A stretch of 32,406 nucleotides of DNA from positions 1 to 32,406 of IMG/VR virus record IMGVR_UViG_3300027708_000217; one strand, written 5' to 3'. The position numbers and the translations under genes were made by a program. The notes under the pieces were generated by a model that saw only the letters and a list, made by a program, of their open reading frames with translations, was not told the DNA's origin and did no database searches. Of the stretch, positions 1-32,406 are shown piece after piece. Source of the stretch: a virus. Position 1 is the stretch's first letter, and the number at the start of each line of letters is the position of its first letter.

Positions 1-833
1 TCAGTAATATTTGAAACTTTAACGGCTGTTGTTGCAGAAGTACCATTTAAAGTTTGTGTTGCTGAAAATGTTTGTGCAGTATTAGTTAACGCAATATTTG
101 CGCCTGCTAACGTCGTGGCACCAGTTCCGCCATTTGCAATTGGTAATGCGGTGCCTGACAATGTAAGAGCTAATGTTCCAGTAGTGGTAACGGGGCTACC
201 TGATACGCTTAAAAACGCGGGTACAGTCATTGCTACCGAGCTGACCGTACCTTTATTGTTAAATGTTGTCCAATCAGTTGAAGATAACGCTCCACGATTA
301 CTTGCGGAAGCCGTAGGTACATTTAATGTAATAACAGGGGTTGTTGTGCTTGTTGCAACTGTAGAACTAAGATCAGTACCTGTTGTACCTAATGTCAACG
401 CTGCAACTGATGTTACCGTACCTAATGGATTAACTGACCAAGAAGTATTTGTGCCGTCTGTAGTAAGAAATTTGTTTGAGTTGCCTGTTTGGCTTGGTAC
501 CAATGCGTTAAATGCTGCATTAGCTGTTATTTGTCCTGTACCGCCATAAGCAATACCAAGTGCGCTACTAAGATTAAGTGTATTAGTTGATAATATTGCG
601 CCATCAAAAGTTAATGCAGAACTATCTTGCAACAAACCTGCGGTACCAGCATAAGGTATTCGACCACTTGTTAAAGCTGAGTTGGTAATGCTACTTGCGG
701 TGATTGCACGGCCAGCCGTTAAATTAGCAACGGACACTTTAGCTGTTACACCACTTTGTACAATAGGCAATACTTCCGTGCCTGTTAAAGGTGTAACTGC
801 TGCGGGTAACGCGGATATTTTTACATTTGCCAT
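1..833 (-). CDS. Tail fibre protein, N-terminal part (cut by the left edge)
   Basis: This gene starts at ATG 833-831 behind GGGGT and runs off the left edge without a stop after 277 codons. The N-terminus (MANVKISALPAAVTPL, then TEVLPIVQSGVTAKVSVANL) is the typical start of phage tail-fibre proteins, presumably the virion-attachment end. It is followed by low-complexity, Gly/Thr/Ser/Ala-rich beta-type sequence with the recurrent fibre motifs IAYGGTGQ, FLTTDGTNTSWS and ALSSTDWTTFNNKG. Proteins of this kind form trimeric fibres that touch the host surface. It is the last visible gene of the leftward packaging/virion operon. The fibre C-terminus at 31873-32406 could be the other end of the same gene or of a relative, but the two ends do not join in frame directly. 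Family assignment is confident; the receptor-binding end is not visible. Confidence 0.85.
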   Translation of the reverse strand, partial: MANVKISALPAAVTPLTGTEVLPIVQSGVTAKVSVANLTAGRAITASSITNSALTSGRIPYAGTAGLLQDSSALTFDGAILSTNTLNLSSALGIAYGGTGQITANAAFNALVPSQTGNSNKFLTTDGTNTSWSVNPLGTVTSVAALTLGTTGTDLSSTVATSTTTPVITLNVPTASASNRGALSSTDWTTFNNKGTVSSVAMTVPAFLSVSGSPVTTTGTLALTLSGTALPIANGGTGATTLAGANIALTNTAQTFSATQTLNGTSATTAVKVSNIT

Positions 834-858
834 TTTTTTCTACCCCAACATACCTTTG

Positions 859-1356
859 TTAAACGCTAAGTGAATTAACCTTATCTTGAAACGCTTTAAT
901 TCGTGCATCAAATTCCGCTTGATCAGAAACCAATTTAGCTTGAGCAACTTTTAAAGCCGTTTCAGCATCAATTAAAGCATCTTCACGGGAATTTGCCGAA
1001 TTTTCACGGGTTGTTAATTCTTTTTCTTTTGTTTTTACATACGCATCAAGCTCTGCTCTTTGACTAGTTAATGATTTAAGTAAATCATTTGACTCAGCTT
1101 TTTTTGCTTTGGCTTCATCAGCGTCTGCTTTAGCAGTTGCTAAAACATCATCGCTTGTGGCTTTGCTAGATGCAGCGTAAACATCTGCTTCCGCGCGTAA
1201 TCTATTAGCATCTTGTACCGCAGATATAGCACCTTGGCGTTGCGCTAATTCATCTCGCGCAGCCATCATTTGAGCTAAATCTAAAGGAAATTGCTTAGTA
1301 AAGTAATCAATAGCTTTATCGTAGCTAACGTGGTTATTATCTCCAGAGATGTCCAT
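859..1356 (-). CDS. Coiled-coil protein next to the tail fibre
   Basis: Encodes 165 aa, almost entirely charged and helical. From about residue 35 to 160 it is rich in Ala, Lys, Glu, Asp and Gln with heptad-like spacing (for example LLKSLTSQRAELDAYVKTKE), so a long coiled coil is the obvious prediction. The short N-terminal segment, HVSYDKAIDYFTKQFPLDLA, looks separate. It lies between the 101-aa virion-type gene and the fibre gene in the same leftward operon. Its job is not recognisable: a fibre-assembly chaperone, a connector or a small scaffold are all possible. A purely helical coiled coil is also what scaffolding proteins look like, but the position far from the portal makes that only a guess. 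Confidence 0.75.
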   Translation of the reverse strand: MDISGDNNHVSYDKAIDYFTKQFPLDLAQMMAARDELAQRQGAISAVQDANRLRAEADVYAASSKATSDDVLATAKADADEAKAKKAESNDLLKSLTSQRAELDAYVKTKEKELTTRENSANSREDALIDAETALKVAQAKLVSDQAEFDARIKAFQDKVNSLSV

Positions 1357-1365
1357 AATTTACCT

Positions 1366-1671
1366 TTAAGCGTAGTAAGATATATTTATTTTAGCACTTG
1401 CTGTTTGCTCAATAAATTTAATCTGTGTTAAATCACCGTCATATTGTAATGTTACGCCGACGGCTAATGGCATACCTACTGTTGCTGTTGGTGCAACGCC
1501 ATCATCACGCCACCGAACTGCTTGGCTTTCAGGTGTTATTAAAGCAATAACAGGCTTTTGATTTAGACCATTTAAGTCACGAACTGGCACAGTTAATGCA
1601 GTAGATGCGCTTAAAGATGTGATTTGTTGATAGCCTAATCGAGTGGTAATAGCTTTTAAGTTAAGTGACAT
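1366..1671 (-). CDS. Conserved phage structural-type protein, 101 aa
   Basis: Encodes 101 aa with a beta-rich look and no membrane segment. The central block VRWRDDGVAPTATVGMPL, followed by LQYDGDLTQIKFIEQT and ending KINISYYA, is a pattern I recognise from small proteins in the head/tail cluster of many tailed phages, where it is usually left as hypothetical; I cannot confirm this by search. The start ATG (1671-1669) overlaps the stop of the upstream 46-aa gene by one base (TAATG) and is preceded by AGGAGG, so translation is probably coupled. A decoration or tail-associated role is an inference from position only. Confidence 0.8.
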   Translation of the reverse strand: MSLNLKAITTRLGYQQITSLSASTALTVPVRDLNGLNQKPVIALITPESQAVRWRDDGVAPTATVGMPLAVGVTLQYDGDLTQIKFIEQTASAKINISYYA

Positions 1672-1811
1672 TATATCCTCCTAGATTGCGTAAACGACCT
1701 AATTTCAATAAATTTTACATCATTTCCAACTACAGGGGGGATTATATTTAATCCAAATGAAACACCCCATGCTTTTGCAAAAGAATAACCCCAAGCTTTT
1801 GATGGCCCCAT
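1671..1811 (-). CDS. AWG-repeat microprotein, 46 aa
   Basis: This small gene fills the gap between two clear genes. It starts at ATG 1811-1809, sharing one base with the stop of the 273-aa gene (TAATG), and its TAA shares one base with the next start. The product begins MGPSKAWGYSFAKAWGVSFG, containing a duplicated block, KAWGYSFA and KAWGVSFG. It ends IEIRSFTQSRRI. Its final codons contain the AGGAGG that serves as ribosome site for the downstream gene. Short Trp-Gly-Ser repeat proteins at this place are familiar from other phage head/tail clusters, but no function is known to me. The exact TAATG joints on both sides are the main support for it being translated. Confidence 0.72.
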   Translation of the reverse strand: MGPSKAWGYSFAKAWGVSFGLNIIPPVVGNDVKFIEIRSFTQSRRI

Positions 1812-2632
1812 TATACAGGCCCCCAAGGATTTGCTTCAGTACCTGTACCGTCAACAACTAAACCGTTAATTTTAGCAATGTTAACATCTGGTGGTGCAAG
1901 GTTCATTGCAGCAAGAACCGCGGCAGCTAAAGTTGCGTAATCAATACTTCCTGAAGCCGCAGCGTTAAGTTTATTACCCATTGTGCCAGTTACGTTGTAT
2001 TGACTAGCTATAGCTGACCAAACGGCAGCTGCAAGGTTTTCAGGCGATAAAACCGAAGATCCTGTAATGTTTGCTGCCAATTGACCTGTTGCATACGGCA
2101 CTACAGATAATGATCCTGCACCTGACAAGCCTGCTTGAACTGATGCAAAAGCATTTATAGTCGCAGCGACTGCACCTGCACCTGTTAATTGATTGCTAAT
2201 TAAATAAAGCGTACCCAATAAAGTAGGCGGGGGGCTAACATCACCTGCGCCCGTCAAAGCAGCAATTAATTGAGCGATTAAAGTTAAATTGCCGTTAGTA
2301 ACTGTACCGCTACCTGTCAAACTGCTAATAGCATTAAGACCGCCAGCTAAATTTCCTGTTGATACGCCTAAACCATAAATTTGATTAGATGAACCAATTT
2401 GACCTGCTTTTTGAGGAATAAAAAAACTTAATGTAGGGTAACTTCCATTGGGCAAAGCATAAAAATATATTGCCGTAGTGGTTTGGTCTTGCATTAAGCG
2501 ATTACGCCGTCTGCCTGATTGCACAAAATTACTCTGATTACCCGCTTGAATTGTACCTGTTTGACCAGGCAAATACGCCCCCGTATATTTTAGGGGTAAT
2601 TTGTTGTAATTAGAATAATTGCCTACAAGCAT
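1811..2632 (-). CDS. Tail/virion-associated protein with LTGAG-type repeats, 273 aa
   Basis: Encodes 273 aa. Residues 1-90 hold a beta-type domain (MLVGNYSNYNKLPLKYTGAY at the start). Residues 95-190 are a low-complexity stretch with repeated LTG(A/S)G units. A C-terminal part follows, with SPENLAAAVWSAIASQYN, TGTMGNKLNAAASG and VNIAKINGLVVDGTGTEANP. Those C-terminal motifs are common in phage structural proteins of otherwise different build. The gene starts at ATG 2632 behind GGGGAT and follows the 373-aa paralogue with a one-base gap. It probably belongs to the virion, perhaps as a tail or head-surface component. The specific role is not known. Confidence 0.75.
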   Translation of the reverse strand: MLVGNYSNYNKLPLKYTGAYLPGQTGTIQAGNQSNFVQSGRRRNRLMQDQTTTAIYFYALPNGSYPTLSFFIPQKAGQIGSSNQIYGLGVSTGNLAGGLNAISSLTGSGTVTNGNLTLIAQLIAALTGAGDVSPPPTLLGTLYLISNQLTGAGAVAATINAFASVQAGLSGAGSLSVVPYATGQLAANITGSSVLSPENLAAAVWSAIASQYNVTGTMGNKLNAAASGSIDYATLAAAVLAAMNLAPPDVNIAKINGLVVDGTGTEANPWGPV

Positions 2633-2633
2633 T

Positions 2634-3755
2634 TTATCCCCAAGCTACGTCTATACTGCCATAAAAAGCCGAGTTAACTGGTGTTGCTGCGCCTGCATAC
2701 ATTAGCCATTGCAAGTTTGCCCCGTCAAAAATTCTTGGCATACTTGGTAATTGGTTTACTAAATCACGCTCGGAAGCTACACCAACTGTAGTTATAGGCA
2801 AAGTAAATAAAGGCTTTGCTAAGATAACTACTAAAGAACCTGAAGTCATGGTAGCTGATAAGTTAATTGATTCAATTGAACGAATACCTGTATCACCTGC
2901 CGCTAATGGCATAAATGGGCCGTATTTACCCGCACCAGTACCTGCATAAATAATTGAACCAACTGGAGCAGTTGTATTTGCAATTGGTAGTGTTGGACTT
3001 GAAGGAGTTAAACGACCTGATGTACCCGCAGCGTTAGTGTAACCTAATTGAATTGTTGGTGTACCAGCACCCATAACTACAGACGGAACGATAAATGCTT
3101 GTAGTCCTGCACCTGTAGCATATCTTGGTAAAGTCTGTGTACCTGTGAAAGACTGGGCGCCAGTTGTAGTAACGGATGAAACTGTAAACATTGCAACCAT
3201 ATCAACTAGCATCATAGTAGCAGGTGCAGTAGTTGCGGCGGCAGAAAAAGCAGACACATTCAAAATGTTCTTAATAGATGGTGAAACTGCACCGCCTGTG
3301 TAAAGTCCGTTAGTGTTTGCTGTGCCTGTAATGGTTTGCGCAGTAACAGTTTGTGAAATAGATACGTTATATGTACCACCAGCATTTGCGCCCGTACCTG
3401 TACCAAGTGAAGTAATAAATGTACCCGCAGTTACACCTGTACCTGTCAATTGCATACCAATAGTAAACCTATTTGTACCGTGAGTAGTATCAGTAAACAC
3501 CGTACCTGCAATAGAACCGCCAAGCGCTGCTGTTGTGGCTGTAATAGTGGTTGAATCTGATAACGCTTGAAACGCTAAGTTAGCGGTTGAGCCATGTGTT
3601 GAATTTTGAAATGGATTACCTGCACCTGTACTTAAGTCATACCATTGACCAGCTACTTGTGCTGTTGTTGGTAATGCGTTTTTATTCCAGTCGGTTCTAT
3701 TAAACTGCGATGCAGTAATAGCCGAAATAATTTGATCCATCGATTGTAGTGCCAT
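2634..3755 (-). CDS. Virion-type protein, larger paralogue, with beta insertion (373 aa)
   Basis: Encodes 373 aa, related to the 291-aa protein encoded just upstream. Both begin with a short helical segment followed by a FR/NR...W(Y/F)D...GNP block (here SQFNRTDWNKNALP and WYDLSTGAGNP). Both contain LPRY followed by a Gly-rich turn, GDxG(I/V)(K/R)S(I/V), a (L/I)VKPL or LAKPL strand, and end in a ...(I/A)D(V/Q)T(V/A)WG-like tail (here GSIDVAWG). The copy here has about 80 extra residues (roughly 67-150) of Gly/Thr-rich beta sequence, including GTVFTDTTHG, FTIGMQLTGTGVTAGTFIT and YNVSISQTVTAQTIT, a type of segment often found inserted in phage surface proteins. Position right after the portal group suggests a virion protein. 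It could be a decoration, minor head or even an unrecognised coat protein; the sequence alone does not decide. Confidence 0.75.
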   Translation of the reverse strand: MALQSMDQIISAITASQFNRTDWNKNALPTTAQVAGQWYDLSTGAGNPFQNSTHGSTANLAFQALSDSTTITATTAALGGSIAGTVFTDTTHGTNRFTIGMQLTGTGVTAGTFITSLGTGTGANAGGTYNVSISQTVTAQTITGTANTNGLYTGGAVSPSIKNILNVSAFSAAATTAPATMMLVDMVAMFTVSSVTTTGAQSFTGTQTLPRYATGAGLQAFIVPSVVMGAGTPTIQLGYTNAAGTSGRLTPSSPTLPIANTTAPVGSIIYAGTGAGKYGPFMPLAAGDTGIRSIESINLSATMTSGSLVVILAKPLFTLPITTVGVASERDLVNQLPSMPRIFDGANLQWLMYAGAATPVNSAFYGSIDVAWG

Positions 3756-3758
3756 AAT

Positions 3759-4634
3759 TTATCCCCAAACAGTTTGAATAGTACCAATAAAAGTCGATTG
3801 ATTTAATTGATTAAACCCTGGATTCATTAAAATTGATAAATACGCATTATCTTCAATTATAGGCAAATCAAAAAAATCCGTTACTGGGGTTCGCTCCCCT
3901 GTTGTGCCATTTTCACGTAAAATAATTTGTTCAAGAGGCTTAACTAGTATAAACGCTAATAGCCCAATATCAGGCGTATCAAAAGTAACTGACACAATGC
4001 TTTTTACGCCTATATCACCTATAGCCAAAGTTAAAAACGGGTAATTAGAGTTTGGCGTAGCAATATTGCCGTTGTTACCCGTTGCTAATTGACCTGTAAT
4101 TGAAGCTGAACCACAAGTTTGTGGTGGGCTTGTTTTTAAAATATCATCTTGGTTAATGTAGGTAAATCTAAATGTTGGATTACCCGTACCTAACATACCC
4201 GCCATTTGTACTGCTATAACCGATACGCCTTTACCGTTAGTGTAGCGAGGTAAACCATCAAATTGCTGTAAAAATTGCTCATCTGTAGTACCTGTGTCAA
4301 TAAACGGGTAGTAATACAAATAATCCATCAAAATCATTGGCCCACTAGGAAACGCGCCAGACGAAGGTGAAACTGCTAATGTTTTTAAATATGTCTTATA
4401 TCCTAATTGTCCTACTGGCTGATTGTGTGGAATACCACCATTCACAGATTGACTCATTTGTGCGCCAACTAAAGGGCTTGAAGCATAATAAAAAGGCAAA
4501 GGGTTGCCAGGACTTGATGTTGTGTCAAACCAGCAAGAATTAGCAGTTGAGTTAAAGTTTTTACGAAACCCACCTATAAAAGTTTGTCCATTTTCTTCAG
4601 CATCTACTAATGCTTTGAATGACTGAATAGCCAT
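3759..4634 (-). CDS. Virion-type protein, shorter paralogue (291 aa)
   Basis: Encodes 291 aa, beta-rich, with no membrane segment or signal. Notable blocks are FKALVDAEENGQTFIGGFRK near the start, MILMDYLYYYPFIDTGTTDE (about residues 101-120), LPRYTNGKGVSVIAVQMAG, LTLAIGDIGVKSIVSVTFD and a C-terminus ending IGTIQTVWG. The LxDYLxYYPFID pattern resembles conserved phage proteins I recall only as hypothetical. The start ATG 4634 overlaps the stop of the 56-aa zinc-motif gene by one base. It lies immediately upstream of its own enlarged paralogue, so the pair probably arose by duplication. A virion role is inferred from the operon. Confidence 0.75.
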   Translation of the reverse strand: MAIQSFKALVDAEENGQTFIGGFRKNFNSTANSCWFDTTSSPGNPLPFYYASSPLVGAQMSQSVNGGIPHNQPVGQLGYKTYLKTLAVSPSSGAFPSGPMILMDYLYYYPFIDTGTTDEQFLQQFDGLPRYTNGKGVSVIAVQMAGMLGTGNPTFRFTYINQDDILKTSPPQTCGSASITGQLATGNNGNIATPNSNYPFLTLAIGDIGVKSIVSVTFDTPDIGLLAFILVKPLEQIILRENGTTGERTPVTDFFDLPIIEDNAYLSILMNPGFNQLNQSTFIGTIQTVWG

Positions 4635-4804
4635 TATTTTACCGAGCTTGTACCACGCACTACTGCTTCCATATTGGCTAAAACAGGTGCATCTTTATGT
4701 CCGCAAGGTTTGTAAACAATGTCAGAAACTACAAACACAGGTTCGTTACAAGTTGCACACGAATAAGGCGACGTTTCGCCTTTAGCAAGATTTGGCTGTT
4801 CCAT
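4634..4804 (-). CDS. Small zinc-ribbon-like protein, 56 aa
   Basis: This gene of 56 codons links two larger genes: its ATG (4804-4802) shares a base with the stop of the 143-aa gene, and its TAA shares a base with the start of the 291-aa gene (TAATG at both joints). The product has a CATC pair at residues 16-19 and PCGH at 33-36, giving C16, C19, C34 and H36, which is the ligand set of a minimal zinc ribbon. The rest is short and polar. Such miniature zinc proteins occur in phage structural clusters, where their role is not known. Metal binding is an inference from the cysteine spacing. Confidence 0.75.
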   Translation of the reverse strand: MEQPNLAKGETSPYSCATCNEPVFVVSDIVYKPCGHKDAPVLANMEAVVRGTSSVK

Positions 4805-5235
4805 TAAGTTTCCGTAACTGTAAGTGCTGAAGCGTTAAACTGAGGTTGAATACCTGAAGCTACTGCTAATGAACTGTTCAAAGCGCCTGAGTACAAGACG
4901 TTACCTGCGCCAGTTGAGTTAGTACCAATAGCCACATAAGTCAAAGTAGCGCCCGATGCACCGCATTGAGGAAACTGAATCAACGCAGCGTTAACCGCTG
5001 TATTAGTAGAAACTGTCCAACCAGCCGAAGTACGCAATACCGCAATACGTGTGTAGTTCGTGTATGAAGTTTCGTTAGTAAGCTGACTATTACCTGTGCC
5101 TGGATCTGCGGTATGCAAGCTAATATACAAGTTAGTGTAAGGTGAAGATGCGGCATTGTCTGCCATGTTTGCCCAAGCAACGGCGTTAAAAATAAGCTTG
5201 AGCAAATTATTACAAGTGGTGACTGACTTTGCCAT
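4804..5235 (-). CDS. Conserved phage protein with LHTADPG motif, 143 aa
   Basis: Encodes 143 aa. A short helical N-terminus (NNLLKLIFNAVAWANMADNA) is followed by LYISLHTADPG at about residues 36-46, then a polar loop, NYTRIAVLRTSAGWTV and a beta-rich C-terminus with FPQCGASGATLTYVAIGTN. The LHTADPG...NE...YTR arrangement is a widespread phage protein pattern usually annotated as a tail-fibre-like or structural protein. The gene begins at ATG 5235, ten bases after the end of the 120-aa gene, and its stop overlaps the next start by one base. A virion component is likely; head or tail location is uncertain. Confidence 0.78.
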   Translation of the reverse strand: MAKSVTTCNNLLKLIFNAVAWANMADNAASSPYTNLYISLHTADPGTGNSQLTNETSYTNYTRIAVLRTSAGWTVSTNTAVNAALIQFPQCGASGATLTYVAIGTNSTGAGNVLYSGALNSSLAVASGIQPQFNASALTVTET

Positions 5236-5244
5236 AATGTTTCC

Positions 5245-5607
5245 TTATGCTAAAAAGCGAAGTTTATAGAGTGTAGATAAATACAATTGAACAATGTTAT
5301 CAATAATTTGTTGCAACGAGGTATCTGTTTTATCACAGACATCATATCTTGAAGATTCAATTTCTGCAAGTTGTGATTCTAAAAATGCAATAATATTTGA
5401 TGTTTTTTTCGCTGACATAAGGCTAATTGGGCCAATTAAACCATGCCTGCCTTGATATGCTTCGGCAAAATCATCTGCATTATCAATAATATTTTCGTAA
5501 AATTTTTGTAAAGCTTTATGCTTAGAATATGACCTAGTATTTAAATGTACGCTATGTACAACATCTCTAGCTAAAAATAACATACCTACAAAATCACACG
5601 CTTTCAT
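5245..5607 (-). CDS. Helical phage protein, DUF5856-like, 120 aa
   Basis: Encodes 120 aa, predicted all-helical. The features LARDVVHSVHLNTRSYSKHK, ALQKFYENIIDNADDFAEAY and QGRHGLIGPI fit a phage family I remember as DUF5856-like (His, Tyr and acidic residues along helices, with a QGR..GLI turn). The family has no established function that I know. Its ATG overlaps the stop of the portal gene by four bases (ATGA), so it is translated directly after the portal. The conserved His and acidic residues could bind a metal, but no complete site is evident. Confidence 0.75.
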   Translation of the reverse strand: MKACDFVGMLFLARDVVHSVHLNTRSYSKHKALQKFYENIIDNADDFAEAYQGRHGLIGPISLMSAKKTSNIIAFLESQLAEIESSRYDVCDKTDTSLQQIIDNIVQLYLSTLYKLRFLA

Positions 5608-7823
5608 TGTTGCATCCCTTCAGGCGGTGCCATAGGTGGTTGTGGTTGTTCTTGCGTTGGTGATTGTTCATCTTCTTGCATATTCATGCGCATATCTTGT
5701 TGCGAGCCAGAAATAAGGTCGCCTGTATCAATTGCTGCGTGAATAGTACCCATAACAATATCATGGATCTGTTCTTCGCTCATTGAAGCTTGAATCGCAC
5801 TAATTCGCTTAGTTTCAGCATCAAACATCTTAATTTGAGCTTCAAAATCCTTACGTTCAATCTCTTGCATTTCTATAGATTTGCTAACATTTTGCAACAT
5901 AGTATGCATTTGATCCATTTCTTTACCCATTGCTTCAATTTGTTGTTCTGCAGCTTGTAATTCAGGTGATTTATCGTCATTAGACAACAATTTTGGATCA
6001 ATTGTCTTAGCAAACCGTTGTGACATTTCTTGAGCGCCAGGCCAGTCCATATTTTTAATAAATAAATCGCCTGCAACTGCCCAAAGTTGTGGGTTTCCTT
6101 GCAATAATTGACTCATTGCATCTAAAGATTCTTGACGTTTGGTCATATAACTTGGGCCTGTAGTCACACAAACGTCGTAAGTACCGACACTTGGGTTATA
6201 AACCTTTTCCATTACGATTCCTTGCTCATCCGTAATTTTTTTGACGGCTTCAGGCTGTGTTGGATTGATTTTAACCATGTCAACTTCACCATCAATACCT
6301 ACAATACGAGCAATCCGCTCAGTATCGTAAATTTTAGGAATCATATCGACTAATTGACGTGTAATATGACGAATAGCACGAGATAAATTATCGACATAGT
6401 GGTAAGTACCTGTGTCGCCTTGTTTTTCGCGTGCAAGAATAGCTTTCCCCGAGCGTTCGTTGCTTGTGGCACCTAAGCTCGAGTCATACTGTCCAGTTGT
6501 GGACTTGATATCATCAGATGCGCCTGCTTTTGCTTGCAATAAACCACTTGAAGCCATTGGCGGTTGAGCGCGTTGCGGTAAAGGCAATACACCACCCATA
6601 CCATCCGTTACATCTGGGTTAACTTCTAAATACGGCCAATTGGTTGTATTAGCCGTTTTCCAATTTGCTTCATAACCTTCAAATTGACCGCCGTATCCAA
6701 TAAACGGTGCTTTGGGTGCCAAAGCCAACATTTCAGCTTCTTGTGATACCCAATAGTTATACATACGTTGTGCATCTTTAGCGTTTCTAACTAGACCTGA
6801 TACATAAATGCGACCATCTACTTCAAATTCGTTACCAACTACCCGAACGACAGGAATCCATTTGCCTGCCCATTCTCTTTCTTGTAACACTTCAAAACCA
6901 TTAGTTTTTAACCACATAACTTTTTTAACGTCTACCATTCGACTTTTAATAGGCTTTAAACCCATTTGTTTCATTTGTTTATCTTCAGGCGAGTTGTTGT
7001 AATGACTCATATTGCCTGGATAAAGATTCAATTTTGTAGGAATATGTCTGTAATAAAAATACTCGGCAATCCGTACTGTGTTTTCCGTTAACCATTGGCT
7101 AAGTGACGAGTCACCTACACCTTGTGAAATCATTGAGCTAATCGGCGCAGCGTCAGGGAACTGGCGCTCGTACTCGGCTTTGGTTAAATCTTCTGTAACA
7201 AAACAATACTCAGCATCTGATCCGCAAGGGTCTTGAATCGTTGGATCCATGTATACACTAAATGCGTTGCGAATACGACCAATGCGTAAGTCTTGATCAA
7301 AAGACTCGTCGTTACAATATTCAGTTAAAACACGAATATAACCTTCACCGTAAGTTACTTGGTTTTCGCAAGCAGTATCGTATGCTACATCAGCGTCCGA
7401 TATGTACTCAATATGACGTACCATACCGTCAAATATTTCAGCAACTTCAACATCGCCCTTATCGTCTGCTGGAATTACTTTTCCAGAGGGTCGGTTTTGA
7501 CGTTGTTCGTTAGTAACTTGATGGACGTGTTGTGGCAGTTTGTTAATCGTAAGGCAAGGTCTTGCGTTGATAGTCTGTCCTTGAACAGATCCACGAGTTG
7601 CCAATACATCCGCAGGCCATTGCCATTGGTTGTCTGGAGAACCAGCCATAAACCGAAGGTCATCTAGTTCATCTTCTCTTGATTCGCTATACGCTGACAT
7701 TGCCATTTGAAACCGTGAGCGCATAGTAGAAAGGATATCTTTTGGATCTTCACCCGTAGTTGGATTACTACCGTTGTCGGCTACTAAGCCAACAATATTC
7801 ATTGATGATTGGTCGTAGGCCAT
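5604..7823 (-). CDS. Portal protein (P22 gp1-like)
   Basis: Encodes 739 aa, close to the length of the P22 portal (725 aa). Portals form the dodecameric ring at one capsid vertex through which DNA is packaged and ejected. Typical blocks include INARPCLTINKLPQHVHQVT, EQRQNRPSGKVIP near residues 110-120, YDTACENQVTYGEGYIRV, and SSGLLQAKAGASDDIKSTTG in the second half. The C-terminal 150 residues are helical and charged (for example DFEAQIKMFDAETKRISAIQ), as expected for a P22-type barrel or crown, and end in a Gln/Pro/Met-rich tail. The gene starts at ATG 7823, overlapping by one base the stop of the 50-aa basic gene, and follows the terminase genes as in most phages. No recognisable scaffold or coat gene follows it. 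Confidence 0.93.
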   Translation of the reverse strand: MAYDQSSMNIVGLVADNGSNPTTGEDPKDILSTMRSRFQMAMSAYSESREDELDDLRFMAGSPDNQWQWPADVLATRGSVQGQTINARPCLTINKLPQHVHQVTNEQRQNRPSGKVIPADDKGDVEVAEIFDGMVRHIEYISDADVAYDTACENQVTYGEGYIRVLTEYCNDESFDQDLRIGRIRNAFSVYMDPTIQDPCGSDAEYCFVTEDLTKAEYERQFPDAAPISSMISQGVGDSSLSQWLTENTVRIAEYFYYRHIPTKLNLYPGNMSHYNNSPEDKQMKQMGLKPIKSRMVDVKKVMWLKTNGFEVLQEREWAGKWIPVVRVVGNEFEVDGRIYVSGLVRNAKDAQRMYNYWVSQEAEMLALAPKAPFIGYGGQFEGYEANWKTANTTNWPYLEVNPDVTDGMGGVLPLPQRAQPPMASSGLLQAKAGASDDIKSTTGQYDSSLGATSNERSGKAILAREKQGDTGTYHYVDNLSRAIRHITRQLVDMIPKIYDTERIARIVGIDGEVDMVKINPTQPEAVKKITDEQGIVMEKVYNPSVGTYDVCVTTGPSYMTKRQESLDAMSQLLQGNPQLWAVAGDLFIKNMDWPGAQEMSQRFAKTIDPKLLSNDDKSPELQAAEQQIEAMGKEMDQMHTMLQNVSKSIEMQEIERKDFEAQIKMFDAETKRISAIQASMSEEQIHDIVMGTIHAAIDTGDLISGSQQDMRMNMQEDEQSPTQEQPQPPMAPPEGMQQ

Positions 7824-7975
7824 TATTTTTTCATTTTGCTTGGTGTTTTAGACGATGCTGCACGTTTGGTTGCATACGCAATTGCTACTGCTTGCTTAAC
7901 GGGACGTCCCGCATTGACCTCTGCCTTCACGTTAGAACGAAAAGCCTCTTTGTTTGCTGATTTTTTGAGTGGCAT
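7823..7975 (-). CDS. Small basic phage protein, 50 aa
   Basis: The start is placed at ATG 7975-7973 because it has GGGGAG seven bases upstream. An in-frame upstream initiation point at 8008 would add 11 residues that overlap the terminase gene. The 50-aa product begins MPLKKSANKEAFRSNVKAEV and ends in a lysine-rich tail. It contains AGRPVKQAVAIAYATKR, a pattern common to small phage proteins usually encoded between terminase and portal. It is strongly basic and could bind nucleic acid, but nothing proves it. Its stop overlaps the portal start by one base. Confidence 0.8.
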   Translation of the reverse strand: MPLKKSANKEAFRSNVKAEVNAGRPVKQAVAIAYATKRAASSKTPSKMKK

Positions 7976-7976
7976 T

Positions 7977-9503
7977 TTAACTCCCCATCCAAGAATTAGT
8001 GACTGCACTTTGATTTTGATAGTTACGTTTCTGAATTATACCTGTATATTCCCGATGTGCAACAGGAAATGCAAAAGTTAATGCAATTGCATCCGCTGCG
8101 TCAGGTGAGGCTAGTCCTCTAGCCCTCATGTCTTTTTTCGATTCCAAGAAAATACTCCCCTTACTGTCAGGCTTCATCATTGGTGAGATCAGATCACTTT
8201 TCAAATACCTGTCACTTGGAATCGCTGCTGACTTCAACCATTCCCTCATGTCGCCCCACATCTCAGCCCGCTTGTTGCCGTACATCATGCCGTTTTTCGC
8301 CTTGTTGCCAAAGTTAACACCTTTTATCTTGTACCGTTGCTCTTTTAGCCGATCCACCACGCCAGCACCCAGACCACCTTCGTCGATGTTGACTAGCGCT
8401 GGTTTGTATTCCTCGATGGCCTCAATCACGCGCCCAACAGTTTCCATTGTGTCGTCACCTTTATGCCGTTTAATGGCAATCACATCCCGTCCTTGTCTGA
8501 CGGCAATCACCGTTGAATCTGATCCAAATCGTGCAGGGTCAACCCCAATAATGATAGGCGCTGTGTTGTCTTTGTACTTCTCACGCTGCATGGCTTCGTC
8601 TACCACGTTGACCGATATAAACTGATCGTCCGATGCGTTAGGAAACATACCGTACACTTCAACGTGCGCTTGTACCGAGTCAGATCCGTACTCGTCAATA
8701 ATCTGCTCATACACGTTCTTGTCTGTACCTTCAACTTGCCTGGCGTCAATGTTGCGATTCTTCCAAAACTCACGCTTGGAATGAAACGCCTCATAGAAGT
8801 AACCTGAGTTGCGCCGTGGGTTGCTAAACGCTAACCAAAACCTATGCGGTGTGTTCTCTGTAAAGAACCCGCTTGTCACCGACCAGATGGAGTCATCAAT
8901 ACCGCTTGCCTCATCGAAGATGACCATCACACCGTCGTAGTTGTGTACCCCAGCGTAAGCGTCAGGATTCTCAGCCGACCATAGTCGCCCTTCAACTCCC
9001 CAGTAGCGCGTACCTTTCTTAAGGTCACGCTCAACCAACTCAGTCAGCCATTTAGCAGGAATCACCCGTGTTGCCGACACCTCGAACCAATGACTGTTGA
9101 TGGACATACTCAACCACTTAGTAATCTCCGCCCATGTGACACTTCTGAGTTGCGACTCGGAGTTAGCCGACACGATGATGGTTGCTCCTATCCGTGTGGA
9201 CAACATCCAATGCTCTAGCCAACTGACTAGCGCCGACTTGCCAATACCACGACCAGACGCCACCGCTTCTCGCATCACATCAAAGTCTACCTTGCCGTTG
9301 TTCTGTTTAATATGCTCGGCTATATCCAAAAGGATCTCACGTTGCCATTTGCGTGGCCCTGTGAAGTTTTCCAAAGGCGTACCCTTTTCACCCCACGGGT
9401 AGCAATACATTACAAACGCCAATGGATTGTCCTTAATTGCTGGACTCCACAACCGTGACATTAACTCCTGTTCATCAGATGCGGAATAGATAGTAGATTG
9501 CAT
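7977..9503 (-). CDS. Terminase large subunit
   Basis: Encodes 508 aa. The ATPase domain shows Walker A ASGRGIGKS (82-90), Walker B VMVIFDE (192-198) and the coupling motif around FSN (226-228). The nuclease domain has GVDPARFGSDST (acidic D322), NIDEGGLGAG (D374) and DAADAIAL (D468 or D471), matching the RNase H-like fold that cuts concatemeric DNA. The protein packages phage DNA through the portal. Its ATG overlaps the stop of the 150-aa gene by one base. The gene is clearly richer in G+C than its neighbours: bases 8401-8460 have 31 G/C of 60 by hand count, against 19 of 60 in an ejection gene (25561-25620). This suggests a different history. Confidence 0.96.
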   Translation of the reverse strand: MQSTIYSASDEQELMSRLWSPAIKDNPLAFVMYCYPWGEKGTPLENFTGPRKWQREILLDIAEHIKQNNGKVDFDVMREAVASGRGIGKSALVSWLEHWMLSTRIGATIIVSANSESQLRSVTWAEITKWLSMSINSHWFEVSATRVIPAKWLTELVERDLKKGTRYWGVEGRLWSAENPDAYAGVHNYDGVMVIFDEASGIDDSIWSVTSGFFTENTPHRFWLAFSNPRRNSGYFYEAFHSKREFWKNRNIDARQVEGTDKNVYEQIIDEYGSDSVQAHVEVYGMFPNASDDQFISVNVVDEAMQREKYKDNTAPIIIGVDPARFGSDSTVIAVRQGRDVIAIKRHKGDDTMETVGRVIEAIEEYKPALVNIDEGGLGAGVVDRLKEQRYKIKGVNFGNKAKNGMMYGNKRAEMWGDMREWLKSAAIPSDRYLKSDLISPMMKPDSKGSIFLESKKDMRARGLASPDAADAIALTFAFPVAHREYTGIIQKRNYQNQSAVTNSWMGS

Positions 9504-9955
9504 TAACGGCCTAAATTAAGAATTACGCTAGGTTCAACTTGTTTAAAATATTGCTGAAGCGCAGGCACAGGCATATTTTGTAAATTATACGGTGACGGCG
9601 TAAACATTGTTTGCCCTTCAGGCGTTTGCGTCCAACTGCCACCAGGAGTTTGTTCTGAATGATATTTGCTTTGATCAGAAAATGTTGGATGATTGGGTTT
9701 TTTAAACATATCCGTGCCATGACCATTTTCAGCCGTTGCCGCGTCAGATTTCCAAAAACCTTTTAAATCATAATCATACAAATCTTTTATTTTGCCTGTT
9801 TTTGTCGCCCATTTTGTAAACGCTTTTTCTTCTGCAGGGGTTAGTTGCGTATTATGCGTAGCAGTAAAATCATACGGGTCAACCACATCCTGTGGCGCTG
9901 TTGCTAATTGTGCAAGCACGTTTGTCGGCATAGGGGCTAGTGCGTTAACAGGCAT
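9503..9955 (-). CDS. Conserved phage protein between terminase subunits, 150 aa
   Basis: Encodes 150 aa. An N-terminal Pro/Ala-rich segment is followed by NTQLTPAEEKAFTKWATKTG, then DLYDYDLKGFWKSD, KKPNHPTFSDQSKYH, GGSWTQTPEGQTMFTPSP and a C-terminal QQYFKQVEPSVILNLG. The YDLxGxxK, KPNHPTFS and YFKxVEP elements recur in a widespread phage family of unknown function, which I recognise by pattern only. It is coupled on both sides by one-base TAATG overlaps to the small and large terminase genes, so a role in packaging or head assembly is plausible but unproven. Confidence 0.82.
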   Translation of the reverse strand: MPVNALAPMPTNVLAQLATAPQDVVDPYDFTATHNTQLTPAEEKAFTKWATKTGKIKDLYDYDLKGFWKSDAATAENGHGTDMFKKPNHPTFSDQSKYHSEQTPGGSWTQTPEGQTMFTPSPYNLQNMPVPALQQYFKQVEPSVILNLGR

Positions 9956-10413
9956 TATTCTACCTTTTCTTTTAGTTTAGGTTTCACGTGGATCATAGGT
10001 TGAGCTTCTACTTCCTTGAATACGCCTTCAATTACTCTAGTTTGTGCTTGCTCAAGTGCCTGCGTGATGCTGATGCGTTGCTCAACATCAATCGATAACT
10101 GCTGTTTAGCCACCCAGCCATGTTGGTGCTTTAAGACTTCAAGCGCGGACTTAGCGTCGCCAGCAAGTGCTGCATCACGCAACACGTTTGCCATTTCAGC
10201 CTCGCCATCTGCACGACCTTTTAATTCTGCCATTTCAGCAATTGGGTCTAATTGGGTGAGTTGTCGGTACTCAGTAGGCAACATTCCAGATGCAAGCGCT
10301 AAAGAATCACCTTTTAATCCTAACTTAGAAGCGTTATAAATCCGCTCAAGCCTTGCTTCAGTTGCTTCGAGCTTGCGCACTTCATACGGAAAGGATTGGA
10401 AGTTATCAAACAT
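9955..10413 (-). CDS. Terminase small subunit
   Basis: Encodes 152 aa, predicted all-helical. It has SGMLPTEYRQLTQLDPIAEM, LKGRADGEAEMANVLRDAAL and LKHQHGWVAKQQLSIDVEQR, the arrangement of small-terminase proteins of P22/lambdoid-like phages found next to the large subunit. It should bind phage DNA at the packaging site and hand it to the large terminase. It is the first gene of the leftward packaging operon. The ATG at 10413 has no Shine-Dalgarno sequence, and the predicted transcript start is only about 11 bases upstream, so initiation on a very short leader is likely. The next in-frame Met is residue 44, inside the conserved part, so this start is preferred. Confidence 0.85.
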   Translation of the reverse strand: MFDNFQSFPYEVRKLEATEARLERIYNASKLGLKGDSLALASGMLPTEYRQLTQLDPIAEMAELKGRADGEAEMANVLRDAALAGDAKSALEVLKHQHGWVAKQQLSIDVEQRISITQALEQAQTRVIEGVFKEVEAQPMIHVKPKLKEKVE

Positions 10414-10430
10414 GATTGGATGTTAGCATA

Positions 10431-10459
10431 TTTCTAAAAAAATAAAAAGTTTTTGTAAA
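10431..10459 (-). promoter_or_regulatory. Putative sigma70-type promoter for the packaging/virion operon
   Basis: On the minus strand a -35 box TTTACA (10459-10454) and a -10-like box TAGAAA (10436-10431) are separated by 17 bases, ahead of the small-terminase gene. Transcription would start near 10424, leaving about 11 bases before the ATG. The -10 box matches consensus at four of six positions, so this is a moderate call. Confidence 0.45.
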
Positions 10460-10560
10460 CCCTCCGTTAGCATCAGGCCCTGTGGCTCAGGCCCTACCCC
10501 CCCCAGGCTGCAAGTTTTTTGCTTTCAACTGACGGGCGCCTGGCCGCGTGCAAGATTATA

Positions 10561-10901
10561 GGTCAAATTGTCAGATTGTCATTCAATTTAAATTGATAGC
10601 ATAAGGGCGACTAAACATATATTTATATGTCATATTGTCATTTGACAATTTGACTTATAAACATGATGCGAGGGCAATTTGGCTATTTGCATGGGACACG
10701 GAGCGATAGGTCAAATACGTCATATTGCCGACCATTTTGAATTGGTCACGTTCACTGTCATATATATGTAATATTTACTCTTATTAAATAGGTAGTAAAA
10801 GATGACAATTTGACCTATTCAACTCTCCAAACCTTGTCCTAATTGGGCATTTCGATTGTCATCGCCATGACAATTCGAGACAATTATTTGACAATTTGAC
10901 C
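10561..10901. repeat. Cluster of eight ATTGTCA/TGACAAT 7-mers (iteron or operator array)
   Basis: ATTGTCA occurs at 10567, 10575, 10634 and 10855. Its complement TGACAAT occurs at 10643, 10803, 10868 and 10889. Within this set a 13-mer, TGACAATTTGACC, is complete at 10803-10815 and 10889-10901, present in inverse orientation at 10561-10573, and one base different at 10643-10654/5. Some copies form inverted repeats: ATTGTCA-2 bases-TGACAAT (10634-10649) and ATTGTCAT-CGCC-ATGACAAT (10855-10874). The last copy contains TTGACA, a consensus -35 box. Such an array fits binding sites for a phage replication initiator or repressor. Confidence 0.8.
10855..10874. promoter_or_regulatory. Perfect 8-bp inverted repeat, operator-like
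   Basis: ATTGTCAT (10855-10862) and ATGACAAT (10867-10874) form a perfect palindrome around CGCC. It has no T-run, so a terminator is unlikely. Its arms are the same 7-mer found throughout the control region, so it looks like a dimer binding site. Confidence 0.55.
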
Positions 10902-10931
10902 AATATATTTACATAAATGCTACAAAACTTG

Positions 10932-10960
10932 TTGCAATCTAATTTTACCTATGGTCAAAT
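10932..10960 (+). promoter_or_regulatory. Candidate promoter of the 11009-12371 operon
   Basis: TTGCAA (10932-10937) and TCAAAT (10955-10960) are 17 bases apart, about 50 bases before the first gene of the rightward operon. An alternative -35, TTGACA at 10888-10893, lies inside the repeat cluster, but no good -10 box sits at the right distance. Weak matches, so the exact promoter is uncertain. Confidence 0.3.
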
Positions 10961-11008
10961 AGAACTGTAGTACTTAATTAATCTAATCTAAACGAAAGGC
11001 AATATAAA

Positions 11009-11494
11009 ATGACTACATTTGAAATAGAGGAAGTTTACACGGGGGGCGGATGCGAACAATTAGATGTTCGTTTTCCTGAATATGATGTGCAATTCAACAT
11101 ACAAGTGCATGACGATCAATCAATCCCAAAAGATGGGGAAAGATTTTGCTTTATCTTATGCAAACTAGGTTCAACTGATTGCGATGATTATATCGAAATA
11201 AGTGAATCATTTGATAACTTCAATCGTGAATCAATTGGCAAATGGTGCGAAGGTTATTTGGCCGCCAAAGGTATTTCTAAAACATTTCCACCAATTAGAG
11301 AATATGAATGTTATTTTTTAGACCTATTAAATCCATCTAGTAAATCAGTTATTCAATATCACAATATTGACTTTTTTAACCAAGGCGATTACTACGATGT
11401 AAACGACATAAATGAAATCATATTTATGAATGTTGGCGATAAGTGCAACAAATCATATGACAATGTAGAGCATTGGATTCGGAGGATCAAATAA
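11009..11494 (+). CDS. Unrecognised acidic protein, 161 aa
   Basis: First gene of the rightward small-gene operon, with AAAGG upstream of ATG 11009. The 161-aa product is acidic, rich in Asp, Tyr, Phe and Cys, with no membrane segment. The beginning (MTTFEIEEVYTGGGCEQLDV) reads like a beta-sheet domain. A later stretch, SIGKWCEGYLAAKGISKTFP, is more helical. I do not recognise a family. Expression upstream of small phage genes next to a probable control region suggests an early function such as host takeover or anti-defence, but that is only context. Confidence 0.75.
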   Translation: MTTFEIEEVYTGGGCEQLDVRFPEYDVQFNIQVHDDQSIPKDGERFCFILCKLGSTDCDDYIEISESFDNFNRESIGKWCEGYLAAKGISKTFPPIREYECYFLDLLNPSSKSVIQYHNIDFFNQGDYYDVNDINEIIFMNVGDKCNKSYDNVEHWIRRIK

Positions 11495-11700
11495 TGAAAC
11501 TTAACAAACCTCAAATTATGATGACCCGGGAAAACCTAATTAAATGGTGCCAGGCATGGGATAAAGACGGCGATTATTCGGATCAAATTATGATTGCCAA
11601 TGGCTACACTCCACTAACTAAAAAAGAGGCATATGATGCCGCAATGCTTTTGTGGAATGAATATATCACTAATGAAACTAATCACATTGAAGGGGCTTAA
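11494..11700 (+). CDS. Small protein, 68 aa
   Basis: The start is chosen at ATG 11494: GGAGG lies eight bases upstream and the ATG overlaps the stop of the preceding gene by one base (TAATG). An in-frame ATG at 11473 would add only seven residues without a better ribosome site. The product has MTRENLIKWCQAWDKDGDYS followed by YTPLTKKEAYDAAMLLWNEY, i.e. helical and charged. No family recognised. Confidence 0.75.
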   Translation: MKLNKPQIMMTRENLIKWCQAWDKDGDYSDQIMIANGYTPLTKKEAYDAAMLLWNEYITNETNHIEGA

Positions 11701-11702
11701 TT

Positions 11703-12026
11703 ATGTACCAAACAGTCAACTTACACGATTTTAGACAAGCATTTCAAGAAATACGCCCAAATAACTTTTCATATGAGGGTTTGGAAACTTTGTTTGATTA
11801 TTTTGAACAATTAGAAGACGAAACAGGCGGAAAAATAGAATTGGATGTTATCGCCTTATGTTGCGACTATACCGAAGCGTTACCTCGTACTATTGCCCAT
11901 GATTACAATATAGAGGTAATTGCAGGTAAAGATGACCCAATAAAAACAGTCTTAGCCTATTTGGAAAAGCAAACTTGTATTGTTGGCGTAACCGAAAATA
12001 AACGAATCATATATCAAAACTTTTAA
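11703..12026 (+). CDS. Conserved phage early protein (IELDVIALCCDYTE family), 107 aa
   Basis: Encodes 107 aa behind AAGGGG. The core NFSYEGLETLFDYFEQLEDE and IELDVIALCCDYTEA is a pattern shared by many unrelated phages, always as a small cytoplasmic protein of unknown role. The C-terminus ends in RIIYQNF. Adjacent cysteines (CC) and the acidic surface are typical of this group. It sits in the middle of the rightward operon. A regulatory or host-interaction role would fit an early gene but is not established. Confidence 0.82.
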   Translation: MYQTVNLHDFRQAFQEIRPNNFSYEGLETLFDYFEQLEDETGGKIELDVIALCCDYTEALPRTIAHDYNIEVIAGKDDPIKTVLAYLEKQTCIVGVTENKRIIYQNF

Positions 12027-12036
12027 GGGGCGCACC

Positions 12037-12141
12037 ATGAAACAACCAAATAAATGGGATTATATCGTCGGTGGCATTGTATCCGCCGCAACTGGCGCAT
12101 TGTTAGCGCTTATCTATGTTTATCGTACGGGAGGTTTTTAA
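12037..12141 (+). CDS. Single-membrane-segment peptide, 34 aa
   Basis: A 34-codon gene with AAGGGG upstream of ATG 12037. The product begins MKQPNKWDYIVGG and has one hydrophobic helix (about IVSAATGALLALIYVY) ending in RTGGF. Its last codons supply the GGGAGG ribosome site of the next gene, which starts on the base after the stop. Probably an inner-membrane peptide; function unknown. Confidence 0.6.
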   Translation: MKQPNKWDYIVGGIVSAATGALLALIYVYRTGGF

Positions 12142-12312
12142 ATGACTCAATTATTCGAGGAAGTGGCAAAAATAGGACGCAATTATTGCGAATATAACCA
12201 AGCATTGATTAGTTTACAGAACCTTACGCAAGCCCAAAAAGTGCAAATAGTTAAAACATTAATCGAAGATATTTATAAAACTGCTATTAACGAAAATGCG
12301 AGGTTTTTATGA
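12142..12312 (+). CDS. Small helical protein, 56 aa
   Basis: ATG 12142 directly follows the stop of the 34-aa gene, with GGGAGG seven bases upstream. The 56-aa product (MTQLFEEVAKIGRNYCEYNQ at the start, then a polar helix ending INENARFL) is amphipathic with no membrane segment. The stop overlaps the next ATG by four bases. Unrecognised; support comes from the tight coupling and ribosome site. Confidence 0.65.
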   Translation: MTQLFEEVAKIGRNYCEYNQALISLQNLTQAQKVQIVKTLIEDIYKTAINENARFL

Positions 12313-12371
12313 TTCACGCCTTAGTAGTATTTGTTTTAGTATTTGTATTAATTGCCGTATTCGATTTATAA
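12309..12371 (+). CDS. Possible 20-aa membrane peptide
   Basis: A 20-codon frame, MIHALVVFVLVFVLIAVFDL, starts in an ATGA overlap with the preceding gene and has GAGG upstream. It is wholly hydrophobic and would span the membrane once. It is the last frame before the terminator. The coupling supports translation, but at this length chance cannot be excluded. Confidence 0.45.
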   Translation: MIHALVVFVLVFVLIAVFDL

Positions 12372-12389
12372 ACTTCAACCACTAACTAA

Positions 12390-12417
12390 AAAGCCCCTTA
12401 ATTGGGGCTTTCTTTTT
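12390..12417. terminator. Bidirectional intrinsic terminator between convergent operons
   Basis: AAAGCCCC (12390-12397) pairs with GGGGCTTT (12404-12411) across TTAATT, followed by a T-rich tail (CTTTTT) on the plus strand and preceded by an A-run that gives U's on the minus strand. It lies after the last rightward gene and just past the stop of the leftward primase gene, so it can end both messages. Confidence 0.85.
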
Positions 12418-14725
12418 ACTTGATTTTAACCATTTGAGGCGATGCAACATCCTCCACGGCTCGTCTTAACTCTGATTTACTTAACACACTAGCCAACTCT
12501 GGCGACGCATAAATATGTTTTTTACTCTTAAAATCAGCACTCGCTAGACGCCCACAATCAACCCATTGGGCTTCCTTTAGTGCATGGAGTAATGCGGCTT
12601 GAGGTACTTTCACGCCACTTGGGGCAGTACCTGCCAAACGATCACATAGTGCATGGAAAGGTGAACCTATCACCCCTTTTGTGAATTCACCCGTACGGTT
12701 TTTAAGCATTTCAACCAAATAACTTTCTGCCATACTCATGCCATGCTCAACCAGGTTAGCTTTAAACTCAGTCATCATTGGCGTAGCAGATGGATTAAAT
12801 TGACTCACATCACGGACGTGTAACCACGCTGAAATCGACTCAAAACCCCCCTTGCGATACCACGCCCATAATGCACTCGCACGCTCAGGATTCATACGAG
12901 GGGCAACAGACCACACGCAAAACCAGCGCCTATCCTGCGACGCTAAACTGATTGGCACGGGGTCATTACTAAACGCTAAAACGAACACCCTATTGGCCAT
13001 TTGGTATGGATGCAATCCTTTACGGTTGATAGGCAACATCTCGGGCGGCGCGGCAATAATTGGCTTGAGTTGGTTAGCCAATTGCCTGCGAGCTGCCGCG
13101 TCAGGCTCTTTTAATTCATTGATTAAAAGTATCTCGGATTCTAATTGATATCCCCATTGTGAATTAATAGAGTTGTTATCCATGATGCCACGGTTTTTAA
13201 GGTGACTGCCACACACCGCCCATATAAACGGCGCCCACATCGTATCTTTACCGCTACCCTCATCACCCCCATGCAATACAGCATGATTGATCTTAAGTTC
13301 AGGATATTGCACCTTAAACGCCATAATGTTCAGTATATGGTCTAACTCATCAGGGTCAGGCACTAAATCTCTACAATGGTCTAACCACGCTAAAATCGAC
13401 TTGTCATCAGCGACCACGCTTGAAACGTCAGGACGTGCATCACGCCAGCGGTTACCAAACAGATCACCATCGCGTGACACAATCACGCTCTCACCTGCAG
13501 CGTACGTGATACCTACAAGCGCTTTGGCGCCCATTGCTTGTCTATTCTCATCAAAACAGTTACTAGGCAGAATACGTGTGCCAGAGTGTATCGACTTGCA
13601 GTCTATATGACGGAACAAGGCATTAAAGGTCTGTCTTGATATCTCACGCCTATCTTGCATATCAAAGTAAGACTCATCATCTTGCACATATGCAAAACGC
13701 TCATACCATTGCGCCTTTTCAACACGTCCAAGCTCTTTACGCTCAACTTCGGCGATGATGGCATCAGAGTCAGTTGTAAACACTTCAGATGGACTGATTT
13801 TAGATAGGGCAACGGTCATGGCTTCTGCGATTAAATCATCACGCAAGCCATGATTGACAGTTGGGCCACCATTAGCACCCACCCACGCTAAAAACGACTT
13901 AGAATCAAAATCGACACAATGCGAGTGTAAGCAACAGTATGAACGGTCTAAAGGTTTGTACCTACCTTCAGGGTTGCCATCGGTATGCTCGGCATTATTA
14001 GGGCAGATAACGCTTAACCACCCCTCTCCATTAATTTTGGACAAAATGAGGCCTTGGTTGTTTAGCCATGCTAACACATCGTCGCCACCATTGTCTATAA
14101 GACGTAAAGGTGTATAGTGGTTCGTATCAGCAGGTTCAGGTGTTACCTCTAACGCATAACAAATTTGTTCTATTGTGTATTCACGTTCAGGATTAAACTG
14201 TATTAACTTGGATACAAACTCATTACGTCCAGGCTTCAGGTTGACAGAACCTGGCAAACGCACATTGCGCACGGCATTGGTTGCCCCTGCATCTGTATAG
14301 CCTGCATTTGCAATCGCTTTAACTGCTGCGGTAAACTCCCCCTTGGTTGGTTGCTCTGAGAAAGCGTAACCGTATTGAAAGTTCCCCTCTGATGTCTCTA
14401 AAATCCATGTCGGTGCAAGTGGTGGCACTTTAGACTTAGTGCCAATGTCATCTAGCATCATAAACAAAACATATTCGCAGTTGGCGGCTGACGCTGATAT
14501 ACGCCCATCTTCAAAACGATCAATAATAAACGACGCCGTATTGACGTACCAAGCTTCGCCATCACGCATCTTCTGACTAGGAAGGTATGCAGGCCACGTA
14601 CACTTGATGGCACCGTCAGCATGGAATTGCATCTGACCGTCTTTTAATTGTGGCTTTTGTCTAACAATTAACGCTGTCTCCCCTTCAGGGGCTAATTGTG
14701 TGATATAGTCTAATAGATTTTGCAA
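12416..14725 (-). CDS. Primase-helicase (RepB-like primase, zinc finger, SF3-type ATPase)
   Basis: Encodes 769 aa and probably combines primer synthesis and DNA unwinding at the fork. The N-terminal part resembles RepB/AEP-type primases, with LDDIGTK (91-97, catalytic acidic pair D92/D93) and VRLPGSVNLKPG (155-166). A Cys/His cluster follows, CPNNAEH (241-247) and CCLHSHC (264-270), which looks like a zinc site. The C-terminal half is a helicase-type ATPase of the DUF5906/SF3 kind: Walker A GGDEGSGKD (486-494), acidic ILLINE (532-537), sensor FSNDP (585-589) and QDRRWF (597-602). The start is TTG at 14725, chosen because AAGGA lies eight bases upstream; the next in-frame Met is residue 32. 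Confidence 0.88.
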   Translation of the reverse strand: MQNLLDYITQLAPEGETALIVRQKPQLKDGQMQFHADGAIKCTWPAYLPSQKMRDGEAWYVNTASFIIDRFEDGRISASAANCEYVLFMMLDDIGTKSKVPPLAPTWILETSEGNFQYGYAFSEQPTKGEFTAAVKAIANAGYTDAGATNAVRNVRLPGSVNLKPGRNEFVSKLIQFNPEREYTIEQICYALEVTPEPADTNHYTPLRLIDNGGDDVLAWLNNQGLILSKINGEGWLSVICPNNAEHTDGNPEGRYKPLDRSYCCLHSHCVDFDSKSFLAWVGANGGPTVNHGLRDDLIAEAMTVALSKISPSEVFTTDSDAIIAEVERKELGRVEKAQWYERFAYVQDDESYFDMQDRREISRQTFNALFRHIDCKSIHSGTRILPSNCFDENRQAMGAKALVGITYAAGESVIVSRDGDLFGNRWRDARPDVSSVVADDKSILAWLDHCRDLVPDPDELDHILNIMAFKVQYPELKINHAVLHGGDEGSGKDTMWAPFIWAVCGSHLKNRGIMDNNSINSQWGYQLESEILLINELKEPDAAARRQLANQLKPIIAAPPEMLPINRKGLHPYQMANRVFVLAFSNDPVPISLASQDRRWFCVWSVAPRMNPERASALWAWYRKGGFESISAWLHVRDVSQFNPSATPMMTEFKANLVEHGMSMAESYLVEMLKNRTGEFTKGVIGSPFHALCDRLAGTAPSGVKVPQAALLHALKEAQWVDCGRLASADFKSKKHIYASPELASVLSKSELRRAVEDVASPQMVKIK

Positions 14726-14754
14726 TTTGTATTTCCTTCTCGTGAATTAATTTG

Positions 14755-14783
14755 TCCCCTAGCTCATCTAGGGGATTTTTTTT
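14755..14783 (+). terminator. Hairpin plus T-run, plus-strand orientation, between two leftward genes
   Basis: TCCCCTAG (14755-14762) pairs with CTAGGGGA (14768-14775) around CTCAT, followed by eight T on the plus strand (14776-14783). In that direction it looks like a good intrinsic terminator. The flanking genes, however, run the other way, where the same hairpin lacks a U-run and sits in the 56-bp gap between polymerase and primase. It may stop antisense transcription or act as an mRNA-processing hairpin. Confidence 0.65.
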
Positions 14784-16746
14784 ACTTGCCGTAACGCGTC
14801 ATTACGCCTACTTCGATGTCTAAGGGTAAACCCTCTCCCCATGCAGGTGGCGTACACATGACTTGTTTCATTTTTTCTACGACAATTTCTGGCTCTGATG
14901 TTTCAACCACAATTTCATCATGGACGTGTAATACGACATCATCCAATCCACGCAAAGAATGTCGAAGTAGATCATTGGCGACAGCTTGTGTGATGTTCTC
15001 ACAGGCAAGACCACGCCATAATCGACCTCTAGGCCATTCGGTTGCGTCTGATGCTGGTTTCCATGCGGCTTTAGCATAACTGACTCCATCGGTTTCTAAT
15101 CGTGCGAATGGATAGCATAGCACACGTCCGCTAGGAAGTGCGTACCAAAGATGCTGACCGTCATACATATATGTGACACGCCCTGCGCTAAACTCATAAC
15201 CCTTGTTACGCATGGCACGGGTATACGCATTTTCAAGGTCTTGCCAATACTGTACTGCCCATGGATTAGCCATACGCCAACCATTAACCATCCGTTTAGC
15301 TTCGGCTTCAGGCAATAAAATACCATATGCCCTACCCATTGCAGCAAACGCGCCCACACCACCTGAAAAGCCACAAGCTAACTCTTGTACCTTACCAATT
15401 TGACGTTGCTCATTGGTGATTTGGTCAATAGGTACATGAAAAGTAGCGCTTGCGTTGACTTTATAAACATCTTCTTTTGTGCGAAATATGTCTAGTTTTT
15501 TAATCCCTGCAGGGCAATTCGATAGCCAAGGATTGACTCTAGCCTCAACTGCCGACCAGTCAGCAACGACTAATGATTTTCCCCTATCGGGTATGAGGGC
15601 AGGTCGTAACATGGACTTGAGTACATCTGTGATACGACGTCCAAAGGCAGGGACAATTGAGTGGCCTCTAACCATAGCTTGTCTAACGGCATCTGGATCT
15701 TTAGCGGACTTGCGGGTGAAATTATGGACTTGGGCGCCATAACTGCTAGCACGCCCTGTCGCTGATCCTCCTGCAAACACAAATGCGCCACGAACTCGGT
15801 AATCTTCTTCATCGGCTAATTCCTTTAATCGGTTAAATTTGGCAACGCTCGACGCCCATAGGTCGTCCGCACATTGGATAACATCTGCAACTTGCGGCGG
15901 TACTTCGTCTGCGTTCTCGCTGGCAAGTATGAGTAAATTAGCCCTAATAGTTTTATCGATTGAATATTTCTTTTCTCCATCTTTATACACTTCCATTAAT
16001 TTTTTAGCTTGGTCACCAACACGTGCTAACACCCATTCACGCATTTTAGAACTACGTACACTTGTAATCTCACCTTCAGTCACCTCGGCAACAATACGCT
16101 CAATTTCTTCTAGCTCAACGCTTGCGTATTTAATTGCTGATTCAGCAAGCGATTTATCTAACAACACGCCACGGTCATTAATCTGCTCATTAATATGATA
16201 ATCCATCAGCTCATCATCTGAAAGCTGACGCATAGCTTGACTAATCGCACGCATTGCTCGAACGTCCTGCTCGCAGTAAGCCACCATCTCATCCATCAAA
16301 ATAGGGTCGTCATTAAACGTGCCATCACTTTTAGGAATTGATAGCAGGCGAATCAACTGATTGCCTCTATGGTCTTTACGCATATTGGAACTTGCAAATC
16401 TGCCAACATCTTCTAATGAGCCTGGCGCACAGTTAGCGCGTGCTTGTGTTGCGGTGCAAAAAAATTGTTCTAGTTTTGGTTCAGGTATACCTTGATCAGG
16501 ACATAAAACATACCACATAATCAAACGCTCAAACGCCGCATTATGCGCCCTAATTTGACCACCTGAAACAATAAAATCAACAATTTTTTGTGGAAAAGGT
16601 TGATGCGGACGCCAAGACTGCACGTCCTCATCATCGAACGCATATGAAAGGCATAGCACCGAAGTGCTGGCATCCCTAGCGTAGTTGTAGACGCCATGAC
16701 TGATTAGGTCGCAGCGACTACGCGTCTCGAAATCAATCCAAAGCAT
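14782..16746 (-). CDS. Family A DNA polymerase with 3'-5' exonuclease domain
   Basis: The phage replicative polymerase, 654 aa from ATG 16746. Exonuclease motifs: MLWIDFETRS (D5, E7), AHNAAFE (exo II; Glu rather than the usual Asp) and YCEQD (157-161). Polymerase motifs: VVADWSAVEAR (motif A, D396), RQIGKVQELACGFSGG (O helix: R448, K452) and HVHDE (motif C, 607-611). By alignment to E. coli Pol I (R754, K758, F762, Y766), the 762 position is L456 and the 766 position is F460. No 5'-3' exonuclease domain is present. The ATG at 16746 overlaps the upstream stop by one base (TGATG); a TTG at 16749 would add a single residue. Confidence 0.95.
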   Translation of the reverse strand: MLWIDFETRSRCDLISHGVYNYARDASTSVLCLSYAFDDEDVQSWRPHQPFPQKIVDFIVSGGQIRAHNAAFERLIMWYVLCPDQGIPEPKLEQFFCTATQARANCAPGSLEDVGRFASSNMRKDHRGNQLIRLLSIPKSDGTFNDDPILMDEMVAYCEQDVRAMRAISQAMRQLSDDELMDYHINEQINDRGVLLDKSLAESAIKYASVELEEIERIVAEVTEGEITSVRSSKMREWVLARVGDQAKKLMEVYKDGEKKYSIDKTIRANLLILASENADEVPPQVADVIQCADDLWASSVAKFNRLKELADEEDYRVRGAFVFAGGSATGRASSYGAQVHNFTRKSAKDPDAVRQAMVRGHSIVPAFGRRITDVLKSMLRPALIPDRGKSLVVADWSAVEARVNPWLSNCPAGIKKLDIFRTKEDVYKVNASATFHVPIDQITNEQRQIGKVQELACGFSGGVGAFAAMGRAYGILLPEAEAKRMVNGWRMANPWAVQYWQDLENAYTRAMRNKGYEFSAGRVTYMYDGQHLWYALPSGRVLCYPFARLETDGVSYAKAAWKPASDATEWPRGRLWRGLACENITQAVANDLLRHSLRGLDDVVLHVHDEIVVETSEPEIVVEKMKQVMCTPPAWGEGLPLDIEVGVMTRYGK

Positions 16747-17396
16747 CAAGCACCACGGCGACGGCGTGTTGCAGGTGCTTCTACAGCAGGCGCTTCAACT
16801 TCTTTTGGTGCTTCTTCTTTTGTTTCCACGAGCATACTTACCCATTCTTGAATATCGAATATGGGTGTATAGATACGGCCATACGACTTGTGACTGTAAT
16901 GCTCTTTCTTGAGCAATACAATTGGTACTGGCTTAGTTTGATCTGCTTCAACTTGTGTGGCAATAGCAACTGCTAGGGCTTGAACTGCACGCTTACCACC
17001 AACAGACGTTGTTGTATAGCGAACTTCCATGCCCTTGTCATCTCCAGATACGCACTTCATAGACATACCAACTTGCGTTTCCCAACCCTTCTTGGCATTA
17101 GGTGGCGCAGCATCAAGTTCAGGCAATGGCTGAGATACAGATACCATTTTCTCGCCAAGCACTTCACCATCACCCCATGCGATGTGACCATGCACGAATG
17201 AGAACGGATTGACTGCCCATGTGGAATCATCTTCGATTTCGGTTTGATCTGCACCGAATACCCAATGACCTGTTTTGTCCATCTTAATAATGACAACGCC
17301 TGCGGTTCCCACATCGGTTTCTAAGGCACGAAGTGCGGTAGATAATGCGGTAACTGAAGGTAAATTTGCTGCTGAAAATGTAGTTAAATTTGACAT
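16746..17396 (-). CDS. Putative single-stranded DNA-binding protein, 216 aa
   Basis: Encodes 216 aa, between the Cas4-like nuclease and the polymerase. Residues 1-180 look like a mixed beta domain with aromatic residues (KTGHWVFGAD, WAVNPFSFVHGHIAWGDGEV, KKGWETQVGMSMKCVS). The tail is acidic and Pro/Ala-rich (EEAPKEVEAPAVEAPA) and ends in RRRRGA. A folded nucleic-acid-binding domain plus a disordered tail, encoded beside polymerase and nuclease, is the usual layout of phage ssDNA-binding proteins. The basic tip is unlike the acidic tip of bacterial SSB. No OB-fold motif can be proven by eye. AAGGA precedes ATG 17396. Confidence 0.6.
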   Translation of the reverse strand: MSNLTTFSAANLPSVTALSTALRALETDVGTAGVVIIKMDKTGHWVFGADQTEIEDDSTWAVNPFSFVHGHIAWGDGEVLGEKMVSVSQPLPELDAAPPNAKKGWETQVGMSMKCVSGDDKGMEVRYTTTSVGGKRAVQALAVAIATQVEADQTKPVPIVLLKKEHYSHKSYGRIYTPIFDIQEWVSMLVETKEEAPKEVEAPAVEAPATRRRRGA

Positions 17397-17408
17397 TTGT
17401 TTAGTTCC

Positions 17409-18536
17409 TTATTGGATTTTAGAAAGGGCTGCGGTGAGTTGCTTCCCGATTTGTACAACGGCTGGGCGAGGATCATCTTCTCGCGCCAACGTACTGCCAC
17501 TACTTACTGCTACTACTAAGTCATCAGGCAGTTTGGTTCCTGACTTCTTGAGTACCTTTTCTGCTTGCGCAGGTGAAATCATTTTAGATACATACAGTTC
17601 ATCTTTAGGGATGACTTTAGATAATACATCATCTGCAATGTCTTCATTAGCCCATTGACGTGTGGCACGCTTGTTGACCAACTTCCAACCAGGCACAGGC
17701 ACATCGGCTTCTAACATCTGATGTGCTAATGCACGTAAGTCTGTAATCCATTGTTCTAACAAATCGCAGTTAGCCAAATAAGAACCAATTTTGTCAGCGT
17801 CTAACGATTTAATTTGTAGGTTAACTGCTCTATCTACTGCACCTGTCATTTTAGGGCAAACAGGTTTGGCTGCACACCAACGGCAATGGTCGCCTGCCAT
17901 AATAGGCGCATCTGTTTTTGTTGATTTTTGTACGGCTTGTGCAAGTTGCAATTCAAACTGCTTAACACGCTCAACAGTTGTCACCCAACTTCTAAGTGTA
18001 GGTGGCTGAATGATGACACATTCAATCTCTGTCACACCTTCAAACACCCAAGATACTGACGGTGTGCGCATGGCCGCAGCTGCGTAAAATAACAACTGTT
18101 CGTTTTCTTCTACACCAACGGCTACGCCATCACCAAACTTCCAATCTAAAACAATAGCACGATTGCCAATGCGACCAAGCAAATCACATGAACCAAATAC
18201 GTCAGGTAAGAAATCACCAAAGTTAACTTCGGTTTCTACTGCATATTCCATCTCAAGATTAGGATCAACAACACCTAACAAATCAAGGGCTTTATGCAGT
18301 TTGTTTTCTATTAATTCTTCTGTTAACACTTGATCTTGATACGTCATGCCAAGTAATGATTCAGGCGATACATCTTTACCTAAAACTTGTGCAATTGCAT
18401 CGTGTAATAACGTGCCTTCGTCAGCGTACTTGCTACTAGGCTTAGGTGGCATTGTTGCACTTAGTGCTACAGATCCAGGACAAGCAATAACGCGCTTGGC
18501 TGTTGAACCACCGACTATTTTTGAATGATTTGACAT
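17409..18536 (-). CDS. PD-(D/E)XK nuclease with Fe-S cysteines, DUF2800/Cas4-like
   Basis: Encodes 375 aa. Nuclease residues can be followed: EGTLLHDAI (H45), SCDLLG (D118), VLDWKFGDG (D131, K133) and NEQLLFYAAA (Q147, Y151). Four cysteines, C19 in ACPGS plus C218, C221 and C227 in HCRWCAAKPVCPKM, match the iron-sulphur arrangement of Cas4/AddB-type exonucleases. Phage proteins of the DUF2800 family like this occur next to polymerase genes and probably process DNA ends during replication or recombination. First gene of the leftward replication operon, with AAAGGAA before its ATG and a divergent promoter pair upstream. It is not a CRISPR adaptation protein here, since no array or other cas gene is present. 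Confidence 0.88.
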   Translation of the reverse strand: MSNHSKIVGGSTAKRVIACPGSVALSATMPPKPSSKYADEGTLLHDAIAQVLGKDVSPESLLGMTYQDQVLTEELIENKLHKALDLLGVVDPNLEMEYAVETEVNFGDFLPDVFGSCDLLGRIGNRAIVLDWKFGDGVAVGVEENEQLLFYAAAAMRTPSVSWVFEGVTEIECVIIQPPTLRSWVTTVERVKQFELQLAQAVQKSTKTDAPIMAGDHCRWCAAKPVCPKMTGAVDRAVNLQIKSLDADKIGSYLANCDLLEQWITDLRALAHQMLEADVPVPGWKLVNKRATRQWANEDIADDVLSKVIPKDELYVSKMISPAQAEKVLKKSGTKLPDDLVVAVSSGSTLAREDDPRPAVVQIGKQLTAALSKIQ

Positions 18537-18560
18537 TTAATTTCCTTTACTTTAGTTGAT

Positions 18561-18589
18561 TTGAGATTCTAGTGTAGCACAAATAAAAT
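18561..18589 (+). promoter_or_regulatory. Sigma70-type promoter for the VRR-NUC/methyltransferase operon
   Basis: TTGAGA (18561-18566), a 17-base spacer and TAAAAT (18584-18589) make a strong sigma70-type match (five of six at each box). Transcription would start near 18596, about 15 bases before ATG 18611, giving a very short leader without a Shine-Dalgarno sequence. Confidence 0.7.
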
Positions 18590-18600
18590 AGATGTGTTAA
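18571..18600 (-). promoter_or_regulatory. Divergent, overlapping promoter for the replication operon
   Basis: On the minus strand TTAACA (18600-18595), an 18-base spacer and TACACT (18576-18571) with an extended -10 TGC lie before the DUF2800 gene. The predicted leader is about 28 bases and contains AAAGGAA. It shares bases with the plus-strand promoter, so polymerase could occupy only one of the two at a time. Confidence 0.6.
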
Positions 18601-18610
18601 ACTTTTTTAC

Positions 18611-18907
18611 ATGGAAACTAAAAATAAATTGGAAAAGGAAAGTGAAATTGAAAAATATTTTATTTGGGCTGTGCTTTCATTGGGTGGAAAGACGTTTAAA
18701 TTCAAGTCTGTTAATCACCGTGGCGTTGCTGATCAAATTGCTTGTTTACCTGATGGCACAACCTGGTTTGTCGAAATCAAACGCCCTAAAGGCGGTCGCT
18801 TATCGCCTCTCCAAGATATATTTGCGAAACAAATGGAAGAATTAAATCAGAAGTATGCGTGTTTATGGACAAAAGAACAAATAGAAGATTGGAAAAATAA
18901 AGTATGA
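18611..18907 (+). CDS. VRR-NUC domain nuclease, 98 aa
   Basis: Encodes 98 aa, a stand-alone VRR-NUC domain of the PD-(D/E)XK superfamily. Visible motifs: early acidic helix SEIEKYF (11-17), RGVADQIACLPDG (catalytic D41), WFVEIKRPKGG (E55, K57) and LSPLQ (Q68). The length is normal for phage stand-alone VRR-NUC proteins, which are thought to cut branched DNA such as Holliday junctions and are often encoded beside SNF2 helicases, as here. The ATG follows a strong promoter on a short leader with no obvious ribosome site. Its stop overlaps the methyltransferase start by four bases (ATGA). Confidence 0.9.
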   Translation: METKNKLEKESEIEKYFIWAVLSLGGKTFKFKSVNHRGVADQIACLPDGTTWFVEIKRPKGGRLSPLQDIFAKQMEELNQKYACLWTKEQIEDWKNKV

Positions 18908-20319
18908 AATATTTATCAGTTTGTAGTGGTATTGAAGCAGCAACTGTAGCTTGGCACCATATGGGTTGGACTCCTGTCGCATTTAGCGAAATAGAAAAAT
19001 TCCCATCTGCCGTATTAGCACATCATTACCCCCATGTGCCTAATCTAGGGGATATGACTAAATATAAGGAGTGGAATTTAAATGAATCAATTGACATTCT
19101 CGTTGGAGGAACCCCCTGCCAATCATTCAGCGTGGCAGGTCTTAGAAAAGGACTTGAAGACCCTAGAGGAAATCTCGCACTTACCTATGTTGGATTACTT
19201 GATAAGTTTAGACCCAAGTGGTTTATTTGGGAAAACGTGCCAGGTGTCCTCAGTTCAAATGGTGGAAGGGACTTTGGTTCCTTTCTTGGGGCGGTGGCAG
19301 AACTCGGGTATGGGTGGGCTTACAGGGTGCTTGACGCTCAGTACTTTGGAGTCGCCCAAAGACGTAGAAGAGTGTTTGTTGTCGGATGTCTTGGAGACTG
19401 GGAAAGTGCAGCAGAAGTTCTTTTTGAGTCCGACTGCTTGCGAAGGGATACTACGAAGGGCAGAAAAACGAGGGAAGAAACTACCACCTCTTTTGTACCA
19501 AGCCTTGCTAACTGCCTCCAAACAACAAGCAACGACTACAGTAGAGCCGATGGATTTAATATGATTGCGTATGAATCTCACCCTGCTGACAGTCGCATTA
19601 AAGAAATGGGTGAAACGTGTCAAACCGTGACTAGCCGTTGGGGTACTGGTGGCGGTAACGTGCCATTGGTACAAGCAATAGCATTTGAACCTGGTATAGC
19701 AAAACGTGAAGGTGGTGATTCAAGATTTACAAAAGAAATGTCACCAACATTGCGTAAAGAAATGGGCGATAACCAAGTGGCAGTTGCATATAGTGTTCGT
19801 GAAGATGCTAAAGCAAATACGTTTAGTGCTACTGAACTTAAAGTATCTAACGCCATAGGCGCATTACGTCCAAGTCCACAGTCACATCATGCACAAGTAT
19901 TTGTAGCACAACCGCTTGTATTAGAAGATCAAGGTGGGTCTATTATAAATACGTCGCAGACAGGTATTGTTGGCACGTTGCGTAGCGAATCACATGGGCA
20001 TGAGCCAAGTATTCTTGCACATACATTTAAAGTGCGTGGGGGTTGCGAAGGTGGTGGTAAAGGTTATCTGGGGCAAGATGAAAAAGCATTTACGATTTCA
20101 ACAACGCAAGACCAACAACTTTATGCAAATATGGCAGTCAGACGTTTGACACCTATTGAATGTGAACGATTACAAGGCTTTCCTGACAATTACACCGACA
20201 TTAAACCTAAAGGCAAAGATACACCTGATGGCCCACGTTATAAAGCGTTAGGTAATAGTATGGCAGTACCTTGCATGAAATGGATTGGCGAAGGTATTGA
20301 TATGATAGAAAACCCATGA
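18904..20319 (+). CDS. C5-cytosine-specific DNA methyltransferase (Dcm-like)
   Basis: Encodes 471 aa; transfers a methyl group from S-adenosylmethionine to cytosine C5, probably to shield phage DNA from restriction. Motifs are in normal order: I SVCSGIEAAT (5-14), IV GGTPCQSFSVAG with catalytic C72, VI WENVPG (109-114), VIII QRRRRVF (152-158), IX RRLTPIECERLQGFPDNY (413-430) and X GNSMAVP (450-456). About 250 residues separate VIII from IX, which is long. That insert ends in five tandem repeats of about 37 residues (221-408), presumably part of target recognition. A second 160-codon frame lies inside the gene (19082-19564). It is coupled to the VRR-NUC gene upstream and the helicase downstream by ATGA overlaps. 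Confidence 0.95.
   Translation: MKYLSVCSGIEAATVAWHHMGWTPVAFSEIEKFPSAVLAHHYPHVPNLGDMTKYKEWNLNESIDILVGGTPCQSFSVAGLRKGLEDPRGNLALTYVGLLDKFRPKWFIWENVPGVLSSNGGRDFGSFLGAVAELGYGWAYRVLDAQYFGVAQRRRRVFVVGCLGDWESAAEVLFESDCLRRDTTKGRKTREETTTSFVPSLANCLQTTSNDYSRADGFNMIAYESHPADSRIKEMGETCQTVTSRWGTGGGNVPLVQAIAFEPGIAKREGGDSRFTKEMSPTLRKEMGDNQVAVAYSVREDAKANTFSATELKVSNAIGALRPSPQSHHAQVFVAQPLVLEDQGGSIINTSQTGIVGTLRSESHGHEPSILAHTFKVRGGCEGGGKGYLGQDEKAFTISTTQDQQLYANMAVRRLTPIECERLQGFPDNYTDIKPKGKDTPDGPRYKALGNSMAVPCMKWIGEGIDMIENP
19082..19564 (+). CDS. Nested overlapping frame inside the methyltransferase gene (160 aa, possible gene)
   Basis: A 160-codon frame lies wholly within the methyltransferase gene in the next reading frame. 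It starts at ATG 19082 with AAGGAG ten bases upstream. The predicted product begins MNQLTFSLEEPPANHSAWQV and near its end has FFLSPTACEGILRRAEKRGK. I recall FLSxxACxGILRRAxxRGK-like sequences as separately annotated hypothetical proteins beside phage methyltransferases, though I cannot check this here. The first part overlaps codons of motif IV, so some apparent conservation would be forced by the methyltransferase. It ends at the first codon of the methyltransferase repeats. It may be a true overlapping gene or an unusually long chance frame. Confidence 0.5.
   Translation: MNQLTFSLEEPPANHSAWQVLEKDLKTLEEISHLPMLDYLISLDPSGLFGKTCQVSSVQMVEGTLVPFLGRWQNSGMGGLTGCLTLSTLESPKDVEECLLSDVLETGKVQQKFFLSPTACEGILRRAEKRGKKLPPLLYQALLTASKQQATTTVEPMDLI
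19564..20127 (+). repeat. Five tandem ~37-residue repeats in the methyltransferase
   Basis: Residues 221-408 can be divided into units of 37, 37, 40, 37 and 37 residues. After the first, each unit starts with Ala and a short hydrophobic strand (AIAFEPG, AYSVRED, AQPLVLE, AHTFKVR). Each carries a late TxR or TLR-type element (CQTVTSRW, SPTLRKEM, GALRPSPQ, GTLRSESH, AFTISTTQ) followed by a hydrophobic end (VPLVQ, NQVAV, QVFV, PSIL, QLYA). They are degenerate at DNA level, so the duplications are old. Confidence 0.65.
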
Positions 20320-21647
20320 AACTACGAAACTACCAAGAATTAGCAGCTGACTTTTTGTACGAAAATGACAGGGCAATGATTCTTGCGCCAGTTGGTGCAG
20401 GTAAGACGGCTATTACGTTGACTGCAATGGATGAGATGTTACGTTATAACATTGTTAAACGCTGGCTAGTTGTAGCACCTAAGCGTGTTTGTACTGACGT
20501 ATGGCCTGTCGAGCAACCCAAGTGGGCGCCTGACATGAAGTTAGCCGTAGCAGTTGGCACACCTAAGCAACGTCAGGCAGCGTTTGATTCTGAGGCACTT
20601 GTAGTTGTTATTAATTACGACAATTTGCAATCACTTTCTGATATTAAAGATTTTGATGGCATTGTGTTTGACGAATTAACTAAACTTAAAAACCCATCAG
20701 GCGTACGGTTTAAAGCATTAACTAAATTAATTGACCACATCAAAATACGTTGGGGTTTGACAGGTAGCTTTACAAGCAACGGTTTAGAGGATGTTTTTGG
20801 GCAATGTAAGATTATTGATCAACAGTTGTTAGGTCGGTCTAAAGGGGCGTTTATGCAAAAATATTTTGTGTTAATGAATAAAGATTTTGGCGAATGGGCG
20901 CCCAGACTTGGTTCACTTGTACAAGTTATGGAACAAATTAAACCATCTACATTTGTGCTAGATGCTGGCGAGTACGCTGATAAATTACCACCCTGCCATA
21001 TTGTTGAAATGCGGTGCGATATGGCTGACCGTACGCATTACGAGAAGATGAAGAAAAATTTTGTTGTGCAATTTGAGAAAGAACAGATTACGGCCATTAA
21101 CGCAGCAGTTGTTACAGGCAAATTATCACAAATGGCGTCAGGCTTTATCTATCAAACAGAAACAACAGCGTCTAATACACCTGGCCGCATGAACGTCACC
21201 CAAGTGCCGATATGGTTTAGTAGTCATAAGTTTGATTTGCTTGACGAGTTAGTGGAAGAAAACCAACACGCTAACACCATCATTGTGTACAACTACATTG
21301 AGGAGTTGGCAGAACTCAAGCGTAGATACCCACACGCCCAGACCATCAATGACACAAAAGCTACCCAGCGTTGGAATGAGGGCAAGATTGAACTGCTACT
21401 GATTCACCCTAAGTCAGCAGGGCATGGGTTAAACCTTCAGCATGGCGGGTGCAAGATGGTGTTTGTATCGTTGCCTTGGAGTCTTGAGTTGTACGAGCAA
21501 ACGATTGGCAGGTTGCACAGATCAGGTCAAAAACATGATGTGTGGGTTTACTTGTTGCTGACGAACAAAACAATTGAAGAACGTATTTTAGGCGCCCTAA
21601 AAGACAAAAGGGCTTTATCTGATATAGCAATGGAGGAGTTGAAATGA
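20316..21647 (+). CDS. SNF2-family DEAD/H-type helicase, 443 aa
   Basis: Encodes 443 aa, a compact two-domain superfamily 2 helicase or translocase of the SNF2 kind often seen in phages. Motifs: APVGAGKT (24-31, Walker A), VFDELTKLKN (117-126, with DELT where DEAH/DESS is more usual), LTGSFTSNGLED (148-159; many relatives have LTGTPxxNGLED), HGLNLQ and QTIGRLHRSGQ (motif VI). An ATP-driven motor acting on branched or blocked DNA, with the VRR-NUC protein as a plausible nuclease partner, is likely. It begins in an ATGA overlap with the methyltransferase stop and ends in an ATGA overlap with the next small gene. Confidence 0.92.
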   Translation: MKLRNYQELAADFLYENDRAMILAPVGAGKTAITLTAMDEMLRYNIVKRWLVVAPKRVCTDVWPVEQPKWAPDMKLAVAVGTPKQRQAAFDSEALVVVINYDNLQSLSDIKDFDGIVFDELTKLKNPSGVRFKALTKLIDHIKIRWGLTGSFTSNGLEDVFGQCKIIDQQLLGRSKGAFMQKYFVLMNKDFGEWAPRLGSLVQVMEQIKPSTFVLDAGEYADKLPPCHIVEMRCDMADRTHYEKMKKNFVVQFEKEQITAINAAVVTGKLSQMASGFIYQTETTASNTPGRMNVTQVPIWFSSHKFDLLDELVEENQHANTIIVYNYIEELAELKRRYPHAQTINDTKATQRWNEGKIELLLIHPKSAGHGLNLQHGGCKMVFVSLPWSLELYEQTIGRLHRSGQKHDVWVYLLLTNKTIEERILGALKDKRALSDIAMEELK

Positions 21648-21823
21648 AAACAATTGCATTTTTAGTAGCTACATTTATTTGTGGTTACGTTATTTTTATG
21701 GTGTCATTAGTTGAAAAACAAACGCATTGGGGTATTAAGAGCTGCGAACTGGCTGAGATTAGCCCCGACTTTACACCACAACAGAAACAAGATTGCCGAC
21801 AGGCAAGAAAGGACAGGACATGA
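21644..21823 (+). CDS. Small protein with N-terminal membrane segment, 59 aa
   Basis: Starts at ATG 21644 in an ATGA overlap with the helicase stop, with GGAGG upstream. The product has an N-terminal hydrophobic segment (TIAFLVATFICGYVIFMVSL, about 3-22) and a polar tail with two cysteines (KSCELAEISPDFTPQQKQDC). This could be a membrane anchor with a periplasmic, possibly disulphide-bonded tail, or a secreted peptide; no clear cleavage or lipobox site. Unrecognised. Confidence 0.7.
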   Translation: MKTIAFLVATFICGYVIFMVSLVEKQTHWGIKSCELAEISPDFTPQQKQDCRQARKDRT

Positions 21824-22020
21824 AACGATTAGCAAATTACAAAGCCCAGTTAAAGGCGGCGCAGGCCGAAGAAACTATTCGGATGCGAGAGTACAACACC
21901 GCTATGCGTGCGTTGAAAAAGATTATTAAACAAGTAATGACTTTACAAGAAAGGGTAGAACGTGAAACCACTATCATGGCGAAAACTGCAAGCCGTGCTG
22001 AATCAGCTAAACGAAGTTGA
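21820..22020 (+). CDS. Helical basic protein, 66 aa
   Basis: Start set at ATG 21820, in an ATGA overlap with the previous stop and with AGGACAGGA upstream; an in-frame TTG at 21793 is less likely. The 66-aa product, for example LANYKAQLKAAQAEETIRMR, is one long charged helix, probably a coiled coil. Its end overlaps the start of the next gene by 59 bases in another frame. Function unknown. Confidence 0.65.
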   Translation: MKRLANYKAQLKAAQAEETIRMREYNTAMRALKKIIKQVMTLQERVERETTIMAKTASRAESAKRS

Positions 22021-22156
22021 AGTGCTGGCGATGTTGGATGAGGAAAGACGTACGTTAAAGCGTGCGTCTATTTTAGAGCGCTTACACATGAGGTACAACA
22101 CCTTGCGTGTTAGCCGTGAACGTATTGAAATTATGAAGGAGGCAGTAGCACCATGA
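21962..22156 (+). CDS. Small helical phage protein with GTG start, 64 aa
   Basis: Begins at GTG 21962, six bases after AAAGGG. The 64-aa product (MKPLSWRKLQAVLNQLNEVE, then LAMLDEERRTLKRASILERL and HMRYNTLRVSRERIEIMKEA) resembles a group of small phage proteins with the EVLxML(D/N)xER...ILERLHxRYNTLR pattern, which I recognise by eye only. That conserved stretch lies past the 59-base overlap with the previous gene, so the gene is credible even if its exact start is not. Confidence 0.7.
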   Translation: MKPLSWRKLQAVLNQLNEVEVLAMLDEERRTLKRASILERLHMRYNTLRVSRERIEIMKEAVAP

Positions 22157-22320
22157 TTCAACCAGATTTTTCAACTTGGACACACGCTAATTTGGTAAAG
22201 TTTGCTAATGAAACGTACGCCAAAGTTATCGATGATGTGTATGAAATGGAACAGTTAAGAAAAGATTTAAAAGCGTGTATTCAAGCTTATCGTGAAATTA
22301 ACACAAGGAGTAATAAATGA
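22153..22320 (+). CDS. Small protein, 55 aa
   Basis: ATG 22153 overlaps the previous stop by four bases and follows GGAGGCAG. The product, MIQPDFSTWTHANLVKFANE then KVIDDVYEMEQLRKDLKACI, is helical with an N-terminal Trp-containing segment. No family recognised; support is the coupling and ribosome site. Confidence 0.68.
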   Translation: MIQPDFSTWTHANLVKFANETYAKVIDDVYEMEQLRKDLKACIQAYREINTRSNK

Positions 22321-22463
22321 AAAAGAAATCCCCAATTAAACCTGTATCGTATTGGCAAATTAAAGAATGGAAATATGTCCCCGCGTGTAGCACAAACGTG
22401 CTTGAGCGTTTTAAATCAACAGGCTGGAATGTCCCTAGTGAAATAAAAGAAAGTCAAAAATGA
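22317..22463 (+). CDS. Small basic protein, 48 aa
   Basis: ATG 22317 lies in an ATGA overlap, with AAGGAG upstream. The 48-aa product starts MKKKSPIKPVSYWQIKEWKY and carries FKSTGWNVPSE. It is basic with several aromatic residues, so nucleic-acid or protein binding is possible. Unrecognised. Confidence 0.62.
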   Translation: MKKKSPIKPVSYWQIKEWKYVPACSTNVLERFKSTGWNVPSEIKESQK

Positions 22464-22606
22464 CAACTAACTTAATTATTTTGGTTGGTTTGATATACGT
22501 GTATATCGGCGTAAACTTTTTAGCTCAAAACAAAATAGGTATGGGTATTACATTTCTTGCTTATGCTTTGGCTAATTTAGGGTTGTATGTTGAAGCTACG
22601 GCTTAA
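22460..22606 (+). CDS. Small two-helix membrane protein, 48 aa
   Basis: ATG 22460 lies in an ATGA overlap with the previous gene. The 48-aa product has two hydrophobic helices, NLIILVGLIYVYIGVNFLA (4-22) and MGITFLAYALANLGLYV (28-44), linked by QNKIG. Phages commonly carry small membrane proteins with this G(I/L)TFLxYAxANxGL pattern. It ends the rightward operon, and its stop overlaps the oppositely oriented SprT-like gene by four bases. Confidence 0.72.
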   Translation: MTTNLIILVGLIYVYIGVNFLAQNKIGMGITFLAYALANLGLYVEATA

Positions 22607-22971
22607 AATCCTATTTTAGACAGGCCGTATAGCTTGCATATACGGTTGGCGTAAGATTTAAATACTCGATCATGCTCTGCCCAATGTTTAGTTTTAAACC
22701 GTTTCATATGTATAACTTCATGCAAAATACTGCCAAGTAATAAATCATATGTATAATTTTTTGCTTTATTTATACATATTTCATGCAGATCAGTTTCTTC
22801 ATTAAACATATACGTGGCGTACGCTGATATTGTTTTAGCGTCGTCTACGTATATTTCATCAACACACATAAATTTAATTTCAGCCGTATTTGGTAACTTC
22901 CATTTATCTAATGGTGGTAATTGGCAGACCATGCAATAAATAATTTCACATATTTTTGGCGATGGTGTCAT
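22603..22971 (-). CDS. SprT-like zinc metallopeptidase domain, 122 aa
   Basis: Encodes 122 aa. The motif LLGSILHEVIHMKRF contains HExxH (H84, E85, H88), the zinc-binding and catalytic signature. A downstream H100 in WAEHDRVFKSYANRICK fits the third ligand of SprT-like peptidases. SprT/Spartan-type proteins cut proteins bound or crosslinked to DNA, but phage members are uncharacterised. Two cysteines near the start (C8, C13) and C16 might form a further site. Last gene of the leftward late operon, overlapping the phosphoesterase gene by four bases upstream and meeting the rightward operon tail to tail. Confidence 0.82.
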   Translation of the reverse strand: MTPSPKICEIIYCMVCQLPPLDKWKLPNTAEIKFMCVDEIYVDDAKTISAYATYMFNEETDLHEICINKAKNYTYDLLLGSILHEVIHMKRFKTKHWAEHDRVFKSYANRICKLYGLSKIGF

Positions 22972-23978
22972 ACACCATAAACCTTGCCACGAAATTGCAC
23001 TTGTCCCTCATCTTCATCCCAAACTTGTATCATTTCTGGTAAAAGTAATTGACTTTTATGCCATGTTAATAAAACAAACCCTGATCGCCAATTTACAGGA
23101 TTATCTTCGCAATAATCAATAAATTGATCACCTTTAGGATTAGCTAATGTGCCTGTTTGAACACCATATCGTGTGCAGTTTTGAAAATTAGGGCTATGAT
23201 CGGTAAAGGCATCTACTGAAAGCACATGAGTGTGGCCAGTTACAAAATTTACTCCGCTGTGAAGCGTATTATTTGCACCCCCAAATTTTCCCCCTTTCCA
23301 TTTATGTTTAATTTGAGTATCGTCATTAACAAAATACGACCAACAAGATTTCCACGTTGGAAAATGATCTTTTAAACTAAAACCTTTGACGTTTTGATAT
23401 TGTGGCACTTGCGTAGATAAAAAAGTTTCAAACCTAGCGTCATGATTGCCAAGAGTCCATATTAAATTTTGTTTAAATGTACTAGCTGCTTCTATCTCAT
23501 TTAAGTAATGCTGAACCGCTTGGAGTTCTTCTACAACAGTAGGCGCATCAGACCAATTTATACGAGCATGACGGCTATTTGTTGTGCCGTCAAAGGCATC
23601 GCCATTACAGATAATAATTTCAGGCTTAAATTCTTTTATGGCTTCCAATAAAGCTAAATACGCAGTTGTTTCTTGATCTGGGTAAAAGTGGGCATCAGAA
23701 AATACTAAAACCCTACCATTTTCTATGGTTGTGCCTCGTCTTACATTGTGTCGAGTTTCTTCTAATCGTTTTTGATTGCGTAGTTTAATATGTTCTATAC
23801 CAACATTAGGCTGATATCGATCTTTAGATACTAATTCAAGATTGTATTTTTTTTCTATTATTCTGCGTTTTTTTAGTACGGTGCGTACATTGCAACCAAT
23901 AGCTTTAGCGACTTCTGTGCCTGATTGTAATGTATTCCATATTGCTATAAAATCATCATCTGAGACAAGAGCTTGCAT
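22968..23978 (-). CDS. HTH-metallophosphoesterase fusion, 336 aa
   Basis: Encodes 336 aa. Residues 1-45 look like a helix-turn-helix (LQSGTEVAKAIGCNVRTVLK). Residues 88-320 form a calcineurin-type phosphoesterase: VFSDAHFYP (D95, H97), NGDAFDG (D127), GNHDAR (N178, H179), then H240 and GHTHV (H249, H251), the full set of metal ligands. Such enzymes hydrolyse phosphodiesters or phosphomonoesters; the substrate is not predictable. The N-terminal domain suggests DNA targeting. AAAAGGAT precedes ATG 23978. The gene follows the endolysin after 72 bp, and its product probably belongs to nucleic-acid metabolism rather than the virion. Confidence 0.88.
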   Translation of the reverse strand: MQALVSDDDFIAIWNTLQSGTEVAKAIGCNVRTVLKKRRIIEKKYNLELVSKDRYQPNVGIEHIKLRNQKRLEETRHNVRRGTTIENGRVLVFSDAHFYPDQETTAYLALLEAIKEFKPEIIICNGDAFDGTTNSRHARINWSDAPTVVEELQAVQHYLNEIEAASTFKQNLIWTLGNHDARFETFLSTQVPQYQNVKGFSLKDHFPTWKSCWSYFVNDDTQIKHKWKGGKFGGANNTLHSGVNFVTGHTHVLSVDAFTDHSPNFQNCTRYGVQTGTLANPKGDQFIDYCEDNPVNWRSGFVLLTWHKSQLLLPEMIQVWDEDEGQVQFRGKVYGV

Positions 23979-24050
23979 ACATATCCTTTTTAGATATACT
24001 AATCTAGCATAACTACATGAAATCTATGTGAATAATTATTTTAATAGACT

Positions 24051-24581
24051 TTATACTAGATTTAATGCGCTTTTTTTGACGTCTTCTACACGACTTAACC
24101 AACCTTTTTCATACTTTGGGTCGTGCAAACTAATATAAAAGTCACGTTTGGCTTGGCTAAATTTATCTAAAAAAACTTTGCCATTAGTTGCTTTGATTGC
24201 CGCCATTGTCATTGGGCCAAACACACCATCTTGCGTTACGCCTATTGCACGTTGAATCAGCTTTCTTGACGCCGCGGGGCCTGCATTGATAGCGAAATCA
24301 AACGCTGCATAATCTACGCCCCCTGGCAAGTCGTCACCTTTTACAGCGTCCCAGTAATTACGTTTATAAAGTGGTTTGACATCATTTTTAGTTAATTTTT
24401 TCATGTCATCCCACGTTACTTGATGACCAACATACGCTTCCCAGTTAGCTTGAGTGCAGCCAAGCATGGTTGAACCCGCTCTACCATCAGGTAAATGATT
24501 ACCGTTATCATGTGGGTCAGATTGAAAACCAGCTTCGTGAACTAATACCATGTCACAAGATTTATCCCAATTCTTTATCAT
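24051..24581 (-). CDS. Endolysin, GH108 lysozyme with peptidoglycan-binding domain
   Basis: Encodes 176 aa, a glycoside hydrolase family 108-type muramidase. The catalytic Glu is E16 in VLVHEAGFQSDPHDNG, followed by a longer loop than usual (HLPDGRAGS) before TMLGCTQANW. The C-terminal half has YAAFDFAINAGPAASRKLIQ and QDGVFGPMTMAAI, the usual peptidoglycan-binding part of these enzymes. There is no signal peptide, so it needs the holin to reach the cell wall. It begins in an ATGA overlap with the holin gene. Confidence 0.92.
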   Translation of the reverse strand: MIKNWDKSCDMVLVHEAGFQSDPHDNGNHLPDGRAGSTMLGCTQANWEAYVGHQVTWDDMKKLTKNDVKPLYKRNYWDAVKGDDLPGGVDYAAFDFAINAGPAASRKLIQRAIGVTQDGVFGPMTMAAIKATNGKVFLDKFSQAKRDFYISLHDPKYEKGWLSRVEDVKKSALNLV

Positions 24582-24985
24582 TTAGTAGCTACGCCTTGTA
24601 TTTTTTCAAAGGTTCGTAAACCACCCATACCAAGCATACCCATCATCAATTGCCAAAGATTATCGTCAAGCCCAGGCAACGGTGGAATAGTAAAGCCTAA
24701 AAGGCTTGCTATAGTGCCACCTAACGGGCGTACAAGGTATTGGTATGCCAATGCCAAAGCACATACCCAACCAATTGCTGGGCGCCACCCTGACACGAAT
24801 ACAGAGGAACTAGAAGCTTCTTGTTTGTTAATGTCAGTTTGAGATGTCATAATGGCAAGTTCGCCAGACTGCTGAAGTTTAAGTAACTCTAATTTAGCTG
24901 CGCTTGCTTGCGCAGGATCGGGAAATATTTTATTGATTATGGTATTTCCTAAATCAAGCGCTGCGGATATTGGGTCTAAACTCAT
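24578..24985 (-). CDS. Holin (GTA_holin_3TM-like), 135 aa
   Basis: Encodes 135 aa. The N-terminal half is helical (LDLGNTIINKIFPDPAQASA, then a Gln/Lys-rich helix). It is followed by SGWRPAIGWVCALALAYQYL (about 65-84) and a hydrophobic hairpin up to GFTIPPLPGLDDNLWQLMMG. The GWRPxxGWxCAxALxYxY and PPLPGLD elements mark the GTA_holin_3TM family, which forms holes in the inner membrane for the endolysin. Its ATG overlaps the stop of the 77-aa gene by four bases. Confidence 0.9.
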   Translation of the reverse strand: MSLDPISAALDLGNTIINKIFPDPAQASAAKLELLKLQQSGELAIMTSQTDINKQEASSSSVFVSGWRPAIGWVCALALAYQYLVRPLGGTIASLLGFTIPPLPGLDDNLWQLMMGMLGMGGLRTFEKIQGVATK

Positions 24986-25215
24986 TTGTCTGCTTTCCTA
25001 TCTAATCGTTCAAATAGTTTGTCTAAGATGGCTTCTAATCTGTCAAATCGTGTTTCAATATCAACTTTACGAACATAATTAGTAGGTAAATCTACTTCAA
25101 TTTTTTTAAGATCATTTTTTAAATCTTGTGTCGCTTCCCACAATTGCCTAGCAAACCAACCAAGACACGCCAAAGAGCATGAAATTACAATATTTAATAT
25201 AGTCTGCGTATCCAT
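24982..25215 (-). CDS. Membrane-anchored coiled-coil protein, spanin-like, 77 aa
   Basis: Encodes 77 aa: an N-terminal hydrophobic helix (ILNIVISCSLACLGWFARQL, about 6-25) and a charged coiled coil (LKNDLKKIEVDLPTNYVRKV, then DRLEAILDKLFERLDRKADK). Position directly before the holin and the topology fit an inner-membrane spanin subunit, but no outer-membrane lipoprotein partner is visible. Small phage proteins with the LPTxYVRKxD element are common next to holins and lack a proven role. Confidence 0.72.
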   Translation of the reverse strand: MDTQTILNIVISCSLACLGWFARQLWEATQDLKNDLKKIEVDLPTNYVRKVDIETRFDRLEAILDKLFERLDRKADK

Positions 25216-25217
25216 AA

Positions 25218-27761
25218 TTACCTCGCTAAAGCGTTTTGGTTTTGTTGTTCAGGGGCTAATTTGTTTTCGTTCATAGAACGATTAGCGGCAACGCCAGTTA
25301 ATGCGTTCCATTCTTCACTATTTTTTAACGCTTTTAATACTTTCATGCGGTCATCCGCAGGCAAAGTATCAAGAATTTCATTGGCTGATTTACCGTTTTT
25401 AAGACCATTAACAATAGTTTCAGTAATTTTTGTTTCAACTTTACCTTCTAATGCTTGTCCAACTTTTTTTACAACCGCTGTCATAACGCCAACAAAGCCA
25501 GGTATTTTTTCAGTAAATCCAAGTTTCTTAATATCTAACGCGCCTTTACCACGATTAGCTGCTTCGGTAATACCTTTATCTCGTTCAATATCGGCAGCTA
25601 TTTTTTGTAATGATTTTAATTTTTCACCTACATTCATTGCAGGGCCAGCACGCATTTCATTTTTAAGTGCTTCAGTTAAAATATTAAAACTGCCTGGGCC
25701 AAAAATCTTTTCAACTGCATCAGGATTATTGCCTTTAATTAAATCAACAAATCCTTGTTTATTGGTACGATACATATCAGCAGCCGCGCCATATAATTTT
25801 TGTATGTTAACTTCTTGCGCGCCAATTTCATGCGTTTTAAGATAATTACGCCACCCTGTACCGCCTGCTTTTTCAATGGCATCATCAATTAATGGTTTTA
25901 TTTGACCAAGCAAATCTGCCGCGTATCTTGCTGATGCTTTGGGGTCGGCATTAGTGCCTAATTTAGCCATAATAGCTTCGTTAACTGCTTCTTTACGAAT
26001 AGTGTTTAACGCTTCAGCATCAATTACACCACCGTTGCGTGCAGTCCATTCTTTAACTTTATTAGCGACAGTAGTCAATACGCTTGTATTAACATCGCTT
26101 GGGCCAATCTTAGGGTCATTTAATTTAGCCGTAATATTTTTAATGATGTTATTTGTATTAATTGGTTCCATGCCATGCGCAGCAAGGCTATCTTTTACAT
26201 ACTGTAATTGATTCAATTCGGCTTTACGTTGCGCTGTAATAATTGCTAAATCGTCTGCCGCGCCTTGAAACTCTGGTACGCGTTGTTGATTTTCTGTGTA
26301 ACGACCAGGAATACGTGGTAATCCTTCAATAGGATACGCGGCAGGCGAAACATTACCTGTACCACCGAGTCGTGGAGATATAACATTACCTGAAGCTAAA
26401 TTAGCTTGTTGCGCCGCTTCGGTTTGAGCCATTCCACCTTGTTGCAAACCTTGTACGATTGAACCTTGTTTTTGTTCTATTTTTGGGTTTATTTCAGTTA
26501 ACACTTTATTAGCCTGATTAGCCGCGTCGATTTCTATTTTGCGTAATGGTGTTGTTAATTCGTTAAGCGCTTTTTTAGCTTCAACAATAGCTTGTTTAAC
26601 TTCCGTTGCAGTATTACCACCAGCTAATTCAGCTAATTTTTCAAGGTTAGCTAAGTCTTGTTTCTTTTCAATAAGAGTAAATAAGCTATTTTTATCTTTG
26701 CTTTGCATAAACGCATTAAATGCTTGCCATACATCATTAGTAATACCCGCCGTAGCTTGTGCAGATGTAATGTCTAACGGTGCTTGAGCGTTTGCTGCGC
26801 GAATTTCATTAATTGTTGCCCCCGCCATTTCACGCATACGTTTGCCAGCTTCAACTTTAACTGTCTGACCTGTAACTAAATCAGCTATTTTACCAACCCC
26901 AGCACTAATAAGTTTACCTGCTGGGCCAAGAACCATTGGTGCTACTGCGCCTACACCAATACCGCTTGCAGTATCGCTAGGGTTAATTAACGCATTGGTT
27001 ACACCACCAACGGTGCCACCACCAACTATTCTAGCGCCCGTATCTGTTAATCGGTTAACCATAGTTCTAGGAAGAATATTAGTGACTACACCCGCAGGGG
27101 CGTTACCTAACCGAGATATGCCTACATCAAAGCCACCTGAACGTAATGCGTTGGCAACCGCAGGCGCTACATTAGGTGCATATTTAGCCATTGCGTTACC
27201 TAAAACGCCTGGCACCGCCATTGTTATAGGATTAAATACCTCACCTGCAAATTCAGCGGTACGTGTTACAGGTGAATAACTTTGTTGGTTAATACCTTGT
27301 GCAATTTGATTCTTAGCTTGTAATGCTTGTTCTGTTGCAGAACTACCGCCGAATATTTTACTAGTTAAATTAGCCACGTTTAAAGGTATGCTTGCCGCGC
27401 CCATTGCGTAGTTAACAGGCGCGCCAACTGCGGTAGTTAACGCTTTAGCTACGGTTCCAGTAATACCTGTAGGCGCTGATCCATAATTAGATGTGTTTAA
27501 GGGTATGCCTTCAGGGCTATATTGAATATCTTCAGCGTTTTGGCTAAACATATTTCCTTTTTCAGGGCCTACGTTTTGACGTTTTTCAATTGCGGGTGCC
27601 GTTGCAAGCGGCGCTGCATCGTCAGATATCCATTTATCGCCTACTAAATAAGCTTTAATGCCTTCTTTATTTGTTGCAGATTGCGTAATTGGCTGCCAAG
27701 CATCACCAACTAATGCAACACGCTCGCCCGTTTTAGGATTAGTAGCTGTTTGAATTGGCAT
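25218..27761 (-). CDS. Large internal virion / DNA-ejection protein, 847 aa
   Basis: Encodes 847 aa. The N-terminus carries two related short units, NPKTGERVALVGDAWQPI and NKEGIKAYLVGDKWISDD. The rest is mostly helical with Ala/Gly-rich membrane-active-looking segments (GVGAVAPMVLGPAGKLISAG, GFVGVMTAVVKKVGQAL) and long polar helices. Length, composition and position after two ejection-type genes fit P22 gp16-like proteins that leave the virion and help DNA cross the cell envelope. No lytic transglycosylase motif was recognised, so enzymatic activity is not claimed. Confidence 0.78.
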   Translation of the reverse strand: MPIQTATNPKTGERVALVGDAWQPITQSATNKEGIKAYLVGDKWISDDAAPLATAPAIEKRQNVGPEKGNMFSQNAEDIQYSPEGIPLNTSNYGSAPTGITGTVAKALTTAVGAPVNYAMGAASIPLNVANLTSKIFGGSSATEQALQAKNQIAQGINQQSYSPVTRTAEFAGEVFNPITMAVPGVLGNAMAKYAPNVAPAVANALRSGGFDVGISRLGNAPAGVVTNILPRTMVNRLTDTGARIVGGGTVGGVTNALINPSDTASGIGVGAVAPMVLGPAGKLISAGVGKIADLVTGQTVKVEAGKRMREMAGATINEIRAANAQAPLDITSAQATAGITNDVWQAFNAFMQSKDKNSLFTLIEKKQDLANLEKLAELAGGNTATEVKQAIVEAKKALNELTTPLRKIEIDAANQANKVLTEINPKIEQKQGSIVQGLQQGGMAQTEAAQQANLASGNVISPRLGGTGNVSPAAYPIEGLPRIPGRYTENQQRVPEFQGAADDLAIITAQRKAELNQLQYVKDSLAAHGMEPINTNNIIKNITAKLNDPKIGPSDVNTSVLTTVANKVKEWTARNGGVIDAEALNTIRKEAVNEAIMAKLGTNADPKASARYAADLLGQIKPLIDDAIEKAGGTGWRNYLKTHEIGAQEVNIQKLYGAAADMYRTNKQGFVDLIKGNNPDAVEKIFGPGSFNILTEALKNEMRAGPAMNVGEKLKSLQKIAADIERDKGITEAANRGKGALDIKKLGFTEKIPGFVGVMTAVVKKVGQALEGKVETKITETIVNGLKNGKSANEILDTLPADDRMKVLKALKNSEEWNALTGVAANRSMNENKLAPEQQNQNALAR

Positions 27762-27770
27762 AGTATTCCT

Positions 27771-28973
27771 TTAATCTGGTACAAAACCAGCTGGCGGAAC
27801 AATAACAGTTGTTGCCGAATTTTTTGAAGATATGTCTGCTAAACGATTTACAACGCGGCTCCACGCTGCTTTACGATCTCCAGTAGGTAAAGTTGCGTCA
27901 CCAATCAAACCAACTTGTTGTTGAATAAAGTCGCGGTCAGCGTTAGAAATACCAGATCCTAATTTACCGCCAAGTAAATCAGTTGTAATCTTAGATTCAA
28001 TCGTTTTAAGTTCGGCAATTGCTTTTGATCCTTCGGTAGAGCTACCAAATATCCTACCGCCAATATCATAAGCTTTTCCTAAATAACTTCCTGTAGATAT
28101 GTCAATTAATTTACTAACATCGTTTTCTTTTGTTTTTGGGTTGTATTTAATATCTTTAAGAATCTGATTTGCGCCTTCAATAGTTTTAGTTTTTGCAAGT
28201 TTATCAGTTGCATTTAATTCGCCAGTTTTTTTAGCTTCAGCTATAACCCCTACTTTTTCAGGGTTAGTTTCAAACGCAAATTTTTGTTGCGCTAAATTTA
28301 ACTGACCGCCTTGTATATTGACGTTTTGTTGTTGAATTCCTTCTGTTCTATTATTATGACGAATAGTTTCACTTAATGTTTTTTCTTGGTTTTTTACGTG
28401 AAATTGATCTTTAGCGTCTAAAATACCCATCACTAAATTTTTTTGCCAATCATTAAATTTTGGTGTATTGTTAAGCGATTGTATAAGTGAATCAGCTTTA
28501 GTTTGATCAATATCACCTTTTGCTAAAGATTCTTTAATACTAGCAAGTGCTTCTTGAGGAGTATTTAAAGCGCCAATATGCGATATAGCTTTGTTAAATT
28601 TTTCCATTTTTTGCTTATATTCAAGCCCTGATGTTCTAGCAAGCACTTCTTTATTAACATTTTGTTTATGTTCTTCTTCTGTAAATTGCGCTTGTAATTT
28701 AGGGATTAATACACCTTGATTTTGTGCGGCTAAATCAGCCATTAAACCTTGTTTATTAACTTGCCCTGTTTCTGGATTGTAATGTTTAGCATACAATTGA
28801 TTTTGAATGTTTTGTGATTCTTCTGCACGTTTAGACGCCGCCAATTGATATTGTGCCAAAGCGTTTTGATTTTGATTTGCTTGCAGTTGCGACAACGCCG
28901 CATATTGATTCATTGGGTTTTCAATTTGTATAGGCTTAACGCCTAGCGCAATGTTTGAGTCTATAGTTGCCAT
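27771..28973 (-). CDS. Ejection-type virion protein (P22 gp20-like position), 400 aa
   Basis: Encodes 400 aa, Gln/Asn/Ala-rich and helical. It begins with NIALGVKPIQIENPMNQYAA, a start shared by many podovirus internal proteins, then a Gln-rich coiled segment. The C-terminal part has KITTDLLGGKLGSGISNADR and DFIQQQVGLIGDATLPTGDR, also typical of the group. Located between the gp7-like and gp16-like genes, it is probably one of the three proteins ejected into the host with the DNA. AAGGAT lies before ATG 28973. Confidence 0.8.
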   Translation of the reverse strand: MATIDSNIALGVKPIQIENPMNQYAALSQLQANQNQNALAQYQLAASKRAEESQNIQNQLYAKHYNPETGQVNKQGLMADLAAQNQGVLIPKLQAQFTEEEHKQNVNKEVLARTSGLEYKQKMEKFNKAISHIGALNTPQEALASIKESLAKGDIDQTKADSLIQSLNNTPKFNDWQKNLVMGILDAKDQFHVKNQEKTLSETIRHNNRTEGIQQQNVNIQGGQLNLAQQKFAFETNPEKVGVIAEAKKTGELNATDKLAKTKTIEGANQILKDIKYNPKTKENDVSKLIDISTGSYLGKAYDIGGRIFGSSTEGSKAIAELKTIESKITTDLLGGKLGSGISNADRDFIQQQVGLIGDATLPTGDRKAAWSRVVNRLADISSKNSATTVIVPPAGFVPD

Positions 28974-28982
28974 AGTTAATCC

Positions 28983-29723
28983 TTATGCTGTTGCATTCCC
29001 GCCGTAACTAAACGTATTAAAATCACCTGATCCATATGGTGCATTAGGCGCGTATGAAGATGGATTTCTACTGTTAAACGCATTTAACATATTTTGGTTT
29101 TGGTTGTAATTTAAATAAGTCCCAAGCCCGCCTGTTAACGCATTAGTAACGCCTACAGTACCTGCTGCGTTAGCGTTACCTGCACCGATTATATTGCTTG
29201 CAGCAGAATTACCAAAAGCACCAGCAGCCGCTGCTTGATTATTGGCAGACCCTTGACCCATACTTGCAAGGTTTTGTAAAACTCCAGTATTGGTGTTAAA
29301 AGCCCCTAACTTTATTCCTTGGTTTGTTACATAACGATTGTAAGAATTTTGATATTCTTGTGATCCCGACGCTTGGCCATAATCACTAGCTGCTTTAAGA
29401 GCGTTGCCTGATATTAAACCACCCCTTGCAGCTGCGGCAGCGTTAACACCTTTCATACCTTCGTTAAATCGAAACCCATAACCAGGGTCAGCTTCGTAAT
29501 TAAATGCGTCAGGTGTATACGTGGGCTGTGACGATAGTTTATTTAACGCATTAACGCCAGTATCATAAAATGGTTTATTAAGTTCAGTTTGCTTATTAAA
29601 TGCTTCACGTTGAGCATCAGTAGCTCTATTAGCTGCGTCAGCTTGTTGATTTGCAGCATTTTTACTAGCGTTAGCACCTAGTAATGCGCTACCTAAAACA
29701 GCGCCGCCTATTACCCATGCCAT
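28983..29723 (-). CDS. DNA-transfer protein (P22 gp7-like), 246 aa
   Basis: Encodes 246 aa. A hydrophobic Gly/Ala N-terminus (WVIGGAVLGSALLGA) leads into a helical region. Then come DPGYGFRFNEGMKGVNAAAA, ARGGLISGNALKAASDYGQA and YQNSYNRYVTNQG, the signature of phage DNA-transfer/ejection proteins of the gp7 type. The C-terminal third is Ala/Gly/Asn-rich and likely flexible. In P22-like phages this protein is ejected first or early and helps form the trans-envelope channel. AAAGGGGA precedes ATG 29723. Confidence 0.85.
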   Translation of the reverse strand: MAWVIGGAVLGSALLGANASKNAANQQADAANRATDAQREAFNKQTELNKPFYDTGVNALNKLSSQPTYTPDAFNYEADPGYGFRFNEGMKGVNAAAAARGGLISGNALKAASDYGQASGSQEYQNSYNRYVTNQGIKLGAFNTNTGVLQNLASMGQGSANNQAAAAGAFGNSAASNIIGAGNANAAGTVGVTNALTGGLGTYLNYNQNQNMLNAFNSRNPSSYAPNAPYGSGDFNTFSYGGNATA

Positions 29724-29724
29724 A

Positions 29725-30072
29725 TTATTCCCCTTTAGCTAAATTAATTGCTAATTCTGCAACCGTTTCATGGTCTACAGGCGCAATTAGTATTTCATCA
29801 ATTTGATCTACATCGGTGCAATCGGTTGCGTGAATACAATACCAAACAACGTCTGTTAATGATTTTACTCCGTGATGGGTATTTGCACAAATATTTATAC
29901 AAGTTGGCGCATGAATTACCGAACTTTTACCGTTTACTGTCAATTCCACGCTTCCACTAGCCAAAATAGACAAATGGTCATGCGTGTGCGCGTGTTGTAC
30001 TAACCAATGATTAGCGGGTATGTGCGTTTCTTTAGTGTACATTCCTGAACTAAAATGGTGAATTATGTTCAT
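29725..30072 (-). CDS. Cupin-fold protein in the virion operon, 115 aa
   Basis: Encodes 115 aa, a single cupin barrel. VQHAHTHDHLSILASGSVEL (about 25-44) gives a His cluster (H27, H29, H32) and a Gly turn. VNGKSSVIHAPTCINICANT and HHGVKSLTDVVWYCIHATD supply the second cupin motif with H66/H67 and H81. Metal binding is likely. Such small cupins occur among podovirus tail genes, but I know of no proven function. It is coupled by an ATGA overlap to the preceding 65-aa gene. Confidence 0.82.
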   Translation of the reverse strand: MNIIHHFSSGMYTKETHIPANHWLVQHAHTHDHLSILASGSVELTVNGKSSVIHAPTCINICANTHHGVKSLTDVVWYCIHATDCTDVDQIDEILIAPVDHETVAELAINLAKGE

Positions 30073-30266
30073 ACAATCGCCGTAATGATGCCGTTAGTGA
30101 CAGTAACCGTCTTACCGTCTGTTGTAGTAAAAGTACCTGATACCCCATCGCTTGTCAACGTATAAAGGTTAAAAAAGAATCTATACCATTGCGTTGACAT
30201 TAGCCCTGTATCTTGTTGCAGTACAGGAACTTTATTTGACGGGATTTGAGTTATGTTGTTTATCAT
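30069..30266 (-). CDS. Small conserved phage protein with GLMSxxWYRFF motif, 65 aa
   Basis: Encodes 65 aa. TGLMSTQWYRFFFNLYTLTS in the middle and TVTVTNGIITAIV at the end form a pattern common to small proteins in phage tail gene clusters. It starts in an ATGA overlap with the gp10-like gene and ends in another with the cupin gene. Probably a tail-associated component; the role is unknown. Confidence 0.78.
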   Translation of the reverse strand: MINNITQIPSNKVPVLQQDTGLMSTQWYRFFFNLYTLTSDGVSGTFTTTDGKTVTVTNGIITAIV

Positions 30267-31870
30267 GCGTTTGTCGGCGATAAATGCAACTCTGCCGCCA
30301 TAATAGAAATTTTAACGGGATCTGTACCAGATATCTCATAAACACGGTCACGTAACTTAACCGTCATACCAAGCCGACGCCAAAGCGTACGGGTAGCGTA
30401 GTCCCCTAACTTGCCCATCGATGCCCAATGTTCGTTTGACCAAGTATGGCCGCCATCATCAGACCAACGTAACATCACTCGAGGGATGTACCCTGCCGCC
30501 GCTGGGTGAAGATTAGTTACTAGCAATTGATAATCTAAATAAAGGTCATCACCGCTTTCGGTGTCTAATATATCGCCAACTTCCGTAAGTAAATACCCTG
30601 CGTTGCCTGTAGCAAGACGAAATCCTGTTTGCGTATTAATATACTCAATAGTCGTGTTTTCAGGATATAAATTAAGCCCAACGCCTGTTTCGGCGTCAAG
30701 CTGCATAGCGTGTTGTACGGTACGTTTAAGGGTATTAGCATCTGTTGGCAACGCGCGCCATGACCGCAACCATTTTTGTACGCCAACATTATCGTCATAA
30801 ACGTCTAAATCTAACGCATAAATATTACCATTTTGATAATCGCCTACAACAGTATCATTGTTAAAACTCATCTGACAATTGGAACGATGACGAGTAAATT
30901 CACCGTTATTAAATCCTGCACGTTCATGCCACATTTGGGTAGCAACATCGTACACCCACGTTTTGCCTGCGGTAGGAAATGTTAAAACGTAAAATGAATG
31001 TCCTTCTTGTTGATATGTATACGCAATCGCATCAGACAATACGGCGTAATTTTGTATGGCGTATTCGATGGCATGGGTAGAAACCCTAATAGCCGTATAG
31101 CCTTGGTTACGATAAACCATACCGTAGCCCCTTGCATCAGCCCCTAACCAAAACAAACTATTATCTAGCTTGGCAACCGAATAAGCGGCTAAACAACCAA
31201 CTTCATTATATGCACCTTGAATAGGTGCTAGGGGAAAACCCGTAGTTACGGCGTCATACCAAACTTCAATAGAGTTTGTACCAAACAACCATACTTCACG
31301 GTTATTAACAGCTAAAGACGCTAACGTGTCAGGAGAACTTTCAGCACTAGCAAAATTAAGTGGGCTAATAGACAAACCGTCTAATAAATCGCAAACCCAT
31401 ACAATTTGCGAGTTGGGTTGGTTAAATACAAAATAACCGTCGATATATCCAACCGTAACGGCACCCGCAAAGTCAGAATCCGTAATTTGTTGAAACACGC
31501 CAGTAGATTTGTTGTAAATAAAACCATCAGGGTTACACGCTAAAAATATTTGGGTGCCGTTATCCGCAATCGATACAGGCCCTGTACCCGTCACGTTGCC
31601 TAACAATTTGACGTTGTAATTAAGATCTATCTTATAAAATTGATTGCCTGACACAACAAAAGCATCAGCGGTACTTGATTGGTTTGCCCATTCAGCGCGG
31701 ATAGGGCCACTACCAACAGTAACTAGTTTTCTAAGCCCTGGCGCTCTATTAAGAAATCCTGTGTCTTTACTGCCAGGTGGCGTAACTTCAGGAAATAGAT
31801 TAATCATGCGATTATCCGCCGCATTAACGGATCTAGCTACATAAGCTTGTCCTAGAATAGGGCTTTTCAT
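30263..31870 (-). CDS. Tail accessory / packaged-DNA stabilisation protein (P22 gp10-like)
   Basis: Encodes 535 aa. The N-terminus MKSPILGQAYVARSVNAADN, RMINLFPEVTPPGSKDTGFL and NRAPGLRKLVTVGSGPIRAE is typical of P22 gp10-type proteins, which close the portal channel after packaging and hold the tail hub. The middle reads as a beta-propeller-like series (for example DSLFWLGADARGYGMVYRNQG shortened at LFWLGADARGYGMVY, then YVLTFPTAGKTWVYDVATQM). The C-terminal part includes VMLRWSDDGGHTWSNEHWAS and GKLGDYATRTLWRRLGMT, both usual for the family. It begins two bases after the fibre gene stop. Confidence 0.9.
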   Translation of the reverse strand: MKSPILGQAYVARSVNAADNRMINLFPEVTPPGSKDTGFLNRAPGLRKLVTVGSGPIRAEWANQSSTADAFVVSGNQFYKIDLNYNVKLLGNVTGTGPVSIADNGTQIFLACNPDGFIYNKSTGVFQQITDSDFAGAVTVGYIDGYFVFNQPNSQIVWVCDLLDGLSISPLNFASAESSPDTLASLAVNNREVWLFGTNSIEVWYDAVTTGFPLAPIQGAYNEVGCLAAYSVAKLDNSLFWLGADARGYGMVYRNQGYTAIRVSTHAIEYAIQNYAVLSDAIAYTYQQEGHSFYVLTFPTAGKTWVYDVATQMWHERAGFNNGEFTRHRSNCQMSFNNDTVVGDYQNGNIYALDLDVYDDNVGVQKWLRSWRALPTDANTLKRTVQHAMQLDAETGVGLNLYPENTTIEYINTQTGFRLATGNAGYLLTEVGDILDTESGDDLYLDYQLLVTNLHPAAAGYIPRVMLRWSDDGGHTWSNEHWASMGKLGDYATRTLWRRLGMTVKLRDRVYEISGTDPVKISIMAAELHLSPTNA

Positions 31871-31872
31871 GC

Positions 31873-32406
31873 TTACGCCGTAGCAGCTTTAACAACCGCA
31901 AACGCAATCACAATTGCTTCCGATAATGACGCTGCAGTAATGTTACGCACGTTAATACTTGCAGATCCTGCTGCCGATTGAGCGTTTAACAAATAAGACC
32001 CTGCTGTACCACCGCTAATATGGTTAAGAATTAATACATCGTTTGCAGCAATATAAATGCTAGAAAGCGTAAACGATACCGTAGTATCGGAAGCTAATGC
32101 CGCAGCATTTAATGTAATTTGACCATTGGTTTTGTTTAAAGTTACGCCAGTAGATTTACTGGTTATCTGCGTAACTGTACCTGCTGAACCTGTGGTATAC
32201 CCTATCTTACCTGTGGCTGAAATTAACACATCGCCTGTTGAAGTAATCTTAGTCGCAGTTGCGTTGCCAAGTGAAGGCGAAGTTAACACAGGGCTACCCG
32301 TACAATTACTTAAATCTCCACTTGAAGGAAGACCTATAGCAGGCGTAATTAATGTAGCGTTAGTTAGTGTAGGTGCGTTAAACATTAACGCAAGCGTTAT
32401 TTGTCG
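31873..32406 (-). CDS. Tail fibre protein, C-terminal part (cut by the right edge)
   Basis: The frame is open from the right edge and ends at 31873, giving 177 residues. An internal ATG at 32385 exists, but the seven codons upstream of it are also open, so the true start is probably outside. Sequence: beta-repeat motifs (LTNATLITPAIGLPSSGDLS, GNATATKITSTGDV), then a terminal domain with KIGYTTGSAGTVTQITSKST, GVTLNKTNGQITLNAAALA and SLSEAIVIAFAVVKAATA, which is a frequent C-terminal domain of phage fibre and other surface proteins. It lies directly upstream of the gp10-like gene. It may be the distal end of the fibre begun at 833 or a second fibre gene. Confidence 0.8.
   Translation of the reverse strand, partial: RQITLALMFNAPTLTNATLITPAIGLPSSGDLSNCTGSPVLTSPSLGNATATKITSTGDVLISATGKIGYTTGSAGTVTQITSKSTGVTLNKTNGQITLNAAALASDTTVSFTLSSIYIAANDVLILNHISGGTAGSYLLNAQSAAGSASINVRNITAASLSEAIVIAFAVVKAATA

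Follow-up and report, generated by a model that had tools for sequence, protein, structure and literature searches.

The window, a 32.4-kb virus record, carries at 10561-10901 an array of short repeats, whose units are ATTGTCA (TGACAAT on the opposite strand) and the 13-bp form GGTCAAATTGTCA. The original prediction had described eight copies of the 7-mer, four per direction, as far above chance. Counting over the whole window located eight exact copies within 10567-10895, at 10567, 10575, 10634 and 10855 on the plus strand and at 10643, 10803, 10868 and 10889 on the minus strand, whereas 5000 Markov simulations of the intergenic region 10414-11008 with its own dinucleotides averaged 0.16 copies and reached 3 at most, confirming the excess. 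The window total was 13 copies versus 7.1 expected from whole-window shuffles; thus, the five copies outside the array are background. The 13-bp form and the two inverted pairs were likewise found: three 13-bp copies are exact (10561, plus; 10803 and 10889, minus) and one has a single change (10643, minus), and the pairs lie at 10628-10655 and 10855-10874. GGTCAAATTGTCA comprises two half-sites, GTCA-N4-GTCA, 8 bp apart, and the array as a whole consists of paired direct repeats with half-sites 8-9 bp apart. Its units occupy 10561-10573, 10569-10581, 10628-10640 and 10855-10861 on the plus strand and 10643-10655, 10803-10815, 10868-10874 and 10889-10901 on the minus strand, with degenerate sites at 10709 (a pair, 10709-10722, plus strand) and 10953. 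The units flank on both sides an AT-rich centre (10757-10802), a candidate unwinding element, and a 60-mer of 78% AT was found between the two flanks. Multiple short direct repeats and an AT-rich element between them, both of which are features of iteron origins, are present here, and a scan for repeated 7-mers detected no second array in the window.

TTGACA boxes, one of which the original prediction had noted in an array copy, lie at 10642 and 10888, but promoter-like matches in the array region were not above shuffles (7 found versus 9.3 expected). A sigma-70-like match (11/12) on the minus strand at 10555-10582 shares sequence with the first two iterons and faces the gene of the putative small terminase; iteron binding there might couple replication to late transcription. 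GC skew, which had been suggested as a check, follows gene direction and is therefore uninformative on an origin. At 10463-10545, in the gap that separates the array from the putative small terminase gene, eight consecutive C (G in some relatives) form part of an imperfect inverted repeat (CTCCGTCAGCA / TGCTGACGGGCG in locus L011), which was present in the close relatives read and is a candidate packaging site. Just right of the array, at 10918-10960, a palindrome-like TGCAACAAAA..GTTGCA with a promoter-like sequence is common to relatives of different iteron type, and is probably the promoter of the small-gene operon.

The first gene left of the array (9955-10413, minus strand) encodes a putative small terminase, which has no PHROG or Pfam match. 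To the right, three small plus-strand genes of 161, 68 and 107 aa (11009-12026) separate the array from a minus-strand gene (12416-14725) for a primase-SF3 helicase of 769 aa, our proposed initiator, the stop of which lies 1.5 kb from the array. The small genes are poorly conserved, being found in 5, 3 and 21 of 104 related loci, respectively, and other small genes stand in their place even in the closest relatives. The helicase matched RepB_primase PF16793 (26.8 bits, cut-off 24.3), DUF5906 (39.8 bits, cut-off 27.6) and primase PHROGs, and has a Walker-A-like GGDEGSGKD at residue 486 and a motif-C-like FSN at residue 585. It is thus a primase domain fused to an SF3/D5-like helicase, as in proteins of the SaPI5 Rep and P4 alpha type. 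The rest of the replication module (14782-18536, minus strand) encodes DNA polymerase A, a 216-aa phrog_9528 protein, whose DUF2815 label rests on position only, and a DUF2800 nuclease.

Relatives were then examined in 80 IMG/VR loci fetched with the putative small terminase as the anchor gene. In most loci examined, a dense short-repeat array lies upstream of the anchor gene; it holds its place and layout, and the repeated word differs (GTGGACAA, TTGGGTCA, TGTAGTCA, TGTAAGTCA and others). ATTGTCA recurs in some relatives, and GTCCACA/TGGACAA, TGACCCA, TAGCCCA, ATGACTA, ACTAACA or CTTACA are found in others. Even in locus L009, which has 99% identity with the window in the anchor protein, CTTACA/TAAGTCA replaces ATTGTCA. 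Between L009 and L011 the iterons differ, with almost no difference in the AT-rich centre and right flank. In the comparison of L167 with L171, which align at 71%, the left units were changed in place from TGTGGAC to TGTGGGT/C, and TGTCCACAA was retained on the right. In L171 the helicase wing is KSREFGT, G replacing D733, and TGTGGGT/C and TGTGGAC units occur together in the array, so that a switch is possibly seen here in mid-course. Conservation in relatives, by which the original prediction was to stand or fall, therefore has two sides: the word itself is often not conserved, but the place, the layout and the match to the helicase wing are kept. Because the word varies while the place and the wing match persist, taking non-conservation in related phages as refutation would have misled.

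Of 50 records, 39 contained the primase-helicase, and another scan yielded 80 loci that were mostly new. When the helicases were aligned, the C-terminal sequence near residues 726-742 grouped according to array type. We then quantified this in 104 distinct related loci by relating array similarity, calculated from repeated 6-mers only, to helicase identity in 20-aa bins, with correction for residues 451-690. Bin 721-740 had a partial r of 0.63 with array similarity, whereas no other helicase bin exceeded 0.17; the flanking bins 701-720 and 741-760 had 0.07 and 0.09, respectively. The best five of the 769 helicase columns were 733, 728, 730, 734 and 731. For the other genes, each with at least 26 usable loci, partial r was 0.02 to 0.13; these were the portal, the large (0.10) and small (0.13) terminases, polymerase A, the phrog_9528 protein, the DUF2800 nuclease, a VRR-NUC-like protein and an SNF2-like helicase. 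The 107-aa gene reached 0.27 in 21 loci. Genes present in at most eight loci (those of 161, 68, 150 and 122 aa and the phosphoesterase) fell outside proper correlation. Among the genes tested, none besides the helicase wing covaries strongly with the array. The statement that no cognate initiator gene lay beside the array was wrong in effect, given the covarying primase-helicase 1.5 kb to the right, and the three binders that had been named found no support from occurrence or covariation in related loci: the 161-aa gene had no relative in a first IMG/VR scan and occurs in 5 of 104 loci, the HTH-phosphoesterase occurs in 3 of 104 (the loci do not always reach its gene), and covariation of the small terminase was no greater than that of other genes.

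The structural setting of the covarying residues was examined with an AlphaFold model of residues 600-769 built from 64 sequences. It predicted a C-terminal winged-helix domain at about residues 664-740 (12506-12736, minus strand), with pLDDT of about 82-94 in 10-residue blocks; helix 3 and the wing reach about 91-94. In this model, helix 3 spans residues 709-718, and the strands of a beta-hairpin span 722-727 and 736-740, joined by a loop of residues 728-735 (ASADFKSK; 12521-12544, minus strand). The covarying residues sit in this loop of the wing, which is the sole part of the helicase that covaries with iteron sequence. The near invariance of the recognition helix of the domain is a point against the model, and that the wing carries the specificity is our inference. 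A fold search returned generic winged helices only (Z 4.2-6.5), which included replication terminator protein, ArgR and the C-terminal region of the NrS-1 primase. The C-terminal domain of P4 alpha was not among the sequence or fold matches listed, which proves nothing.

Wing type and iteron word were found to pair by class. Loci with an LAS[AH]D wing had on average 8.4 TTGTCA and 0.0 TGGACA cores, whereas those with a KSR[ED] wing had 0.6 and 8.3, respectively; ASGDF wings went with 12.7 GGGTCA cores and LM[SAC]R wings with 9.1 TAGTCA cores. In full, LAS[AH]D(F/Y)(K/T/P)S pairs with GGTCAAATTGTCA; (I/L/V)KSR(E/D)(F/Y)D with TGTGGACAA and in some loci with TGTGGGCA or TGTGGGTA; VASGDF(Q/P)S with TTTGGGTCA; LM(S/A/C)R(D/E)(Y/F) with TGTAGTCA or TGTTAGTCA; LYSREYAT with TGTAGGCA; IASRDYTT with TGTAAGTCA; and IASRELIT with TGTGGGCTA. 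When aligned, the iteron cores have G at position 3 in common and mostly end in CA. An exception is L158, in which a K-type wing accompanies an array resembling TGTGGGTCA; in several deep lineages, moreover, the arrays are mixed.

To follow this pairing through descent, a helicase tree was built from residues 250-700, leaving out the wing. The four main array types changed at least 19 times on this tree, and the wing changed along with them. In about 12 independent pairs the K-type array went with D733, and in none against it (median p about 0.001); the T-type array went with A728 in 7 of 7 independent pairs. Between close pairs of different type, 56-78% of wing residues differed compared with 3-8% elsewhere, whereas pairs of the same type differed at 0-1 wing residue. 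When near-copies were excluded, the array was predicted better from the closest match of the wing (cosine 0.45) than from that of the rest of the helicase (0.25). Of the loci found later in genome_contigs, L198 and L196 carried the arrays that their wings predict: L198 (C-terminal helicase identity 58%) combines a KSR..D wing with 12 copies of GTCCACA, and L196 (74%) combines an ASRD.TT wing like that of L009 with an ATGTAAG/GCTTACA array; L197 (no flank), L199 and L200 were without a usable array. Iterons to the left of the AT-rich centre mostly point right, and those on its right mostly left. Orientation towards the centre was found for 177 of 196 iterons in the T class (permuted strands at most 157), 305 of 370 in the K class (at most 294) and 98 of 116 in the G class (at most 93), and for 53 of 64 in the M class, a level that permuted strands reach.

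Layout, AT-rich centre and helicase-wing covariation thus support, on sequence grounds, the predicted origin with iterons. The array is very probably (a probability of about 0.88) the replication origin of this phage, its iterons being bound by the C-terminal winged helix of the phage's own primase-SF3 helicase. We infer physical binding, origin activity and the loading of two rings as follows. The winged-helix domain would bind iterons on both sides of the AT-rich centre, and, as these mostly point inwards, two helicase rings would be loaded; the rings would open the AT-rich centre and prime both forks, which the phage polymerase A could then extend. Loop 728-735 would set the word that is read, so that wing and iterons would change together. 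By analogy with SaPI Rep or P4 alpha, a primase-helicase that loads itself is the explanation that best fits these data. Lying between divergent operons, the array could also act on transcription.

An alternative is that the array is a multi-site operator, on which the helicase or a repressor controls the divergent operons, as in superinfection-immunity systems, and that the origin lies elsewhere. The position between a leftward packaging operon and the rightward small-gene operon would suit an operator, as would the promoter-like match that overlaps the first two units (10582-10555), and immunity operators are also known to diversify. We nevertheless consider this unlikely: the covarying protein is a primase-helicase and no separate repressor covaries among the genes correlated, up to 17 copies over several hundred bp around an AT-rich centre exceed what an operator needs, the promoter matches do not rise above shuffles, and the window has no other array that could be the origin. 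Still less likely is linkage by recombinational exchange of a block that begins in the C-terminal part of the helicase and reaches across the small genes as far as the array, the true binder being a host protein or an unrecognised phage protein. In its favour, the distance from the helicase 3' end to the array is 1.5-4 kb, and the intervening 107-aa gene does covary weakly; however, linkage predicts covariation over the whole C-terminus, and residues 701-720 and 741-769 were near background (0.07-0.16). Moreover, a block swap does not give iterons that differ around a shared centre and right flank, as in L009 and L011, and the same pairing of type and wing recurs in distant clades. Block recombination was thus rejected as the cause of the covariation, which is confined to the wing while the backbone between iterons is common to L009 and L011. 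That the array serves partition, packaging or DNA structure and takes no part in initiation is very improbable: it adjoins the putative small terminase, and terminases also recognise repeated sites, but neither terminase covaries with the array beyond background.

The proposed origin can be compared with known systems. SaPI Rep recognises, through its C-terminal domain, an iteron origin situated downstream of the Rep gene, and the C-terminal domain of Cch2 binds its putative origin (PMC7581432). The present helicase resembles SaPI Rep and SCCmec Cch2, which are D5/Primase_Cterm self-loading helicases, in its SF3-type helicase, fused to a primase in SaPI5, and in the C-terminal iteron recognition proposed here. 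It differs in that it belongs to a phage with its own polymerase A, that small genes separate its proposed origin from the helicase gene by 1.5 kb or more, whereas the SaPI origin is directly downstream, and that very many iteron types occur within one phage group. The alpha protein of satellite phage P4 is alike in the origin iterons proposed here, but its primase is of the Toprim type, in contrast to the RepB-type domain of the helicase, and P4 has a second array, crr, the like of which the window lacks; no sequence relation to the alpha domain was detectable among the sequence matches listed. Lambdoid phages have type-specific O initiators and origin iterons among relatives, a likeness to the present case, but O is an unrelated protein that recruits host DnaB, and its origin lies inside the O gene. 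RepA of the Vibrio cholerae PLE satellites is an initiator without a helicase part. The PLE RepA_N DNA-binding domain and ori iterons covary and have been swapped, and their match is required for replication (PMC8263062). There, whole domains were swapped among few types, whereas here a wing loop changes in phages. The phage NrS-1 primase-polymerase-helicase gave a sequence match in its helicase domain (6k9c, E 8e-6) and a weak fold match in its C-terminal part (Z 4.8); unlike the window phage, NrS-1 has no iteron array, its genome containing only two 8-nt recognition sequences (PMC7102993).

Self-loading helicases with C-terminal origin-binding domains are already known, as is origin/initiator covariation with domain swapping in PLE satellites (PMC8263062). 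As far as our searches show, the proposed origin and initiator of this phage group are new, and so is the mapping of many switches in specificity to a wing of eight residues. Sequence alone thereby identifies a probable initiator and origin for a large, mostly uncultured phage group, and the natural switches offer a ready data set on the joint change of a DNA-binding protein and its ten or more target sites, with intermediate states suggested by variants such as L171. As a tentative suggestion, possible rather than probable, the short wing loop may be a natural, nearly readable code for origin sequence, with origin type switched repeatedly by site-by-site iteron change under selection from an exploiter or attacker of the origin, such as co-infecting relatives, helicase-borrowing satellites or origin-directed nucleases like ICP1 Odn. 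The natural switches also make testable the reason for such changes of origin type, be it avoidance of copying by relatives and parasites in the same cell or of competition with them.

More than 400 related helicase stretches were matched in IMG/VR. Host evidence from MAG contigs is thin: three of six contigs with relatives were betaproteobacterial (two from one Rhodoferax MAG), and one belonged to an actinobacterial bin; binned viral contigs can also be misplaced. Among named phages, a DNA search returned one record, MW202483.1, which was also the only one to match the helicase at more than 50% in a protein search. This public complete genome (L195) has a helicase 54% identical to that of the window, another wing and a GTTTACA array beside the terminase genes. 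At 10712-11158 of this genome, the origin-like GTTTACA array is separated from the terminase genes by a homing endonuclease gene.
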